Below are positions 1 to 64,000 of a stretch of 64,000 nt of DNA, one piece after another; positions within the stretch are counted from its first letter, which is position 1; every line of letters begins with the position of its first letter. The DNA lies in NCBI GenBank assembly GCA_001899065.1, contig MKUZ01000013.1:85923-149922 (forward strand). The letters run 5' to 3'. The translations under genes and the position numbers were made by a program. The notes beneath the pieces were generated by a model. The model ran no database searches. It was not told the DNA's origin and saw only the letters and a list, made by a program, of their open reading frames with translations. This DNA comes from Devosia sp. 66-22. Lineage in GTDB: Bacteria > Pseudomonadota > Alphaproteobacteria > Rhizobiales > Devosiaceae.

Positions 1-693
1 CGATTCGCTGCTGTCAGGCCGCCAGCGGCCCGCCGTGACGAGACTCGTCGCCGCGCCGGTCGGATTGAAGATCGACGCAAAATAGGTGCGCCACACCTCC
101 TCCATCGCATCCGATCGCGGCGCGTCCTGCTTGCGCATCCCCTCGCCGAACAGCAACCTCTCGCCATCCCATGCCGCTGAGCGGTAGGGCGTGAAGATCG
201 CCCATTGCATCGACGCAAAGCGCCGCACGAAGAACGGCGCGGTCCGCTCGAGCGTGTAATGGTCCGGCTCGAACCACGCCGCGAACCGCGCCTCGTCCTC
301 GCGAAAGCGGACGAACGCCTTCATCTTGTGGCTGTCGCGGCGCACTTCGCTCGCCAGCCGGTAGAGCTTGCTGATGTCGGGGTCCGACCGCACCTCGATC
401 AGCGTGCGGTCCTTCTGCAGCCGGAACAGCAACCGGTAGAGCAGTCCGAAGCGGATCGTCTCGCGATGGCAGATCGCGGCTTCCGCCAGCTCGATGAAGC
501 GTGGCGGCACGACGCCGACCGCGCGCGTCGCCACATCGGCCGGCCGCTCCTCCGCCTCGGCGAACAGATCGACAACGGCCGCGGGATCCTCCCAGATCAC
601 GTCCTCCGGATGCGTGCCCTGCAGCAGCAATGCCCGCGCCGCGAGCCGCCACTCGGCGAAATCGTTGAGTGCCGCGAGCCGCACACGCTTCAT
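1..693 (-). CDS. DUF4130 (UdgX-associated) putative DNA repair protein, partial
   Basis: The reading frame is open from an ATG at 693 to the left edge of the window (231 codons). It carries the DUF4130 signature: an LLYRLLFRLQKD block, a DSHKMKAFVRFREDEARFAAWFEP block and an APFFVRRFASMQWAIFTP block, ending in YFASIFNP. In this family the domain either stands alone or is fused to a UdgX-type uracil-DNA-binding domain and is encoded next to a radical SAM repair protein. Here the start overlaps the stop of the radical SAM remnant by one base (TGATG). After the FNP at about residue 210 the residues no longer resemble the family's usual ARLK...EMP continuation, so the end may be diverged or shifted. 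A role in SOS-linked base-damage repair is inferred from family and context. Confidence 0.75.
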   Translation of the reverse strand, partial: MKRVRLAALNDFAEWRLAARALLLQGTHPEDVIWEDPAAVVDLFAEAEERPADVATRAVGVVPPRFIELAEAAICHRETIRFGLLYRLLFRLQKDRTLIEVRSDPDISKLYRLASEVRRDSHKMKAFVRFREDEARFAAWFEPDHYTLERTAPFFVRRFASMQWAIFTPYRSAAWDGERLLFGEGMRKQDAPRSDAMEEVWRTYFASIFNPTGAATSLVTAGRWRPDSSES

Positions 694-827
694 CAGAACA
701 GGCTCAGTTGTTTCGGCTCGGGCGTCAGCCGCGCACGGAGTGTCTCGTCGCCGAGCGAGGCGCAGGACGCGTCGTACTTGGCCGCATCGGCAAGAATGGC
801 GAGCTTTCGCTGGAGGGTGAGGCGCAT
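693..827 (-). pseudogene. Radical SAM DNA repair protein remnant (44 codons, internal deletion)
   Basis: A 44-codon frame starts at ATG 827 and stops at 693-695. Its first part (KLAILADAAKYDASCAS) is the N-terminus of the putative DNA modification/repair radical SAM family that partners DUF4130/UdgX proteins. Its last part (LRARLTPEPKQLSLF) looks like the C-terminus of the same family. The normal protein is roughly 400 residues with a CxxxCxxC iron-sulfur site, and all of that is missing here. The simplest reading is an in-frame internal deletion that kept both ends, so translational coupling to the downstream gene is preserved. No radical SAM chemistry is possible from what is left. Confidence 0.7.
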
Positions 828-832
828 CGTTT

Positions 833-847
833 GTTCACTATATGTTC
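833..847 (-). promoter_or_regulatory. LexA (SOS) box upstream of the repair cassette
   Basis: The sequence is a perfect alphaproteobacterial LexA operator, GTTC-N7-GTTC on the plus strand (GAAC-N7-GAAC read in the gene direction), with arms at 833-836 and 844-847. It ends 6 bases before the ATG of the radical SAM remnant, so a repressor bound here would block the promoter or early elongation. LexA control of such repair cassettes is established for the phylum; the assignment here rests on the motif and its position. Confidence 0.75.
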
Positions 848-900
848 TAGGATGCGCAAAGGCCATTCACAAAGAAGGTTCGTGGAGAGCCGGCCCCTTC

Positions 901-930
901 AAAAAAGAAAGCCGGGCTCGAAAGCCCGGC
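901..930 (-). terminator. Rho-independent terminator after the vWA gene
   Basis: Read on the minus strand, an 8-bp stem (GCCGGGCT / AGCCCGGC) with a 4-base loop is followed by TTTCTTTTTT. It lies about 45 bases past the stop of the vWA gene and closes the sigma factor-vWA operon. Confidence 0.85.
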
Positions 931-974
931 TTCAGGATCGGCTGAGGGGGAGGCTGCCTCGCCGAAGCTCTTGC

Positions 975-3107
975 TCAATTCACCGGCTGCGGCGCACCGA
1001 GATTGCGGTTCTGCGGCAGGGTCGGGTCATCGAACTTGCTCCGGCCGCCGGCCGAGTGGTCGGGGCTGAGCAGCGCGGCGAGGCCGACCAACTGCACGAA
1101 CTCGGCGCGGTAGCCATCGACATCGGCACCCTTGGCGCCATTGGCGAGGTCGGTGATTTGCTGCCAGGTGATCGTCTCGCCATAGGCCGAGCCCTTGAGC
1201 TTCTGGCCGAATGCGGCGACGGCAGCGGCAAAGCGCGGATCGTCTCCAGCCTTCATCGCATCGTCGAGCACCAGGTCGCGGCCGATCGGCATCTCGATGA
1301 GCTTGCTGGTATCCCCCAGCGGCGCCTTGTAGCGCATCTTGAGGAAGCCGAGCTCGTCATCGGCGGCGATCTCGTTGGCCTGCGGAGCCGAGCCGTAGCG
1401 CAGCGGGTCGTTGAGTTCCCCCCCCGAACCGACAGGAGTGATCTCGTAGAGCGCCGTTACAGTGTGGCCCGCACCGATCTCGCCGGCATCGACGGCGTCG
1501 TTGTTGAAATCCTCGCGGTTGAGCGCCCGGGTCTCGTAGCCGATCAGGCGGTACTCGGCGACCAAGGCCGGGTTGAACTCCACCTGGATCTTCACGTCCT
1601 TGGCGATCGTCACCATGTTGGCGCCGCCCTCGGTCACCAGCACCTTCTGCGCTTCGCGGAAGCTGTCGATGTAGCTGGCATTGCCGTTGCCGTTCTGGGC
1701 CAGGCTCTGCATCAGCGCGTCGTCGAGATTGCCCCGGCCGAAACCGATGACGCTGAGGAAGATCCCCTTGTCACGCTGCGTCTTGATGTAGGTCTTGAGA
1801 TCCTCGGGATCGTCCATGCCCACATTGAAGTCGCCGTCGGTCGCGAGGATCACACGGTTGTTGCCGTTCTCGAGCTTGTTCTCCTCGGCGAGCTGGTAAG
1901 CGAGCGCAATGCCCTCGGCGCCGGCGGTCGAACCACCCGCGTAGAGATTGTCGAGCGCCTTGAGGATCGTCGTGCGCCGACTGGCCTTGGTCGGCTCCAG
2001 CACTACGCCGGCCGAACCGGCATAGACCACGATCGACACCGTGTCGTCGTCCTGGAGCTGGTCGACCAAGAGGCCAAACGAGCGCTTGAGCAGCGGCAGC
2101 TTGTTGGGTTCGTCCATCGACCCCGAAGTGTCGATGAGGAACGTCAGATTCTGCGGCTGGCGCTCATCGGCCGGCGGCACATAGCCCTTGATGCCGATCT
2201 GCAGCAGCTCGGTCTTGGGGTTCCACGGCGTCGGGATGACCGTCATCGACGCCGAGAACGGCGTGTCCGCGCTGGTCGGCGCGGCGTAATCGTACGGGAA
2301 ATAGTTGATCAGCTCCTCGAGACGCACCGCGTCGGGGTCGGGCAGATAGCCGTCCTCGAGCAGGCTCCGCACATAGGTGTAGGACGCCGTGTCGACGTCG
2401 ATCGAGAAGGTCGAGACCCGCTCTTCCGACGTGATCTTCACGCGGTTCTCATCGAACGACTTGAACGTATCGCCCTCGACATAGAGCGGCTGCGTGGCGG
2501 CGTAGCCAGCGCCCGACATATCGGCGGTCGCCGACGGCGCGGCCTGGCGCATCGTTACCCGGCCCATCGGGGCGGGGGCCGCCTCGGGGAGAGTAACGAT
2601 CGCGTCGGACATCGCCTCGGCCTCGTCCGGCGCGTTGGCACCGGTCTCCGCCGCCATTTTGGGCTGCTCGACCGGAGCCGGCTTGGTCGTCTCCGGCGCC
2701 ACCGTGCTCAGCGTCTGCAGATTGACATCACTGTCAGTCTTCTCCACGCGCAGCGCGGGCTGCTCGACCGGCGTTTCCGTCGCCGCGATCGTCACGTCGT
2801 CGCCGCCCACCGGCGGCAGGGTGTCGATGGGATTGTTGGTCGCCACCATCTGCGAGCCGATCGGCAGCAGAACGAGCGCGGCCACCGCAGTGGCAGCGGG
2901 AACGCCAAGGCCGGCGCCCAGCTTCCAGCGGCTCAGCCAGCCGGCGGGCTTGGCGGCAGCGGCCTTCTTCTGGCCTGCCTGCGCAGCATCGAACGCCACC
3001 ATCGCGGCATTGAGCGCGAGCTTCTTCGCTTCGGGCGAAGGCTGCACGCTGCGCAGCGACTTCAGGGAAGAGAGAGCTTGGTCGGTCATCTTATCGTCCT
3101 CGTTCAT
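975..3107 (-). CDS. Membrane-anchored vWA-domain protein (YfbK-like), ECF sigma partner
   Basis: This 710-residue protein has one membrane helix at about residues 63-85, a Pro/Ala/Glu-rich linker, a YfbK-type vWA N-terminal block (YVEGDTFKSFDENRVKITSEERVSTFSIDVDTASY) and a vWA domain whose metal site starts FLIDTSGSMDEP at about residue 322. A C-terminal DUF3520-type region follows. The start at 3107 is chosen because its ATG overlaps the TGA of the sigma gene (ATGA), which indicates translational coupling; a second ATG lies at 3089. No classical zinc anti-sigma domain follows the sigma gene, so the N-terminal cytoplasmic stretch of this protein is a candidate for that role. That function is inference. 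Family members act at the envelope, but substrates are unknown. Confidence 0.88.
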   Translation of the reverse strand: MNEDDKMTDQALSSLKSLRSVQPSPEAKKLALNAAMVAFDAAQAGQKKAAAAKPAGWLSRWKLGAGLGVPAATAVAALVLLPIGSQMVATNNPIDTLPPVGGDDVTIAATETPVEQPALRVEKTDSDVNLQTLSTVAPETTKPAPVEQPKMAAETGANAPDEAEAMSDAIVTLPEAAPAPMGRVTMRQAAPSATADMSGAGYAATQPLYVEGDTFKSFDENRVKITSEERVSTFSIDVDTASYTYVRSLLEDGYLPDPDAVRLEELINYFPYDYAAPTSADTPFSASMTVIPTPWNPKTELLQIGIKGYVPPADERQPQNLTFLIDTSGSMDEPNKLPLLKRSFGLLVDQLQDDDTVSIVVYAGSAGVVLEPTKASRRTTILKALDNLYAGGSTAGAEGIALAYQLAEENKLENGNNRVILATDGDFNVGMDDPEDLKTYIKTQRDKGIFLSVIGFGRGNLDDALMQSLAQNGNGNASYIDSFREAQKVLVTEGGANMVTIAKDVKIQVEFNPALVAEYRLIGYETRALNREDFNNDAVDAGEIGAGHTVTALYEITPVGSGGELNDPLRYGSAPQANEIAADDELGFLKMRYKAPLGDTSKLIEMPIGRDLVLDDAMKAGDDPRFAAAVAAFGQKLKGSAYGETITWQQITDLANGAKGADVDGYRAEFVQLVGLAALLSPDHSAGGRSKFDDPTLPQNRNLGAPQPVN

Positions 3108-3703
3108 AGAAGGCCCCGCAGGGTCTTCTTGGCTTCGTGTATGTGCCAGGAGACTGTCGCCTCCTTGCACCCCATGATCTGCGCGGCCTCGGCGTGGTTC
3201 ATGTCCTCGGCGTAGACCAGCATGATCGCTTCGCGCTGTTTGTCGGGCAGCGCATTGACCCGTTCCCAGATTTCGCGGGCGGTGGTCGCCTCTTCCTGGC
3301 CGCCCGGATCGTCTTCCGGATGCACCAGCGTGAAGGCATCGATGGTCTTGTTCTTGCGCATCGACGAGCGCTGCATGTCGCGCACCATGTTGATGGTCAC
3401 GCGATAGAGCCAGCTCGTGAACGCCGAACGGCCATCGAAACTCTGGATTGCAGTGGCGAGCTTGATGCACACCTCCTGCGCAATGTCCTCGGCGTCCGAC
3501 TTCTTGCCCGTCCACTTGCAAGCGGTCCGGAAGATGAAGTCGTAGTTCGCCTCGATGAGCTGGCTGAACGCCAGCCGGTCACCCGACTTGGCTCGCTCGA
3601 CCAGCGAGTTATTCCGTTCGGTCGCCGCCGACCGAACACTGATTTCAGATTGCGGCGTCAAAACCAGGGACCCATCCACTCCAAGAAACCTTTGAATTGG
3701 CAT
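3104..3703 (-). CDS. ECF RNA polymerase sigma factor (RpoE-like)
   Basis: A 199-residue sigma-70 family protein of the extracytoplasmic-function class. Region 2 runs at about residues 35-105 (FRTACKWTGKKSDAEDIAQEVCIKL, then SAFTSWLYRVTINMVRD), and region 4 at about 140-199 with a helix-turn-helix (AEAAQIMGCKEATVSWHIHEAKKTL). Regions 1.1 and 3 are absent, as expected for ECF factors. The N-terminal extension of about 25 residues is longer than usual, so translation may begin at a downstream GTG or TTG. The gene overlaps the vWA gene by 4 bases, so the two products are probably made together and act in one signalling unit. Confidence 0.92.
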   Translation of the reverse strand: MPIQRFLGVDGSLVLTPQSEISVRSAATERNNSLVERAKSGDRLAFSQLIEANYDFIFRTACKWTGKKSDAEDIAQEVCIKLATAIQSFDGRSAFTSWLYRVTINMVRDMQRSSMRKNKTIDAFTLVHPEDDPGGQEEATTAREIWERVNALPDKQREAIMLVYAEDMNHAEAAQIMGCKEATVSWHIHEAKKTLRGLL

Positions 3704-3962
3704 CTTTGACAGTAAGACGCCACGTCATGTGGGGTCCTTGGGTGGGATTTGCGATTATTTCGGAGGAAGCAGGGATGCCGTCATGCCCGGGGCAGAAACC
3801 GGGCGTCCGGCGCACCTTCAGGCGGGCGCAAGAGGGGTGCGGACCGAACGGCCGGCGCGGACCGGCCATGACGACTGCATAAGAGACGCCCCCGCCGGCA
3901 CATTCCTTGGGTGCGACGCCCGCAACCTTGCTCCAGCCACCTTGCGGCGCTAGGTCAACACC
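3704..3962. other. Intergenic region between divergent genes
   Basis: This holds the promoters for the ECF sigma gene (leftward) and the small membrane gene (rightward). A GC-rich inverted repeat near 3784-3808 (GCCCGG ... CCGGGC) resembles the dispersed palindromes seen elsewhere in the window. I see no coding potential and no clear promoter boxes. Confidence 0.5.
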
Positions 3963-4151
3963 ATGACCGACGACAAGAAACCCATCGGGCCGTTCACCCT
4001 CACGCCGCCGCGCATCCTGCTGCTGGTGCTGGGCGCCATCGCCCTCACCTACATCATCGGCGCGCTGATGGGCGGCGTGGCCAACTACAACGACCTCAAG
4101 CTCGCCCGCGACGCGGCCTCGAGCGAGGCGGCAGCCGCGTCCAGCCAGTAG
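3963..4151 (+). CDS. Small single-pass membrane protein, unknown function
   Basis: A 62-codon frame starting with an ATG. It encodes a short polar N-terminus (MTDDKKPIGPFTLTPPR), one hydrophobic helix at about residues 17-38 (ILLLVLGAIALTYIIGALMG) and a charged, Ala-rich C-terminus. The well-formed hydrophobic segment and normal codon use argue for a real gene. No family is recognised. It converges with mnmA, whose stop is only 4 bases away. Confidence 0.55.
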   Translation: MTDDKKPIGPFTLTPPRILLLVLGAIALTYIIGALMGGVANYNDLKLARDAASSEAAAASSQ

Positions 4152-4155
4152 GCCG

Positions 4156-5307
4156 CTAGGCCACCAGCGCCTGCGGCACCGCCTCGGCGATGAACCCGCC
4201 CCCCAGCACCTCGCTCGTCTCGCTCTCGTCGGCGTAGAATACGCAGGCCTGGCCGGGGCTGATCCCGTACTCGCCGGCAAACAGCGTCGCATACACCTCG
4301 CCGTCGATCAGCTGCACCGCGCCCTGCTGCGGCGGCCGGGTAGAACGCACTTTCACTTCCACCGGCAGACCGTTGCCGCCCGCCGCCGTGCCGAGCGGCC
4401 GGTCGCCGAGCCAGTTGACGTCGCGCAGCCGCACCGTGCGCGTCATCAGCGCCTCGCGCGGCCCCACGATCACGCGGCTCGCCTTATGGTCGAGCTTGAC
4501 CACATAGAGCGGCGCGTCGGCGGCGATGCCGAGGCCCTTCCGCTGCCCGATCGTGTAGTTGATGATCCCGTCATGCGTGCCCAACACGCGCCCGTCGAGA
4601 TGCACGATCTCGCCGCCCGCCAGCGCCTCGGGATGCATCTTGCGGATCACATCCTGGTACTTGCCCTGCGGCACAAAGCAGATGTCCTGGCTATCGTGCT
4701 TGTCGGCGATCTCGAGCCCGAACTCGCGCGCCAGCTCGCGCACCGCCGGCTTGCTCATCCCGCCCAGCGGGAAGCGCAGGAAGTCGAGCTGCTGCTCGGT
4801 CGTTGCGAAGAGGAAATAGGTCTGGTCGCGCGAAGCATCGACCGGCCGATAGAGCCGCCGCTTGCCGCCCTCGAGACGGCTCTGCACATAGTGCCCCGTC
4901 GCCAGCACGTCGGCCCCCAGGTCCTGGGCCACCTCCATCAGGTCGACGAACTTCACCGACTGGTTGCACGCAATGCAGGGCACCGGCGTCTCGCCCTGCC
5001 GGTAAGCGTTGGCGAACGGCTCCATCACGGCGTTCCGGAACCGCTCCTCATAGTCGAGGACGTAGTGCGGAATGCCCAGCGCCGCCGCCACCCGGCGCGC
5101 ATCGTGAATGTCCTGGCCGGCGCAGCAGGCGCCCTTGCGGTGCGTCGCCTCGCCATGGTCGTAAAGCTGCAGGGTAACGCCCACCACGTCGTAGCCCTCG
5201 CGAGCCAGCAGTCCGGCCACCACCGAGCTATCGACGCCACCCGACATCGCGACGACGACGCGCGTGTCCTGGGGGCGCTTGGGCAGATCAAGCGAATTGA
5301 GGTCCAT
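4156..5307 (-). CDS. mnmA: tRNA-specific 2-thiouridylase MnmA
   Basis: A 383-residue enzyme that thiolates U34 of the tRNAs for Lys, Glu and Gln in the cytoplasm. The PP-loop ATP motif SGGVDSS is at about residues 22-28, the first catalytic cysteine is in PCIACN, and the second, which carries the persulfide, is in DICFVPQG. The C-terminal beta-barrel is complete ([11 protein letters not shown]). The start at 5307 (MDLNSLDLP) is preferred; an in-frame ATG at 5316 is possible. A much longer upstream extension of the frame lacks family similarity and was not used. Confidence 0.95.
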
Positions 5308-5421
5308 CAGTCTCATCCAGTTGGGGGTCAAGGCCCCAGTGAACGGCGGCTCTATAGGCCCGCCATTGACCGCATGCAACCGCTGCCCTAGGACGCCCGC
5401 GCCAACCAACAGGAGGCAATC

Positions 5422-5663
5422 ATGCGCAAAGTCCGCAACCACGACGACCAGCCCTGCTTTTGAGGTCAGCTCGAAGCGCCGCAACTCCTTCCCGTCCGAA
5501 ACGCATGTGAAGCGCGGCGATCGCCGCGTTCATGGCGACGTCGAGCTCCTCGAAAAACTCGGTCGGAACGACCTCTGCCCCTGCGGCTCCGGGAGGTTGT
5601 TTCAAGAAGTGCTGCCTCAGCTCCGGCCGCTATGATGGCGCTCAGCGCGCCTACTATTTTTAG
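5422..5663 (+). pseudogene. SEC-C zinc-motif small protein with two frameshifts
   Basis: A strong ribosome binding site (AGGAGG) sits 5 bases before the ATG at 5422. The frame reads [13 protein letters not shown] and then hits a TGA at 5461. Skipping one T in the TTTT run just before it restores a frame that continues [20 protein letters not shown] and [13 protein letters not shown], the SEC-C metal-binding motif. A second extra T in the TTT at 5600-5602 then separates this from its natural ending [15 protein letters not shown]... with a TAG at 5661-5663. The repaired product would have about 79 residues. Both changes are single extra bases in T runs, so sequencing error and genuine decay are both possible. 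The exact subfamily is not recognised. Confidence 0.6.
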
Positions 5664-5786
5664 GGATTGATCGGAAGGGCGGGCGCCAGGCGTCCGCCCG
5701 GCAATTCTTGCCCGGAGGTTACTTCCTGCCCACCGTACCGGCGGTCGCGGCACTCGCAAACCGCTGATCCATCAGGGTTTCGCAAC

Positions 5787-5802
5787 TGGCATCCCCCTTG
5801 CA
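5787..5802 (+). promoter_or_regulatory. Sigma-54 (-24/-12) promoter of fliK
   Basis: The sequence TGGCATCCCCCTTGCA has the invariant GG and GC separated by exactly 10 bases, as required for sigma-54 RNA polymerase. Transcription would start near 5812, downstream of the first in-frame start codon (5803), which supports the GTG at 5839 as the fliK start. The activator is presumably FlbD, encoded about 8 kb downstream. Confidence 0.75.
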
Positions 5803-5838
5803 TTGCTGATCTCGGATTATTGTGTCCGGAACCCGTTC

Positions 5839-7701
5839 GTGTCGAACCTGACCGTCAGCTATGTGAGCCAGACCTCGGCGGCGCCCTCTGCCGGCGGGCC
5901 CGCTGCTGCGCCGGGGACGGACAGCCCGCTCGGCTTCCTCGCCGCGCTGCTCGATCAGGTGCTGGCTCGCGGCGCGCAGACCGGCGGCAACGGTACCGAA
6001 GCCAGTGCGAGCGCCGCCTTTGCCGGCCTGCTCGATGTCGACACCAGCGACAGCGGCGATGCCGCGTCGGACCCCGCGCAGCTCGCCGCGAACCTCATCG
6101 CCGCGCTCGACGCGCAACTCGCTGGCAAGTCCGATCCGGGCCATTTGGCTGATCTGAGGGACACCATCGACGCCCTGGCCGCCCTGCTCGATGGAGCGCC
6201 GACCACTAGCGCGTCCGCGGCGCCCAGCATGGCGCCCGGCCAGATCGACCAGCTTCTCACCGATCTCGGCCTGATCGAGCCAGTCACCGGCAAGGTTCAG
6301 CCAGCCGCCGCGCCGGGAACCGATCTCGCCACCCTGCGCGACAAGCTGGCGGCGTTGAGCCAGTCCGTCGCCGCGACCGCCCCCGATCTCGCTCAGCAGG
6401 CGCAGACCCTCGCCGCAAAGCTCGATAGCGTCGTTGCCGATCCGGCACCGGCCCCCGATCCCGACGCACTCACCATCGCCGGCATCATTCGCACGCTGCT
6501 CGGCCATGGCGCCAAACCCGACGCCGATCCGGCCGCCACCGAGAGCATCCCGCAGACCGACGACGATCTGCTGCGTGTCCTCGCAACGCTCGGCCTCAGC
6601 CCAGCGGCAGCGCCAGCCACAGCCGGCGCTGAGGCCACCGCTACCACCACCACCGCCAATACCACCGTCCCCGCCCCGCTCCTCCGGCTCAGCAACCAGC
6701 TCACCCAGGTAGCGTCGGAGCTCGCCGCCACCGCTCCCGAGCTTGCGCAAAAGCTCGAAGCCGTCGCGACGCGCCTTGTCTCAGGCGACGCCGACCCCAA
6801 TCTCCTGGGCAAGCTCACCAGCGCTGCCGGCAGTCCTGACAGCGCGGCGCTCGACAAGCTCGTTCAGAGCCTGATCGACGCCAAACCGGCAGCACCGGCC
6901 GCCGCTCCCGCCGCGCCCCAGGTCGCCGCACCGACAGATCTCGCCATTCCGGCGCCGCTCGCGCCCAGGCAGTCCCGAACCGCCGTCGCCGAAACGAAAA
7001 CTGCCCCGCCCGACCCGCCCGCGGTGACGACGGAGCCAGCCCCCCGCTCCGCTCCGGCCGTGACTGTTACGGCCTCCCGCGACGCCGTCCCGCATCCGGC
7101 GCCCGAATCCCGGATCGAGGCGAAGGTCACCACCGTCGTCGCTGACGCCGCCAGGACCGACCCAGCCGCGCAGCCAGCCGCCGCGCCGCAGCAGCCCGCG
7201 CCTCTCGCCGCGCAGCAGGCGCGCGCCCTGCCCGCCGCCTACCAGCCCGTCGCCAGCCCCATCAATATGGGTCAGGTCGCGTTCGAGATGGTACGGCAGG
7301 TTCACCAGGGCACCTCGCGCTTCATCATCCGTCTCGATCCGCCCGAGCTCGGCCGCGTCGACGTCAGGATGCATGTCGATGCCCAGGGTACGCTCAATGC
7401 GCGCCTCACCGTCGACCGCGCCGAGACCCTCGACCTGTTCCAGCGCGACCAGCGCTCGCTCGAGCGCGCCCTCGCCCAGGCCGGCCTCGATGCCGGCAAG
7501 ACCAACCTCGAATTCTCGCTGCGCCAGCAGAGCCACAATCCGTTCGCCGGCATGATGGGCGGCGACCAGCGGCAGCAGCATCCGGGCTACGGCGCGGCCC
7601 CGCGCTTTACCCTTGGCGGCACCGACGACGCAGCGTCGCTGCCGGCCGTCACCCTTTATCGCGGCACCGCTTCGGCGGGCGGCGTGAACATCTTTGCGTA
7701 G
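5839..7701 (+). CDS. fliK: Flagellar hook-length control protein FliK
   Basis: About 620 residues, starting at a GTG chosen because the sigma-54 promoter overlaps the earlier candidate. The first 470 residues are low-complexity, rich in Ala, Pro, Thr and Asp, as is usual for the FliK ruler region. The C-terminal Flg_hook domain spans about residues 475-590: FEMVRQVHQGTSRFIIRLDP, then PPELGRVDVRMHVDAQG. The tail has a Gln-rich stretch and GGVNIFA at the end. FliK is secreted by the flagellar export gate, measures hook length and switches export specificity. It is followed after 9 bases by flgD, so the two form an operon. Confidence 0.88.
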   Translation: MSNLTVSYVSQTSAAPSAGGPAAAPGTDSPLGFLAALLDQVLARGAQTGGNGTEASASAAFAGLLDVDTSDSGDAASDPAQLAANLIAALDAQLAGKSDPGHLADLRDTIDALAALLDGAPTTSASAAPSMAPGQIDQLLTDLGLIEPVTGKVQPAAAPGTDLATLRDKLAALSQSVAATAPDLAQQAQTLAAKLDSVVADPAPAPDPDALTIAGIIRTLLGHGAKPDADPAATESIPQTDDDLLRVLATLGLSPAAAPATAGAEATATTTTANTTVPAPLLRLSNQLTQVASELAATAPELAQKLEAVATRLVSGDADPNLLGKLTSAAGSPDSAALDKLVQSLIDAKPAAPAAAPAAPQVAAPTDLAIPAPLAPRQSRTAVAETKTAPPDPPAVTTEPAPRSAPAVTVTASRDAVPHPAPESRIEAKVTTVVADAARTDPAAQPAAAPQQPAPLAAQQARALPAAYQPVASPINMGQVAFEMVRQVHQGTSRFIIRLDPPELGRVDVRMHVDAQGTLNARLTVDRAETLDLFQRDQRSLERALAQAGLDAGKTNLEFSLRQQSHNPFAGMMGGDQRQQHPGYGAAPRFTLGGTDDAASLPAVTLYRGTASAGGVNIFA

Positions 7702-7710
7702 GAGCGTCCG

Positions 7711-8418
7711 ATGGCCGTTGATGGCGTAGGCAGCACTGGCTCTTCCAACCCCTCGATCAGCGGCTCGCGGGCCGGCATCGCCGACAATTTCGACACCTTC
7801 CTGCAGCTGCTCACCGCGCAGCTCAAGAACCAGAATCCGCTCGATCCGCTCGACACCAACGCCTTCACCCAGCAGCTCGTGCAGTTCTCCTCGGTCGAGC
7901 AGCAGCTCAAGACCAACGACTTCCTGTCGGCTCTGGTCCAGGCCAACACCAATTCGGTGCAGACGAATGCCGTCGCCTATATCGGCAAGACCGTCGCCGC
8001 CGACGGCGTGCGCTCGGAGCTGGTCAACGGCAAGGCGGTGTGGAACTTCTCGCTCGAAGACGCCGCGACGGCCACCGTCACCATCAAGGACAAGGACGGC
8101 AACGTCGTCTACACCGAGAAGGGCAACCTGCAGGCGGGCCAGGGCCAGTTCACCTGGAACGGCAAGACCTCAACCGGCGGCAAGGCGCCCGACGGCAGCT
8201 ACACGATCTCGATGACCGGCATCAATGCCGAGGGCAAGACCGTGCCGATCAGCACGCAATTCACCGGCGTCGTCACCGGCGTCGACTTCACCGGCAGCGA
8301 GCCGGTGCTGCTCATCGGCTCGACCCGCGTGAACCTGTCGACGGTCAAGGCGATCACTGCCACGCCCCCTGCGCAACCGCCCGACGACACCGAGACGCCG
8401 GACACCGAAGGGGCGTAA
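7711..8418 (+). CDS. flgD: Flagellar hook assembly (capping) protein FlgD
   Basis: A 235-residue protein with the conserved N-terminal FlgD block (NFDTFLQLLTAQLKNQNPLD and TNAFTQQLVQFSSVEQQLK) and the C-terminal FlgD Ig/Tudor-like regions (KDGNVVYTEKGNLQAGQGQF, DGSYTISMTGINAEG). FlgD caps the growing hook and allows FlgE subunits to assemble. It lies directly after fliK and is probably transcribed from the same sigma-54 promoter. A short hairpin without a T tract (CGCCAC / GTGGCG, 8444-8459) follows. Confidence 0.93.
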   Translation: MAVDGVGSTGSSNPSISGSRAGIADNFDTFLQLLTAQLKNQNPLDPLDTNAFTQQLVQFSSVEQQLKTNDFLSALVQANTNSVQTNAVAYIGKTVAADGVRSELVNGKAVWNFSLEDAATATVTIKDKDGNVVYTEKGNLQAGQGQFTWNGKTSTGGKAPDGSYTISMTGINAEGKTVPISTQFTGVVTGVDFTGSEPVLLIGSTRVNLSTVKAITATPPAQPPDDTETPDTEGA

Positions 8419-8554
8419 CGCTTCATTTACCCTGTCACGATCGCGCCACGATTGTGGCGGCGTTCCATTCCCGCTCCGGCGCCCGCAAAGCCCTGATTCC
8501 CGGGCGAATCCTCAATGTCACAGGCCGCAATTTTAACGGCTTGTAGACACTAGC

Positions 8555-8569
8555 TTAGGCAAATTTTAA
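8555..8569 (+). promoter_or_regulatory. CtrA-like box upstream of sciP
   Basis: TTAG-N7-TTAA differs by one base from the CtrA consensus TTAA-N7-TTAA and is followed by G. It lies about 50 bases before the sciP start. In Caulobacter sciP is activated by CtrA, so the position fits the known circuit. Confidence 0.5.
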
Positions 8570-8598
8570 GCGCGCTCGGCTAGGCTCAGACCAAGGTC

Positions 8599-8610
8599 AG
8601 GTTTGAGTCA
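8599..8610 (+). promoter_or_regulatory. Shared 12-base motif with a GANTC methylation site (sciP copy)
   Basis: AGGTTTGAGTCA occurs here and again upstream of ctrA at 24264-24275. It contains GAGTC, a CcrM (GANTC) methylation site of the kind used by GcrA at cell-cycle promoters. Here it ends 9 bases before the ATG. Confidence 0.5.
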
Positions 8611-8619
8611 GTGAGTAGA

Positions 8620-8898
8620 ATGACCGTCGCAATGCGTCCCCGCGTCAAGTACGTGATCGGCCCGGATGGTAGTCCGTTGACGATCGCGGACCTCCCCCCC
8701 AGCACCACCCGTCGTTGGGTTATCCGCCGCAAGGCAGAAGTCGTCGCCGCCGTCCGCGGCGGCCTCCTCTCGCTTGAGGAGGCCTGCGCCCGCTATACCC
8801 TCAGCGTCGATGAATTCCTCAATTGGCAGGCGGCCATCGACAAGCACGGGCTCGCCGGCCTGCGCACCACCTGGATTCAGCACTACCGCGAGAACTAG
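8620..8898 (+). CDS. sciP: SciP, small CtrA inhibitory protein (DUF1153)
   Basis: The predicted 92-residue protein is very close to the SciP family along its whole length: PRVKYVIGPDGSPLTIADLP, RRWVIRRKAEVVAAVRGGLL, SLEEACARYTLSVDEF and HGLAGLRTTWIQHYREN. SciP binds CtrA and prevents it from recruiting RNA polymerase, and so limits CtrA-driven transcription in G1. An in-frame GTG at 8611 could add three residues, but the ATG at 8620 matches family length better. It sits between the fliK-flgD unit and the fliF operon, both parts of the CtrA regulon, and its promoter carries CtrA-like and GANTC motifs. Confidence 0.93.
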   Translation: MTVAMRPRVKYVIGPDGSPLTIADLPPSTTRRWVIRRKAEVVAAVRGGLLSLEEACARYTLSVDEFLNWQAAIDKHGLAGLRTTWIQHYREN

Positions 8899-8907
8899 CC
8901 GTAGAAA

Positions 8908-9528
8908 TCACGGCGTCGTCGCGCCCAGGTAGGGTTTCCCCGCCGGGCGCGATTGCATTTTGGCGTAGTGCTCGACCACAGCCGGTCGGTCAGGCTTGTC
9001 GAACGGCGTCGACAGCCAGCGATGCGTCGCCAGCGCGATCGCGATATCAGCCAGGCTGAACCGGCCATTGGTGACGAACCCGCCGGGTCTGGCGAGTTGC
9101 GCATCGATGATCGCCATCTTGGCGTTCCACGCATCGATCGACGCCTGCACCCTGCCCTGGTCATTGTACTCGGGCCGCTTCCTGAGCAGAGCGTAAACCG
9201 CGTAGCCCCAGCTCGGATTGAGCTCGCTCACCGTCCAGGTCAGCCACTGGTCCACCAGCGCCCGCTCGCGCCGGTCGGCCGGCAGCAGGTCACTGCCGGT
9301 CTTTTCGGCAAGGTAGCGCATGATGGCGTTGCTCTCCCACAGCACGAAGCCGTCGTCGACGAGCACCGGCACCTGCGCGTTCGGATTCAGCGCCAGGAAC
9401 TCCGGGACATTGGGATCGCGGTCGGGATTGCCCCAGACCTCCTGCTCGTAGGCCAGCCCCATCTCGCCTGCCGCCCACAGCACCTTGCGCACGTTGATCG
9501 ACGTCGTCCGTCCCAGAACCCGCAGCAT
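8908..9528 (-). CDS. Glutathione S-transferase family protein
   Basis: A 206-residue protein with the N-terminal thioredoxin-like GST domain (VRKVLWAAGEMGLAYE, NPNAQVPVLVDDGFVLWESNAIMRYLAEK) and an all-helical C-terminal domain (FSLADIAIALATHRW). The cis-proline QVPVL and the glutathione-gamma-glutamyl-binding ESNAI are present; a Ser in SINVRK is in the usual catalytic position. The substrate cannot be inferred. It is convergent with sciP (stops 9 bases apart) and divergent from fliF, with no sign of a functional link to flagella. Confidence 0.9.
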   Translation of the reverse strand: MLRVLGRTTSINVRKVLWAAGEMGLAYEQEVWGNPDRDPNVPEFLALNPNAQVPVLVDDGFVLWESNAIMRYLAEKTGSDLLPADRRERALVDQWLTWTVSELNPSWGYAVYALLRKRPEYNDQGRVQASIDAWNAKMAIIDAQLARPGGFVTNGRFSLADIAIALATHRWLSTPFDKPDRPAVVEHYAKMQSRPAGKPYLGATTP

Positions 9529-9665
9529 CCGCTTTTCTCCATGGCGTCCGGGAAAGCCGGTAACCGGCTTTTCTGTCCGGAACGCGACAACCGGCAGCCC
9601 TGCCGCTCAAGAGCATTGAGCCGTTTGGGCAATTTCTGCCGCCGCTTGCATCGTGCAACGGCGCG

Positions 9666-9684
9666 TTAAGACCTTCTTTACCAT
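9666..9684 (+). promoter_or_regulatory. CtrA-like box upstream of fliF
   Basis: TTAA-N7-TTTACCAT matches the CtrA site (TTAA-N7-TTAACCAT) with a single mismatch. It lies 85 bases before the proposed fliF GTG, in the divergent region with the GST gene. CtrA control of the fliF operon is known in Caulobacter; here it is inferred from the site. Confidence 0.55.
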
Positions 9685-9768
9685 CCACTAGGTAACTTTT
9701 GCCTACTCGGTTCGGATAGGGCGTTGCGGCGCGTTCCGGATCGTGGGGGCAACATAGCGGGTCGCTTT

Positions 9769-11421
9769 GTGAACGGTCTAACCCAGCTCTTCAATCGCCT
9801 TGGCATGCAACGCCTTGCCGCCATGGCCGTGGTCGCCGTGCTCATGCTCGGCTTTTTCGCCTTTCTCATCATGCGCGCATCCACGCCCCAGCTCGCACCG
9901 CTCTATACCGGCCTCAGCTTCGAGGATTCGGCGGCGATCGTTGAAGAATTGCAGCAGCAGAACACGACCTACGAGCTGCGCGGTGACGGCGACACCATCC
10001 TCGTGCCCCGCGACCAGATCACCGCCATCCGCATGTCGCTCGCCGGCAGCGGCCTGCCCACCCGCGGCCAGGTCGGCTACGAGATCTTCGACGAGCAGAA
10101 CACGCTGGGTGCCACCAGCTTCGTCCAGAACATCAACAACGTCCGTGCCCTCGAAGGCGAGCTGGCGCGCACCATCACCTCGCTGGCCCGCATCAAGACG
10201 GCCCGCGTCCACCTCGTGCTGCCCGAGCGCGCGCTGTTCTCGCGCGACAAGAAGGACCCCACTGCCTCGATCGTCCTGTCCGTCCGCGGCGAGCTGTCGA
10301 CCGGCGAAATCCGCGCCATCCAGCATCTCGCTTCCTCCGCTGTCGAGGGCCTCACGCCCAACCGCGTGTCGATCGTCGACGACAAGGGCAATTTGCTCGC
10401 TGCCGGCATCGGTTCGGAAGACGAGACGACCGTGCTTGCCGGTGAAGCCGAGGAACGTACAGTCGCCGTCGAGAACCGGCTGCGCACGCGCATCGAAGAC
10501 CTCCTCGCCAATGTCGTGGGTGATGGTCGCGCCCGCGTGCAGGTGAGCGCTGAGCTTGATCTCACCCGCATGACGAGGACGGCCAAGACCTTCGATCCCG
10601 AGAGCCAGGTCGTCCGCTCCACGCAGACAAAGGAGTCCGAGAACTCCACCAACATGCCCGGTGCCGACGGTCAGGTCAGCGCCTCGACGCAGCTTCCGGG
10701 CGCCACTGCCGATGCCGGCACCGGCCAGCTCGAGAGCGAACTCGGCACCACCACCGAGGAAGTCACCAATTACGAGATCTCCGAGGTCAACCAGACCGAA
10801 ATGACCGACCCCGGCGCCATCAAGCGCCTCTCGATCGCCGTGGTCGTCGACGGCACCTACGCCACCGATGCCTCGGGCGCCTCGGCCTACACGCCGCGCG
10901 ACCAGGCGACGCTCGACCAGATCCAGGCGCTGGTTCGTTCGGCCATCGGCTTCAGCGAAACCCGCGGCGACCAGATCACCATCGCCAACCTCCAGTTCGC
11001 CGACGGCCCGACGCCGCCCGCACTCGGCACCGAGGGCCCCGGCCTGTTCGACTTCACGCGCGACGACCTCATCGCCGGCGCGCAGATGCTGGTCACGCTC
11101 GTCATTGCACTTGCCCTGGTCTTCTTCGTGATGCGCCCGCTCCTCAAGCGCGTGCTCTCGCCCGAGACCCAGCCACTGGCCCTTCCCGTCAGCGCCGAGA
11201 TCGGCGTCCCCGGCGTGGCTCCCGGCGCTCCCGGCTTTCAGCCGCCCGCCGAAATGGTCGAGTCCCGCGCCAACGGCAACGAAGTCCCCGCCTGGATGAA
11301 CAGCGCCCGCCAACTCGGCGCCGCTCAGGCGCAGACGATGAAGACCGTCGGCCAACTGGTCGAGGAAAACCCTAAGCAGGCCGCGCTCATCGTGCGCGAC
11401 TGGCTCTCGAGCGCGACGTGA
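9769..11421 (+). CDS. fliF: Flagellar M-ring (MS-ring) protein FliF
   Basis: About 550 residues from the GTG at 9769 (VNGLTQLFNRLG); the frame also extends to a TTG at 9724. A first membrane helix (MAVVAVLMLGFFAFLIM) is followed by the ring-building domains (APLYTGLSFEDSAAIVEELQ, ARVHLVLPERALFSRD, ASIVLSVRGELSTGEIRAIQ). A second helix lies near the end (MLVTLVIALALVFFVM). The cytoplasmic C-terminus (QLVEENPKQAALIVRDWLSS) is the part that binds FliG. FliF forms the membrane base on which the rotor and export gate are built. It is the first gene of fliF-fliG-fliH-fliN-flbD. Confidence 0.95.
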   Translation: MNGLTQLFNRLGMQRLAAMAVVAVLMLGFFAFLIMRASTPQLAPLYTGLSFEDSAAIVEELQQQNTTYELRGDGDTILVPRDQITAIRMSLAGSGLPTRGQVGYEIFDEQNTLGATSFVQNINNVRALEGELARTITSLARIKTARVHLVLPERALFSRDKKDPTASIVLSVRGELSTGEIRAIQHLASSAVEGLTPNRVSIVDDKGNLLAAGIGSEDETTVLAGEAEERTVAVENRLRTRIEDLLANVVGDGRARVQVSAELDLTRMTRTAKTFDPESQVVRSTQTKESENSTNMPGADGQVSASTQLPGATADAGTGQLESELGTTTEEVTNYEISEVNQTEMTDPGAIKRLSIAVVVDGTYATDASGASAYTPRDQATLDQIQALVRSAIGFSETRGDQITIANLQFADGPTPPALGTEGPGLFDFTRDDLIAGAQMLVTLVIALALVFFVMRPLLKRVLSPETQPLALPVSAEIGVPGVAPGAPGFQPPAEMVESRANGNEVPAWMNSARQLGAAQAQTMKTVGQLVEENPKQAALIVRDWLSSAT

Positions 11422-11429
11422 GCTGAGCA

Positions 11430-12497
11430 ATGGCAGTCACCGCCTCCTCCGTCGAACAGGCCATGGGCCGCCAGCTCGTGATCGGCACCCAGGCCGATCA
11501 CCGCGCCCTGTCGGGCGACGAGAAGGCAGCCCTGCTGCTGCTCGCCCTCGGCCCCGACCACGGCAAGCCCATTCTCGAAGAGCTCGATGAGATGGAGGTG
11601 AAGGCCCTCTCGCGCACAATGGTGCGCCTGGGCCCGGTCAGCCAGGAGATGCTCGACAATCTGTTCGCCGAGTTCGTCACCTCGGTCTCGGCCAACGGGT
11701 CGGTCTCGGGCAATTCCGACACCACGCAACGTCTGCTGCTCTCGTTCCTGCCGCAGGATCGCGTCGATGCGATCATGGAAGAGATCCGCGGCCCGGCCGG
11801 CCGCAACATGTGGGAGAAGCTGTCCAACGTTCAGGAGGACATTCTCGCCACCTATCTCAAGAACGAATACCCCCAGACCATCGCGGTGGTGCTGAGCAAG
11901 ATCGATACCGAGCATGCGAGCAAGGTGCTCGCCGCCCTGCCCGAAGACCTCGCCATGGACGTGGTCAAGCGCATGCTCTCGCTCGACCCGGTGCAGAAGG
12001 AAATCCTCGAGAAGATCGAGCAGACGCTGCGCACCGAATTCATGTCGACGCTCTCGCACAGCAAGCGCCGCGACAGCCACGAGCAGATGGCCGAGATCTT
12101 CAACTCCTTCGACCGGCAGACCGAGGCCCGCTTCATCACCTCGCTCGAGGAGAACGACCGCGAGGGTGCCGAGCGCATCAAGTCGCTGATGTTCACCTTC
12201 GAGGACCTGTCGCGCCTCGAAATGACGGCCATCCAGGCACTGCTCGCCAAGATCGACAAGAAGGATCTCGGCCTCGCCCTCAAGGGGGCCAACGACCAGG
12301 TCAAGGAGTTCTTCTTCTCCAACATGTCGGCGCGCGCCGGCAAGCTGCTCAAGGACGACATGGAGGCCATGGGCCCCGTGCGTCTCAAGGATGTCGACGA
12401 AGCCCAGGCCCGCATGGTCTCCACCGCCAAGGATATGGCGGCGCGCGGTGAGATCGTGATCAACAAGGGCAAGGGCGACGAGCAGATGGTGGCATGA
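11430..12497 (+). CDS. fliG: Flagellar motor switch protein FliG
   Basis: A 355-residue protein with the N-terminal FliF-binding domain ([15 protein letters not shown]), the middle domain ([17 protein letters not shown], variant of the EHPQ motif) and the C-terminal torque domain ([38 protein letters not shown]). The charged torque-helix residues are retained. FliG transmits torque from the stators and, together with FliM/FliN, sets rotation direction. It starts 8 bases after fliF and its stop overlaps fliH. Confidence 0.95.
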
Positions 12498-13144
12498 TGA
12501 CCAGTGCCGCTCCCACCAAGTTCCGCTTCGACCTCGACCTCGGCCACCGGCAGGAACGCAATGCCGTCATGACCGAGACGGCGATCGCGACCCTCGTCGC
12601 CAACGCCCGCGAGGAAGGCCGCCGCGAGGGCCTTGCCGAGGGCGAGCGCACGGCCGCCGTTCGGGCCGCGCAGGCCATCGCCGACGCCGCCACCGCCCTC
12701 GCCGATCACACCGCCGCGCTCAACGCCGCCCTCGACGACAGCCGCCACGCAACGCTCAGCGACGCCGTCGCGCTCGCCGCCGCCATCGGCCGCAAGCTTG
12801 CCCGCCATCTGCTCGATCGCGAGCCCACCGCCGAGGTCGAGGCGTTGCTCGCCGAGTGCCTCGCCTCGCTCGACGCGGTGCCGCACCTCGTCATCCGCTG
12901 CAACCCCGAGCTCGCCGACGCGGTTCGCGAAATCGCCGCGGCGCGTATCGCAACATCGGGCTTCACCGGTCGCCTCGTCGTACTCGGCGAGCCCGACATC
13001 CGGCTCGGCGACGCGCGGCTCGAATGGGTCGACGGCGGCATCGTCCGCGACAGCACCGAACTCGAAGCGCAGATCGAGCAGCGCATCGCCCAGTACATCG
13101 CCGCCCATCGCGCCGGCACCCAATCGGGAGGACAATCCTCATGA
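12494..13144 (+). CDS. fliH: Flagellar export ATPase regulator FliH-like protein
   Basis: A 216-residue Ala/Glu-rich protein with a charged N-terminus ([15 protein letters not shown]), a helical region (ARAEEGRR-type repeat, [19 protein letters not shown]) with GxxxG-like spacing typical of FliH, and a C-terminal domain that contacts the ATPase. FliH holds FliI at the export gate and tethers it to FliN. The identification rests mainly on position and on the N-terminal/helical pattern, because FliH diverges fast. Its ATG overlaps the fliG stop by 4 bases and its own stop overlaps fliN by 4 bases. Confidence 0.82.
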
Positions 13145-13461
13145 GCAACGATCCCGGCCTCGGTCTTGAGGAAATGGACGCGCCCGATCGCGACGGTCCC
13201 GAGCAGGTGGTCGAGCGCTCCGCCTCCGATCTCGAAGCAGTGTTCGACGTCCCCGTCCGCATCTCCGTCGTCCTCGGCCGCACCCGCATCCCCGTCTCCA
13301 ATCTGCTCAAGATGGATGTCGGCACCGTCGTCGAGCTCGACCGCCAGGTCGGCGAAGCGGTCGAGATTTTCGTCAATGAACGCCTCGTGGCGCGCGGCGA
13401 AATCGTCCTCGTCGAGAACCGGCTGGGCGTCACCATGACCGAAATCGTAAAGGCGGGCTGA
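13141..13461 (+). CDS. fliN: Flagellar motor switch protein FliN
   Basis: A 106-residue protein. After an acidic N-terminus (EEMDAPDRDGPEQVVE) it has the SpoA domain: VPVRISVVLGRTRIPVSNLL, GTVVELDRQVGEAVEIFVNE, LVARGEIVLVENRLGVTMTEI. FliN forms the lower part of the C-ring with FliM, binds FliH, and takes part in switching. The ATG overlaps the fliH stop (ATGA), so it is translationally coupled. Confidence 0.95.
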   Translation: MSNDPGLGLEEMDAPDRDGPEQVVERSASDLEAVFDVPVRISVVLGRTRIPVSNLLKMDVGTVVELDRQVGEAVEIFVNERLVARGEIVLVENRLGVTMTEIVKAG

Positions 13462-13464
13462 GCC

Positions 13465-14832
13465 ATGCGTCTTCTCATCATCGGCGCTCTCGAAGGCCAG
13501 CTCTCGGAAGCCACCAAGCTCGCCATGCAGGGCGGCGCCAAGGTGCAGCATGCCTCGAGCATCGACATCGCCATGTCGGCGCTTCGCGCGGGCCGCGGCG
13601 CCGATCTGCTCTTTGTCGACGTCATGGTCGATATTCCCGGCCTCATCGCCGCACTTGATGGCGAGCGGATTCACATTCCAGTCGTCGCCTGCGGCACCGA
13701 GACCAATGCCGCCGCTGCGGTCAACGCCATCCGCGCCGGTGCCAAGGAATACATCCCGCTGCCGCCCGACGCGGAGCTGATCGCGGCGGTTATCGCGGCT
13801 GTGGCGCGCGAATCGACCGACTTCCTGTTCCGCGATCCGGCGATGGCGCGCGTCGTCCAGCTCGCCGAGCAGATCGCCCCGTCCGATGCTTCGGTGCTCG
13901 TCACCGGCGAGAGCGGCACCGGCAAGGAGGTGATGGCCAAGCACCTTCATTCGAAGTCGAAGCGCGCCGCGCGTGCCTTCATCTCGGTCAACTGCGCCGC
14001 CATCCCCGAGAACCTGCTCGAGAGCGAGCTGTTCGGTCACGAGAAGGGGGCCTTCACCGGCGCCGTGGCGCGCCGCATCGGCAAGTTCGAGGAAGCCTCT
14101 GGCGGCACGCTCCTCCTCGATGAAATCTCCGAGATGGATGTCCGCCTCCAGGCCAAGCTGCTGCGGGCCATCCAGGAGCGCGTCATCGACCGCGTCGGCG
14201 GCACGCGTCCTGTGCCGGTCGATATCCGCATCATCGCGACCTCGAACCGCAACCTCCAGGATGCCGTTCGCCAGGGCACCTTCCGCGAGGATTTGCTGTT
14301 CCGCCTCAACGTCGTGAACCTCAAGCTGCCGCCGCTGCGTGAGCGCCCCGGCGATATCGCGGCGCTCGCCGATCATTTCGTCGCCAAATATGCCAAGGCC
14401 AACGGCCTGCCCCCGCGCCGCCTCACCGACGACGCGCGCGCGGCCCTGCTCCGCGCCCCCTGGCCCGGCAATGTCCGCGAGCTCGAGAACACCCTCCATC
14501 GCGCCGTGCTGCTGTCGCAGGGCGACGACATCGGCCCCGAGGCGATCGTCATGCCGGACGGCGTCGGCCTCACCAGCTTCGCCGGTGCTGCGAGCGTCGC
14601 CACACAGGCCGCGCAGGTCGCTGAAACCATCTCGCGCTCAATGGTCGGCCGCACCGTCGCCGATGTAGAACGCGATCTCATTCTCGAAACCCTCGATCAC
14701 GTGCTCGGCAACCGCACCCACGCCGCCAACATCCTGGGCATCTCGATCCGCACCCTGCGCAACAAGCTCAACCAATACGCCGACGAGGGCACCCACGTGC
14801 CCGGCCCCGGCGAAGTGCGAAAGTCCGCTTGA
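13465..14832 (+). CDS. flbD: Sigma-54-dependent flagellar regulator FlbD
   Basis: A 455-residue bEBP: an N-terminal receiver-like domain (residues 1-115; [20 protein letters not shown]) that lacks the usual acidic pocket pair, a central AAA+ domain with Walker A GESGTGKE, the sigma-54 contact loop GAFTGA and Walker [13 protein letters not shown], and a C-terminal Fis-type helix-turn-helix ([20 protein letters not shown]). FlbD activates late flagellar genes from sigma-54 promoters such as that of fliK in this window, and represses fliF in Caulobacter. The atypical receiver matches FlbD, which is not controlled by ordinary phosphorylation. It follows fliN by 3 bases. Confidence 0.93.
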
Positions 14833-14972
14833 TTTGAGCTTGCGGTCACAACCCCATCCGGGCTTCGCCCACCTTCACCTTCAGGCAGAGAGAACCGCTT
14901 GTTTCAGGTTCTCGGCGCAATGGCCTTCCCAAGGGGCGGATGAGGGTATGACCCAATACGCGGAGTCCTGCG

Positions 14973-17105
14973 ATGGCTGACACCACCGGCCCGGCCCCCT
15001 CGCGCGGCTTCCGCTTCCCCACTCTTGCCGAGATCAACAAATCTCTGCGCTCGACCGATATCGGTCTGGCCGTCGGCATCATGGGCATCATCGTGGTGCT
15101 CATCCTGCCGCTGCCGCCGATGGTGCTCGACCTGCTGCTGGCGGTGTCGATCGTCTTCTCGGTCCTCATCCTGATGACGGCGCTCTTCATCCAGACGCCG
15201 CTCGAATTCTCGTCCTTCCCCACCGTGCTGCTCATCGCGACGATGCTGCGCCTCGCGCTCAACCTCGCCACGACGCGCCTCATCCTTTCCGAGGGTCACA
15301 CCGGCCACGACGCCGCCGGTCACGTCATCGAGGCCTTCGGCAATTTCGTGATGCGCGGCAATTTCATCATCGGCGTCGTGGTGTTCTCGATCCTCATCAT
15401 CGTGAACTTCATCGTCATCACCAAGGGCTCGGGCCGCATCGCCGAAGTCGCGGCGCGCTTCAACCTCGACGCCATGCCCGGCAAGCAGATGGCGATCGAC
15501 GCCGACCTGAGCGCCGGCCTCATCGATGAGAACACCGCCCGCGAGCGCCGCAAGACGCTCGAAGCCGAGAGCGCCTTCTTCGGCAACATGGACGGCGCGA
15601 GCAAGTTCGTGCGCGGCGACGCCATCGCCGGCCTCCTCATCACCTTCATCAACATCATCGCCGGCATGGTCATCGGCATCATGCAGGAAGGCCTCACCTT
15701 CCAGGAAGCCGGCGACGTCTACACCCTGCTCACCGTCGGCGACGGCCTCGTCAGCCAGATCCCCGCGCTGATCGTGTCGACCGCCGCCGGCCTGCTCGTG
15801 TCGAAGTCCGGCGTCACCGGCGCCGCCGACAAGGCGCTGGTCGCCCAGTTCACCGGCTACCCCAAGGCGCTCGGCATGTCGGCCGCCGTCATCGGCATCC
15901 TCGCCTTCCTCCCCGGCATGCCCATCCTCCCCTTCCTCGCGCTCGCCGGCGGCGTCGGCTATCTCGCCGTCCGCTCCACCGGCAAGAAGACGGCCGAGCT
16001 CGCCCGCAAGGCGCAGGAAGCCCTCGCCGCCAAGCCCGCCACTGGCGCCCCCGGCAGCATCGAAGAAGCGCCCATCGCCGACAGCCTCAAGATCGACGAG
16101 CTCAAGCTCGAGCTAGGCTACGGCCTGCTATCGCTGGTCAAGGAAGACGAGACCGGCACCGACCGCCTCACCGAGCAGATCAAGGCGCTGCGCCGCCAGC
16201 TCGCCACCGAACTCGGCTTCGTGATGCCGCCCGTGCGCATCCTCGACAACATGCAGCTCGAGCCCAACGACTACGCCGTCAAGATCAAGGAAGTCGACGC
16301 CGGCAAGGGCCGCATCTTCGCCAACCAGCTCATGGTGATGGACCCCATGGGCAACCAGATCACGTTGCCCGGCTACCACACCACCGAGCCGACCTTCGGT
16401 CTTCCCGCCACCTGGATCGAGCCGGCGCTGCGCGATGAAGCCGAGCTCAAGGGCTACTCGATCATCGACCCCTCGACGGTGATCTCGACCCATCTCACCG
16501 AAATCCTCAAAGCCAACGTCTCGGACCTGTTGAGCTATGCCAACGTCCAGTCGCTGCTCTCGGGCCTCAGCAAGGACCAGCAGAAGCTCGTCGAGGACAT
16601 GGTGCCCAGCCAGATCTCGGTTTCGGGCATCCTGCGCGTGCTCCAGGCGCTCCTCACCGAGCGCATCTCCATCCGCGATCTGCCCACCATCCTCGAAGGC
16701 ATCGCCGAAGTCGCCGGCGGTGGCCGTACGGCGCAGATGGTCGCCGAGCATGTGCGCTCGCGCCTCGCCCGCCAGATCTGCGCCGCCAATCTCGGCCCCG
16801 ACGGCAACCTGCCGCTGCTCACCCTGTCGCCGCAATGGGAGCGCGACTTCGCCGAAGCCATGGTCGGCGAGGGCGCCGAGCGCCACCTCGCGATGGCCCC
16901 CAGCAAGCTGCAGCAGTTCATCATCGCCATTCAGCAGGGCTTTGAGAACGCCGCCCAGATGGGCGAGCTTCCCGTGCTCATCACCAGCCCCGGCATCCGC
17001 CCGCACGTCCGCGCCATCATCGAACGCTTCCGCCCGCAGACAGTGGTCATGAGCCAGAACGAAGTGCACCCCAGGGTCAGGCTGCGGACGATAGGCGCCG
17101 TATAG
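14973..17105 (+). CDS. flhA: Flagellar export gate protein FlhA
   Basis: A 710-residue protein. Residues 25-330 hold about eight membrane helices, including VGIMGIIVVLILPLPPMVLD, and the conserved cytoplasmic FHIPEP loop region (FPTVLLIATMLRLALNLATT, EGHTGHDAAGHVIEAFG). The rest is the large cytoplasmic ring domain that receives chaperone-cargo complexes (GLPATWIEPALRDEAELKGY, TEILKANVSDLLSYANVQSL). FlhA is the ion-conducting core of the export apparatus. A 140-base gap after flbD contains a hairpin (GAGAACC / GGTTCTC, 14891-14914), so it may have its own promoter or depend on readthrough. Confidence 0.96.
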   Translation: MADTTGPAPSRGFRFPTLAEINKSLRSTDIGLAVGIMGIIVVLILPLPPMVLDLLLAVSIVFSVLILMTALFIQTPLEFSSFPTVLLIATMLRLALNLATTRLILSEGHTGHDAAGHVIEAFGNFVMRGNFIIGVVVFSILIIVNFIVITKGSGRIAEVAARFNLDAMPGKQMAIDADLSAGLIDENTARERRKTLEAESAFFGNMDGASKFVRGDAIAGLLITFINIIAGMVIGIMQEGLTFQEAGDVYTLLTVGDGLVSQIPALIVSTAAGLLVSKSGVTGAADKALVAQFTGYPKALGMSAAVIGILAFLPGMPILPFLALAGGVGYLAVRSTGKKTAELARKAQEALAAKPATGAPGSIEEAPIADSLKIDELKLELGYGLLSLVKEDETGTDRLTEQIKALRRQLATELGFVMPPVRILDNMQLEPNDYAVKIKEVDAGKGRIFANQLMVMDPMGNQITLPGYHTTEPTFGLPATWIEPALRDEAELKGYSIIDPSTVISTHLTEILKANVSDLLSYANVQSLLSGLSKDQQKLVEDMVPSQISVSGILRVLQALLTERISIRDLPTILEGIAEVAGGGRTAQMVAEHVRSRLARQICAANLGPDGNLPLLTLSPQWERDFAEAMVGEGAERHLAMAPSKLQQFIIAIQQGFENAAQMGELPVLITSPGIRPHVRAIIERFRPQTVVMSQNEVHPRVRLRTIGAV

Positions 17106-17134
17106 TTGCCCCGGGTGCGGCAGCGCGACGGGAC

Positions 17135-17746
17135 TTACCGCTCGGTCAGCGCCAGCCTCACTCCGAGCAGCACGAACGCCGCCGCGAAGGTCCGTCGCAT
17201 CCACGTCATGATCGCGGGCCGCGAGATGACATGCGCGCGCATGGCCGCCGCGAACAGCCCATAGAGCGCGAACACCACGAAGGTGGCGAGCATGAACACG
17301 CCGCTCAGCCCCAGCATCTGCCCCAGCGCACCATCCGTATCCGCCGGCACGAACTGCGGCAGGAAGGCGAAAAAGAAGATCGACAGCTTGGGATTGAGGA
17401 TGTTGATGAGAATGCTCTCGACGATCACCTTGAGCGCTGTCTTGGGCGCCCGATCCGTCTCGACGCTCAGCGCTCCCGTCTCGCGCAGCGTCGACCACGC
17501 CATCCACAGGAGATACGCCACGCCCAGATATTTGATGATCTCGAAGGCCAGCGCGCTCGTATGGAGGATCGCTGCCAGCCCGGTGATCGCCGCCAGCATG
17601 TGCGGCACGATCCCAAGCGTGCAGCCGAACGCCGCCACGAGGCTCGCCTTGACCCCACGCGACAGCCCGGCCGAGATCGTGTACAGCGCGCCCACGCCCG
17701 GCGAAATCACGACGACCAGCGTCGTGACGATGAACTCGATGCTCAT
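17135..17746 (-). CDS. LysE/RhtB family amino-acid exporter
   Basis: A 203-residue membrane protein with six hydrophobic segments and the family's N-terminal pattern (SPGVGALYTISAGLSRGVKASLVAAFGCTLG) followed by ALAFEIIKYLGVAYLLWMAW and LINILNPKLSIFFFAFLPQF. Such proteins export amino acids or related compounds. The ATG at 17746 has a good ribosome site (GGGAGGA) 4 bases upstream, so the longer reading frame was not used. It converges with flhA. The substrate is not predictable. Confidence 0.9.
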   Translation of the reverse strand: MSIEFIVTTLVVVISPGVGALYTISAGLSRGVKASLVAAFGCTLGIVPHMLAAITGLAAILHTSALAFEIIKYLGVAYLLWMAWSTLRETGALSVETDRAPKTALKVIVESILINILNPKLSIFFFAFLPQFVPADTDGALGQMLGLSGVFMLATFVVFALYGLFAAAMRAHVISRPAIMTWMRRTFAAAFVLLGVRLALTER

Positions 17747-17851
17747 GCGGTCCTCCCTGCCCGCGAGTCGTAGTGGCCGCTCGCAGGCCTGGCAAGACTT
17801 GGAACGAGACGGCAATCCGCGCATTGTGCGCCAGCGTCACCGGGGTCCCGC

Positions 17852-18973
17852 ATGAAGCTCTTCCGCTGCGACCATTGCAGCAACATCGTCTATTTCGAGA
17901 ACACCGTGTGCGAGAGCTGCGGCCATACGCTCGGCTACTGGCACGAGACCAATATGATGGTCTCGCTCGAGGTCGACGGCGATCACTTCACGGCGCCGCG
18001 CCTGCCCGGAAAGCGCTTTGTCTACTGCGCCAATGCGCGACACGGCGCCTGCAACTGGCTGGTCGACTACCAGCCGGGTGGCGATCCCTATTGCCGCGCC
18101 TGCCGGCACAATGCTCTCGTCCCCGATATCGCCGATCCCGCCAACCTCGTCCGCTGGCAGGTCATCGAACGCGCCAAGAAGCGGTTGTTCTATTCGCTGC
18201 TGCGCTTCCTCCTGCCGCTCGCCACGCGCAGTGAGGACGGCGTCCACGGCCTCGGCTTCCAGTTCCTCAACGAGGCGATCACCCCCAGCCCTGTGCTCAC
18301 GGGTCACGCGAGCGGCATCATCACGCTGGCGCTCTCCGAGGCCGACGACGCCGCGCGCGAATACCGACGTACCCAGTTCAATGAGCCCTACCGCACCCTG
18401 CTCGGCCACTTCCGGCACGAGATCGGCCACCATTTCTGGGACCTGCTCGTTGCCGGCCAGCCCGCCCACGCCGAGTTCCGTGCCCTGTTCGGCGACGACA
18501 GCGCCGATTACGCTGTGGCGCTGCAGGCTTACTACGACCGGGGTGCGCCGCCCGGCTGGCAGGCAACGCACATTTCGGCCTACGCCACCTCGCACCCCTG
18601 GGAGGACTGGGCGGAGACCTGGGCGCACTATCTCCACATCGTCGATACCACCGAGATGGCCGCAGCCTTCGGCGTCCGCCTCGATCCCCGGGTCGATGTC
18701 GCGGGCGAGCTCAAGACTCGCATCGACTTCGACCCCTACCGCCTTGCTGCCATCGGCGAGCTGATCGAGCACTGGATCCCGCTCAGTTCTCTCATCAACA
18801 ATCTCAACCGCGCGGTCGGCCAGCACGATGCCTATCCGTTCGTCCTCACTCCGGCCGCCATCGGAAAACTCGAATTCGTCCAGCGCATCGTCCGGCAGGC
18901 AGGCCAGACGCAGTGGACAGTTCCCGGTCCCGCTGGTCCCGAGCCGATAAATCGCCCCTGGCAGCCGCGCTAA
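17852..18973 (+). CDS. Zinc-ribbon putative metallopeptidase (DUF2248-type)
   Basis: A 373-residue protein. The N-terminus has a zinc-ribbon with paired cysteines (FRCDHCSNIVYFENTVCESC) and a second cysteine cluster (GACNW, YCRAC). The central domain has a zincin motif HFRHEIGHHFWD at about residues 186-197, with the catalytic Glu, and a downstream SHPWEDWAETWAHYLH that supplies further ligands. This matches the family annotated as putative zinc-binding metallopeptidase. The substrate is unknown. No signal peptide is present, so it is probably cytoplasmic. It stands alone between a divergent exporter and a small membrane gene. Confidence 0.9.
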   Translation: MKLFRCDHCSNIVYFENTVCESCGHTLGYWHETNMMVSLEVDGDHFTAPRLPGKRFVYCANARHGACNWLVDYQPGGDPYCRACRHNALVPDIADPANLVRWQVIERAKKRLFYSLLRFLLPLATRSEDGVHGLGFQFLNEAITPSPVLTGHASGIITLALSEADDAAREYRRTQFNEPYRTLLGHFRHEIGHHFWDLLVAGQPAHAEFRALFGDDSADYAVALQAYYDRGAPPGWQATHISAYATSHPWEDWAETWAHYLHIVDTTEMAAAFGVRLDPRVDVAGELKTRIDFDPYRLAAIGELIEHWIPLSSLINNLNRAVGQHDAYPFVLTPAAIGKLEFVQRIVRQAGQTQWTVPGPAGPEPINRPWQPR

Positions 18974-19055
18974 AACGGTGGAATGCGCGCAATTGCGTGC
19001 ACGAGAGTGGATTTACTAATCCCGCGAGCAATGATTCATATGTCCTGTGCGGCGG

Positions 19056-19448
19056 ATGAGTAGGGCGGGCGTCGAGGTGGCGGACAACAAGGCAAGGGCC
19101 ACCGGTACTGTGTACCGGGACGAAGCGGCTGACTTGATGGCAGCCGCCGCGCGCGGCGGCCCGCGCGACGCGCCGCACGAGCTCGAATTGACCGCCCGGC
19201 GCCGCGCCGCCGCTCCGGACGTCCGCCTCGATCCCAAGCGCCCGCTGCCCTACCCCGAACCGGTCGGCACCAACGACAATGACGACGAGGACGACCTCGA
19301 CGATGGGCAGGCGCCCCGCAGACAGCGGCGGCGCCTCAGTTTTCTGCAGGTCGCCGCCTGGGTAATCGTCGCCCCCTTCTATCTCGCGATCGCCGCCGGC
19401 TCCGTCGCCATCCTCGCCCTGTTCGTCACGCGCCTGCTCGCGGCTTAG
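19056..19448 (+). CDS. Hypothetical protein with C-terminal membrane helix
   Basis: About 130 residues. The first 90 are hydrophilic with an acidic patch (NDNDDEDDLDDG) and an Arg cluster (RRQRRRLS); residues 95-130 form one membrane helix (VAAWVIVAPFYLAIAAGSVAILALFV). The layout suggests a tail-anchored cytoplasmic protein. The ATG at 19056 is preferred over a GTG at 19047. No family is recognised. It is convergent with sdaA, stops 6 bases apart. Confidence 0.65.
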   Translation: MSRAGVEVADNKARATGTVYRDEAADLMAAAARGGPRDAPHELELTARRRAAAPDVRLDPKRPLPYPEPVGTNDNDDEDDLDDGQAPRRQRRRLSFLQVAAWVIVAPFYLAIAAGSVAILALFVTRLLAA

Positions 19449-19454
19449 CCCCCG

Positions 19455-20828
19455 TCAGCATTCCGGCAGGCTGACGCTCAGCCCGCCCAGGCTCGTTTCC
19501 TTGTAGCGCTCGTCCATGTCGCGGCCGGTCTGCCGCATCGTCTCGATCGCCGCATCGAGCGGCACGATGTGCTGCCCGTCGCCAAGCATTGCGAGGGACG
19601 CCGCGGCCACCGCCTTGACCGACCCCATGCCGTTGCGCTCGATGCACGGCACCTGCACCAGCCCGCGGATGGGATCGCAGGTCATGCCCAGATGATGCTC
19701 GAGCGCGATCTCGGCCGCGTTCTCGATCTGCGCATTGGTGCCGCCCAACACCGCGCACAGCGCCGCCGCCGCCATCGCCGAGGCGGAACCCACTTCGCCC
19801 TGGCACCCCACTTCGGCACCCGAGATCGAAGCGTTGTACTTGATCAACCCGCCGATCGCCGCCGCCGTCAGCAGCATTTCGGGCACCCGCGCCGGCGAGG
19901 CTCCCGGCACGAGGTCGAGATAGTAGCGGATCACCGCGGGGATCACGCCCGCCGCGCCATTGGTGGGCGCCGTCACCACCTGCCCGCCCGCCGCATTCTC
20001 CTCGTTGACCGCCATCGCATAGGCCTGCAGCCAGTCGACCGCCGAATGCAGCGGCGCGTCATTGGCGCCCGCCCGCGCCGTCAGCTTCTCGTTGAGTCCC
20101 ATTGCCCGGCGCTTGACGTTGAGCCCGCCCGGCAGCGTGCCGCCAGTGGACAGGCCCCGGTCGATGCACCGGTTCATCACGTCCCAGATCGCCATGATCC
20201 GTCCGTCGAGATCGTCGGTTCCCCGTGCGACCTCATTGGCCCCCTTCATCGCCGCGATGCTGAGTCCCGAGTCCTCGCCCATCGCCAGCATCTCGACAGC
20301 GGTGCCGAAAGGGTACGGTACGTCCTGATCCTGCGGCTTGCCGGGTCCGGCCTCCATCTCGGCCGCCGTCAGCACGAAGCCGCCGCCCACCGAATAGTAG
20401 CTCTCCGCCAGAACCTCGGTGTTTCCCGCGCGCACCGAGAACGTCATTCCATTGGGGTGTGCCGGCAGCCGCTCGCCCTTCGCAAGCGCCACCGCCGTCC
20501 TCGGATCGAGCCCGACGACACGCCCGTTGCGCAACCGCACGGCGCCATTTGAGGCAAGCTCGTCGAGGGCGATCGTTGCCGCCTCGCGATCATAGCTTTC
20601 GGGCCGCATCCCCATCAGCCCGCACAGCACCGCCCGCACCGTGCCGTGCCCCTCGCCTGTATAGGCGAGCGAGCCATAGAGCCGGCACCCGAGCGTCAGC
20701 GGGCCGGCCGGTAGTTCGCTCCCGACCACCTGGTCGAGGAACCGTCCAGCGGCCAGCATCGGTCCCATTGTGTGCGACGACGACGGTCCGACACTGACTT
20801 TGAAGATATCGAAGATCGACAGGAACAT
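19455..20828 (-). CDS. sdaA: L-serine ammonia-lyase (L-serine dehydratase)
   Basis: A 457-residue single-chain enzyme converting L-serine to pyruvate and ammonia in the cytoplasm, using an oxygen-sensitive 4Fe-4S cluster. The N-terminal beta domain ([20 protein letters not shown]) and the C-terminal alpha domain ([59 protein letters not shown]) are both present, and the cluster cysteines are in GCQGEVG, MTCDP and VPCIERN. The start at 20828 (MFLSIFD) has a ribosome site (GGAG) upstream; a longer frame adds residues with no similarity. Confidence 0.95.
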
Positions 20829-21058
20829 GCGTGGCTCCCCTCCGCGGTCCATTGCGTGCCGCGGTTCCCTCCCGGGCAGTTCTAGCATGGAATTGTCCGC
20901 CCTCACGGGCGTGATGCGGCAATATGCTCGGGAACCTCACAGCCTCGGAACAGGAGGGCCCAAGCCACGTTGGGATCAAGAACCGCGCGGCGCCTGAACC
21001 CAGCCAGGTACCGCGCCGCGCGGCTTGTCCAACATGCGTTGAACCCAAGGAACCTACT

Positions 21059-21652
21059 ATGATCCGCACCCTGCTCGCCGCTACCGCCGTCGCCGCCGTC
21101 CTGGCGCTGCCGGTGATCGCCCAGGACGCTTCCTCCTCGATGGGATCGTCGGCCATGGACTCTTCGATGTCGATGGACTCCTCGGCGATGCCGTCGCAAG
21201 CTCCGACCGACTCCTCGATGGCCACCCCCGAACCCACCGCGCCCTTCGACATCGTCACCGGCTACGCCCAGATCGACAGCGACCGCTTCGCTACGCGCAT
21301 CATCGGTCAGCCGGTCTATGACAGCCCCGCCGCCGATGCGAACCATCTGGGCGACATCAATGACATCGTCATCGACGAAGGCGGCCGCGCCGTCGCCGTC
21401 ACCATCGGCGTCGGCGGCTTTCTCGGTATCGGTGAGAAGCAGGTGGCCGTCGCCTATTCGGCGCTGAGCAAGGAAGTCGCGGCCGACAACACCGAGCGTT
21501 ACATCCTCAAGACCACGGTCGAGGAACTCACGGCGGCCCCCGAATTCGTCGTGGTGGAAGATAACCCGGCCGGCGGCGATGCGATGGCTCCCGCGCCCGC
21601 CGACACCATGACGCCGGCTCCTGTCGACGCCAGTTCTGCGCCGGCGCAGTAG
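21059..21652 (+). CDS. Secreted PRC-barrel domain protein
   Basis: A 197-residue exported protein. Residues 1-22 are a signal peptide (MIRTLLAATAVAAVLALPVIAQD) and are followed by a Ser/Met-rich low-complexity stretch with repeated SSM/SAM units. The PRC-barrel-type domain lies at about residues 80-150 (IIGQPVYDS, HLGDINDIVIDEGGRAVAVT, GVGGFLGIGEKQVAVAYSAL). The tail is Pro/Ala/Thr-rich. AAGGA precedes the ATG. Proteins of this make-up are common in Rhizobiales envelopes, function unknown. It is divergent from sdaA. Confidence 0.85.
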   Translation: MIRTLLAATAVAAVLALPVIAQDASSSMGSSAMDSSMSMDSSAMPSQAPTDSSMATPEPTAPFDIVTGYAQIDSDRFATRIIGQPVYDSPAADANHLGDINDIVIDEGGRAVAVTIGVGGFLGIGEKQVAVAYSALSKEVAADNTERYILKTTVEELTAAPEFVVVEDNPAGGDAMAPAPADTMTPAPVDASSAPAQ

Positions 21653-21670
21653 TCCCCTCCGCATGACGAG

Positions 21671-21697
21671 GCCCGCTTCGGCGGGCCCTTTTCTTTT
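21671..21697 (+). terminator. Rho-independent terminator after the PRC-barrel gene
   Basis: A 6-bp stem (GCCCGC TTCG GCGGGC) with a stable TTCG loop is followed by CCTTTTCTTTT. It separates the PRC-barrel gene from the GNAT gene. Confidence 0.8.
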
Positions 21698-21725
21698 GCG
21701 CCGTACGGTGGAATATCGGCGGACC

Positions 21726-22157
21726 ATGTCCGACGCGCACATTCTCATCGTCCCGCTCTTCTCCGACCTCGGCAATCTCGGGCTCGCGCTACGCCGCGAG
21801 GTCTTCGTGCACGAACAGCACGTGCCACCCGAGGAGGAGTTCGACGCCTACGACCTCACCGCCACCCATTTGGTGGCCATCGACGACGGCAACGTCGTCG
21901 GCTGCCTGCGCATCGTGTTTCTCGACGAGCACGTGAAGTTCGGCCGCGTCGTCGTCGCTGCCTCTGCCCGCGGCAAGGGGATCGCGTCGCGCATGATGCG
22001 CTTCGCCATGGACCACGCGGCGGCGCGCGGTGAAACGCAGTTCTACCTCACCGCCCAGACCGACAAGCTCGCCCTCTACGAAAAACTCGGCTTCGTCGCC
22101 TTCGGCGAACAGTTCCAGGATGGCGGCATGCCCCATCTGGCCATGAAGACCTACTGA
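21726..22157 (+). CDS. GNAT family N-acetyltransferase
   Basis: A 143-residue protein of the GNAT fold: LALRREVFVHEQHVPPEEEF in the first part, then VGCLRIVF, the acetyl-CoA-binding motif A (GRVVVAASARGKGIASRMMR) and LTAQTDKLALYEKLGFVAFG near the end. It resembles the ElaA-like group. Acceptor unknown. It follows a terminator, and a hairpin follows it before the convergent fliJ gene. Confidence 0.9.
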   Translation: MSDAHILIVPLFSDLGNLGLALRREVFVHEQHVPPEEEFDAYDLTATHLVAIDDGNVVGCLRIVFLDEHVKFGRVVVAASARGKGIASRMMRFAMDHAAARGETQFYLTAQTDKLALYEKLGFVAFGEQFQDGGMPHLAMKTY

Positions 22158-22159
22158 AA

Positions 22160-22183
22160 ACACAAAGGGCGCCGCCGGCGCCC
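22160..22183 (-). terminator. Terminator after fliI-fliJ
   Basis: On the minus strand a stem (GGGCGCC GGC GGCGCCC) is followed by TTTGTGTTTTC. It lies about 30 bases past the fliJ stop and between two convergent genes. Confidence 0.65.
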
Positions 22184-22212
22184 CTGTCGTATCCGTCGAT
22201 GCCCGGGCGCGG

Positions 22213-22626
22213 TTAGCGCCGCATGTGCCTCAGCCGGCCCATCTCGTCATATTCGCTCTGCTCGACCTTGGCCTCCTCGGCCGCCTCGCGCCCATGCTCG
22301 CGCTGGTCGAGCAGTTCGACCTTCTTGAGGTCCTCCACCGCTTCGGCGAGCGCGTCCTGCGCCGTCTCGAGCTGGTCGCGCATGTCCGCCGCCGAGGCGA
22401 GCAGATTGTCGCGCCGCGCGATCGCCGCCTTGGCGAAGGTCGAGTAGGCGAAATGGGCAACGTCCGAGATGCCGGTTTTCTGCTGTTCGATCTCGATCTG
22501 CTGGTCCAGTTCCGACGCCATGCGTTCGAAATCGGCAACCATCATCTCGATCTGCGCAACCTGGCGACGCTTCTCGTCGACCTGGAATTTCTTGAGCCGG
22601 ATGAGGCTCTCGCTGCGCGACTTCAT
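22213..22626 (-). CDS. fliJ: Flagellar export chaperone FliJ-like protein
   Basis: A 137-residue, almost wholly helical, charged coiled-coil protein (SLIRLKKFQVDEKRRQVAQI, ...QLETAQDALAEAVEDLKKVE). Size, coiled-coil character and location directly after fliI identify it as FliJ, the stalk-like helper of the FliI ATPase ring that promotes export. Sequence identity to the family is low as is normal. Confidence 0.88.
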   Translation of the reverse strand: MKSRSESLIRLKKFQVDEKRRQVAQIEMMVADFERMASELDQQIEIEQQKTGISDVAHFAYSTFAKAAIARRDNLLASAADMRDQLETAQDALAEAVEDLKKVELLDQREHGREAAEEAKVEQSEYDEMGRLRHMRR

Positions 22627-22658
22627 GACTTGTACTCCTTACACCTCAAGTCATTCAC

Positions 22659-23981
22659 TTAGGCCTTGGCCAGGATCGCTTCGAGCATTGTGTAGCCGTC
22701 GGCGATGCTGGTCCGCTCCTCCCGCTGCTGGCTCAGGAAAGCCTCCAGCGCCGGGTAGAGGGCGATGGCACGATCCACCTGCGGATCCGATCCTTTCCGG
22801 TATGCCCCCAGCCGGATCAGTTCCTCCATGTCGGCGAACACCGACATGAACTCCCGCGCCTTCTGCAGGATCGGACGCACCGGCACCGGCACGCATCCTG
22901 GCATCGTACGCGAGATGGATCTCAGCACATTGACGGCGGGATAACGCCCCCGTTCGGCAATGCCGCGTTCCATCACAATGTGCCCGTCGAGGATGCCGCG
23001 CACGGCATCAGCAATGGGTTCATTGTGGTCATCACCTTCGACTAAAACGGTAAATAGACCCGTAACGGAACCCGAGTTTACCAACCCCGGCCCTGCTCTT
23101 TCGAGCAGCCGCGGCAATTCGGTGAACACCGTGGGCGGATAGCCCTTGGCGGTCGGCGGCTCGCCGATGGCAAGGCCGATTTCGCGCTGCGCCATGGCAA
23201 AGCGCGTGAGGCTGTCCATCATGCACAGCACGCGCCTGCCCTGGTCGCGGAAATACTCGGCCAGCGTCAGCGTCAGATACGCCGCCTGCCGCCGCATCAG
23301 CGCCGCCTCGTCCGACGTCGCAACGATCACCACGGCGCGCTTGAGCCCCATCTCGCCAAGATACTCGGTGATGAACTCCTGGACTTCGCGCCCGCGCTCG
23401 CCGATCAACCCCACCACCGCGACATCGGCGGCCGCGTTGCGCACCAGCATCGACATCAGCACCGACTTACCCACGCCCGAGCCGGCGAAGATGCCCATGC
23501 GCTGCCCCTCGCACAGCGTGGTGAACGTATTGAGCGCGCGTACCCCCATGTCGAGCGGTGCGCCCACGCGCGCGCGCTGGTGCGCCGGCAGCGGCACCTG
23601 CTTGAGCGGATAGGCCTCGCCGCCGCGCACAATCGGTCCCTTGCCGTCGATCGGTTCGCCATCCGCATTGACCACGCGTCCGAGCCACGCCTCAGACGGA
23701 TAGGCCGCGCCCTCGCTCCGCTTGAACACCGCCTTGCAGCCGAGCCGCACCCCGGTCAGCGGTCCGAACGGCAGGCACAGCGCGTGCCCGTCGCGGAACC
23801 CGATGATCTCGGTCATCAGCGAGCTGCCGCTCGTGGTCTCGATGCTCACCCGCCCGCCCACGCGCAGCTCGCGCACCGGCCCGACCACCTCGATCAGCAG
23901 CCCCTGTACGGTCTTGACCCGGCCGAACACCTCGACCTCGTCGATCGCCTCTATGTCTGCTGTCAGCGCCCGCATGGACAT
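22659..23981 (-). CDS. fliI: Flagellum-specific ATP synthase FliI
   Basis: A 440-residue F1-beta-like ATPase. The Walker A motif GSGVGKSV is at about residue 170 ([17 protein letters not shown]), the Walker B region is [18 protein letters not shown], and the family-specific [20 protein letters not shown] is present. The N-terminal beta-barrel and C-terminal helical domain are complete. FliI unfolds and feeds substrates to the flagellar gate together with FliH and FliJ. An ATG at 23975 is an alternative start. It is transcribed away from ctrA; a TTAACCAT half-site lies 50 bases upstream. Confidence 0.96.
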
Positions 23982-24359
23982 GTCCGAATCACCGTTCTAC
24001 AAACGGTAACTGAACGTTAAGCAAGACGCATTAACCATGCTGGTCCACGGCCTTTTCTGCGCCCCCTTGCGCCTGCCGTTTATCCACAGCCCAAAACCCC
24101 GGAACGCTGAGTCGCGAGAGTCGATTACAAGGCTTTCTTAACCTAAAATATTAAGTTTGGTTGCCTCATTTTAACGAATGAAATCAACGGCTTAATTAAG
24201 ATGCGGTAGCTATTGCTTTGCATATTGCGGATCAGAATTAAACTTTGTTAACTAATGGCGCTTAGGTTTGAGTCATATCCAGTAGGGTTCGGTTAGGGGT
24301 GACGGCGTTTAGGCGCGCTGCACCCGGTTCCAGCAAGGAACACGGTGAAGGGAAACGGC
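23982..24359. promoter_or_regulatory. Divergent AT-rich control region of fliI and ctrA
   Basis: This 378-base non-coding region is much richer in A and T than its surroundings. It holds a TTAACCAT CtrA half-site (24031-24038), TTAA pairs at 24138/24151 (spacer 9) and 24238/24248 (TTAA-N6-TTAAC), an overlapping TTAATTAA (24192-24199), and three GANTC sites (24109-24113, 24118-24122, 24270-24274). None of the TTAA pairs has the exact N7 spacing. The pattern fits a CtrA-autoregulated, CcrM/GcrA-sensitive promoter, as known for ctrA in Caulobacter. Confidence 0.6.
24264..24275 (+). promoter_or_regulatory. Shared 12-base motif with a GANTC site (ctrA copy)
   Basis: AGGTTTGAGTCA, identical over 12 bases to the motif before sciP at 8599-8610. 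It lies 85 bases before the ctrA ATG, a suitable place for a promoter element or GcrA site. Confidence 0.5.
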
Positions 24360-25070
<711 letters not shown>

Positions 25071-25097
25071 TATCCATCCGCAGTTGCGGCGGACAGC

Positions 25098-25134
25098 AAA
25101 GCCCCGGGATCGCAAATCCCGGGGCTTTGCTTTT
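25098..25134 (+). terminator. Rho-independent terminator after ctrA
   Basis: A long stem (AAAGCCCCGGGAT paired with ATCCCGGGGCTTT, small loop) is followed by GCTTTT. It lies about 30 bases past the ctrA stop. Confidence 0.9.
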
Positions 25135-25245
25135 ATGCGAGAACGCCGCAGAGGGGCGAACCATCCACTGGCTATGGAGATGCCGGCGCTCGCCCGAGGC
25201 TGCGTGGGAACTCCTGGCGCTGGGAGAATGCCGCTCTAATCGAGC

Positions 25246-25626
25246 TCAGCCGACGTCGGCCAGTTCTTCCACCTGCGGCATGAACTTGGCTTCGAGGATG
25301 TCGCGGTCGAACGGCTTCATCATGTAGTCCGACGCACCCGCCTTCATCGCCACCGCGATCTGGCCGATATCGTTTTCGGTCACGCAGAACACGATGTGCG
25401 GCAGATGACCGCCGATATAGGCACGGATCAGCTTGAGGAATTCGAGGCCGCCCATCACCGGCATCTGCCAGTCGAGCAGGATGGCATCCGGCATCTCCTG
25501 CCGGCATTTGTCAAAGGCTTCCTGGCCGTCCTCGGCTTCGTCGACAATATAGTCGATGTCCTCGAGGATCCGCCGCGCGACCTTCCTGACGACGCTTGAA
25601 TCATCGACAACAAGGCAGGACTTCAT
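25246..25626 (-). CDS. Single-domain response regulator (CheY-like), chpT-linked
   Basis: A 126-residue receiver-only protein with VVDDSS at the acidic pocket, phosphoacceptor Asp52 in ILLDWQMPVMGG, a Thr in VFCVTEND and the conserved Lys in DYMMKPFDRD. It has no output domain. The ATG at 25626 is favoured by a GGAGGG site 8 bases upstream; the GTG at 25632 would be too close to it. It sits between ctrA and chpT, reading with chpT, and is probably part of the same phosphorelay or a motility/stress branch of it. Whether it is a DivK/CpdR analogue cannot be decided. Confidence 0.9.
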   Translation of the reverse strand: MKSCLVVDDSSVVRKVARRILEDIDYIVDEAEDGQEAFDKCRQEMPDAILLDWQMPVMGGLEFLKLIRAYIGGHLPHIVFCVTENDIGQIAVAMKAGASDYMMKPFDRDILEAKFMPQVEELADVG

Positions 25627-25714
25627 GGACACGACCCTCCGCCCGCAATATGGGCGTGCCCACTATCGGCCAAAAGTCCGAACGGATGGTTACCTATTTC
25701 CTACGCTTGCAGCG

Positions 25715-26410
25715 TTATGCGGCCGCCGCTTCGGGCGTGCCGCCGGCTTCTTTCGCCTTGGGCGTGGCGGTGAACGAGAACACGTCGTTCTCGATGCCGA
25801 TCTTCAGATCCATCTCGGTCATGCGTGCCAGGATGCCCGTATAGAAGGGCTGGATGCCGCGGGCATCGACGCCGTCCTCCGGCGCCCCCGACAGCAGTCC
25901 CTCGGCGCCCGCCGGCATCAGCGTCTTCTGCCGCTTCTCGGCGTCCGAGGTCGAGGTGAAGCGGAACACTTCCTCGCCCGCCGGCCCTGCCACTTCGGCT
26001 TTCACCACGCCGCCGCGCGGCACCGCCATCGAGGCGATCAGCAGCATGTTCATCAGCAGCTTGGCCTTGTGCTTGGGCAGCAGGATCAGCGGCACCTGCC
26101 AGTCGAGATCGGCCTTCTCGATCTCGAACAGGATGCGCGCCACGCGCTCGCATTCGCGCGTGTCGAAATCGGTGCCGGCCGTAGACGACGCGCCATAGGC
26201 GAGCCGCGCGAATTCGAGCTTGGCGCGGGCATGCTTGGCCGAGTTGGCAATCAGCTCTTGCGCGCCTTCGGCCATCGCCGACTGGGTGGGGTCGGCCAGC
26301 ACTTCGAGCCCGTTGCCGATCGCCCCCACCGGATTGATGAGGTCGTGGCAGACGCGCGAGCAGAGCATCGCAGCCAGATCGGTCGCCTTGAGCTCGATGA
26401 AGTCGGCCAT
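25715..26410 (-). CDS. chpT: Histidine phosphotransferase ChpT
   Basis: A 231-residue protein with the DHp-like helix pair (LAAMLCSRVCHDLINPVGAI); His22 in the CHDLINP motif is the phosphate carrier. A degenerate ATPase-like domain follows without ATP-binding motifs (LILLPKHKAKLLMNMLLIAS). ChpT passes phosphate from the CckA hybrid kinase to CtrA and CpdR. The start at 26410 (MADFIEL) gives normal family length; upstream residues in the longer frame are unlike the family. Linkage to ctrA is common in Rhizobiales. Confidence 0.93.
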   Translation of the reverse strand: MADFIELKATDLAAMLCSRVCHDLINPVGAIGNGLEVLADPTQSAMAEGAQELIANSAKHARAKLEFARLAYGASSTAGTDFDTRECERVARILFEIEKADLDWQVPLILLPKHKAKLLMNMLLIASMAVPRGGVVKAEVAGPAGEEVFRFTSTSDAEKRQKTLMPAGAEGLLSGAPEDGVDARGIQPFYTGILARMTEMDLKIGIENDVFSFTATPKAKEAGGTPEAAAA

Positions 26411-26429
26411 TCGCGGTTCCCCCGGAGAA

Positions 26430-27008
26430 TCAGTGTGCTGGAACATTATCGCCTGCGCCGTGCGGGGCAACCGGCGCGGCTTCCTCGCCCTCCGGCGCGC
26501 TGCTCGGCTCGCTCGAGGGAAAGCTCTCCGGCGGCTTTTCCACCGGCAAGCCATTGGAAAGGTTGCCCCAATTGTCTCCCGCCAGTTTCAGCGTCTCGGC
26601 CTTGCTCATCAGGAAGGCGTCGCGATTGGCGGTCGAATAGAAGAAGTAGAGCTTGAGCGCCTCGATCACATAGAGACGCGGCTTGCCGTCGCTGAGATAG
26701 CCCCGGCTGAGTGACATCAGGCAGTGCCCGCCATATTGCGGCGCATACACTTCGGGATTGCGCGCGAAGACGTCGCGGTTGGCGGCGCTCACGAAATACC
26801 ACGACACGCCGCTCCAGACATATTCGTAGTCCGGCACGCCCTGCCGCGGCTCGCGCTCGATGAAATAGGTCACCGGGTCGTAACCCTCGATCGCCACCCC
26901 GGTCAGCGGATCGGTCACCACCGGCGGCGCGCCCGCGGCATCGGCCGCGCCGGCCAACATCAGCCACGCCACGATGGTTAAGATTTGTTTACCGATTTGC
27001 CGCATCAT
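26430..27008 (-). CDS. Exported YHS-domain protein
   Basis: A 192-residue protein with a signal peptide (residues 1-25, LTIVAWLMLAGAADA) and a YHS-type domain at about 30-120 (TDPLTGVAIEGYDPVTYFIE, FVSAANRDVFARNPEVYAPQ, YGGHCLMSLSRG). The C-terminus is Pro/Glu/Ser-rich. YHS domains often bind metal or lie in metal-handling proteins; here the classic Cys pair is not complete. It is divergent from eipA, and a CtrA-like box lies within its first codons. Confidence 0.85.
   Translation of the reverse strand: MMRQIGKQILTIVAWLMLAGAADAAGAPPVVTDPLTGVAIEGYDPVTYFIEREPRQGVPDYEYVWSGVSWYFVSAANRDVFARNPEVYAPQYGGHCLMSLSRGYLSDGKPRLYVIEALKLYFFYSTANRDAFLMSKAETLKLAGDNWGNLSNGLPVEKPPESFPSSEPSSAPEGEEAAPVAPHGAGDNVPAH
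26974..26992 (-). promoter_or_regulatory. CtrA-like box between the YHS gene and eipA
   Basis: On the minus strand GTAA-N7-TTAACCAT has one mismatch to the CtrA consensus, with a perfect TTAACCAT half-site. It lies in the first codons of the YHS gene and 110 bases before the eipA start. Direct CtrA activation of eipA has been described in Brucella, so eipA is the likelier target. Confidence 0.5.
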
Positions 27009-27101
27009 TGCCGTGTTGGACGCCCACCACTGGGTACCAAGTCCAAGCTAGCCCGTCATGGTGAGCGCTTGGTAAAGGCCCGCGACCCCGGAGACTCCGC
27101 C

Positions 27102-27671
27102 ATGCTGAAACGCCTCGCTCTGAGCCTGCTCCTGCTGCTCGGTCTCGCGTTTGCCCCTGCTCCCGCCAATGCGCAGGGGTCGGTCTCCGACACCTTCTCG
27201 GTCGACGAGATCGTCGACAAGGGCGGCGAATTCTTCGGTTCGGTCAGCCAGGGCCTGGCCTCGCTGGTCGAGCGCGCCGCGAGCCAGTTCGGCCTGCCCA
27301 ACGGCTACATCCTCGGCGAGGAAGCCGGTGGCGCCCTCTTCATCGGCGGCCGCTTCGGCGAAGGGACGCTCTACACTCGCAACCAGGGCGACTACCCGCT
27401 GTTCTGGCAGGGCCCCTCGATCGGCTTTGATGTCGGCGGCGACGGCTCCAAGGTCATGATGCTCGTTTACAGCCTCAACAGCACCAACGACATCTTCGAC
27501 CGCTTCCCCGGCGTCGATGGTTCGGCCTATGTCGTGGGCGGCCTCGCCATGTCGGTGCTCAAGGCCGGCAACGTCGTCGTCGTGCCCATCCGTTCGGGCG
27601 TCGGCCTCCGCGCCGGCCTCAATGTGGGCTACCTCAAGTTCACCAACGAACCGACCTGGAACCCGTTCTGA
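27102..27671 (+). CDS. eipA: DUF1134 periplasmic envelope protein (EipA-like)
   Basis: A 189-residue protein with a clear signal peptide (residues 1-24, LLLLLGLAFAPAPANAQ) and a single DUF1134 domain (FSVDEIVDKGGEFFGSVSQG, GSKVMMLVYSLNSTNDIFDR, VDGSAYVVGGLAMSVL). In Brucella this family member, EipA, is periplasmic, supports envelope integrity and is under CtrA control. The gene symbol is by family analogy. The start gives a proper signal peptide; the upstream extension does not. Confidence 0.88.
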   Translation: MLKRLALSLLLLLGLAFAPAPANAQGSVSDTFSVDEIVDKGGEFFGSVSQGLASLVERAASQFGLPNGYILGEEAGGALFIGGRFGEGTLYTRNQGDYPLFWQGPSIGFDVGGDGSKVMMLVYSLNSTNDIFDRFPGVDGSAYVVGGLAMSVLKAGNVVVVPIRSGVGLRAGLNVGYLKFTNEPTWNPF

Positions 27672-27708
27672 TCAGCCGCGGCAGGTAATCCCGGCCGACC
27701 AATGAGCG

Positions 27709-28107
27709 CTACCACGACGCACGCCCATCCACGGCCTCGACCGTCACCGCGTCCCAATCGAGATCGTCGATCAGCCGCAGATTGACGGCATGGATTCGCT
27801 CGGTGGGCATCGCGTTGGCCTCGCCATTCTTGGGCGTCCCGTCATTGTTGTAGAGCGACGCCCAGTCCGGCGAGTCCCCCCAGGTCTGCATGCCGCAATT
27901 GGCGCAGAAATGGTGATGGTTCATCCCGCTGGGCGAGTACGTCGCCTCCCCCTCGCGCGACAGGAAGGTGAGCTCGCCCGGCTTGTAATAGGCCCACACC
28001 GCCCCGGTGCGGGCGCAATAGGTGCAATTGCAGGATTTGGCGTGCGTCGGCTGCGCCGGCAGTTCGATGCGCGTATGTCCGCAATGGCAGGCGGCGATGA
28101 GGGTCAT
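27709..28107 (-). CDS. GFA family glutathione-dependent formaldehyde-activating-type protein
   Basis: A 132-residue zinc protein with the family's Cys pattern: CHCGHTRIEL near the start, CNCTYCARTG at about 28-37 and FCANCGMQTW at about 67-76. GFA-family members were named for S-hydroxymethylglutathione formation, but most have other or unknown substrates. It is a single gene; a palindrome and an inverted repeat lie upstream. Confidence 0.93.
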   Translation of the reverse strand: MTLIAACHCGHTRIELPAQPTHAKSCNCTYCARTGAVWAYYKPGELTFLSREGEATYSPSGMNHHHFCANCGMQTWGDSPDWASLYNNDGTPKNGEANAMPTERIHAVNLRLIDDLDWDAVTVEAVDGRASW

Positions 28108-28150
28108 GGGTCAGCTCCGTTTCGACTGAAACCGACCCTATCGGCGCCCT

Positions 28151-28169
28151 CCTGACAAGCTGTGTCAGG
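28151..28169. promoter_or_regulatory. Operator-like palindrome upstream of the GFA gene
   Basis: CCTGACA-N5-TGTCAGG is a perfect 7-bp inverted repeat 44 bases before the GFA start codon. No T tract follows, so an operator for a dimeric repressor is likelier than a terminator. No regulator gene is adjacent. Confidence 0.4.
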
Positions 28170-28176
28170 ATGACCA

Positions 28177-28258
28177 AGCGAATGGCGAATAGCCAGTAGC
28201 GAATAAAGTGTCGTAGATGCCGGGCCTCCTACTCGCTACTCGCTATTCGCCACTCGCA
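28177..28258. repeat. Imperfect inverted repeat built from GCGAATA/GCGAGTA heptamers
   Basis: A 29-base left arm (28177-28205) and right arm (28230-28258) match at 25 of 29 positions as inverted copies, with a 24-base spacer. Each arm is made of repeated units of the type GCGAAT(A/G) or TACTCGC. It lies between the GFA gene and the coiled-coil gene and has no coding potential. It looks like a copy of a dispersed palindromic element. Confidence 0.6.
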
Positions 28259-28382
28259 ATTCGCTCTCTCCGCCCCTTCCCGGTAAGGTTAATCACTGGC
28301 TAAGATGGCCCCGCGTCGCCGTCTTTGTCATCGTCCGCTCATGGCCATCCTGCTATGATCGGGCCAGTGTCGGGGCCTGTTC

Positions 28383-29549
28383 ATGGGCATTGAGAATATT
28401 ATGTACTTCGCGTTGGGGCTGCTGATCGCCAGCCTCGTCGCGCTCGCCATCATGCCTGCCGTCTGGCGCCGGGCCGTGCGCCTGACCAAAAAGCGCATCG
28501 AAGCCGCCACGCCCATCACCATGGCCGAGTTCCGCGCCGACAAGGACCAGCTCCGCGCCGAATTCGCCCTGTCCACCCGTCGCCTCGAGATGAACGTCGA
28601 GGCCCTGCGCCGCCGGCTCAGCGAACAGCTCCGCGACATCAACCGCAAACGCAACGAAGTGGGTGCCATCCGCGACGAGCGCGAGACTCAGCTCCAGCAG
28701 ATCCGCGAGCTCGAAGAGCGTGAGGCGGAGCTGCGCCGCCGCATCCTCGACCTCGAGAAGGATGGCGCCGATCTCAGCCAGCGCCTGCGCATGCGCGACC
28801 GCGAATTCGCCGACAAATCCGCCCAGCTCGAAACCGCGCGCGAAGCGCTGCGCGGCAAGACCCCGCGCTCCATCGACGTCGACGGCAAGGCGCTGAGCGG
28901 CGACTACAACACCGACATGGATCTGCTGCTGCAAAAGCTCGAGGCCGAGCGCAAGCGGGGCGGCTTCCTCGAAACGCAGAACCGCTCGCTCATCGGCCAG
29001 CTCGAAACCTCCGACAAGCGCAGCGCCGATGCCGCCGCCGCGGCTTCCGAGCTGCGCGCCGCCCTCGCCCGCAAGGACGATGCCGCCAGCGAGGCGCAGG
29101 TCCAGCTCGTGGAAGCCGAGGCGCGCATCGCCGACGCCGAGAACCGCGTCAGCATCGCCCTCGCCGACACCGCCAGGGTGGTCGAAGCGGTCGAGGGCGA
29201 GCGCGAGCAATTGCTGGCCGACAAGTTCGCGATCGAAAGCGAGCTCGACAAGCTCCGCACCCAGGTGCTCACCGTCGAGGCCACCGTTATGGCCGACTGG
29301 GACAGCGACCGGGTCGAGCAGGCGCACCTGCGTGAAAAGCTCAACGACATCGCGTCCGAAGTCAGCCGCCTCGTCTATGCCGTCGAAGGCGAGGCGCCCG
29401 ATACCGACGACACCCTGCTTGAGCGCGTCCAGAAATACACGGACGAGGACCTGTCAAAGCCCGCCGAGCCCCGTACGCCCGAGCCCGTCGGCCAGAGCGC
29501 CGTCTCCGACCGCCTCGCCGCCCTGCGCGAAATCCAGAACCGGAACTAG
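28383..29549 (+). CDS. Coiled-coil membrane protein, unknown function
   Basis: A 388-residue protein with one N-terminal membrane helix (MYFALGLLIASLVALAIMPA) and then about 300 residues of highly charged heptad-like coiled coil (QLRAEFALSTRRLEMNVEAL, QIRELEEREAELRRRILDLE). The last 40 residues are less structured. Such a layout suggests an inner-membrane scaffold with a long cytoplasmic arm. No catalytic motif is visible. I do not recognise a named family beyond conservation among related bacteria. Confidence 0.85.
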   Translation: MGIENIMYFALGLLIASLVALAIMPAVWRRAVRLTKKRIEAATPITMAEFRADKDQLRAEFALSTRRLEMNVEALRRRLSEQLRDINRKRNEVGAIRDERETQLQQIRELEEREAELRRRILDLEKDGADLSQRLRMRDREFADKSAQLETAREALRGKTPRSIDVDGKALSGDYNTDMDLLLQKLEAERKRGGFLETQNRSLIGQLETSDKRSADAAAAASELRAALARKDDAASEAQVQLVEAEARIADAENRVSIALADTARVVEAVEGEREQLLADKFAIESELDKLRTQVLTVEATVMADWDSDRVEQAHLREKLNDIASEVSRLVYAVEGEAPDTDDTLLERVQKYTDEDLSKPAEPRTPEPVGQSAVSDRLAALREIQNRN

Positions 29550-29568
29550 CGACGGGCGGGTCCCTGCC

Positions 29569-29910
29569 CTACTCCGAAACGATCGGAATCTCGCGGATCA
29601 TCTCGCCGGTCTTGCCGTCGAAGACCCGCACACTCGTCATCAGGCCGGCCTTGTAGGTCACTGTCACCTTGCCGTCCGCCGCGACAGCCGATACGACCTC
29701 GGCGCCGCTGGGAATCTTGAGCGCGGCAATGACATACTCGGCGCCCGACGATCCGCCGCCGCCCGAATTGGCCGACCGATAGATCAGGGCGGCCCCGATC
29801 GCGATGAACCCGAGGACGAGCAAGCCCATGGTCAGCATGAACGATTTCCGCGCCCGCGCGATGATCGCCCTGGCTTCCGGTGTCAGTTCGTTCGGCTGAG
29901 TGTCGCTCAT
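29569..29910 (-). CDS. Small single-pass membrane protein, unknown function
   Basis: A 113-residue protein with a cytoplasmic N-terminus, a membrane helix at about residues 26-46 (FMLTMGLLVLGFIAIGAALI), a Gly/Ser linker and a predicted beta-rich outer domain (AALKIPSGAEVVSAVAADGK, SVRVFDGKTGEMIREIPIVS). It looks like a small beta-repeat domain held at the outer face of the inner membrane. Its start overlaps the start region of rluD on the other strand, so the two share a divergent promoter. Confidence 0.8.
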   Translation of the reverse strand: MSDTQPNELTPEARAIIARARKSFMLTMGLLVLGFIAIGAALIYRSANSGGGGSSGAEYVIAALKIPSGAEVVSAVAADGKVTVTYKAGLMTSVRVFDGKTGEMIREIPIVSE

Positions 29911-30928
29911 GCAGGATTCCGGGACTGAAGACGAAGAATACGAAGTCGCCGTCGGGGCCGATCAGGCTGGCGGCCGGCTCGACGCGGTGCTGGCCAAGGC
30001 GCTCGAGGCGTTCTCCCGCAACCGCATCAAGGACCTGATACTGGCGGGTGCCGTCGCGATCAATGGGCAAACCGCCACGGAGCCCAAGACCCGCGTCAAG
30101 GCCGGCGACGCCCTGACCCTCACCGCGCCGCCTCCGGAAGACGCCGAGCCCGAGCCCGAGGACATCCCGCTCGCCATTCTCTACGAGGACGATGACCTCA
30201 TCGTCATCGACAAGCCCGTCGGCATGGTGGTCCACCCCGCCCCCGGCTCGCCCCGCGGCACCCTGGTCAATGCCCTGCTCTACCACTGCCAGGGCAGCCT
30301 GCCGGGCATCAACGGCGTCCGCCGCCCGGGCATCGTCCACCGCCTCGACAAGGACACCTCCGGCGTCATGGTCGCCGCCAAGACCGAAGCCGCCATGGCC
30401 CATCTCGCCGCCCAGTTCGCCGACCACGGCCGCACCGGCCCGCTGCATCGCGCCTACACCGCCTTCGCCTGGGGCCAGACCCAGGCGGGACGCGGCACCG
30501 TCGACGCCCCGCTCGGCCGCGACGGCGCCAACCGGCTGAAACAGGCCGTGCGCAAAGACGGTCGTGAAACGATCACGCACTATCAAACCGAGGCGCGTTT
30601 CGGCGATATTGGGTGGGATATCACCTTGCTTCGCTGCGAGCTTGAAACCGGACGCACGCACCAGATCCGCGTGCACATGGCGCATATCGGCCATCCGCTG
30701 GTAGCCGATCCTCTTTATGCCTCTGGCTATGCTACAAAATCCCGGCGGTTGCCGGATAACCTCCGTGCCATCGTCGACGGTCTCGGCCGCCAGGCCCTGC
30801 ACGCCGCGGAACTCGGCTTCGAGCACCCCACCACTGGTGAGGAAATGCTCTTCACCAGCCCGCTGCCGCCGGATCTGGCCGAGTTGGCGGCTGCCCTGGA
30901 AGACTACAACAAGGCTTACGCGCGCTAG
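29909..30928 (+). CDS. rluD: RluD-type 23S rRNA pseudouridine synthase
   Basis: A 339-residue enzyme with an N-terminal S4 RNA-binding domain (RLDAVLAKALEAFSRNRIKD) and the RluA/RluD catalytic core, whose catalytic Asp is in GIVHRLDKDTSGVMVAAKT. Later conserved parts are TGRTHQIRVHMAHIGHPLVA and ALHAAELGFEHP. It isomerises uridines of 23S rRNA; RluD rather than RluC is suggested by the S4 domain and the neighbouring rpoH, a usual alphaproteobacterial pairing. Translation could instead begin at the GTG at 29900. Confidence 0.9.
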   Translation: MQDSGTEDEEYEVAVGADQAGGRLDAVLAKALEAFSRNRIKDLILAGAVAINGQTATEPKTRVKAGDALTLTAPPPEDAEPEPEDIPLAILYEDDDLIVIDKPVGMVVHPAPGSPRGTLVNALLYHCQGSLPGINGVRRPGIVHRLDKDTSGVMVAAKTEAAMAHLAAQFADHGRTGPLHRAYTAFAWGQTQAGRGTVDAPLGRDGANRLKQAVRKDGRETITHYQTEARFGDIGWDITLLRCELETGRTHQIRVHMAHIGHPLVADPLYASGYATKSRRLPDNLRAIVDGLGRQALHAAELGFEHPTTGEEMLFTSPLPPDLAELAAALEDYNKAYAR

Positions 30929-31098
30929 CGGAACCAGCCCGGTGTCCGGGCATTCCGTCATCGATCCCGGACCGCTCGCGGCCTTATCAAGGCCGGTTTT
31001 CGACCTATATTACGTTCACGTCCACCGGTGTGCCGAACAGGACGCCGGGGGCAAATCCCGCCGCGGACGCGCGGGGGAAATCTGAAAGGGGTGCTTCA

Positions 31099-31995
31099 AT
31101 GGCCCAGTCCAACCTGCCTGTCCTCTCTGCCGAGGGCGGCCTGTCCCGTTACCTCCAGGAAATCCGGAAATTTCCGATGCTGGAGCCCGACGAGGAGTTC
31201 ATGCTCGCCAAGCGCTACAAGGAGCATGAAGATCCGGCTGCCGCGCAGAAACTCATCACGTCCCATCTCCGCCTCGTGGCCAAGATCGCCATGGGCTATC
31301 GCGGCTATGGCCTGCCCATCTCCGAGGTGATCTCGGAGGGCAATGTCGGCCTCATGCATGCGGTCAAGCGCTTCGAGCCCGACAAGGGCTTCCGTCTCGC
31401 CACCTACGCGATGTGGTGGATCCGCGCCGCCATCCAGGAATACGTCCTACGCTCGTGGTCGCTGGTCAAGATCGGCACCACGGCCGCGCAGAAGCGTCTG
31501 TTCTTCAACCTGCGCAAGGTGAAGGGCCAGATCGCCGCGCTCGATGACGGCAATCTGCATCCCGACCAGATCAAGCAGATCGCCAGCGCGCTCCACGTGA
31601 CCGAAAGCGACGTGGTCTCGATGAACCAGCGCCTCACCGGCGACGCCTCGCTCAACGCGCCCATGCGCGCCGACGAAGGGGCCTCCGAGTGGCAGGACTG
31701 GCTCGTGGACGATACGCCGGACCAGGAAACCACACTCGGCAACTCCGAGGAGTACGACGAGCGCATGGGCCTGCTGACCAACGCCATGGCCGACCTCAAT
31801 GAGCGCGAGAAGGCCATCTTCCAGGCCCGTCGACTGCAGGACAATCCGGCGACGCTCGAGGAGCTGGCGCAGGAATACAACGTCAGCCGCGAGCGCATCC
31901 GGCAGATCGAGGTCCGCGCCTTCGAGAAGGTCCAGGAAGCGGTGACCCACGCGGCCCGCGAGAAAGCGCGCGACCAGGCCCGCGAACGCGCCTGA
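31099..31995 (+). CDS. rpoH: RNA polymerase heat-shock sigma factor RpoH
   Basis: A 298-residue group-3 sigma factor. It has region 1.2/2 (GGLSRYLQEIRKFPMLEPDE, LPISEVISEGNVGLMHAVKR, GFRLATYAMWWIRAAIQEYV), the RpoH-specific box (AAQKRLFFNLRKVK) and region 4 (LEELAQEYNVSRERIRQIEV). It directs transcription of chaperone and protease genes. The start has a GGGG ribosome site 8 bases upstream; about 170 bases of leader follow rluD and may hold thermo-responsive structure. A strong terminator follows. Confidence 0.96.
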   Translation: MAQSNLPVLSAEGGLSRYLQEIRKFPMLEPDEEFMLAKRYKEHEDPAAAQKLITSHLRLVAKIAMGYRGYGLPISEVISEGNVGLMHAVKRFEPDKGFRLATYAMWWIRAAIQEYVLRSWSLVKIGTTAAQKRLFFNLRKVKGQIAALDDGNLHPDQIKQIASALHVTESDVVSMNQRLTGDASLNAPMRADEGASEWQDWLVDDTPDQETTLGNSEEYDERMGLLTNAMADLNEREKAIFQARRLQDNPATLEELAQEYNVSRERIRQIEVRAFEKVQEAVTHAAREKARDQARERA

Positions 31996-32013
31996 TCGCG
32001 GCAGTCTCAATCG

Positions 32014-32045
32014 AAAGGGCCCCGTCACGGGGCCCTTTTTGTTTT
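32014..32045 (+). terminator. Terminator after rpoH, likely bidirectional
   Basis: A stem (GGGCCCC GTCA CGGGGCCC) flanked by AAA and TTTTTGTTTT. The T-rich tail suits rpoH, and the AAA flank gives a weaker terminator for the gene on the other strand. Confidence 0.9.
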
Positions 32046-32048
32046 GCC

Positions 32049-32366
32049 TCAGAACCCGAAGGATTCCTTGGGCGGGATTGGTTGCGGGTTCAGCGCGCCA
32101 AACGATTCCTTGGGTGGCAGCGGCTGCGGGTTGAGGCTCGTCTCCCCGCCCTTGCCGCCCACGATGATGACGCTGGTTTCCCCGCCCGGCGGGATCGGCT
32201 GCGGGTTCAGCGCGCCGTACGACTCCTTGGGCGGGATCGGCTGCGGGTTGAGGCTGACAAGCGCGCCCCGCGACTTGAAGGCAAACAACGAGAACGAAGC
32301 GGCTTGTGCCGGCGCAGCGAGCGTTGCGAGAGCAGCGAGACTGGCAAGGAGAATGATCGGCTTCAT
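32049..32366 (-). CDS. Secreted small protein with LNPQP(I/L)PP repeats
   Basis: A 105-residue protein. The signal peptide spans residues 1-22 (ILLASLAALATLAAPAQA). The mature part is four copies of the unit LNPQP(I/L)PP, three of which continue KES(F/Y)G; a stretch with GGETS and VIIVGGKGG separates copies 2 and 3. The repeat is shared at nucleotide level too. Such short repeat proteins occur in several bacterial groups but have no known role. Pro-rich repeats suggest an extended periplasmic or secreted chain. The gene is alone on its strand. Confidence 0.8.
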   Translation of the reverse strand: MKPIILLASLAALATLAAPAQAASFSLFAFKSRGALVSLNPQPIPPKESYGALNPQPIPPGGETSVIIVGGKGGETSLNPQPLPPKESFGALNPQPIPPKESFGF

Positions 32367-32494
32367 TTGGGGACCTGCTGAGTTGGTGTTCCAATGGCAT
32401 CACCTTGCGGCCTCCTCACTGATCTCCCATTGAATAGCCCGTTCAGCCTCGCGTCATCGGACCAGCCCGGCCCAGCGCTTGAGCAGTCGTCAAC

Positions 32495-33190
32495 TCATCC
32501 CGCCATCGCGGTCGCCGCCGCAGCGACGCCGAACAGGTACTTGCGGTCGAGCAGCAGCAGCCACGGTCGTGTCCGTCCCTCCGGCTCGATCCGGAACGGC
32601 CCGTCGACTGCTTCGTTCGACGTCCCCGTCCGCTCTCCGGGCGCGAGGCGCAGGCCGTCGAGCGGATAGCGCAGGCCGATCGAGCGCTTGAACCGGATCG
32701 GCAGCAGGGGATGCACCGACACCCGCTCCCGCGGCGCGACCTCGAAGCTGAACGGCCCGGTCAGCGCCACAGCGATATCCGCCTCGTCGACGAGGATGAC
32801 CACCCGGTCCCTGGCATGCTTGGTCACCGCGTCGAGCGCCGCCAGCGTGTGGTCGAACCGCTTGCCGGTCATGCCCATCGCGATCGTCACCGGCGCGCTG
32901 GTCGAGTAGAGCGCCTTTTCAAAGTCCGTCGTCTCTTGCTCGGGGATGCGCAGCAGGCGCGTCCGGCCGAGCCACTCGTCGACATTGCTGAGTGAATCGA
33001 AGTCGCCAATGATCGCCTCGGGCTTGAGGCCCGCCGCCACAATCTGGTCCGCCCCGCCATCGGCGCCCACCAAATGGGCACCCGTCAGGTACAGGTCGCG
33101 CAGCAGGTCGTGATCGACGGTGCCACCACCCACGATCACCAGCAGACCTTCGTAGGAAATCACTTGCGGAGGGGAAGCGCGCTCTTGCAC
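32495..33190 (-). CDS. thiN: Thiamine diphosphokinase ThiN
   Basis: A 231-residue kinase converting thiamine to thiamine diphosphate using ATP. Conserved pieces are LLVIVGGGTVD, HLVGADGGADQIVAAGLKPE, AIIGDFDSLSN, QETTDFEKAL and MGMTGKRFDHTLAALDA, all in the order of the family's catalytic domain. The C-terminal thiamine-binding part is present. It is divergent from the TPP-riboswitch-controlled thiBPQ operon, which imports the substrate. Confidence 0.9.
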   Translation of the reverse strand: MQERASPPQVISYEGLLVIVGGGTVDHDLLRDLYLTGAHLVGADGGADQIVAAGLKPEAIIGDFDSLSNVDEWLGRTRLLRIPEQETTDFEKALYSTSAPVTIAMGMTGKRFDHTLAALDAVTKHARDRVVILVDEADIAVALTGPFSFEVAPRERVSVHPLLPIRFKRSIGLRYPLDGLRLAPGERTGTSNEAVDGPFRIEPEGRTRPWLLLLDRKYLFGVAAAATAMAG

Positions 33191-33220
33191 GGCGGGAATT
33201 CTCGGACTAGATCAACGGTG

Positions 33221-33305
33221 TCTCGCTGGGGTGCTCCGGAAACGGAGCTGAGAAACACCCATTGAACCTGAACCAGGTCATGCTGGCGGAGGAAGTTCGA
33301 GATGG
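33221..33305 (+). promoter_or_regulatory. TPP riboswitch (THI element) before thiB
   Basis: The thi-box features are present: GGGGTGC at the 5' side, CTGAGA (33248-33253), the ACCC closing strand, then AACCTGAACCAGGTCATGCT and GGCGGAGGAAGTTC, which correspond to the pyrophosphate sensor arm. It lies 72 bases before thiB and would lower thiBPQ expression when thiamine diphosphate is plentiful. Confidence 0.93.
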
Positions 33306-33377
33306 CAAGGGCGCTCGTCCGCGCTCGGACCATTTACGTTACCCTCAACGCATGGCCGCAACCGAAAAGGTAACGGC

Positions 33378-34373
33378 ATGCTCCGTCCTGCGATCCTTGC
33401 GTTTGCGGCTTTCCTCGCTCTCGGCCACCCGGCTGCAGCGCAGGACAAGCCCAATCTCACCGTCTACACCTACGATTCCTTCACCGCCGAATGGGGTCCC
33501 GGCCCCGCGCTCAAGGCCGGCTTCGAGGCGAGTTGCGCCTGCACGCTGACCTATGTCGCCGCCGAGGACGGCATCTCCGCCTTCCGCCGCGTACAGCTCG
33601 AGGGTCCCACGACAAAGGCCGACCTCGTCGTGGGCCTCGACAATTTCATCGCCGGCGACGCCCGCGCCAGCGGCCTGTTTGCCCCGCACGGTCTCGACCT
33701 CAGCGGCCTGAACCTGCCGCAGCCCTGGACCGAAGCCGACTTCGTGCCCTTCGACTACGGCTACTTCGCCTTCGTCTACAACAAGGAGACGGTGCCGACG
33801 CCGCCTACCTCCTTCGAGGAGCTCATCGCGCTCCCCGAGAGCTTCAAGATCGTCGTCATGGACCCGCGTTCCTCCACACCGGGGCTCGGTCTCGTGGTGT
33901 GGATCAGGCAGGCCTATGGCGACCGCGCGCCCGAAATCTGGGCGGGTCTCAAGCCGCACATCCTCACCATGTCGCGTGGCTGGTCCGAGGGCTATGGCCT
34001 GTTCCTCAAGGGCGAAGCGGACATGGTGGTGAGCTACACGACCTCGCCCGCCTTTCACGCGCTGACCGAGAACGACACGCGCTACGCCGCCGCCACCTTT
34101 AGCGAAGGCCACATCGCGCAGATCGAGGTCTCGGGCATTCTCAAATCCTCGCCCAACCAGGATCTCGCCCGCCAGTTCCTCACCTACATGATCTCCGCGG
34201 AGGGCCAGAAGGCCATCCCGCAGACCAACTGGATGTTCCCTGTGATCGACCTTGGCGCCGACTTGCCCGAAGCCTTCGGCGCCCCACCGGCCAAGGCCCT
34301 GCCGGTCGACGAGGCAGCCGTTACCGCCAACCGCAATGCCTGGATCGAGGAAGCCCTTGCCGCGATCCGCTGA
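33378..34373 (+). CDS. thiB: Thiamine ABC transporter substrate-binding protein ThiB
   Basis: A 331-residue periplasmic protein with a signal peptide (residues 1-21, LAFAAFLALGHPAAAQ). Conserved parts are LTVYTYDSFTAEWGPGPALK, SCACTLTYVAAEDG, TKADLVVGLDN, FDYGYFAFVYN and SSTPGLGLVVW. It delivers thiamine or its phosphates to the ThiP-ThiQ transporter. It is the first gene after the TPP riboswitch and overlaps thiP by 17 bases. Confidence 0.95.
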   Translation: MLRPAILAFAAFLALGHPAAAQDKPNLTVYTYDSFTAEWGPGPALKAGFEASCACTLTYVAAEDGISAFRRVQLEGPTTKADLVVGLDNFIAGDARASGLFAPHGLDLSGLNLPQPWTEADFVPFDYGYFAFVYNKETVPTPPTSFEELIALPESFKIVVMDPRSSTPGLGLVVWIRQAYGDRAPEIWAGLKPHILTMSRGWSEGYGLFLKGEADMVVSYTTSPAFHALTENDTRYAAATFSEGHIAQIEVSGILKSSPNQDLARQFLTYMISAEGQKAIPQTNWMFPVIDLGADLPEAFGAPPAKALPVDEAAVTANRNAWIEEALAAIR

Positions 34374-35934
34374 CAGCGCGATTCCGCGTCGGCCGCTCCG
34401 CCTCATCGGTGGAGCGGCGGTCGCGCTGGCCATTGCGCTGCTGGTCGGAACCCTGTTCTGGTCGATCCTCTCGGCCGCGTCGGCCCAGACCTCGTCAGGG
34501 CCGACGACCGATATCGGCTACCTCATCTACATCACGACGCTGCAGGCGAGTCTGTCGACCGTCCTCTCGCTCGTCGTCGGCATCGCGCTCGCCTGGGCCC
34601 TCAATCGGCTGCGTTTCCCCGGCCGTACGCTGGTCATCGGCCTGTTCGCCTCGGCCATCGTCACGCCCGGCATCGTCGTCGCCTTCGGCCTCATCGCCGT
34701 GTGGGGCCGCAGCGGCTGGCTCGGCGGCCTGGGCGTGCCGATCTTCGGGCTCGGCGGTGTCGTCGCCGCGCATATCATCCTCGACGCGGCCTTTGCCGGC
34801 CGCATCCTGCTTGCCCGTCTCGATGCAATCCCCGAGGCGCGGCTCAAGACCGGTCAGAGCTTCGCGCTCTCGCCGCTCAATCGCTTCGCGGTCATCGACT
34901 GGCCCGCCATCCGCGGCACGCTGCCGGGGCTCGCCTCGATCATCTTCCTGCTCGCCTTCACCAGCTTCCCCATCGTCCTGTTGCTGGGCGGCGGTCCCGC
35001 CGTGCAGACGCTCGAGGTCGCCATCTACGCCGCCGCGCGGCTCGACTTCGACCTCGTCACCGCCGTCACGCTGGCGCTGATCCAGATCGGCATCTGCTCG
35101 GCGGTGATCGTCGCGGGCGCCGCGCTCGCTCCCGTCTCAACCAGCCTCGACCGCCCCGTGACTCCCCGCTGGCAGGATGCCGGCGCGGCGCGTGCCCTGC
35201 AGTGGCTTGTCCTCGGGCTCGCCCTGTGCGGCTTCGCTGCGCCACTGCTTGCCGTGCTCATTGACGGCCTCGCCGGTCTCGGCGACGTGCTCGGCGACCG
35301 TGCCTTCTGGAGCGCCGCTCTGACGAGCGTGACCGTGGGTGCGGCGTCTGCGCTGCTCGCCTTGATGCTGGGCCTCCTCGTCGCCGCCGCCCGCGCCGCC
35401 ACCACCTCGCGCATCGCCCGAACGGCCATCGGCGCGCCCGCTTACGCCTATCTCGCTGTGCCCGCCGTCGCCCTTGCGCTTGGCGCCTTCCTGTTCGTGC
35501 GCAATCTCGGCATCGTCCCCGACGCCATTGCTCCAGCGATCGTGGTCATCGCCAACGCCCTGCTCTCGCTGCCTTTCGTGATGGCCGCGATCGCACCGCC
35601 CTTCGATGCCATCGCACGCAGCCGCGGCCGGCTGATCCGCTCGCTCGGACTGGGCGGCACCCGCCAGTTCGCGCAGATCGAATGGCCGCTGATCGCCCGC
35701 GATGTCGGCCTGGTCCTTGCGCTCAGTTTCTGCTTTTCGCTCGGCGACCTCGGCGTCATCGCGCTGTTCGACACGCAGGACTTCGTGACTTTGCCGCTGC
35801 TGATGGTGCGTGCCCTCGGTGCCTACCGCACCAACGACGCCGCCACCATCGCCGCGCTGATGCTGGTGCTCACCATCGCCGCCTTCATCGCCCTTCCCGC
35901 TCTGTTCGAGAGGCTCAGCCGTGCTCGCGCTTGA
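34357..35934 (+). CDS. thiP: Thiamine ABC transporter permease ThiP
   Basis: About 525 residues with some 12 membrane helices in two BPD-transport-type halves, each with an EAA-like loop (EARLKTGQSFALSPLNRFAV; IRSLGLGGTRQFAQIEWPLI). Translation probably starts at TTG 34357, inside the last codons of thiB; there is no ATG or GTG at a better place. ThiP forms the channel for thiamine. Its stop overlaps thiQ by 14 bases. Confidence 0.92.
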   Translation: MPRSADSAIPRRPLRLIGGAAVALAIALLVGTLFWSILSAASAQTSSGPTTDIGYLIYITTLQASLSTVLSLVVGIALAWALNRLRFPGRTLVIGLFASAIVTPGIVVAFGLIAVWGRSGWLGGLGVPIFGLGGVVAAHIILDAAFAGRILLARLDAIPEARLKTGQSFALSPLNRFAVIDWPAIRGTLPGLASIIFLLAFTSFPIVLLLGGGPAVQTLEVAIYAAARLDFDLVTAVTLALIQIGICSAVIVAGAALAPVSTSLDRPVTPRWQDAGAARALQWLVLGLALCGFAAPLLAVLIDGLAGLGDVLGDRAFWSAALTSVTVGAASALLALMLGLLVAAARAATTSRIARTAIGAPAYAYLAVPAVALALGAFLFVRNLGIVPDAIAPAIVVIANALLSLPFVMAAIAPPFDAIARSRGRLIRSLGLGGTRQFAQIEWPLIARDVGLVLALSFCFSLGDLGVIALFDTQDFVTLPLLMVRALGAYRTNDAATIAALMLVLTIAAFIALPALFERLSRARA

Positions 35935-36538
35935 CCACGTCACCTTCGGCTATGGCGCCGCGCCCAGCTACGACTTCACCTTGGAGGCGTTGGCCGGAGA
36001 GGTCACCGCTATCCGTGGCGCCAGCGGTTCGGGCAAATCGACGCTGCTCGATCTCGTCGCCGGCTTCCTGCAGCCCGCCTCCGGCACCATCCGCATCGAT
36101 GGTGACATCGTCAACGACGTGCCCCCCGAGCAGCGGCCGGTCTCGATCCTGTTTCAGTCTGAAACGCTGTTCGAGCACCTGACCGCGAGCCGTAATGTCG
36201 CGCTCGGCCTGCCGCATCCCGATGCCGGGCGCGTCGCCGCGGCGCTCGCCGAGCTTGGACTCGGCGATCTCGCCGGCCAGCGCGCGGCAACCCTGTCGGG
36301 CGGCCAGAAGCAGCGCGTGGCGCTCGCCCGCACCCTGCTGCGTGACAAGCCGGTACTGCTGCTCGACGAGCCCTTTTCGGCGCTCGACGACGAGACGCGT
36401 GCCACGACCCGCAGTATCGTCCAGGCGCTCACGCGCAAGCAAAAGTGGGCCACCATATTGGTGACCCATCATGCCGATGACATCGGCGCCATCGCCGATC
36501 GCGTCTATCGTTTGGAAAGCGGGCGCTTAGCCCTGTGA
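35921..36538 (+). CDS. thiQ: Thiamine ABC transporter ATP-binding protein ThiQ
   Basis: A 205-residue ABC ATPase starting with GTG, with Walker A GASGSGKST, Q-loop LFQSETLF, signature LSGGQKQR, Walker B VLLLDEPFSALD and switch His in VTHHADD. At about 205 residues it is among the shorter ABC ATPases, normal for ThiQ. It completes the thiBPQ operon. Its last 12 bases overlap the end of the convergent gene on the other strand. Confidence 0.93.
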   Translation: MLALDHVTFGYGAAPSYDFTLEALAGEVTAIRGASGSGKSTLLDLVAGFLQPASGTIRIDGDIVNDVPPEQRPVSILFQSETLFEHLTASRNVALGLPHPDAGRVAAALAELGLGDLAGQRAATLSGGQKQRVALARTLLRDKPVLLLDEPFSALDDETRATTRSIVQALTRKQKWATILVTHHADDIGAIADRVYRLESGRLAL

Positions 36539-38698
36539 TGCGGGGGCGTTGCCCCACGCCGAGAACACGTCGCTGAACAGCGCCTGCGCAGCCGGATCCT
36601 TCTCCAGCGTGATGATCGCACGCTTGCCCGAAGCATAGATCAGCGCCAGGTCCATCCACTTGCGGCTGGTGAGCAGGTTCGTGTTGGCCGTGGTGTCCTC
36701 GCTTGCCGCGCTCAACGCGAACAGGAACGAATTGCCCACCACGCGCGCCGACGCACCCACCAGCGGTGCGCCCTGCACCAGCTCTTCGTTCTTGAGCAGC
36801 ACGCCCGGCAGCCCCGCGATCGAGCCGCCGATGAAGGTGTCGGTCACCGTGAAGTTGATTTCCATCAAATGGCTCGCCGGCAGGCTCGGATCGGAGTTCT
36901 TGCGGATCAGCACTTCCACCGAAAGGTTGCGCGCCGGGATGTTGGCCTTGCCCACCAGCGTCGGCTGGCCCATCTCGTCCTGGCCCTTGCTCCAGTCCAC
37001 CGTGCCCGAGAACGGGACGGCGCCCGTGGTGCCGTTGTCCGATGCCTCGAGCAGCAGCGACTGGCTGCCGGCCACGGTCGACGGATCGATCGCAGCGATC
37101 GCCTGCTCGGCGGTGTCGGCGGCGGCACTCGTCTCGCTGCCCAGCCGCTCTTCGATCTTGGCGTCCCCGGTCGGCGTCTGCAGGGCCAGCGGCTCGACTG
37201 ACTCGGTCGCCGCCGTATCGGTGACAGCCGGCAGGCGCTCATTGGCCTTGAGCTCTGTGGCCGGCGTCGCCGCGGCTGGCGTCTCGGTGTTGCCCGGTCC
37301 GTTGGAGTCCGTGCTCACCGGCGTCTGTGTCGCCGCCGTGGTCACCGCCGGCGTGCCCTTGCCGAACATCTGGTCGAGATTGATGAAGCCTTCCTGCCAG
37401 GCCCAGAAGCCCGCCCCGCCCGCACCGACCAGCAGCGCCGCGAAGATAATGAGGAAGATCGTCACGGCGCCCATGCCACCGCGTTCGCTCTGCGCGCGCG
37501 GAATGCCGTCGAACGCGCGGGCGGCCTGCGCGCGGCGCGGATTGGCGAATTCCTTGGCGGGGCGCGGGGCCTTGGCCGGCCGCTCGCGCTCCTGCTCGAA
37601 CGGCACGCCCCGGTCGCCGCGGCTGATCACCAGGTCGGTGCCCGTGCTGCGGCCGTTCGCCTTGCCATTGGCCTTGCCGTTGAACAGGCCGTTGCGCACC
37701 GGCGCCTGCATCGGCTCGTCCTCGTCGTCGAGGTCCACTTCCGATTCGGTGTAGTGTGCCGGGCGGTTGTCGCCGCGGGCCTCGCGGTCGAGGGTAGCGA
37801 TGGCGCGGTCGATCGCGCCCTGCGGGTCGGCCTGCTGCGGCTCAACCTCCACTTCGCGCACGGCGGCCATCGCCTGCACGTCCTCGTCCACGTCGAATTC
37901 GATGGGGTCCACCTGCCGCGCGGCAGCGGCCATGCCACGGCCGCCATCGCGGCGCGGCTCGATGGTCGGCCCGCGCCGGCCGTTCTCGATGGCGACACCA
38001 AAGCCCGGCGACACGGCAGCACCGCGACCCTTGGAGGCCTCGGCACGCGCCACGATCGACGGCAGCTGCCGCTGTTCCTGCTTGCGGGGCGCCGGACGCA
38101 TCGGCTCCTCGTCCGCCTCGTCGTCCTCGGGCTCCTCATGCGGCTTGACCAGCATGGGCTGCGACTTGGGCGGACGGTTCTTGATCTCTGGCGCCTTGGG
38201 CGCGGGCGGCTCGCGGTCGCGCTCGGCGGCCGCGATAATATCTTCGATCGACGCTGTGCCGTTGGTCTTGCTGCGCGCCACGAGTTCAGGCTTGGGCGCG
38301 CGTGGCGGTTCTGCCTTGGGCAGCGCTTTCTGCACCGGCGGCTGCTTGGCCGCGGGGATGGCGGCTTTCGGCGCCGGCGCGGCGGGCTTTGCCGCCGGCT
38401 TGGGCAGCTCGGCGACCGGCTTCTTGGCTTCGGCCGCAAAGACGGGCGGCAGCGACGGCGGCTCGGAGGTCAGCCCGGCGATATTGGCCTCGCTCGCCTC
38501 CTGCTCCACCTGGCGGATGCAGTCTTCGAGCTGCAGACGGTGGGTCGTGATGTCGCGGGCGGGGAGCGGCGGATTGATGGCGCGAAGCTGCCCCACCAGG
38601 GCTGCCCGCGCCTTTTCATACACCGCGCGTCGGGCTGCCCCGTTGTTCTCGGGCAATGCCTCTACGGCACGGCGCAGAAGTTCTTTGTAATCCGCCAT
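36527..38698 (-). CDS. Large Pro/Ala-rich single-pass membrane protein
   Basis: A 723-residue protein. Residues 1-75 form a conserved helical N-terminal domain (DYKELLRRAVEALPENNGAA, DITTHRLQLEDCIRQVEQEA). Residues 80-410 are low-complexity, rich in Pro, Ala, Lys and Glu. One membrane helix is at about 418-440 (VTIFLIIFAALLVGAGGAGF). The C-terminal 190 residues look like a globular outer-side domain (GAVPFSGTVDWSKGQDEMGQ, HLMEINFTVTDTFIGGSIAG). The gene looks conserved in related Rhizobiales; function unknown. It is convergent with thiQ. Confidence 0.85.
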   Translation of the reverse strand: MADYKELLRRAVEALPENNGAARRAVYEKARAALVGQLRAINPPLPARDITTHRLQLEDCIRQVEQEASEANIAGLTSEPPSLPPVFAAEAKKPVAELPKPAAKPAAPAPKAAIPAAKQPPVQKALPKAEPPRAPKPELVARSKTNGTASIEDIIAAAERDREPPAPKAPEIKNRPPKSQPMLVKPHEEPEDDEADEEPMRPAPRKQEQRQLPSIVARAEASKGRGAAVSPGFGVAIENGRRGPTIEPRRDGGRGMAAAARQVDPIEFDVDEDVQAMAAVREVEVEPQQADPQGAIDRAIATLDREARGDNRPAHYTESEVDLDDEDEPMQAPVRNGLFNGKANGKANGRSTGTDLVISRGDRGVPFEQERERPAKAPRPAKEFANPRRAQAARAFDGIPRAQSERGGMGAVTIFLIIFAALLVGAGGAGFWAWQEGFINLDQMFGKGTPAVTTAATQTPVSTDSNGPGNTETPAAATPATELKANERLPAVTDTAATESVEPLALQTPTGDAKIEERLGSETSAAADTAEQAIAAIDPSTVAGSQSLLLEASDNGTTGAVPFSGTVDWSKGQDEMGQPTLVGKANIPARNLSVEVLIRKNSDPSLPASHLMEINFTVTDTFIGGSIAGLPGVLLKNEELVQGAPLVGASARVVGNSFLFALSAASEDTTANTNLLTSRKWMDLALIYASGKRAIITLEKDPAAQALFSDVFSAWGNAPASQG

Positions 38699-38743
38699 TC
38701 GCTACATTCGCTCAATTTGCGCGGGAGTTGTAGCCAAAAAACC

Positions 38744-40033
38744 TCAGTCTTGGAACGGGTCTTGCACGAGGATGGTATCCAACCTTTCGGGGCTGGTGGA
38801 GAGCATGGCGACCGGTGCCCCGATCAGCTCTTCGATGTACCTCACGTACTTGACGGCCTGCGCGGGCAATTCGGCCCAGCTTCGCGCCCCTGCTGTCGTT
38901 TCCTGCCACCCCTCGAGAGACTCATAAATCGGCTTCACGGCCGCCTGGGCCCTCATAGAGGCTGGCAAATAGTCAATTTTTTGTCCGTCGAGCTCGTAAC
39001 CGACACAAACTTTGATCTCTTTGAGCCCATCGAGCACGTCGAGCTTGGTCAGCGCGATGCCGGTGATGCCCGACGTCCGGACCGTTTGCCGCACCAGCAC
39101 GGCGTCGAACCAGCCGCACCGCCGCGGCCGTCCGGTGTTCACTCCGACCTCGCGCCCCACCGTGGACAAGTGCCGCCCGATCTCGTCGTCGAGCTCGCAC
39201 GGGAACGGCCCCTCGCCCACGCGGGTGGTGTAGGCCTTGGTGATCCCCAGCACGTAGCCGATCGCCGTCGGCCCCAGCCCCGACCCCGCCGCCGCCTGCC
39301 CGGCCACCGTGTTCGATGAGGTGACGAATGGATAGGTGCCGTGGTCGTTGTCGAGCAGCGCGCCCTGCGCCCCCTCGAACAGGATGCGGGCGCCGCCGCG
39401 CCGCTTCTCGTCGAGCAGCCGCCAGACCTGGCCGACATAGGGCAGGATCTTGTCGGCGACGTCGGTCAGCTCCTTGTGGAGGGCGTCCGCCGACAGCTCC
39501 GGCAACCCCATGCCGCGGCGCAGCGCATTGTGGTGCGCCAGCAGCCGCTCGATCTTGGGCATCAGCGTCTCGGGTTCGGCCAGGTCGCACACGCGGATCG
39601 CACGCCGTCCCACCTTGTCCTCATAGGCCGGCCCGATGCCGCGCTTTGTCGTGCCGATCTTGAGGCCCGAATTGGCGTTCTCCCGCGTCGCGTCGAGCTC
39701 GCGGTGGAGGCTCAGGATCAGCGGTGCATTGTCGGCGATCCGCAGAATCTCCGGCGTGATCGCCACGCCCTGCGCCGCGAGCTTCTCCACCTCGGCCACG
39801 AAGTGATGCGGATCGACCACCACGCCATTGCCGATCACGCTGAGCTTGCCGCGCACCACGCCCGAGGGCAGCAGCGCCAGCTTGTAGCTCGTCCCGTCGA
39901 TCACCAGCGTATGGCCGGCATTGTGACCGCCCTGGTAGCGCACCACCACATCGGCGCGCTCGCTCAGCCAGTCGACGATCTTGCCCTTGCCCTCGTCACC
40001 CCACTGGCTGCCGACGACGATCACATTTGCCAT
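38744..40033 (-). CDS. purA: Adenylosuccinate synthetase PurA
   Basis: A 429-residue cytoplasmic enzyme joining IMP and aspartate in AMP synthesis. The N-terminal GTP-binding P-loop variant [11 protein letters not shown], the catalytic His in QGGHNAGHT, the IMP-binding [16 protein letters not shown], and the C-terminal [20 protein letters not shown] are all present. The start at 40033 ([12 protein letters not shown]) matches family length. Between it and the upstream FAD gene there are about 220 bases with no clear feature. Confidence 0.96.
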
Positions 40034-40257
40034 GAAGAACTGCCCTCGCGTAGCGCGCCCTATCGGGCGCCATTCGATCTCTCGGGCAAAGCCGTTTCGC
40101 CCAAGGCGGCGGCGTTTGCGGACGTCCAATAGACGAACCGGGCGCCAATGACAAATCCCAACCATCGATCCTGACCGCTGCGTTCATTTGGCGTTCAAAG
40201 CGCCAGCACTAGACGCCGCGCCCGCAGCAGCAAACCTCCTCCCAAGAGTTCCAAGCA

Positions 40258-41643
40258 ATGGACAAGCGTTTCCCTATCCAAGACCAGATCGAGATGCTCG
40301 GCGCGATGCTCCGCGGCCGCGTGATCACGCCCGCTCAGGCCGACTACGAGGCCCTGCGCCTCGTCGCCCTCGCCCAGTTCGACACCCGTCGCCCTGCTGC
40401 CATCGTCCGCGTCGCCACCCCGTCCGATATCGCCACCACGCTCAATTTCGCCCAGGCCACCGACCTGCCTCTCGCCATCCGCGCCGGCGGCCACAGCACC
40501 GGCGGCTACGGCGTCGCCGATGGCGCCCTCGTCATCGACCTGCGCGACCTGAGCACCATCGACATCGACACCGCCGCCCGCACCGTGTGGGCCGGCGCCG
40601 GCTGCACCGCAGCCGAAGTCACCCACGCCGTCGAACAGCGCGGCCTCATCGTCGGCTTCGGCGATGCCGGCACCGTCGGTATCGCCGGCCTCTCGCTCGG
40701 TGGCGGCATCGGCTACCTGGCGCGCAAGCACGGCCTCACCATCGACTCGCTGCTCGCGGTCGAGATCGTCACCGCCTCGGGCGATATCCTCATCGCCGAC
40801 AACACAAACCATGCCGACCTGTTCTGGGCCGTGCGTGGCGGTGGCGGCAATTTCGGTGTCGTCACCCGCTTCAAATACCGGCTGCAGCCGCTGCCCGCCT
40901 TCACGGGCGGACCGCTGGTGTTCCCACCCGTCCCCGAGATCATCGCCGCCTTCGTCCGCCTTGCCGACCAGGCTCCCGATGAGCTCACGGCCATCGCCAT
41001 GGTCATGCCCTTGCCGCCCGCTCCGTTCATCCCGGTCGAGGCAGAGGGCAAGCTCGCCTTCGTTGCCATGATGGCCTATGCCGGCGACGCCGAAGCTGCG
41101 CAGAAAGCGCTGGCGCCGTTCCGCGCCCTCGCCACGCCGCTCGCCGACCTCGTCGGCCCGGCGCCCTATTCGAGCCTCTACATGCTCGATCCGCCGCCCG
41201 AGATGCGCGGCATGGTCGCCGTCCGGTCGCGTTTCACGAAAGACTTCGGCCTCGACGACGCCCGCGCCCTGGTCAACGCCGCCAATGCCTGCACGGCGCC
41301 CATGAGCATGTCGCAGATCCGCGTGCTCGGCGGTGCCCATGCCCGTGTCGCCACCGACGCCACGGCCTTCGCCCATCGCGGCAGCCGCTTTATGGTCTCG
41401 TTCCTCGCCATGTATGGCGGCGGCCCCGACGAGGTTGCGGCGCAGGAGCGCTGGGCTGGCGATGCTGTGGCTGCGGTAGCGCCCGTCAGTGACGGCACGT
41501 ATGTCAACTTCCTCGGCGACGCCGAAGCCCGCGGCCTCGCCAGCGCCTACCCCGCCGCGACGCTCGAGCGCCTGCGCCGGGTCAAGCGCCGCTACGACCC
41601 CGAGAACCTGTTCCGGCTCAACACCAACATCACCCCGGCCTGA
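40258..41643 (+). CDS. FAD-linked oxidoreductase (berberine-bridge type)
   Basis: A 461-residue protein of the VAO/PCMH flavoprotein superfamily. The FAD-binding domain has AIRAGGHSTGGYGVADGALV with the His that can bind FAD covalently, and GDAGTVGIAGLSLGGGIGYL. The C-terminus has the BBE motif (RYDPENLFRLNTNI). The position usually occupied by the Cys of bicovalent enzymes (around GLSLGGG) carries no Cys, so single attachment is likely. Substrate unknown; no signal peptide is seen. Confidence 0.92.
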   Translation: MDKRFPIQDQIEMLGAMLRGRVITPAQADYEALRLVALAQFDTRRPAAIVRVATPSDIATTLNFAQATDLPLAIRAGGHSTGGYGVADGALVIDLRDLSTIDIDTAARTVWAGAGCTAAEVTHAVEQRGLIVGFGDAGTVGIAGLSLGGGIGYLARKHGLTIDSLLAVEIVTASGDILIADNTNHADLFWAVRGGGGNFGVVTRFKYRLQPLPAFTGGPLVFPPVPEIIAAFVRLADQAPDELTAIAMVMPLPPAPFIPVEAEGKLAFVAMMAYAGDAEAAQKALAPFRALATPLADLVGPAPYSSLYMLDPPPEMRGMVAVRSRFTKDFGLDDARALVNAANACTAPMSMSQIRVLGGAHARVATDATAFAHRGSRFMVSFLAMYGGGPDEVAAQERWAGDAVAAVAPVSDGTYVNFLGDAEARGLASAYPAATLERLRRVKRRYDPENLFRLNTNITPA

Positions 41644-41722
41644 TCTCTCTCTGGCATCCTCTGCCGAGGTGTGCACAACTGCGGCGCGGACCTTCCCCGG
41701 TCCGCGCCGCCTTCACGAGTCC

Positions 41723-42664
41723 ATGTCCGAACCAAGCCCCGCCAGCACCGGCGCCTTCAGCGCGCTGATGTCCCGCCCCTACATCCTGCTGATCCTGTGC
41801 AACCTGTTCTGGGGCGGCAATGTCGTCGCCGGCAAGGCCGCGGTCGGCAACATCGATCCCTATGCGCTGATGGTGCTGCGCTGGACCGGCGCCGCGCTCC
41901 TGGTGCTGCCCTTCGCCATCGAACCAGTCCGCCGCGACTGGCCGACGATCCGCGCCAAATGGTGGCTCTATCTGTTCTACGGCGCCGTCGGCTACGCCAC
42001 CTTCAACGCGCTCTGCTACGTCGCCGCCTACTACACATCGGGCTTCAACATCGGCCTCGACCAGGTGACGATCAACATCTTCGTCATGCTGCTGAGCTTC
42101 ATCCTGTTCCGCACCCGCGTGCGCCCCCTGCAGATCGTCGGCGTCGCCATCACCATCGTCGGCGTCGCGCTCACCGCCAGCCATGGCGACCTGAGCCGCA
42201 TCCTCGCGCTCGACATCAATTTCGGCGACCTGCTGGTGCTCATCGCCTCGCTCGCCTACGCGGTCTATTCGATCACCCTGCGCTGGCGGCCGCAGACCGA
42301 CTGGCGCAGTTTCCTGCTCGCAACCTTCATCGGCGCCGCCCTCGCCTCACTGGTCTTCGCCGCCACCACGGGCGGCGGCCTCGCCTATGTCGCCTCGACC
42401 GTGCCCTCCATCACACCGCTGGGCTGGATCATCGCCGCCTACACGATGGTCCTGCCCTCGATCATCAGCCAGATGTTCTATGTCCGCGGCGTCGAGCTGA
42501 TCGGCGCCAACCGCGCCAGCCTCTTCATCAACCTGATCCCGCTGTTCGGCGCCGCCGGCTCGGTGCTCATCCTCGGCGAGCGGCTCGAGACCTTCCACTT
42601 CATCGCCGCAACGCTCGTCATGTCGGGCATCGTCCTCGCCGAATGGAGCGCCCGGCGGGCCTGA
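41723..42664 (+). CDS. EamA family drug/metabolite transporter
   Basis: A 313-residue protein with ten hydrophobic helices in two EamA halves (ILLILCNLFWGGNVVAGKAA, LLVLIASLAYAVYSITLRWR). It begins MSEPSPASTG and ends in an Arg-rich tail. EamA proteins export amino acids, purines or toxic metabolites; no substrate can be assigned. The chosen ATG gives a normal first helix; the ORF upstream of it has no similarity. Confidence 0.9.
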   Translation: MSEPSPASTGAFSALMSRPYILLILCNLFWGGNVVAGKAAVGNIDPYALMVLRWTGAALLVLPFAIEPVRRDWPTIRAKWWLYLFYGAVGYATFNALCYVAAYYTSGFNIGLDQVTINIFVMLLSFILFRTRVRPLQIVGVAITIVGVALTASHGDLSRILALDINFGDLLVLIASLAYAVYSITLRWRPQTDWRSFLLATFIGAALASLVFAATTGGGLAYVASTVPSITPLGWIIAAYTMVLPSIISQMFYVRGVELIGANRASLFINLIPLFGAAGSVLILGERLETFHFIAATLVMSGIVLAEWSARRA

Positions 42665-42726
42665 CGTCCACACAATCTTAGCCAGATGCGTGTACGCCGA
42701 GGCGATCGGTCGCCACGGGTATCGCT

Positions 42727-44145
42727 GTGCTCCTGTTCTCGCGCCTCACCACATGGCTGCTCATCGCGGTCCTGGCCGGCCTTGCGGTGGCGCTGCTCTA
42801 CTGGCCGCTCACCGCGCTCTTCGCGCACATTCCGCTCAGCTACAATGAAGGCTGGAACGGCTTTCATAGCCTGCGCCTCCGCACCGGCGGCTCACTCTAT
42901 CCGCCCGTCGACGCCGCGACCTTCATCAACTATCCGCCGCTGTCGTTCTATCTCACCGCAGCTATCGCCGGCCTCACTGGCGACGACATCGTCGCCGGAC
43001 GCATCCTCGCCCTCGCGGCCCTCGCCATCACCACGCTCAATGTCGGTCTCGCCGCGCGCCGTCTCGGCGCCGCGCGCGAGGTCGCCATCGCCACCGCGCT
43101 CGCCTTCTTCTGTTTCGTCGCGCTCTATTTCACCGACTATGTCGGCGTCGACGATCCGCAATGGCTCGCGCATGCCTTCCAGTCGACAGGTCTCGTCGTC
43201 CTCCTCGGCGGTCGCCGCGACTGGCGCACCCTGGTGATCGTCGCCGCGCTGATGGTTGCCGGCGGTCTCGTCAAGCACAACGTCCTCGCGCTGCCTCTCG
43301 CCGTCACCCTGTGGCTCGCTTTCGAAGATCGCCGCGCGCTGCTCCGCTGGCTGGTTGCGGCCGCCGCCATCGGCGCGACAGCACTCGCCATCTGCCTCGG
43401 CCTCTATGGCGGCAGCTTCGTCGATCAGGTGATCCGCTCGGGGCGCACCTACACCACCGATGTGCTCGTGCTGGTGCTGCGGATGCAGGCCCCTCACCTC
43501 GCTCCCTTCGTCATCGCCGCCGCAATCGGCGTGTGGCTGTCGCGCCGCCATGCCCTCGGCCGCTTCGTTGGTGTCTATCTCGCGACATCGACAATCGTCG
43601 GCATCCTGCTCATGACCGGCAGCGGCGTCATCTACAACACGCTGTTCGACCTTGTGCTGGCGATGATGCTGGGCTGCGCCCTGCTGCTCGCCCGCATCGT
43701 CGCCCACGCCACCACGGATCGCAGCCGGGCCGTCGCGACCGCTCTCGCGATCGCCCTCCTCGCGGCCCGCTTCGTGATGCTGAGCCCCAATGCCCTGACG
43801 GCCTATGCCTCTGTGTCCGCCGACCTCGCACGCCAGCCGGAATGGACCGCTGCCATCGCGCGCATCCGCACCGAACCCGGCCCCGTCGCCTGCGAAACGC
43901 TCGCTCTCTGCTATTGGGCCGGCCGCGACAGTGAAATCGAGTTCTTCAACTTCGGCCAGCGCGTCCTGCTCGATCCCGGCTACGGCGCCGCCTTTGCCCG
44001 CCAGGCTCAGGGCGGCGAAATCGCTCTTGTCCAGCGCGAGCTCACCGGCGGGGCCAAACGCCTGCCCCCCGAGCTCGAGACCCTGCTCGCCGACCGCTAC
44101 CGGCTCGAAACGAACGTCCCGACCGCTCTCTACGTCCCGCGCTGA
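42727..44145 (+). CDS. Polytopic membrane glycosyltransferase-like protein
   Basis: A 472-residue protein with about ten membrane helices and a first extracytoplasmic loop with NYPPLSFYL (after YNEGWN), typical of GT39/ArnT-type lipid-linked sugar transferases, where an acidic residue in the loop is catalytic. After the last helix there is a soluble C-terminal domain (TEPGPVACETLALCYWAGRD). The start is a GTG. Donor and acceptor sugars cannot be inferred. Confidence 0.8.
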   Translation: MLLFSRLTTWLLIAVLAGLAVALLYWPLTALFAHIPLSYNEGWNGFHSLRLRTGGSLYPPVDAATFINYPPLSFYLTAAIAGLTGDDIVAGRILALAALAITTLNVGLAARRLGAAREVAIATALAFFCFVALYFTDYVGVDDPQWLAHAFQSTGLVVLLGGRRDWRTLVIVAALMVAGGLVKHNVLALPLAVTLWLAFEDRRALLRWLVAAAAIGATALAICLGLYGGSFVDQVIRSGRTYTTDVLVLVLRMQAPHLAPFVIAAAIGVWLSRRHALGRFVGVYLATSTIVGILLMTGSGVIYNTLFDLVLAMMLGCALLLARIVAHATTDRSRAVATALAIALLAARFVMLSPNALTAYASVSADLARQPEWTAAIARIRTEPGPVACETLALCYWAGRDSEIEFFNFGQRVLLDPGYGAAFARQAQGGEIALVQRELTGGAKRLPPELETLLADRYRLETNVPTALYVPR

Positions 44146-44148
44146 CCG

Positions 44149-44715
44149 CTAGCGTCCGGTGAAGAACGGCACCAGCGCCGCGACCTCCTTGCGGTAGTGG
44201 GCGTATTCCGGTCCCAGCTCCTGCATCAGGAACCGCTCTTCGAGCCGATATTTGATGACGAAGGAGGCAATGATCAGTGCCGCCCCAACAAGCCCGGCCC
44301 AGCCTGGCCGCAGCAACGCCGTCGCGATCAGCGCGAGGCTGATCCCCGCATAGATCGGGTGCCGCACGATGGCATAGGGGCCGGTCTTGATGATCCGGTG
44401 GTGCTCTTTCCGCGTCACCCGGCCCGACCACAGCACGCCCAGGTGGAGGCGCGCCCACCAGGTCACCCCGAGGCCGGCCACCGCCAGCACGAACAGGATC
44501 TGCTCGGTGGTACCGAACGGCAGCCATTCCATCCGGCCCGTGCCGGTCCAGAAATTGGCCGCCATCAGCACGGCGCCGGCTGCCACCAGCGCCCAATAGC
44601 CCCATTCCTGTTGCGCCCGGGGCCGGGCCGCCACCGGGCTCGCCCATCGCGCCGCCACTACCCAGGACAGCGCCCAGGCGGGCCACAACACTCCGAACGG
44701 CAGGCTGTAGATCAT
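44149..44715 (-). CDS. Isoprenylcysteine carboxyl methyltransferase (ICMT)-like protein
   Basis: A 188-residue protein with about five hydrophobic segments and the ICMT/PEMT signature near the end: IIKTGPYAIVRHPIYAGISL, then EERFLMQELGPEYAHYRKEV. These motifs bind AdoMet and the substrate headgroup. Bacterial members methylate lipids or unknown thiols. The stop is 3 bases from the convergent glycosyltransferase gene. Confidence 0.88.
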   Translation of the reverse strand: MIYSLPFGVLWPAWALSWVVAARWASPVAARPRAQQEWGYWALVAAGAVLMAANFWTGTGRMEWLPFGTTEQILFVLAVAGLGVTWWARLHLGVLWSGRVTRKEHHRIIKTGPYAIVRHPIYAGISLALIATALLRPGWAGLVGAALIIASFVIKYRLEERFLMQELGPEYAHYRKEVAALVPFFTGR

Positions 44716-44841
44716 TCCGCGCTCCCCCCGGTGCCCACCTTACACCGGGGCCCGAACGAAATCTCGCCTGGCGGCGGGCCGCCGCATCGACAGGCCGCCG
44801 GCGCTCGACTAAAGCCACGGCACTCTGGCTGGACCCTCCCA

Positions 44842-45765
44842 ATGCCGATCGGCGTGCTCCTCGGACTGCTCTCCTTCTCGATTTATGCGGTGGGAGACGC
44901 CATTACCAAAGGTCTCGCCGGCCAGGTCGGCGTCTTCCAGATCCAGTTCTTCGTCAACCTGTTCGCCCTCCTGCCCATCGTCTTCGCCAAGGGCAGCTCC
45001 GAGCGCTGGCGCGACACCTTCCGGCTCGCCAACCCGCTGCTGATGCATGCCCGCGCCCTGCTCTACACCGTGGCGACGCTCTGCTTCACCTTCGCGGTCA
45101 CCACCATCCCCTTCGCCGAGACCTACTCGCTCGCCTTCCTCGCGCCCCTGTTCCTCGCTCTCCTCGCTGTCATCGTGCTCCGCGAGCAGGTCGTCGCCGC
45201 ACGGTGGATATTCATCGCGCTCAGCTTCGTGGGCGTGCTGATCGTCGTGCGGCCCGGCTTTCGCGAGCTCGGCGTCGGCCACCTCGCGGCGGTGATGTGC
45301 GCCCTCCTCGCCGCGGCCGCCAACACCATCCTGCGTATCGTCTCGACCAGCGAAAAGCAGATCAGCATCATCGCCATGAACGGCGCCTACCAGCTCGTCG
45401 TCTGCGGCGCGCTGATGCTCCCGGGCTTCACGGCGATGGATTGGTGGCAGCTCGGTCGCCTCGCCATCATCGGCATCATGGGCGGCTTCGCGCAGATTCT
45501 CATCATCCAGGCCGTGGCCCGCACCCCCGCCAGCCACATCGGTCCGACGCAATACGTCCAGATCCTGTGGGCCGTCGCCCTCGGTGCCGTCTTCTTCAGC
45601 GAGACGCTCGACCTGGTCGGCTATCTGGGCCTCGCCCTGCTCGTTGCCGCCGGCATCTCCACCGTCTTCTCCGACGGTGCGCAGGCCCGCATCCTCGGCC
45701 GCTGGAGCGAGTTCCGCGCCCGCCGCGGCGAGCCGCAGCCGACCATCGAAGGCTCCGACCTCTAG
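44842..45765 (+). CDS. EamA family transporter (second copy)
   Basis: A 307-residue ten-helix protein (GVLLGLLSFSIYAVGDAITK, FAETYSLAFLAPLFLALLAV, GPTQYVQILWAVALGAVFFS). It is only distantly similar to the EamA protein at 41.7 kb, so it is not a recent duplicate. The ATG at 44842 places the first helix at the N-terminus. Substrate unknown. It ends before a shared terminator with serA. Confidence 0.9.
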   Translation: MPIGVLLGLLSFSIYAVGDAITKGLAGQVGVFQIQFFVNLFALLPIVFAKGSSERWRDTFRLANPLLMHARALLYTVATLCFTFAVTTIPFAETYSLAFLAPLFLALLAVIVLREQVVAARWIFIALSFVGVLIVVRPGFRELGVGHLAAVMCALLAAAANTILRIVSTSEKQISIIAMNGAYQLVVCGALMLPGFTAMDWWQLGRLAIIGIMGGFAQILIIQAVARTPASHIGPTQYVQILWAVALGAVFFSETLDLVGYLGLALLVAAGISTVFSDGAQARILGRWSEFRARRGEPQPTIEGSDL

Positions 45766-45773
45766 CGCAAATG

Positions 45774-45799
45774 AAAATCCCCGCTGCCGCGGGGATTTT
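45774..45799. terminator. Bidirectional terminator between an EamA gene and serA
   Basis: An 11-bp stem (AAAATCCCCGC paired with GCGGGGATTTT) around a 4-base loop. The A and T ends of the stem supply a T tract for both convergent genes. Confidence 0.85.
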
Positions 45800-45823
45800 C
45801 CTTCTCCTGCTCTGCGCCAGCGC

Positions 45824-47407
45824 CTAGAACTTCAGCGCCTTCGCCTGCTTCACGCCGGGCAGCGTGGCGATTTCCTTGAGCTGCGCCTCGGTCACTGAGC
45901 CGTCGATCGACAGCAGCGCGATCGCATCGCCGCCCACATCGGCGCGGCCGAGGTTGAAGTTGGCGATGTTGATACCAAGGTTGCCCAGCAGCGTGCCCAG
46001 CCGACCGATATGGCCCGGCTTGTCCTCGTTGGTCACATACAGCATCGACGGCGTCAGCTCCGCCTCCATGCTGATGCCCTTGACCTGGATGATCCGCGGC
46101 TTGCCCGAGCCGAACACCGTTCCAGCTACGCCACGTTCCTGCTTCTCGGTCGTCAGGGTCAGCCGGATGTAGCCTTCATAGGCGCCCTGCTGGTCGCGCG
46201 TCGCCACCTCGACATTGATGCCGCGGTCCTTGGCGATCTGCGGCGCCGACACCATGTTGATGTCGCCCATCTGCGGCTTCAGCACGCCATTGAGCGCCGC
46301 CGCCGTCATCGGCTTGGTGTTGAGCTGGGCGACATTGCCCTCATACTCGATCTTGATCCCCGTGATCGGGTTCTCGGTGAGCTGCCCGGCAAACGAGCCC
46401 AGCGCCTCGGCCAGCTTCACCCACGGCGTCAGCCGCGGCGCTTCTTCGGCCGTGATCGAGGGGAAGTTGAGCGCATTGGTGATCTCGCCCGTCATCAGGT
46501 AGGCCGAAATCTGCTCGGCGACCTGCAGCGCCACGTTCTCCTGCGCCTCGGTGGTCGATGCGCCAAGATGCGGCGTGCAGATCACATTGGCGAGCTCGAA
46601 CAGCGGGTTCTGCTCGGCCGGTTCGGTCTCGAACACGTCGAGCGCCGCGCCCGCCACCTTGCCCGATTTCAGCGCCTCGTACAGCGCCTTCTCGTCGATC
46701 AGCCCGCCCCGCGCGCAGTTGATGATGCGCACGCCGTCCTTCATCTTGCCGATCGCTTCGGCATTGATGATGTTGCGCGTCGCGTCGATCAGCGGCGTAT
46801 GCAGCGTGATGAAGTCGGCGCGCTTGAACAGGTCGTCGAGGTCCGCCTTCTCGACCCCGATCGCCTGCGCCCGCTCCGCTGTCAGGAACGGATCGAACGC
46901 CACGACCTTCATCTTGAGACCCTGCGCCCGGTCGGCGACGATCGAGCCGATATTGCCCGCGCCGATCAGGCCGAGCACCTTGTTGGTCACCTCGACGCCC
47001 ATGAAGCGGTTCTTCTCCCACTTCGACGCCTTGGTCGACTGGTCCGCTTCCGGCAACTGGCGCGCCAGTGCCATCATCATGGCGATGGCGTGCTCGGCCG
47101 TGGTGATCGAATTGCCGAAGGGCGTGTTCATCACAATGATGCCCTTCTTGGTCGCGGCCGGAATGTCGACATTGTCGACGCCGATGCCGGCGCGGCCGAT
47201 CACCTTCAGATTCTTGGCCGCCGAGATGATCTTCTCGGTCACCTTGCTGGCCGAGCGGATCGCCAGCCCGTCATACTGGCCGATGGCCTCGAAGAACTTG
47301 TCCTTGTCCTTGCCGAGGTCCGGCAAATAGTCGACCTCGACGCCATTGTCCTTGAAGATCTGCACAGCCGTCTTGCTGAGCTTGTCCGAAACGAGAACCT
47401 TGGGCAT
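45824..47407 (-). CDS. serA: D-3-phosphoglycerate dehydrogenase SerA
   Basis: A 527-residue long-type enzyme that makes 3-phosphohydroxypyruvate in the first step of serine synthesis. NAD-binding site VLGLIGAGNIGSIVADRAQG, catalytic His in VICTPHLGASTTEAQEN and Arg in INCARGGLIDE are present. An intervening domain (LNTKPMTAAALNGVLKP) is followed by a C-terminal ACT domain (MLYVTNEDKPGHIGRLGTLL) for feedback by serine. The start at 47407 has AAGGAGGG upstream; longer frames merge artificially with serC. Confidence 0.97.
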   Translation of the reverse strand: MPKVLVSDKLSKTAVQIFKDNGVEVDYLPDLGKDKDKFFEAIGQYDGLAIRSASKVTEKIISAAKNLKVIGRAGIGVDNVDIPAATKKGIIVMNTPFGNSITTAEHAIAMMMALARQLPEADQSTKASKWEKNRFMGVEVTNKVLGLIGAGNIGSIVADRAQGLKMKVVAFDPFLTAERAQAIGVEKADLDDLFKRADFITLHTPLIDATRNIINAEAIGKMKDGVRIINCARGGLIDEKALYEALKSGKVAGAALDVFETEPAEQNPLFELANVICTPHLGASTTEAQENVALQVAEQISAYLMTGEITNALNFPSITAEEAPRLTPWVKLAEALGSFAGQLTENPITGIKIEYEGNVAQLNTKPMTAAALNGVLKPQMGDINMVSAPQIAKDRGINVEVATRDQQGAYEGYIRLTLTTEKQERGVAGTVFGSGKPRIIQVKGISMEAELTPSMLYVTNEDKPGHIGRLGTLLGNLGINIANFNLGRADVGGDAIALLSIDGSVTEAQLKEIATLPGVKQAKALKF

Positions 47408-47422
47408 GTCGCCCTCCTTGTT

Positions 47423-47457
47423 CCACCGGCTGTCGTCCCCCGCGAAAGCGGGGAACC
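47423..47457. repeat. Dispersed palindromic repeat (copy between serC and serA)
   Basis: CCACCGGC followed by a hairpin of the type TCCCCCGC GAAA GCGGGGA. The same CCACCGGC + hairpin layout occurs twice near 58.66 and 58.79 kb, so this is a REP-like element of the genome. It lies inside the serC-serA operon spacer. Confidence 0.6.
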
Positions 47458-47511
47458 AACTCGCCGGCACACGATGGGTGGGAAGGGCCGGCAGAGCCGG
47501 CCCAGCTGAAA

Positions 47512-48693
47512 TCAGGCAGCCTTGGCCAGCGCGGCCTTCTCGGCCTCGAACGCGAACTCCAGCCATGGCAGCAATGCCCGCAGCGAGTCCGCCTCGACCG
47601 TGGACCCGGCCCAGATGCGCAGGCCCGGAGGGGCATCCTTGTAGGCGCCGATGTCGTAGGCGGCGCTGGCCTTGTCGAGCCGCGCCACCATCGCCTTGGT
47701 GAAGGCCGCCTGCGCCTCGGCGTCGAGCGCCGTGAAGGCCGGGTCGACCACCGACAGGCACACCGACGTGTTGGAACGCTGTTCCTGCACCTTGGCGAGG
47801 AAATCGATCCACGGGGTCTTCTCGACCCAGTCGGCAATCACCTTGTAGTTCGCATCGGCCCGCGCCTGCAGCGCCTTGAGCCCGCCCTCGGCAAGACCCC
47901 ACTGCATCGCGTCGATCGCGTCCTCGATCACCAGCATCGAGGGCGTGTTGATCGTTGCCGCCTCGAACACCTCCATCAGGAGCTTGCCGCCCTTGGTCAG
48001 GCGGAAGATCTTGGGCAGCGGCCAGCTCGGCTTGTAGCTCTCGAGCCGCGCCACGGCGCGCGGGCTGAGGATCAGCACGCCGTGCGCCGCCTCGCCGCCC
48101 AGCGCCTTCTGCCACGAGAAGGTCACCACATCGAGCTTGGAGAAATCGAGGTTCTGCGCATAGGCCGCCGAGGTCGCGTCGCAGATCGTCAGCCCCTTGC
48201 GGTCGGCCGCGATCCAGTCCCCGTTGGGCACGCGCACGCCCGATGTCGTGCCGTTCCAGGTGAACACCACATCATGGTCGAAATTCACCTGGCCGAGATC
48301 CGGCAGCTCGCCATAGCCGGCCTTGATCACGCGCGCGTCGGCGAGCTTCAGCTGCTTGGCGACGTCGGTCACCCAGCCCTCGCCAAAGCTCTCCCAGGCC
48401 AGCATGTCCACCGGGCGCTCGCCCAAGAGCGACCACAGCGCCATCTCCACCGCGCCCGTATCGGACGCCGGCACGATGCCGATCAGATAGTCCGCCGGCA
48501 CCTCGAGCAGCTGCCGCGTCAGGTCGATCGCCTTCTGGATGCGCGCCTTGCCCGGCTTGCTGCGGTGCGAGCGGCCGACAAGGGCATCCTTGAGCACCTC
48601 AACCGTCCATCCAGGACGCTTGGCACACGGGCCCGACGAAAAATTCGGATTGGCCGGTTTCACCGCCGGCGCGGTCAGGGGCATATCAGCCAT
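47512..48693 (-). CDS. serC: Phosphoserine aminotransferase SerC
   Basis: A 393-residue PLP enzyme that converts 3-phosphohydroxypyruvate to phosphoserine. The N-terminal [15 protein letters not shown] is typical of the alphaproteobacterial form; the PLP lysine is in [16 protein letters not shown] and the phosphate-binding part in [12 protein letters not shown]. The start at 48693 is preceded by GGGAGG at 8 bases. It is the first gene of serC-serA; a 103-base spacer with a repeat separates the two. Confidence 0.96.
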
Positions 48694-48760
48694 GGCGACC
48701 CTCCCAGGTCGAAAGCTCCACGTTAGGGCGGAGTGTCCTGAGGCGGGCTGATACGCCCGT
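48694..48760 (-). promoter_or_regulatory. Structured serC leader, probably the serC RNA motif
   Basis: Read on the minus strand the leader has a hairpin CGGGC-N6-GCCCG (48744-48759), then CCTCAGG (48737-48743), a hairpin with CTCC/GGAG ends (48718-48735), and CCTGGGAGG (48700-48708) just before the ATG. CCTCAGG can pair with CCTGGGAGG and so mask the ribosome site. A conserved alphaproteobacterial serC leader RNA is known; the arrangement agrees with it, but I cannot run a covariance search. A switch or attenuator function is inferred. Confidence 0.6.
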
Positions 48761-48936
48761 TGCCCTGGCCCGTCAATCGCCGCCCGGCCAGATTCTGCCC
48801 CTCCGGGTTCCGCCACCCCTTCCGCACAGTCTTCCGCGCTATTATCTGTGACCCGGGACGACCCCTTATTGCGTCGCAACTTGGTTGTGGCGTAGTACTG
48901 GCCAATATTCGCCACTATCCTGTTGGATAAAATTGC

Positions 48937-49875
48937 ATGCTAGAACTCGCCTCGCCAATAGTTCGGGTCGGTCGGGTGGTGTCCTTCCGGGACGCTGCCG
49001 GCAATCCGCAGGACGCGTTCGTCCATGACGACGCGGTGTCGTTTGCTGCGCAGCTTTACGAACACTCGCACCGGCTCGGCGACTACCTGAAGAAGGTTCT
49101 GCCGAAGGCTGCGATCACGGCGTCCAACGATGCCGTCCCGCGGCAGTTCCTTGGCCGCCAGGTCGTCGTGCGCATGCCCGACGTCAGGGTCGTCAAGGAC
49201 GGCCAGGAGTTCCGGCTCGGCATGTCGACAACTGTCTGCGAGGACGAGCGCAGTTCAAAAATCTGGTGCCGGGTCTCTTCCGACGAGGAAGTCGCCTTGG
49301 AGCCGGCGGACATCAAGCGCCGCTACGACGCCATGACGGCGCTCGCCAAGCTGGGCACCGACGCGCTCGGGCGCTATTACGAGGATGAGTACAATCTGTT
49401 TGTCGGGAACGGCAAAGGCCGTCTCCTCCTCACGGTGGAACACAATTATATCATCGAGGCCGGCGACTACTCGTCCAATCGCCTGTTCGACGTCGTCAGC
49501 ACCCTGCGGGAAACGTCCAATCTGCACGACGTCGTCGAAACCGACGCGTGGCACCCGATGTACCAGGTGCTCCGCTTCGCCGACATGCGTCTCGGGCCGA
49601 AGATGGGTATCTCGCCGGTCACGGCCTATGAGAGACCCACCGAGTCCAAGCTCATCGCCCTGTCGGACATCCTCAACGAGGATGGCCGCGGCATGTCGTG
49701 GGAGGTGGCTCAGGGGCGCCATGGCGTCTTTGCCCAGACCGAGGAAGCCGAGGATACGACGCACCTGGCTGGTCTGTGCGCGCGCCACTCGCGGTTTCCC
49801 AACGAGAACGACCGGCCCGACGCCTGGATCGTCTCCGGGCAGATCGCCGACCAGCTGGGCAGCATTTCAGATTGA
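48937..49875 (+). CDS. Unknown protein, partner of the nitrilase-fold gene
   Basis: A 312-residue protein with no signal peptide, no membrane helix and no motif I recognise. It has mixed alpha/beta character with notable stretches [40 protein letters not shown] and [20 protein letters not shown]. Its stop is 70 bases before the nitrilase-fold start and no terminator lies between, so the two are probably co-transcribed. It is divergent from serC. Functional assignment is not possible; a substrate-binding or sensing partner of the enzyme is one option. Confidence 0.75.
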
Positions 49876-49944
49876 GTTCATTGGCACGCCGGCACCCGTT
49901 CCGACTCACGCCCGGCGATGATTCTGCGTTTGCTTGGGGGAGCA

Positions 49945-51210
49945 ATGACAAAGATCGATTTCAATCGGGACAAGGATGACCCTGCCGAGGACTTCTCTCA
50001 GCAACCCATCCTCTCGGAACTGCTGAAGAAGCGCGACACGGAGACGGCCGAGGAATCGCTGCGGACCGCAATGATCCTCGAGCGGCGCTTCCTCAGCTCA
50101 CTGTTTGGCAACACCCACGCCTGCATGCGGCCGCGGGGAGACAAGATGCCCGGCTACAACCGGGAGGGCCGGCCCGAGCGCGTTCACTTTGCCTCCGTTT
50201 CGCTGAGCCTCGACTATCTGAGTGATCGTCCGGACAGATCGCATTACGAACTGGTCGACAACGAACCCTATCGGCACCTGACCTACTCGGATCGAATCTC
50301 GATCAGCCAGTTCCGGGAGCTGGTCCTCGGCGCCGTGACGCGGACGATCACCATCGCAAAGGCGGCGGGCCATCCCAACGACCCCATCGTCGTCGTGGTC
50401 AATGAGTTTGGCTTCCCCTTCTTCCGCCGCTCGGATCGACGCAAGGCATTCTACGACGAGCTCAACGACCTGGCGGAAACCAAGGGCGCCTATATTGTCT
50501 GCGGTAGTTCGCACAAGGTCGAGAACAAGCGCAACGTCGCCGTACTCGCTCATCCGGCGCATGGCGGAGTCATCGAGCACGCCAAGTATTCGCCGGCCGT
50601 CGGGCTCGAGGAATTGCTGGGACCGCGGCACGACCTCGACTGGCGGTACTACTCCTTCGAGATCGGAAAGCTCGGTATTCTGATCTGCTTCGACGCCATC
50701 GACCCCACCGTCCTGCAGCGCCAGATTTACTATTCGCGCGACATGCCCGTGAACGAGAAGATCGACATCTTTGTCATCCCATCCTTCTCGCACAACGAGG
50801 AGGTCCGCAAGCAGGCCGAGATGCTCAGCTATTTCACCAAGAGCATCGTTCTATATAGCAATCATCAGTATGGCAGCACCAAGGAGGGCGAACCGCAGCC
50901 CACCAAGCGGAAACCCCTGCCACGAAGCCATGGCTTGTTCATCGGCGGCGAGGACGTCCTCCTCGGCAAGGCCGTGAATTTCAAGCAGCAGGCAAGGCCG
51001 CTTAAACCCCAGACTTTCGCCCTCCCGGGAACACGCCACTGGGCCTCGATCCAGGTGACGACCGTCGACTACGCCAAGACCATCCTCGACCTCGATAAGC
51101 TGCAGGACGATTTCAGCCCGCTGATGCGCGAGATCGTCGAGATGGCGCGGTTCGACTGGGAAGCCAAGAAGAAGCAGCAGGCCCGGCAGTCTGGCGAGAC
51201 CCCTCCCTGA
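49945..51210 (+). CDS. Nitrilase-superfamily (carbon-nitrogen hydrolase fold) protein
   Basis: A 421-residue protein whose centre carries the nitrilase-like triad in order: Glu in VVVVNEFGFPFF, Lys in EHAKYSPAVG, and Cys in LGILICFDAIDP. The 130-residue N-terminal extension (LFGNTHACMRPRGDKMPGYN) and the Lys/Gln-rich tail are not part of ordinary nitrilases. The ATG at 49945 has GGGGGAG upstream. The protein would cleave or transfer to a carbon-nitrogen bond, substrate unknown. With the preceding gene it forms a two-gene unit inserted between serine genes and an exonuclease gene. Nitrilase-like domains also occur in some phage-defence proteins, but nothing here proves that role. Confidence 0.82.
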   Translation: MTKIDFNRDKDDPAEDFSQQPILSELLKKRDTETAEESLRTAMILERRFLSSLFGNTHACMRPRGDKMPGYNREGRPERVHFASVSLSLDYLSDRPDRSHYELVDNEPYRHLTYSDRISISQFRELVLGAVTRTITIAKAAGHPNDPIVVVVNEFGFPFFRRSDRRKAFYDELNDLAETKGAYIVCGSSHKVENKRNVAVLAHPAHGGVIEHAKYSPAVGLEELLGPRHDLDWRYYSFEIGKLGILICFDAIDPTVLQRQIYYSRDMPVNEKIDIFVIPSFSHNEEVRKQAEMLSYFTKSIVLYSNHQYGSTKEGEPQPTKRKPLPRSHGLFIGGEDVLLGKAVNFKQQARPLKPQTFALPGTRHWASIQVTTVDYAKTILDLDKLQDDFSPLMREIVEMARFDWEAKKKQQARQSGETPP

Positions 51211-51237
51211 CCATCGGATCTGGTCCGGCGAGAACGG

Positions 51238-52086
51238 TCAGCCCGCCGCCAGCTTCTCCAGCCGGTCGGCGAGCCCGTTGAGCTCCCATTTTCGCGCCAG
51301 CGCCGCGCCGCTCGCCCAGTCGGGCGCGGTCGATTTGATCGCCGGCAGCTTCAGGTCGCGCACCATCGTGGCGATCCGCTTGTAGAGCCGCAAATCGTCT
51401 GCCTGCGACTCGAATTTGCCGTCCGCCAGCATCTCCTCGAGCGTCGCGTATCTCTTGAGCAGGCTCGCCGCCGTCACCGCGCCAATCCCCTTGGCGCCGG
51501 GGATCTTGTCCGAGGGATCGCCGCGCAGCGCGATGAAGTCAGGCACCTGCTCCGGCCGCACGCCATAGCGCTCCATCACCTCGGCCGGCCCGATCCGCGC
51601 CATCTCCCCGCCCTTGATCGGATGCAGGATCGTCACGCTGGCGGACGCAAGCTGGAACGAGTCCCGGTCCCCGCTCGCCACGAGCGCTGTGCCGCCGCGT
51701 TTCTCCTCTGCACTCGCCGCCGAGGCGATCCAGTCGTCCGCTTCCATCGCCTCGCCCTTGCCGTAGCCGAAGCCGAACGAGGCGATGAACTCGGGCAGCA
51801 CGTCGAGCTGCTCGACGATCGCGTCGTCCATCTCGCGCCCGCCCTGGTAGCCGTCGAGTTCCCTGGCCCGCCAATTCGGCTCGCTCAGCTTGTCCCAGCC
51901 CACGAACACGGCGCGCGGCTTCTCGGCTTCGTGGAGCCGCAGCACATAGTTGGAGAACCCAAGGATGGCGTTCCCCGCCTTGCCGCCGGCCCGCTGGATG
52001 CTCTTGGGCACCGCGTGATACGCCCGGTGAGCGAACGAATCTCCGTCGATGACCAGCAGCGGCCCCTCCTCCGCCTGCCCCGCCAT
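51238..52086 (-). CDS. 5'-3' exonuclease/flap endonuclease-like protein
   Basis: A 282-residue protein resembling the N-terminal nuclease of DNA polymerase I. Metal-binding acidic residues are in LLVIDGDSFAHRAYH, FVGWDKLSEPNWRARELDGY, MEADDWIASAAS and ASGDRDSFQL; the helix-hairpin-helix is in DPSDKIPGAKGIGAVTAASL. No polymerase domain is attached, so it acts alone. It begins 1 base overlapping the stop of the F420-reductase-like gene (TGATG), so the two are coupled. Confidence 0.92.
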   Translation of the reverse strand: MAGQAEEGPLLVIDGDSFAHRAYHAVPKSIQRAGGKAGNAILGFSNYVLRLHEAEKPRAVFVGWDKLSEPNWRARELDGYQGGREMDDAIVEQLDVLPEFIASFGFGYGKGEAMEADDWIASAASAEEKRGGTALVASGDRDSFQLASASVTILHPIKGGEMARIGPAEVMERYGVRPEQVPDFIALRGDPSDKIPGAKGIGAVTAASLLKRYATLEEMLADGKFESQADDLRLYKRIATMVRDLKLPAIKSTAPDWASGAALARKWELNGLADRLEKLAAG

Positions 52087-52682
52087 CAGTCGAACACCAC
52101 GAAATTGAGTGCCGGCAGCGGTCCGCCTGGAAACTCGATCATCCTGCCACCCTCCCTCAGCCCGCCCAGGTCGACACGGTAGAACCCGATTTTATCGATG
52201 ATGGCGCCGATTTCCGCCTTGGCGTTGGCGTCGTCGCCCGCCAGGAACAGCACGCGCCGCCCGCCCTCGGCGCGCGGATCGCCCGCCAGCAGATGCGGCA
52301 GGATGTGATTGATTGTCTTCACCACCCGCGCCCCCGGCACATAGGTTGCGAACGCCTCGCTCGATGTTCGACCGTGCAGGTTCACCGGCTTGAAGCTCGG
52401 CCCTTCGAGCGCGTTGGTGCAATCGACAACGATCCGGCCGGTCCAGTCGACGCCGCCCAGCGCTTCCCCCAGCCGCGTCCACGGCACCGCGACGAACACG
52501 ATATCGGCGCCCAGCACCTCCTCGCGCGTCCCCGCCGTCACATGCGGCGCCAGCAGTGCCGCCAGCGGCCCCATCGCCGCGGCCCCGCGCCGGTTGAGGA
52601 TCTTCGCTTCGATGCCGGCCCGCGCCAGCACGGTACCGATCGCCGAGCCCACCGAGCCGGCACCCACGATTCCAATCGTCAA
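52086..52682 (-). CDS. NADPH-dependent F420 reductase-like protein
   Basis: A 198-residue single-domain dehydrogenase with the dinucleotide motif GIVGAGSVGSAIGTVLARAG, then ILNRRGA, ADIVFVAVPW and RIVVDCTNALEG. This is the F420-dependent NADP reductase/YjgH-like family, which in bacteria often acts on other cofactors. It ends with VVKTINHIL and a short tail. It is co-transcribed with the exonuclease gene and lies next to a MarR regulator, so oxidative or quinone stress is a possible context. Confidence 0.88.
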   Translation of the reverse strand: MTIGIVGAGSVGSAIGTVLARAGIEAKILNRRGAAAMGPLAALLAPHVTAGTREEVLGADIVFVAVPWTRLGEALGGVDWTGRIVVDCTNALEGPSFKPVNLHGRTSSEAFATYVPGARVVKTINHILPHLLAGDPRAEGGRRVLFLAGDDANAKAEIGAIIDKIGFYRVDLGGLREGGRMIEFPGGPLPALNFVVFD

Positions 52683-52695
52683 ACTTTCGTCCCCG

Positions 52696-53190
52696 TCATT
52701 TCAGTCGTCCCTGTGCATTGCTGCGGATTTGCCGCAGCGCTTCGAGCAGCTTGAGCTCGTTCTCCGGCCCTAGGGTGCCCAGCATGTTCTCGAACAGCGT
52801 CACGCCCTCGCTGCCCATCAGCTTGAACACCGGCACCACGCCGTCGGCGAGATAGATTCGCCGGATGCGGTTGTCGTGTGGATCGGGGCGCCGCTCGATC
52901 CAGCCTTTGGCCTCCATCCGCTCGAGCAGCTTGCCCGCCGAGGCCCGTGTCATTTGCATGATGTGCGCAAGGTCGCTCTGCGACGCGCCCGGATTCTCGA
53001 AGATGTGCATGATCGCCCACCATTGCCCATGCGTCAGCTTATGACGCGCCATGGCCTGGTCGAAATTGGTGGCGATCAGCCGGCTGAGCTCGTGGATGAT
53101 GTAGAGGATGCGGCCGTGCGCATAGGTGAGGTCCGCCGGCGCGTTCTCGACCTCGGCCAGATACTCCTTGATCGTCTGCTCTCTGGGCAA
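52696..53190 (-). CDS. MarR family transcriptional regulator
   Basis: A 164-residue winged-helix protein. The DNA-binding part is at about 52-105: HGQWWAIMHIFENPGASQSD, LAHIMQMTRASAGKLLERME, GWIERRPDPHDNRIRRIYLA. It is divergent from the flavoprotein-cytochrome-hydrolase operon and 13 bases upstream of the F420-like gene. The intergenic region holds repeated GTATGC elements. It probably controls both sides. The ligand is unknown. Confidence 0.92.
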   Translation of the reverse strand: MPREQTIKEYLAEVENAPADLTYAHGRILYIIHELSRLIATNFDQAMARHKLTHGQWWAIMHIFENPGASQSDLAHIMQMTRASAGKLLERMEAKGWIERRPDPHDNRIRRIYLADGVVPVFKLMGSEGVTLFENMLGTLGPENELKLLEALRQIRSNAQGRLK

Positions 53191-53275
53191 GGTCAGTCTC
53201 CGTCCGCTGTGGCAATAGCATGAATGAACCCACGCCGCGCAAATCCCGGCACCGGATCGGCGGCGCCGGACGATT

Positions 53276-53296
53276 GTATGCCAGCTAACAGTATGC
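53276..53296. promoter_or_regulatory. GTATGC direct repeat in the marR/flavoprotein promoter
   Basis: Two GTATGC copies (53276-53281 and 53291-53296), 15 bases apart start to start. The 15-base spacing is more than one helical turn, so it is a weak candidate operator for the MarR protein. Confidence 0.35.
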
Positions 53297-53350
53297 TAGG
53301 AAACAATCGCTCGAGAGGCCTGCCCTACAGGCCCCGATGGGAGACAATCA

Positions 53351-55082
53351 ATGGACAATCAGGACAACCGCGCCCCCGGCGCGGGCCTTGCCGCGACTGA
53401 GCGGCCTTCGCGCGTGTCGCGCCGCGACTTCTTCCGCAAAGCTAGCGCCGGCGCTGCCGCCGCCACGCTCGGCGTCACCTATGTGAGCAGCGTCGAAGCG
53501 CAGGAATGGGCCGAAACCACCGACGTCGTGGTCGTCGGCTCGGGCGGCGCGGCGCTTGCCGGTGCGGCCGGCGCGCTCGATGGCGGCGCCAAGGTCAATA
53601 TCTACGAGAAGGGCCCGGTCGCGGGCGGCACCACCGCCAAGTCGGGTGGCCAGTACTGGATTCCCAACAGCCCGTTCATGGCCGAAGCCGGCATCGTCGA
53701 CCCCAAGGACGACGCGCTCAAATACATGGCGCGCCTCGGCTTCCCCACGCTCTATCGCGCCGGCGACGCGAAGCTCGGCCTCTCCGACCATCAGTACGAG
53801 ATGCTGTCGGCCTTCTACGACAATGCCGGCCCGGTCATCAAAACCCTGCACGACGAGAAGGCCCTGCCCTCTGCCATGGCGCATACCCATGGCGGCGAGG
53901 CGACGCCCGACTGTTTCGCTCATCTCGACGAGGACGTTCCCAAGCGCGGCCGCACCACCGACCCGCTGAACTCCGAAGGCAAGCCCGGCTATGGCGGCGA
54001 CATCATCGTCAGCCTCGCCGGCTATTGCGAAGCCAAGGGCTCGCCGGTCATCACCGACACCCAGGTGAGCAGGATCGTCCTCGACGAGAACCGCAACGTT
54101 GTCGGCGTCGAGATCACCGACGCGGCTGGCGCGCGCCTCATCCGCGCCACCAGGGGCGTGATCTTCGGCTCGGGCGGCTTCACGCAGAACCCCGAGATGC
54201 GCCAGAACTATCTGCGCATGCCGGTGCTGGGCGGCTGCGCCGTTCCCACCAATCAGGGCGACCTGGTCAATCTCGCCATCGAGATCGGCGCCAAGCTGGG
54301 CAATATGAACGAAGCCTGGCTGCAGCAGGAGATTCTCGAGGAAGTCCTCGAATTCTCCTCCGTCCCCTCGGGCGTGTGGTTCCTGGGCGGCGACTCGATG
54401 ATCGCCGTCAACAAATACGGCCACCGCCTCTACGACGAGAAGTTCGTCTACAACGAGCGCACCCGCACCCCACCTCACCTGGAACGCAGTGAAGTCCGAA
54501 TACTCGAACTATTACCAGTTCATGGTGTTCGACGACGCCGCCATCGCCAAGGGCGGCATGATGATGCCCCCTGCCGGCGCCGACATGCCGGCCTACATCA
54601 TCAAGGGCGATACGCTCGAAGCGCTCGCCACCGCCATCGACGAGCGCCTCGCCTCGCTCGAAGACCGCATCAGCCACTTCCGCCTCGACAGCACCTGGGT
54701 CGACCAGACCAGGGCGACCATCGAGCGCTTCAACGGCTTTGCGGCATCGGGCATCGACCTCGACTTCCACCGCGGCGAGCAGCCCATCGACAACCACTTC
54801 CACGGTCCGTCCGACAACAACCACATGGCGCCGCTCACCACCTCTGGCCCCTACTACGCGATCATCCTCGCGCCGGGCACTCTCGACACCAAGGGTGGCC
54901 CCGTCACCGATGCGCTCGGCCGCGTCGTCGACGTCAAGGACCAGTTGATCCCCGGCCTCTATGCGGCGGGCAATTGCTCGGCCTCGATCTCCGGCCAGGC
55001 TTATTGGGGGGCCGGCGGCACGCTCGGTCCGGCCATCACCTTCGGCTATCTCGCCGGCAAGGACGCCGCGGCGCGCGCCTGA
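53351..55082 (+). pseudogene. KstD/fumarate-reductase-type FAD dehydrogenase, frameshifted
   Basis: A flavoprotein of about 576 residues that is continuous except for one extra C. The N-terminus has a twin-arginine signal (SRRDFFRKASAGAAAATLGV) and the FAD site TTDVVVVGSGGAALAGAAGA. After FVYNERTRT the frame is lost at the CCCC run at 54471-54474; from about 54475 the right continuation (LTWNAVKSEYSNYYQFM) is in the next frame to 55082, ending NCSASISGQAYWGAGGTLGP, GYLAGKDAAARA. The fold matches 3-ketosteroid dehydrogenase and fumarate reductase flavoproteins. A full product would be exported and pass electrons to a partner such as the next gene's cytochrome. The shift is either a sequencing artefact or a real mutation. 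Confidence 0.8.
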
Positions 55083-55148
55083 CGGCAACGCCCCAGCTTC
55101 GCGGACGACCTCTGGGCCGTCCGCGCCATCCCCCTTACGGAACCTTCC

Positions 55149-55556
55149 ATGCGCACCTCTGTGTTCACCGGCCTCGCGGGCGCCGCTCTCGCGCTGCTCG
55201 CCTCCCCCGCCCTCGCCGACCAGGCCTGCCTCGACGCCTGGACCAGGGACATCCAGCCCATCGTCAATCGTTGCGTCGGCTGCCACCAGAACGCCGCTCC
55301 AGCCGGCAAGCTGAGCCTGCAGAAGGGCGCCGCTCCCGCCAACCTCATCTGGGTCAAGGCCGACGAGGCCGATATGCCCTATGTCACCCCCGGCGACCCC
55401 ACAAGGAGCTACCTCTGGCACAAGCTCAACGGCACGCAGGCCGAAGTCGGCGGCTCCGGCGCGCAGATGCCGCTCGGCGGCAAGCTCGATGCCAAGGCGC
55501 TCGGCGCCATCGAAGCGTGGATCACCGGCTGCACCGAGCCCGCGCCCGCCTCATGA
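55149..55556 (+). CDS. Periplasmic c-type cytochrome
   Basis: A 135-residue protein with a signal peptide (residues 1-23, LAGAALALLASPALADQ) and a single heme site CVGCH at about residue 41, with a likely Met ligand in AQMPLGGK. The remaining part (DIQPIVNRCVGCHQNAAPAG, DPTRSYLWHKLNGTQAE) resembles planctomycete-type or PSD1-like cytochrome domains. It lies 66 bases after the flavoprotein and overlaps the next gene by 4 bases. It is a plausible electron acceptor of the flavoprotein. Confidence 0.88.
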   Translation: MRTSVFTGLAGAALALLASPALADQACLDAWTRDIQPIVNRCVGCHQNAAPAGKLSLQKGAAPANLIWVKADEADMPYVTPGDPTRSYLWHKLNGTQAEVGGSGAQMPLGGKLDAKALGAIEAWITGCTEPAPAS

Positions 55557-56146
55557 GCGTCCGCACCAAAGGTGCGCTGATCACCTGGACCACGGGCGAC
55601 CGCGCGGCCGCCCCCGTCGTCCTGCTGCATGATCGCTACCGCGACCACGACGCCAACGACGCTCTCGGCGCCCGCCTCGCCCCCACCCATCGCGTCGTCT
55701 CCGTCCGCGGCGCCCGGACGCAGATGGAGATGGGCCTCATCAAGGGCTATTACTGGCACCTTGGTCCGCTCGCCGAACCCGAGCTCTCCACCCTGGGCGA
55801 CGCCCTCTCCCATCTCGAGCTGCTGCTCATCGAGCTCAACCGCGAGACCGGCCGGCGCATCGCCATCGCAGGCACCGGCGAAGGCGGCAGCGTCGCGCTG
55901 CTGATCGGCCTCCTCTGGCGCGAGCTCGTCGTCGGCGTCGCCTCGATCGACGGACCGCTCGCCGGCAATATCGGCGATATGCCCATCACCCTTCCGCCCG
56001 CCGACGGACTGCCCGTGCTGCTCGCCACGCGCGACGCCGATCTGGCGCCCAGCGCCGCGGCTCTCGCCGCCCGTGGCGCATCGGTGACGACACGCCCCGC
56101 CGGCGACGACGCCGTCGCCGACTGGATCCGCGGCCTGCCGGTCTAG
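55553..56146 (+). CDS. Alpha/beta hydrolase fold protein
   Basis: A 197-residue protein with the fold's usual elements (VVLLHDRYRDHDANDALGAR, GRRIAIAGTGEGGSVALLIG, GLPVLLATRDADLAPSAAAL). The nucleophile elbow reads GTGEGG, with Glu where Ser, Asp or Cys is usual, so catalysis by the standard triad is doubtful. The ATG overlaps the cytochrome stop (ATGA), so it is part of the flavoprotein operon. It ends 4 bases inside the convergent sugar dehydrogenase gene. Confidence 0.82.
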   Translation: MSVRTKGALITWTTGDRAAAPVVLLHDRYRDHDANDALGARLAPTHRVVSVRGARTQMEMGLIKGYYWHLGPLAEPELSTLGDALSHLELLLIELNRETGRRIAIAGTGEGGSVALLIGLLWRELVVGVASIDGPLAGNIGDMPITLPPADGLPVLLATRDADLAPSAAALAARGASVTTRPAGDDAVADWIRGLPV

Positions 56147-57258
56147 CGCGCCGGCACCATCCGGAACACCAGGCCGTCGTCCGTCACCACGAGCATCTCG
56201 CCCGCGGCGTCAGTGCCGAACGCTGTCACGGTGCCAAGGCTCTCGCCGGTGTTCACCAGCGCCGTCGCCTCGCCATTGTCGTAGCGCAGACCCTCGATCA
56301 CCCCGGTGCAATAGTCCGCGAAGAAATAGCGTCCATCGAGATCGGGCAGCGCCTGCCCGCGATAGACGATGCCGCCGGTGATCGAGCAGCCCGCGTCGTG
56401 GCCGTAGACATGGTTCGGCATCACCATGCCGCCCTGCACACACATCGTGCCCTCGGGGTAGCAGTCGCGCCCTTCCATCGTGCGCCAGCCCAGATTGGCG
56501 CCCGTGTCCCTCGTCACATCCACGACGTCGATTTCTTCCCAGGCGTTCTGTCCGACATCGGCGATGTAGAGCAGATTGCCGTCGAACGTGTTGCGCCAGG
56601 GATTGCGCAGGCCATAGAGGAACACCTCCGGCGCGCCGCCGCCATTGGCGAACGGATTGCCCGCGGGGATGGCATAGGGCGACCCCTTGGGGTCGATCCG
56701 CAGGATTTTGCCCAGCAGCGCATTCCTGTCCTGCCCATTGCCGATCTCGCCGTGCTGGTCGCCACCGCCGCCGCCGTCGCCCGTGCCGACATAGAGCATG
56801 CCGTCGGGCCCGAAGCCGATCCAGCCGCCATTGTGGTTGCCCTCGGGCTGGTCGATCGACAGCAGCACCTCGCCCGACGCCGGATCTGCCGCGCCGTCGC
56901 CAGCCGCAAAGCGCACGATCTGCGTGTCGCCGTCCGCATCGGTGTAGTTCACGTAGAACAGCCCGCTCGTCGCAAATTGCGGATCGAATGCCAGCCCCAG
57001 CAGCCCCTGCTCGTTGCCGTCGCTCACCTTGTCGCTGAGATCGAGGAACACCCCGCCGGGCCTGCCGTTCTCGAGGAACCGCACGGTGCCCGTCTTCTCC
57101 ACCACCAGCAGCCGTCCGTCGCCGGGGAGTGCCAACGCCTCCACGGGCCGGACGAAGCCCTCGCCGATTCTATCGAAGGCGACATTCGTTCCGTCGATCG
57201 TCGCCGCCATCGCCGGTGCGGCCAGCAGGCCTCCAAGCAGCACTGCATATCTGAACAT
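56143..57258 (-). CDS. PQQ-dependent sugar dehydrogenase-like beta-propeller protein
   Basis: A 371-residue exported protein with a signal peptide (residues 1-18, VLLGGLLAAPAMA) and the soluble-GDH-like propeller: FVRPVEALALPGDGRLLVVE, NEQGLLGLAFDPQFATSGLF, NHNGGWIGFGPDGMLYVGTG, then YGLRNPWRNTFDGN. The catalytic His in EGNHNGG is present. Family members oxidise sugars with PQQ, though many have unknown substrates. It is divergent from the DUF4344 gene. Confidence 0.92.
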   Translation of the reverse strand: MFRYAVLLGGLLAAPAMAATIDGTNVAFDRIGEGFVRPVEALALPGDGRLLVVEKTGTVRFLENGRPGGVFLDLSDKVSDGNEQGLLGLAFDPQFATSGLFYVNYTDADGDTQIVRFAAGDGAADPASGEVLLSIDQPEGNHNGGWIGFGPDGMLYVGTGDGGGGGDQHGEIGNGQDRNALLGKILRIDPKGSPYAIPAGNPFANGGGAPEVFLYGLRNPWRNTFDGNLLYIADVGQNAWEEIDVVDVTRDTGANLGWRTMEGRDCYPEGTMCVQGGMVMPNHVYGHDAGCSITGGIVYRGQALPDLDGRYFFADYCTGVIEGLRYDNGEATALVNTGESLGTVTAFGTDAAGEMLVVTDDGLVFRMVPAR

Positions 57259-57336
57259 GAAATCACTCCGTGTGGTCCATCGGGCACAATGCGTGAGTCC
57301 CGCGCGCGCTCGATTGCTTCACCAATTTATGATCGT

Positions 57337-58170
57337 ATGGTGACAATCGCTCGCCTGGGGGAAGCCTTGCCCGTTCTGCTCCGTCTCGCCGTCGTCCTGC
57401 TCGGCGTGCTGGCTTCGCCCGTCGTCGCCCGCGAGCTCACCGACGAAGAACGCGCCATTGCCATGGAATTTGCCATGCATGACGCAATCTTCACGCTCTA
57501 CCACGAGACCGGCCACCTGCTCGTCGGCGAGCTCGGCATTCCGGTGCTCGGCAAGGAAGAGGACGCGGCCGACTCCCTCGCCGTCATCCTCATCCTCAAC
57601 TACACCGCCGATCTCGATGAGCGCTACAACACCCTCATCGACGTCGCCGACGGCTGGTACATCAATGCCGGCGAGTCGACCGGCGACGGCATCGACGATC
57701 TGAGCTTTTACGACGAGCACAGCCTCGATATTCAGCGCGCCTATGCCACCGTCTGCATGATGGTGGGCGCCGATCCCGACGAATTTGCCGATGTCGCCGA
57801 GGTCTACGAGATGGACGTCGAGCGCCAGGACGCCTGCGGTCCGGTCTACGCCCAGGCCGAGGCGGCATGGATGACCCTGCTCGACCCCCATTTCGGCGAA
57901 ACGCCGGCCGACCGCATCGCGATCGTCTACGACGATGCCGGCGACTATGCCGACATCGAGGCTAGCCTCAAGGAGTGGCAGGTCATGGAGTCGCTCGCCG
58001 GTCTCCTCGCCTCCACTTTCGCCCTTCCCGGCCCCGTCACCTTGCGCGCTGCCCAGTGCGGCGAGGCCAACGCCTTCTACGACCCCGACGCGCACGAGAT
58101 CACCTATTGCTACGAGATGGGCGCGCAGATGTACGATCTCTACCGTGCCACCTATGCGGAGGATCAGTGA
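57337..58170 (+). CDS. DUF4344-type exported putative metallopeptidase
   Basis: A 277-residue protein with a hydrophobic N-terminal segment (LPVLLRLAVVLLGVLASPVV), likely a signal peptide, and a HETGHLLVGELGIPVLGKEE motif at about residues 55-74 that is the zincin metal site of the DUF4344 family, with a later EDAADSLAVI and YCYEMGAQMYDLY. The signal and the motif argue for a periplasmic peptidase of unknown substrate. The start is the ATG at 57337. It is coupled to the next gene. Confidence 0.85.
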   Translation: MVTIARLGEALPVLLRLAVVLLGVLASPVVARELTDEERAIAMEFAMHDAIFTLYHETGHLLVGELGIPVLGKEEDAADSLAVILILNYTADLDERYNTLIDVADGWYINAGESTGDGIDDLSFYDEHSLDIQRAYATVCMMVGADPDEFADVAEVYEMDVERQDACGPVYAQAEAAWMTLLDPHFGETPADRIAIVYDDAGDYADIEASLKEWQVMESLAGLLASTFALPGPVTLRAAQCGEANAFYDPDAHEITYCYEMGAQMYDLYRATYAEDQ

Positions 58171-58541
58171 TGGCCGGCAGGCCCGCTACGCACGACGAGT
58201 TCCTCGCCGGCATCGACGAGCCGGCCCGCTCGGCCCTGCAGAAGTTGCGTGAGCAGATCCGCGCCGCCGCGCCCGATGCCGAGGAATATATTGGCTATGG
58301 CGTCCCCGCCTTCCGCCAGAACGGTGCTCTTGTCTCCTACGCCGCCGCCAAATCCCACCTCAGCTTCTATATCCAGTCGCCCCAGACCCTCGAAGCCTTC
58401 GCCGACAGGCTGACGGGCTTCAAGACCAGCAAAGGCTCGATCTCCTTCCAGCCCGACAAGCCGATCCCGGCGGCGCTGGTCAGGCAACTCGTCAAAGCCC
58501 GCCTCGCCGAAAACGCCGCCCTGCGCGGTAAGGAGAAGTAG
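58170..58541 (+). CDS. DUF1801 family protein
   Basis: A 123-residue protein with the DUF1801 pattern: ALQKLREQIRAAAPDAEEYI, GYGVPAFRQNGALVSYAAAK, SHLSFYIQS and GSISFQPDKPIPAALVRQLV. These small proteins are related to the frataxin-like YdhG fold and have been called iron chaperones, though the role is not proven. The ATG overlaps the previous stop (TGATG), and GGAGG lies just upstream. It is the last gene before the repeat-rich gap. Confidence 0.9.
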   Translation: MAGRPATHDEFLAGIDEPARSALQKLREQIRAAAPDAEEYIGYGVPAFRQNGALVSYAAAKSHLSFYIQSPQTLEAFADRLTGFKTSKGSISFQPDKPIPAALVRQLVKARLAENAALRGKEK

Positions 58542-58635
58542 CCGCCGGCCACCCTCCTCGCCGCGGAGCCGGTGGGACGCAGGCGTGCAGTTGACACAAC
58601 CTCAATCCGGGCCGTGCCCTCCGGCAGTCGGCACC

Positions 58636-58690
58636 ATCGCGCCCCACCCACCGGCTGCCCTCCCCGCGAAGGCGGGGACCCATCTCTCAC
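58636..58690. repeat. REP-like element, copy 1 of the 58.6-58.8 kb pair
   Basis: TCGCGCCCCACCCACCGGC precedes a hairpin TCCCCGC GAAG GCGGGGA and then CCCATCTCTCACC. Copy 2 at 58771-58826 has the same layout, with most differences in the hairpin stem where pairing is kept (TCCCAGC GAAA GCTGGGA). Compensatory changes show that the hairpin is selected or copied as a structure. Confidence 0.7.
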
Positions 58691-58770
58691 CGCCCGCCAC
58701 CCCTCTCGGCCGTCATGGCCGGGCGAAGACCCCGGGATGACGATTGATGGGCCGAACGCAAGCGCGCACC

Positions 58771-58826
58771 GTCGCGCCCCACCCACCGGCCGTCATCCCA
58801 GCGAAAGCTGGGACCCAGCTCTCACC
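58771..58826. repeat. REP-like element, copy 2 of the 58.6-58.8 kb pair
   Basis: TCGCGCCCCACCCACCGGC, then a hairpin TCCCAGC GAAA GCTGGGA, then CCCAGCTCTCACC. The unit is about 55 bases and matches copy 1 closely outside the stem. Confidence 0.7.
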
Positions 58827-59058
58827 TCGCGCCAGCGGATGAATGGGTCCCAACCTTGCGCTCGGATGACACCTGCGGATGCGTCGCACCCTGTGCAAAA
58901 CCGCATCAGTTTGACTCGCGGAGTCACCAGCAATCTCAGGCCTCACACCCCGATTTCGGCCCAACTTACGCACGGTCCCTGGCACCGGGCGTATACTCCT
59001 CCTCACTGCACCCTCATCGAGCGACTCGAGACGAACGGGCGGGGATGCAGGGCCGGGT

Positions 59059-59330
59059 GGTGCGAGGGTCGCCTCGCACCCGGCGGGACAGAGCGGATCG
59101 TGCGGGCAGCTTCCTGCGCCCGGGGTCCGGCGCAGATGATGGTCATGATCGACCATCATCGCGGAGCGGATGGGCGGATCGTCGCCCCATCCCCTCCAGA
59201 GCGGCGCCGCGCCAGCCCTCAAGGGCAGCCACCTCTCCCCTCTGACCGTCCGAGCTCCCGGATCGCGAGGCGGGACCAATGGTCCCTTACTTCGCCGGAC
59301 TAACCGGCTGGACCAATGGTCCCGCCTCGC
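59059..59330. other. Hairpin-dense non-coding segment before the helicase gene
   Basis: Five strong dyads follow one another: 59059-59080 (GGTGCGAGG / CCTCGCACC, 4-base loop), 59114-59135 (CTGCGCC / GGCGCAG), 59135-59160 (GATGATGGTC / GACCATCATC), 59169-59191 (GATGGGCG / CGCCCCATC, one bulge) and 59265-59330 (21-base arms). The arms are perfect or nearly so. No coding frame with family similarity crosses it. It may be a structured RNA, a cluster of operators or a repeat element. Confidence 0.6.
59265..59330. repeat. Nested inverted repeat with two copies of GGACCAATGGTCC
   Basis: The left arm (59265-59285) and right arm (59310-59330) are inverted copies with one mismatched pair. Each arm ends in the 13-base palindrome GGACCAATGGTCC flanked by GCGAGGCG or its complement. 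The spacer contains a small hairpin (GCCGG ACTAA CCGGC). It ends 56 bases before the first likely start of the helicase gene. Confidence 0.75.
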
Positions 59331-59385
59331 CGCTCCCTTGCCCACAGGGCGAAGGAGCATCCCAGAACCGGAGGCCTCACCGCCG

Positions 59386-61527
59386 ATGGGCGACCATTCA
59401 CGCCTTGTGAACAAAACGAGAATAAGGCTCACTGTGCGCCACGCCAACCCTGCCCGATTCGCCGTGCTCGCCGAGATCGATTACCTCCAGCGTCTGAACC
59501 CCGAGCAGCGCCGTGCCGTTGAGCACGGCGTCGGCGACGGCGCCATCGGCGGTCCGCTGCTGGTCATCGCCGGCGCGGGCTCGGGCAAGACCAACACCCT
59601 CGCCCATCGCGTCGCCCACCTCATCGTCAACGGCGCCGATCCGCGCCGCATCCTGCTGATGACCTTCTCGCGCCGCGCCGCCGGCGAGATGACCCGGCGC
59701 GTCGAGCGCATCGCGGCGCAGGTCATGGGCACCTCGGGCGGCGCCATCACGGAGGCCCTCCACTGGGCCGGTACGTTCCACGGCATCGGCGCGCGCCTGT
59801 TGCGCGAATATGCGCCGGCTCTTGGGCTCGACCAGCAGTTCACCATTCACGACCGCGAGGACTCGGCCGATCTCCTCAACATCGTCCGCCACGACCTCGG
59901 CTTCCACGACGCCAGGGCCCGCTTCCCCGCCAAGGGGACCTGCCTCGCCATCTATTCGCGCGCCGTCAACGCGCAGGCCGAGCTTGCCGAAACCCTCAAG
60001 GACCATTTTCCCTGGGCCGCGATGTGGGAGGCCGAGCTCCGCCAGCTGTTTGCCGCCTACGTCGAAACCAAGCAGGCCCAGAACGTCCTCGACTACGACG
60101 ACCTGCTGCTCTACTGGGCCATGATGATGCGCGAGCCCGCCGTCGCCGCCGATGTCGGCGCGCGCTTCGACCACATCCTCGTCGACGAATACCAGGACAC
60201 CAACCGCCTCCAGTCGGCAATCCTGCTGGCGATCAAGCCCCATGGCCGCGGCCTCACTGTCGTCGGCGACGATGCGCAGTCGATCTACTCTTTCCGCGCG
60301 GCGACCGTCCGCAACATCCTCGACTACCCCGCGAGCTTCTCACCGGCCGCCGACATCATTACGCTCGACCGCAACTACCGCTCGACGGCGCCCATACTCG
60401 ACGCCGCCAATGCGGTGATCGCCGAAGCCGCCGAGCGCTTCACCAAGAATCTGTGGACCTCGCGCGAGTCGACTCTCAAGCCGCAGCTCGTCACCGTGCG
60501 CGACGAGCCCACACAGGCCAGCTACATCGTCGAGCGCATCCTCGAAAAGCGCGAAGGCGGCACTGCCCTCAAGGACCAGGCCGTCCTCTTTCGCACCTCG
60601 CATCACTCGGGTCCGCTCGAGATCGAACTCACCCGCCGCAATATTCCGTTCGTGAAATATGGCGGGCTCAAATTCCTCGACGCCGCGCATATCAAGGACC
60701 TGCTTGCCTTGCTGCGCTGGGCCGAGAACCCGCGCGACCGGGTCGCCGGCTTCCGCGTTCTGCAATTGCTGCCCGGTATCGGGCCGGGTACCGCCGGCCG
60801 CGTGCTTGATGGGCTCGATGCGGCGCCCCGCCCCCTCGACGCCCTCGCGGCCCTGGCGCCCCCGGCACGTTCCGAGGGCTGGGAGGGTCTGGTCGAGGCC
60901 GCATGCGATCTCGCCAATGCCCGCGACTGGCCCGGCGCTTTCACCCGGGCGCGTGCCTGGTACGAACCGCTGCTCGAAGATGCGCACGAGGATGCGGCGG
61001 TCCGGCTGCTCGACATCCTGCAACTCGAGCAGATCGCTTCGGGCTTTCCCAGCCGCGAGCGCTTCCTCACCGAGCTTACGCTCGATCCACCCGACGCGAC
61101 GTCGGATCTGTCGGGCACCGGCCCCAAGGATGAGGACTACCTCATCCTCTCGACCATCCACTCGGCCAAGGGCCAGGAGTGGCGGTCGGTGCATGTCCTC
61201 AACGTCGTCGACGGCTGCATTCCGTCCGACCTCGGCACCGGCTCGACGCACGAGCTCGAAGAAGAGCGGCGCCTGCTCTATGTCGCCATGACCCGCGCGC
61301 GCGACGAGCTCCACCTTGTCATGCCGCAGCGCTTCTACGTCACGCAGCAGAGCAGGCATGGCGATCGGCACATGTATGCCCAGCGCACGCGTTTCATCAC
61401 CCGCGCCATGCTGCCGCTCTATGACGATATCCTGTGGCCGGCGCTGAAGCCGCTCTCGCCCGACCTGCTGGCGCTCAAGACCAATGTCGATCTGCGCGCG
61501 CAGATGCGCACCATGTGGGCGAAATGA
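59386..61527 (+). CDS. UvrD/Rep-type superfamily 1 DNA helicase
   Basis: A protein of up to 713 residues with the UvrD/PcrA motifs: LNPEQRRAVEHG, Walker A VIAGAGSGKTNTLAHR, FSRRAAGEM, TFHGIGARLLREY, Walker B FDHILVDEYQDTNRLQ, VVGDDAQSIYSFRAA, LDRNYRST, STIHSAKGQEWRSVHVLNVV and LLYVAMTRARDELHLV. It translocates 3'-5' on single-stranded DNA. The start is uncertain: ATG 59386, GTG 59407 and GTG 59434 are all in frame. A LexA-like GAAC-N7-GAAT at 59409-59423 favours 59434. Confidence 0.92.
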   Translation: MGDHSRLVNKTRIRLTVRHANPARFAVLAEIDYLQRLNPEQRRAVEHGVGDGAIGGPLLVIAGAGSGKTNTLAHRVAHLIVNGADPRRILLMTFSRRAAGEMTRRVERIAAQVMGTSGGAITEALHWAGTFHGIGARLLREYAPALGLDQQFTIHDREDSADLLNIVRHDLGFHDARARFPAKGTCLAIYSRAVNAQAELAETLKDHFPWAAMWEAELRQLFAAYVETKQAQNVLDYDDLLLYWAMMMREPAVAADVGARFDHILVDEYQDTNRLQSAILLAIKPHGRGLTVVGDDAQSIYSFRAATVRNILDYPASFSPAADIITLDRNYRSTAPILDAANAVIAEAAERFTKNLWTSRESTLKPQLVTVRDEPTQASYIVERILEKREGGTALKDQAVLFRTSHHSGPLEIELTRRNIPFVKYGGLKFLDAAHIKDLLALLRWAENPRDRVAGFRVLQLLPGIGPGTAGRVLDGLDAAPRPLDALAALAPPARSEGWEGLVEAACDLANARDWPGAFTRARAWYEPLLEDAHEDAAVRLLDILQLEQIASGFPSRERFLTELTLDPPDATSDLSGTGPKDEDYLILSTIHSAKGQEWRSVHVLNVVDGCIPSDLGTGSTHELEEERRLLYVAMTRARDELHLVMPQRFYVTQQSRHGDRHMYAQRTRFITRAMLPLYDDILWPALKPLSPDLLALKTNVDLRAQMRTMWAK

Positions 61528-61541
61528 GCGGCGGGGCGCGG

Positions 61542-61793
61542 CTAGTGGTTGGTCAGCGCCGCGGCCCGACCCAGCATGCCGATGTCGCTGCTCTGATAGA
61601 CGATCCGGCGTTTCTCACCCGGCTCGGCCACCTGTACTTCGGCGCGACGCCCGTCCTTGGCAAAGCCGCTGGCCAGCGCGACCGCCTCCTGCTGCGCTCC
61701 ATCCATGGTGACGAACGGCCCCTTGGTCTTGCCGTTGAGGTCGATCCACCACTTCTTGCGGGCGAAAATGACGATGAAGATGGCCGTGGTCAT
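61542..61793 (-). CDS. Small DUF2188-like protein
   Basis: An 83-residue protein starting at ATG 61793 (MTTAIFIVIFARKKWWIDLN). It has a short beta-rich N-terminus with paired Trp, GKTKGPFVTMDGAQQEAVAL in the centre and a helix (ASGFAKDGRRAEVQV), then RRIVYQSS. The pattern resembles DUF2188-type small proteins that describe a query repeated-domain fold; similarity is only at the level of layout. It is convergent with the helicase gene. Confidence 0.6.
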   Translation of the reverse strand: MTTAIFIVIFARKKWWIDLNGKTKGPFVTMDGAQQEAVALASGFAKDGRRAEVQVAEPGEKRRIVYQSSDIGMLGRAAALTNH

Positions 61794-61900
61794 GTCTGCG
61801 CGTTCCCTGAAGCGCCGCTCTATACCACTACTCCACTCGCCGCCTCGGCAGGTGTCCGTTCCGCAAACATGCTTAAAACTCGTCAAGCATTGATCGCATC

Positions 61901-63043
61901 ATGCCCGTGAAACCCGTCGAACTCCCCCTCCCCGCCGCCCGCCTCATCTGGCTGCGCGCCCAACGCCTCGACACGCGCCAGCCCTTCGGCGATGGCCCCG
62001 AGGCGACGAAGCGGGCCGTCGAGCATCTCGGCTATGTGCAGATCGACACCATCAATGTCATCGAGCGCTCGCACCACCATATCCTGTTCACCCGCATTCC
62101 CGCCTACCGCCGCGGCGACCTCCGTCACGCTCAGTCGGCCGACAGGTCCGTGTTCGAGTACTGGACGCACGCCCTCGCTTACGTGCCCGTCCGCGATCTG
62201 CGCTTCTTCGTGCCGGCCATGAAGGCACACCGCAACGACCCGACCCGCTGGTCGGCAGCGCAATCCGAGGAGGGCGCCCGCCTCATCCGGCGCATCCGCA
62301 GCGAGGGAGCTCTGTCGATCCGCGACGTCGATGACGATGTCCTCGTCGAAAAGACTCACCTGTGGGCCAGCAAGAAGCCCTCCAAGGGTGCCCTCGAGCG
62401 CGCCTTCTACGACGGTCGCCTCGTCATCAGCGAGCGCCAGGGCATGCTGAAGACCTATGAGCTCGCCGAGCGCCATTTCGGCTGGAAATCACTGCCCCGG
62501 GGCGCGACGCCGGGCCAGATCCTCGAGTATCAGCTCGATCGCGCCCTGCGTGCCCAGGGTCTCGTCAGCGCGCCCTCGGTGATGCATCCCTGGAGGACTT
62601 TCGGCCCGGAGATGCGCGCTCTCGTCGATCGCCGCGTCCGCCGCGGGCAGCTTCGCGAAGTGCGCATCGGCGACTCGACGCTCCCCCATTGGGCGACGCC
62701 CGAGACGCTCGACACCGCGCTCGCGGCGGTCGAGCCCATCGTGCACATTCTGAGCCCCTTCGACCCGCTGGTCATCCAGCGCGCGCGCCTCAAGCTGTTC
62801 TTCGGTTACGAGCACGTCTTCGAGGCTTATGTTCCCAAAGCCAGGCGACAGTTCGGCTACTTCACGCTGCCCGTTCTGGCTGGCGACAAGGTCGTCGCCC
62901 TGCTCGATCTCAAGACCGACCGCGCCGCCGGCAGGCTTCTGGTCCAGGCCTGGCACTGGCTCGACGACGGTCGGCCCCGTGCCCACAAGAAGCTGATCGA
63001 AGAGGAGCTGTCGCGCTTCGAGCGCTTCCAGCTCGGCGACTGA
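61901..63043 (+). CDS. YcaQ/AlkX-type winged-helix DNA glycosylase (HTH_42)
   Basis: A 380-residue protein of the HTH_42 family, which contains interstrand crosslink glycosylases. The N-terminal catalytic patch LGYVQIDTINVIERSHHHIL carries the QxD motif. Other conserved parts are FEYWTHALAYVPVRDLRFFV, REVRIGDSTLPHWATPE, ILSPFDPLVIQRARLKLFFG and FGYFTLPVLAGDKVVALLDL. It would excise alkylated bases or unhook crosslinks. It is near a UvrD-type helicase and may take part in the same repair. Confidence 0.92.
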   Translation: MPVKPVELPLPAARLIWLRAQRLDTRQPFGDGPEATKRAVEHLGYVQIDTINVIERSHHHILFTRIPAYRRGDLRHAQSADRSVFEYWTHALAYVPVRDLRFFVPAMKAHRNDPTRWSAAQSEEGARLIRRIRSEGALSIRDVDDDVLVEKTHLWASKKPSKGALERAFYDGRLVISERQGMLKTYELAERHFGWKSLPRGATPGQILEYQLDRALRAQGLVSAPSVMHPWRTFGPEMRALVDRRVRRGQLREVRIGDSTLPHWATPETLDTALAAVEPIVHILSPFDPLVIQRARLKLFFGYEHVFEAYVPKARRQFGYFTLPVLAGDKVVALLDLKTDRAAGRLLVQAWHWLDDGRPRAHKKLIEEELSRFERFQLGD

Positions 63044-63049
63044 AACGAC

Positions 63050-63073
63050 AACGGCGCCCCGCGGGGCGCCGTT
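63050..63073. terminator. Perfect palindrome between convergent genes, terminator-like
   Basis: A 24-base perfect palindrome (AACGGCGCCCC and its exact reverse complement) lies between the ends of the glycosylase gene and the beta-barrel gene. It forms a strong GC stem but has no T tract, so intrinsic termination is uncertain. Confidence 0.5.
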
Positions 63074-63099
63074 GCGAAAGATCGGGTGTCGTTCTGGTC

Positions 63100-63786
63100 T
63101 TACTGGAAGCGGTAGCGCAGCGTGCCGCGCACTTCGTGGACCGTGTTGTCGTTCAGGTAGAACGACGACGCACCGGGGGTGTTGTTGCTGATCTGCGGCA
63201 GGTACATCACCCGATAGCCGACGTCGGCGACAACCGTGCCCATGTCGTACTGGACGCCGGCCATGCCAGCCACCACGGGGCTGAAGCCGTGGCCATCCGC
63301 CGGCGCGCCGACACCGGTCACGTGGGTCTGGTAGTACGCACCGCCGAGGCCGGCACCGACATACGCGCCCCAGCCGCCCGACAGCGCGTCGCCGCCGAAG
63401 CTGAAGTCATAATAGGCGTTCGCCAGCGCCACGCCGCCGCGCAGATGCAGCGTGTTGACACCATTGCTGAGGCCGCTGTTCTGCAGATAGTCCGCGGTCA
63501 CGTCGACGCGAAGGCCCGTGCCCGTCTCGTAGCCGAAGCCGGCGCCGACCGAATAGCCATAGCCGGGCGACGTCGGCGGCAAGCAGACGCAACCGGTGGT
63601 GGAGATGTGCTCGCGCGCCCATTCCAGATTGCCGGCGGCCGAGCCGCGCAGGTAGAACGAGCCGCTGAGGCCGTAATCGACCTCGGGAATTTCGATGTCC
63701 GGATATTCCGGCATATCCGCCGCGCGGGCGGGGGCGCCAACCAGGGCCGCCATGGCCACCAGTAGCGCTGCAAGAAGAATACGCAT
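63100..63786 (-). CDS. Outer-membrane beta-barrel protein (Omp25/Omp31-like)
   Basis: A 228-residue protein with a signal peptide (residues 1-23, LLAALLVAMAALVGAPARAA) and alternating strands that end in an aromatic residue, RYRFQ, the outer-membrane insertion signal. It has YGYSVGAGFGYETGTGLRVD and GGWGAYVGAGLGGAYY, typical of eight-stranded opacity-like barrels of Rhizobiales. Such proteins stabilise the outer membrane and are major surface antigens. A perfect CtrA box lies 67 bases upstream; in Brucella omp25 is a direct CtrA target. Confidence 0.88.
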   Translation of the reverse strand: MRILLAALLVAMAALVGAPARAADMPEYPDIEIPEVDYGLSGSFYLRGSAAGNLEWAREHISTTGCVCLPPTSPGYGYSVGAGFGYETGTGLRVDVTADYLQNSGLSNGVNTLHLRGGVALANAYYDFSFGGDALSGGWGAYVGAGLGGAYYQTHVTGVGAPADGHGFSPVVAGMAGVQYDMGTVVADVGYRVMYLPQISNNTPGASSFYLNDNTVHEVRGTLRYRFQ

Positions 63787-63852
63787 GTCACACAGTCCTT
63801 GTGTTCGCCACGACGACACCCGCCGATCGGTCCACACTGTGCCAGTTGTTTC

Positions 63853-63869
63853 TTAAAGCGCGCTTAACC
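63853..63869 (-). promoter_or_regulatory. Perfect CtrA box upstream of the beta-barrel gene
   Basis: TTAA-N7-TTAACC with exact spacing (63853-63856 and 63864-63867), followed by a further TTAACCC at 63877-63883. TTAACCCTAA occurs twice, 13 bases apart. The site lies upstream of the leftward beta-barrel gene. Confidence 0.7.
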
Positions 63870-63955
63870 CTAAGGCTTAACCCTAATGTCGGCTGAACGG
63901 CTGCTGAAGGCCCTACCGGAATCCCGCTCCAGTAACCGCTCGTTAACGCTCTGGC

Positions 63956-64000
63956 TTAAGCCACCTGCTTGATCGTGCTGGCGATCTGCTCGACCACCGC
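63956..64000 (-). CDS. 3' end of a gene running off the right edge
   Basis: A leftward frame enters the window and ends at a TAA at 63956-63958. The last residues are AVVEQIASTIKQVA. This is too short to name a family. It lies 170 bases upstream of the beta-barrel gene, on the same strand. Confidence 0.5.
   Translation of the reverse strand, partial: AVVEQIASTIKQVA

Follow-up and report, generated by a model that had tools for sequence, protein, structure and literature searches.

Does a predicted DNA-repair gene that has shrunk to 44 codons still serve its cell, or is the short frame only what a deletion left behind? This question is raised by one end of the window (the whole stretch of 64,000 nucleotides that was analysed, from Devosia sp. 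66-22, here genome G000), where such a frame, referred to below as the stub, stands between a LexA box and a DUF4130 gene. The features concerned are as follows.

1..60, minus strand: tail without clear homology after ...SIFNP, with neither a conserved DUF4130 end nor a UdgX domain
61..693, minus strand: DUF4130 (TIGR03915) codons 1-211, with 40 of the 40 conserved columns of that part kept
693..758, minus strand: last codons and TGA of the former radical SAM gene, by homology to the end of the G008 gene
693..827, minus strand: 44-codon frame (the stub), with its ATG at 827 and its stop TGA at 695-693
756..761, minus strand: deletion junction GCCTCG (codons 23-24, Ala-Ser), from comparison with relatives
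756..827, minus strand: codons 1-24 of the former TIGR03916 radical SAM gene, by homology to TIGR03916 and to G008
833..847, minus strand: LexA box GAACATATAGTGAAC (GAAC-N7-GAAC), a box also found before the intact genes of relatives
975..3107, minus strand: gene of what is presumably a vWA-domain protein, the synteny anchor upstream of the cassette
3104..3703, minus strand: gene that we take to encode a sigma factor, a synteny anchor used with the vWA gene for the tree

We consider it probable, at roughly three chances in four, that the locus is a recently broken, dispensable SOS cassette and that the stub is a by-product of its breakage. An earlier note on this DNA, made from the letters alone, had put forward decay of the cassette as one of its options, and this is now the likeliest reading, given the intact orthologues at the locus, the truncation of DUF4130 as well and the lack of a UdgX match over its cut-off.

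By sequence likeness, both ends of the stub are confirmed as belonging to TIGR03916, a family that we take to be the same as COG4277. The frame of 44 codons opens at the ATG at 827, as had been claimed, and it holds no stop and no frameshift; a start further upstream, at ATG 866 (a 57-codon frame), is disfavoured, as the frame would then include the LexA box and conservation places the start at 827. The resemblance of both ends to a radical SAM repair family, which the earlier note had inferred, was reproduced by alignment. Model positions 1-24 of TIGR03916 correspond to stub residues 5-28 (25.9 bits, E 4.8e-6 in the NCBIfam library, below the curated cut-off of 343.5), the first 28 residues are 89% identical to the N-terminus of the intact orthologue in G008, the nearest relative found, and 16 of the last 22 residues (73%) are identical to the end of that protein. 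The C-terminus of the stub was also matched weakly in other genomes, with a best E of 0.0014 when the stub was used as query against the 136 family genomes. The stub has a single cysteine and lacks CxxxCxxC, presumably the iron-sulfur motif of TIGR03916, which reads CVYDCAYC in the intact G008 protein.

Compared with the 410 codons of the G008 gene, 366 codons (1,098 bases) are missing in frame, the CxxxCxxC region among them, and the proposed in-frame loss of the catalytic middle is thereby borne out (about 1.1 kb). What the locus still has in common with TIGR03916 rSAM_link_UDG genes (putative DNA modification/repair radical SAM protein) is the first 24 model positions, the gene ending, the position in the chromosome next to the same genes, the LexA box and the overlap with DUF4130. 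In relatives, a similar short stretch lies on both flanks of the piece that was lost (GCGTCG at both in G012), which suits slippage between short repeats. The loss would probably have taken place between two short matching GC-rich stretches, and it would be in frame by chance.

The order of sigma gene, vWA gene, LexA box, radical SAM gene and DUF4130-UdgX gene is common to G008 and G012, and in both of them the radical SAM gene is intact at the same locus, where the earlier note had recommended that sister species be searched. Within the genus, 11 of 19 genomes have a TIGR03916 match, ten of them over the cut-off, the eleventh being the stub itself. A near-full-length radical SAM gene is present on the same fragment in 79 of 80 named DUF4130 loci, usually directly upstream; these are the best 80 of 110 by likeness to the DUF4130 of the window, and the set is therefore biased to intact cassettes. 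The radical SAM gene lies further off in L090 and L096, and L147 is cut by a contig end. The nearest named loci belong to 'Hyphomicrobiales bacterium PMG_193' (L069) and 'Devosia sp.' (L070). A tree of ten loci was built from the two neighbouring proteins, and it separates G000 and the intact G008 from the rest with a support of 100. The ancestral cassette would have consisted of a LexA box, followed by a TIGR03916 radical SAM gene overlapping a DUF4130-UdgX fusion gene by one base, and the 1.1 kb would have been lost on the branch of G000 itself, after its split from G008. A common origin of the stub and of the radical SAM losses in G003 and G006 was considered and is unsupported: G000 pairs with the intact G008, and the pairing of G003 with G006 in the same tree has a support of 39.

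Two further claims, that a perfect LexA box and a 1-base overlap with the DUF4130 gene had been kept, proved correct, the box at 847..833 and the overlap as the single base shared by the stub stop and the DUF4130 ATG at 693. An exact box starts at most 45 nt before the radical SAM start in 56 of the 78 named loci with enough upstream sequence, and 22 of the 78 have no exact box from -150 to +30 of that start. Genus loci with an intact gene carry the box in ten cases out of ten, at -17 to -21 in nine and at -35 in G014 (G008 and G012 are counted in both sets). Over the same named loci the box occurs 81 times in 3,023,814 strand-bases, those 56 included, and by this count its presence before the radical SAM gene is more than chance. 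According to the accessible part of PMC8565304, GAAC-N7-GAAC (GTTC-N7-GTTC) belongs to a motif class reported for Alphaproteobacteria, and a two-gene COG1573-COG4277 operon with a uracil-DNA glycosylase is under SOS control. A -10-like TATAGT lies inside the box of the stub (842..837), and in G006 a TTGACA stands 17 bases before a TAAAGT that is inside the LexA box; the box would overlap the -10 element, and the transcript may be nearly leaderless. We predict that the locus is under LexA control, that LexA would still govern the short transcript and that the 44-codon frame may be translated. The 1-base overlap is also the commonest state elsewhere, with 34 of 79 radical SAM/DUF4130 pairs showing it and nine more showing a 4-base overlap, on starts picked mechanically.

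Within the window there is a second lesion, absent from the earlier note. Genomes of the genus normally encode, downstream, a protein of about 490 residues in which DUF4130 is fused to UdgX (TIGR03914), the latter forming the C-terminal half. In G000 the DUF4130 frame runs to the window edge, and its clear homology ends after codon 211 (window 61). The frame scores 162.7 bits, over the TIGR03915 cut-off of 112.25, but is incomplete: it covers positions 5-220 of 243 in the TIGR03915 model and 4-125 of 146 in the Pfam model (DUF4130, SAM_7_link_chp), so that TIGR03915 positions 221-243 are missing, and, unlike the gene in relatives, it has no UdgX fusion. Fifty-one columns are conserved at 95% or more in the named DUF4130 loci (again the best 80 of 110); up to codon 211 none of these is lost, and 2 of the 11 beyond it coincide in the alignment, although that tail is not homologous. 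For comparison, the number kept is 51 in the intact G012, 47-50 in six further named loci, 28 in G006 and 11 in G003. No UdgX match over the cut-off of 189.95 was found in the G000 assembly; contig C17 carries two uracil-glycosylase matches that score lower (153.6 and 29.3 bits). We suggest that this was the later of the two losses, and that it would have removed the end of DUF4130 together with UdgX and joined the remainder to a rearranged tRNA-Met region. An IS-element end as the cause of the break is unsupported, as the 62-base query (window 1-62) had no second copy in G000, the next best match having an E of 0.01 over 40 bases.

The tRNA-Met region is itself unusual. Just left of window position 1 (L014 3848-3923), the 60-base tail is followed by 43 N and then by the first 33 nt of a tRNA-Met(CAT) in the opposite orientation, which faces the truncated DUF4130. 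In G008 the tRNA-Met comes immediately after UdgX, in the same orientation, and the sequence beyond it is found on contig C22 in G000. As 33 nt and 43 N make 76, close to the full tRNA length of 77, the 43 N may stand for no more than the missing part of an essential tRNA-Met; a search of G000 with the tRNA region of G008 gave no second match better than 76%.

Because the two losses are 0.7 kb apart and both within 0.8 kb of the N gap, they could be a fault of the assembly, with the radical SAM middle and the UdgX part present in the cell but dropped from the draft, and the flanks joined by gap closing. The window is part of contig C13 of a 31-contig draft, the 43 N are only 0.76 kb from the junction, and the displaced continuation of the tRNA-Met on another contig fits such a fault. 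We nevertheless regard it as improbable. The G000 assembly, which is listed as 99.96% complete, contains no other TIGR03916 match in addition to lacking an over-cut-off UdgX. The junction is internal to a contig, and the stretch of about six bases where it falls is too short to mislead a k-mer assembler. Furthermore, partial losses of the cassette away from contig ends also occur in G006 and on a long contig of G184.

Some of the evidence speaks against simple decay. The stub is still open, and its first 24 codons differ from those of G008 by seven synonymous codons and one non-synonymous codon; between the intact genes of G008 and G012 the same codons show 12 synonymous and two non-synonymous differences. 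The last 20 codons of the stub show three and six against G008, much the same as the difference between G008 and G012 there (four and seven). For DUF4130 codons 1-211, omega is low on the branch of G000, at 0.14 (0.065-0.29) vs 0.10 (0.04-0.20) on the G008 branch, these being counting estimates from three sequences each with a bootstrap over codons. The low omega and the 7:1 codon differences point to either a recent break or a remaining constraint: most of the branch of G000 would have passed under constraint, and either the break is recent or the constraint continues.

The 44 residues might form a mini-protein with a function of its own under SOS control, as the earlier note had also suggested. 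The open frame, the SOS box and the near-unchanged N-terminal 24 residues are in keeping with this, but the N-terminus is conserved between the intact G008 and G012 too, which indicates that the likeness of the stub was inherited. The stub has no Pfam match, and in NCBIfam it matches its old family and otherwise NF052446 below threshold (14 bits vs a cut-off of 40). It is moreover confined, in our searches, to a single genome. The 136 family genomes, searched with the stub sequence, yielded no further in-frame stub (one other short frame with the stub N-terminus, G014:C49, ends at its contig end and was not counted), and neither did the 397-genome order sample, searched with the family HMM, or the 80 named DUF4130 loci. 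G354 (contig end) and G434 and G492 (split frames) were not counted as stubs. Some other genomes gave weak TIGR03916 matches to model positions 44-98; these lie in frames of 324-544 residues, probably belong to different radical SAM proteins and were left out. A new function is thus unsupported and very improbable. The stub, without the cysteine cluster and nearly all other parts of the enzyme, most likely does nothing.

Broken cassettes of other kinds were found in four genomes. G184 (L173 2370-2773, in the 397-genome order sample) has a LexA box, radical SAM residues 3-43 with an internal TAG and then the UdgX end in another frame. In G127 (L177 2760-3201, in the family) there are fragments of DUF4130 and UdgX that do not share a reading frame; no radical SAM remnant was found in the stretch examined, nor was there an exact LexA box 400 nt or less from the DUF4130 fragment. 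In G003 and G006, neither of which showed a radical SAM remnant, the DUF4130 ATG comes straight after the LexA box, 17 and 19 nt from the start of the box. These four resemble G000 in their partial loss, and three of them (G003, G006 and G184) in having kept the LexA box. They differ from it in their end points and, in G184, by a stop and a frame change, and none of them is an in-frame stub with two ends. Therefore, partial losses of the cassette are recurrent, and the two-ended in-frame stub was seen only in G000.

These losses also bear on whether DUF4130 works without its partner. Among the 136 family genomes, 56 have an over-cut-off radical SAM match, and each of these has a DUF4130 match as well. 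The DUF4130 match passes its cut-off in 55 of them; the exception, in G010, is cut by a contig end. A DUF4130 match is present in 60 of the 136, and in the four without an over-cut-off radical SAM (G000, G003, G006 and G127) DUF4130 is truncated or eroded, so that no complete DUF4130 without an over-cut-off radical SAM was found in these genomes. It seems from these sequences that DUF4130 loses its use once the radical SAM gene is gone, whereas UdgX is kept to a degree.

This pattern is relevant to the possibility that the stub was kept as a leader, with ribosomes needing to pass through the overlapping frame in order to start on DUF4130, and that DUF4130, though truncated, remains functional by itself or with a different partner. 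The loss was in frame, the box and the overlap were kept, DUF4130 retains all 40 conserved columns of codons 1-211 at a low omega, and in G003 and G006 the downstream frame likewise stayed attached to the promoter. However, DUF4130 has lost its conserved end and UdgX, none of the 136 genomes has a complete DUF4130 without an over-cut-off radical SAM match, DUF4130 has drifted more than UdgX in G006, and a loss is in frame with a chance of one in three. We consider this reading unlikely. The earlier suggestion that coupling keeps the short frame alive is conceivable but weakened, since the downstream gene now lacks both the UdgX half and the conserved DUF4130 end. That the stub is a selected leader, SOS-induced and nearly leaderless, which would only carry ribosomes into a truncated DUF4130 working without radical SAM partner and UdgX, is quite improbable.

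Under decay of a dispensable cassette, which we prefer, comparing the broken copies is more useful than the stub itself, which is most likely a fossil. The absence, in the 136 genomes, of a complete DUF4130 without an over-cut-off radical SAM gene, and a UdgX that would have outlived the radical SAM gene in G006, lead us to predict that the radical SAM protein works together with DUF4130, and that UdgX is able to function independently. For the radical SAM-DUF4130 part, the accessible parts of the open-access literature contained only predictions (PMC3765255, PMC8565304), and no mention of the family names TIGR03916 and TIGR03915 was found in open-access literature. G006 offers a natural dissection of the cassette. 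There, without a radical SAM gene, the box precedes a DUF4130-UdgX gene (L179 119-1522) in which DUF4130 has lost 23 of the 51 conserved columns and UdgX keeps GEQPG, KRRIH and HPSYLLR, which are UdgX motifs according to the accessible part of PMC10359453. Omega in G006, a counting estimate of the same kind from three sequences with a bootstrap over codons, is 0.78 (0.52-1.36) for DUF4130 and 0.39 (0.24-0.65) for UdgX, with slightly overlapping intervals, and the intact branches, at 0.15-0.19, lie below both values.
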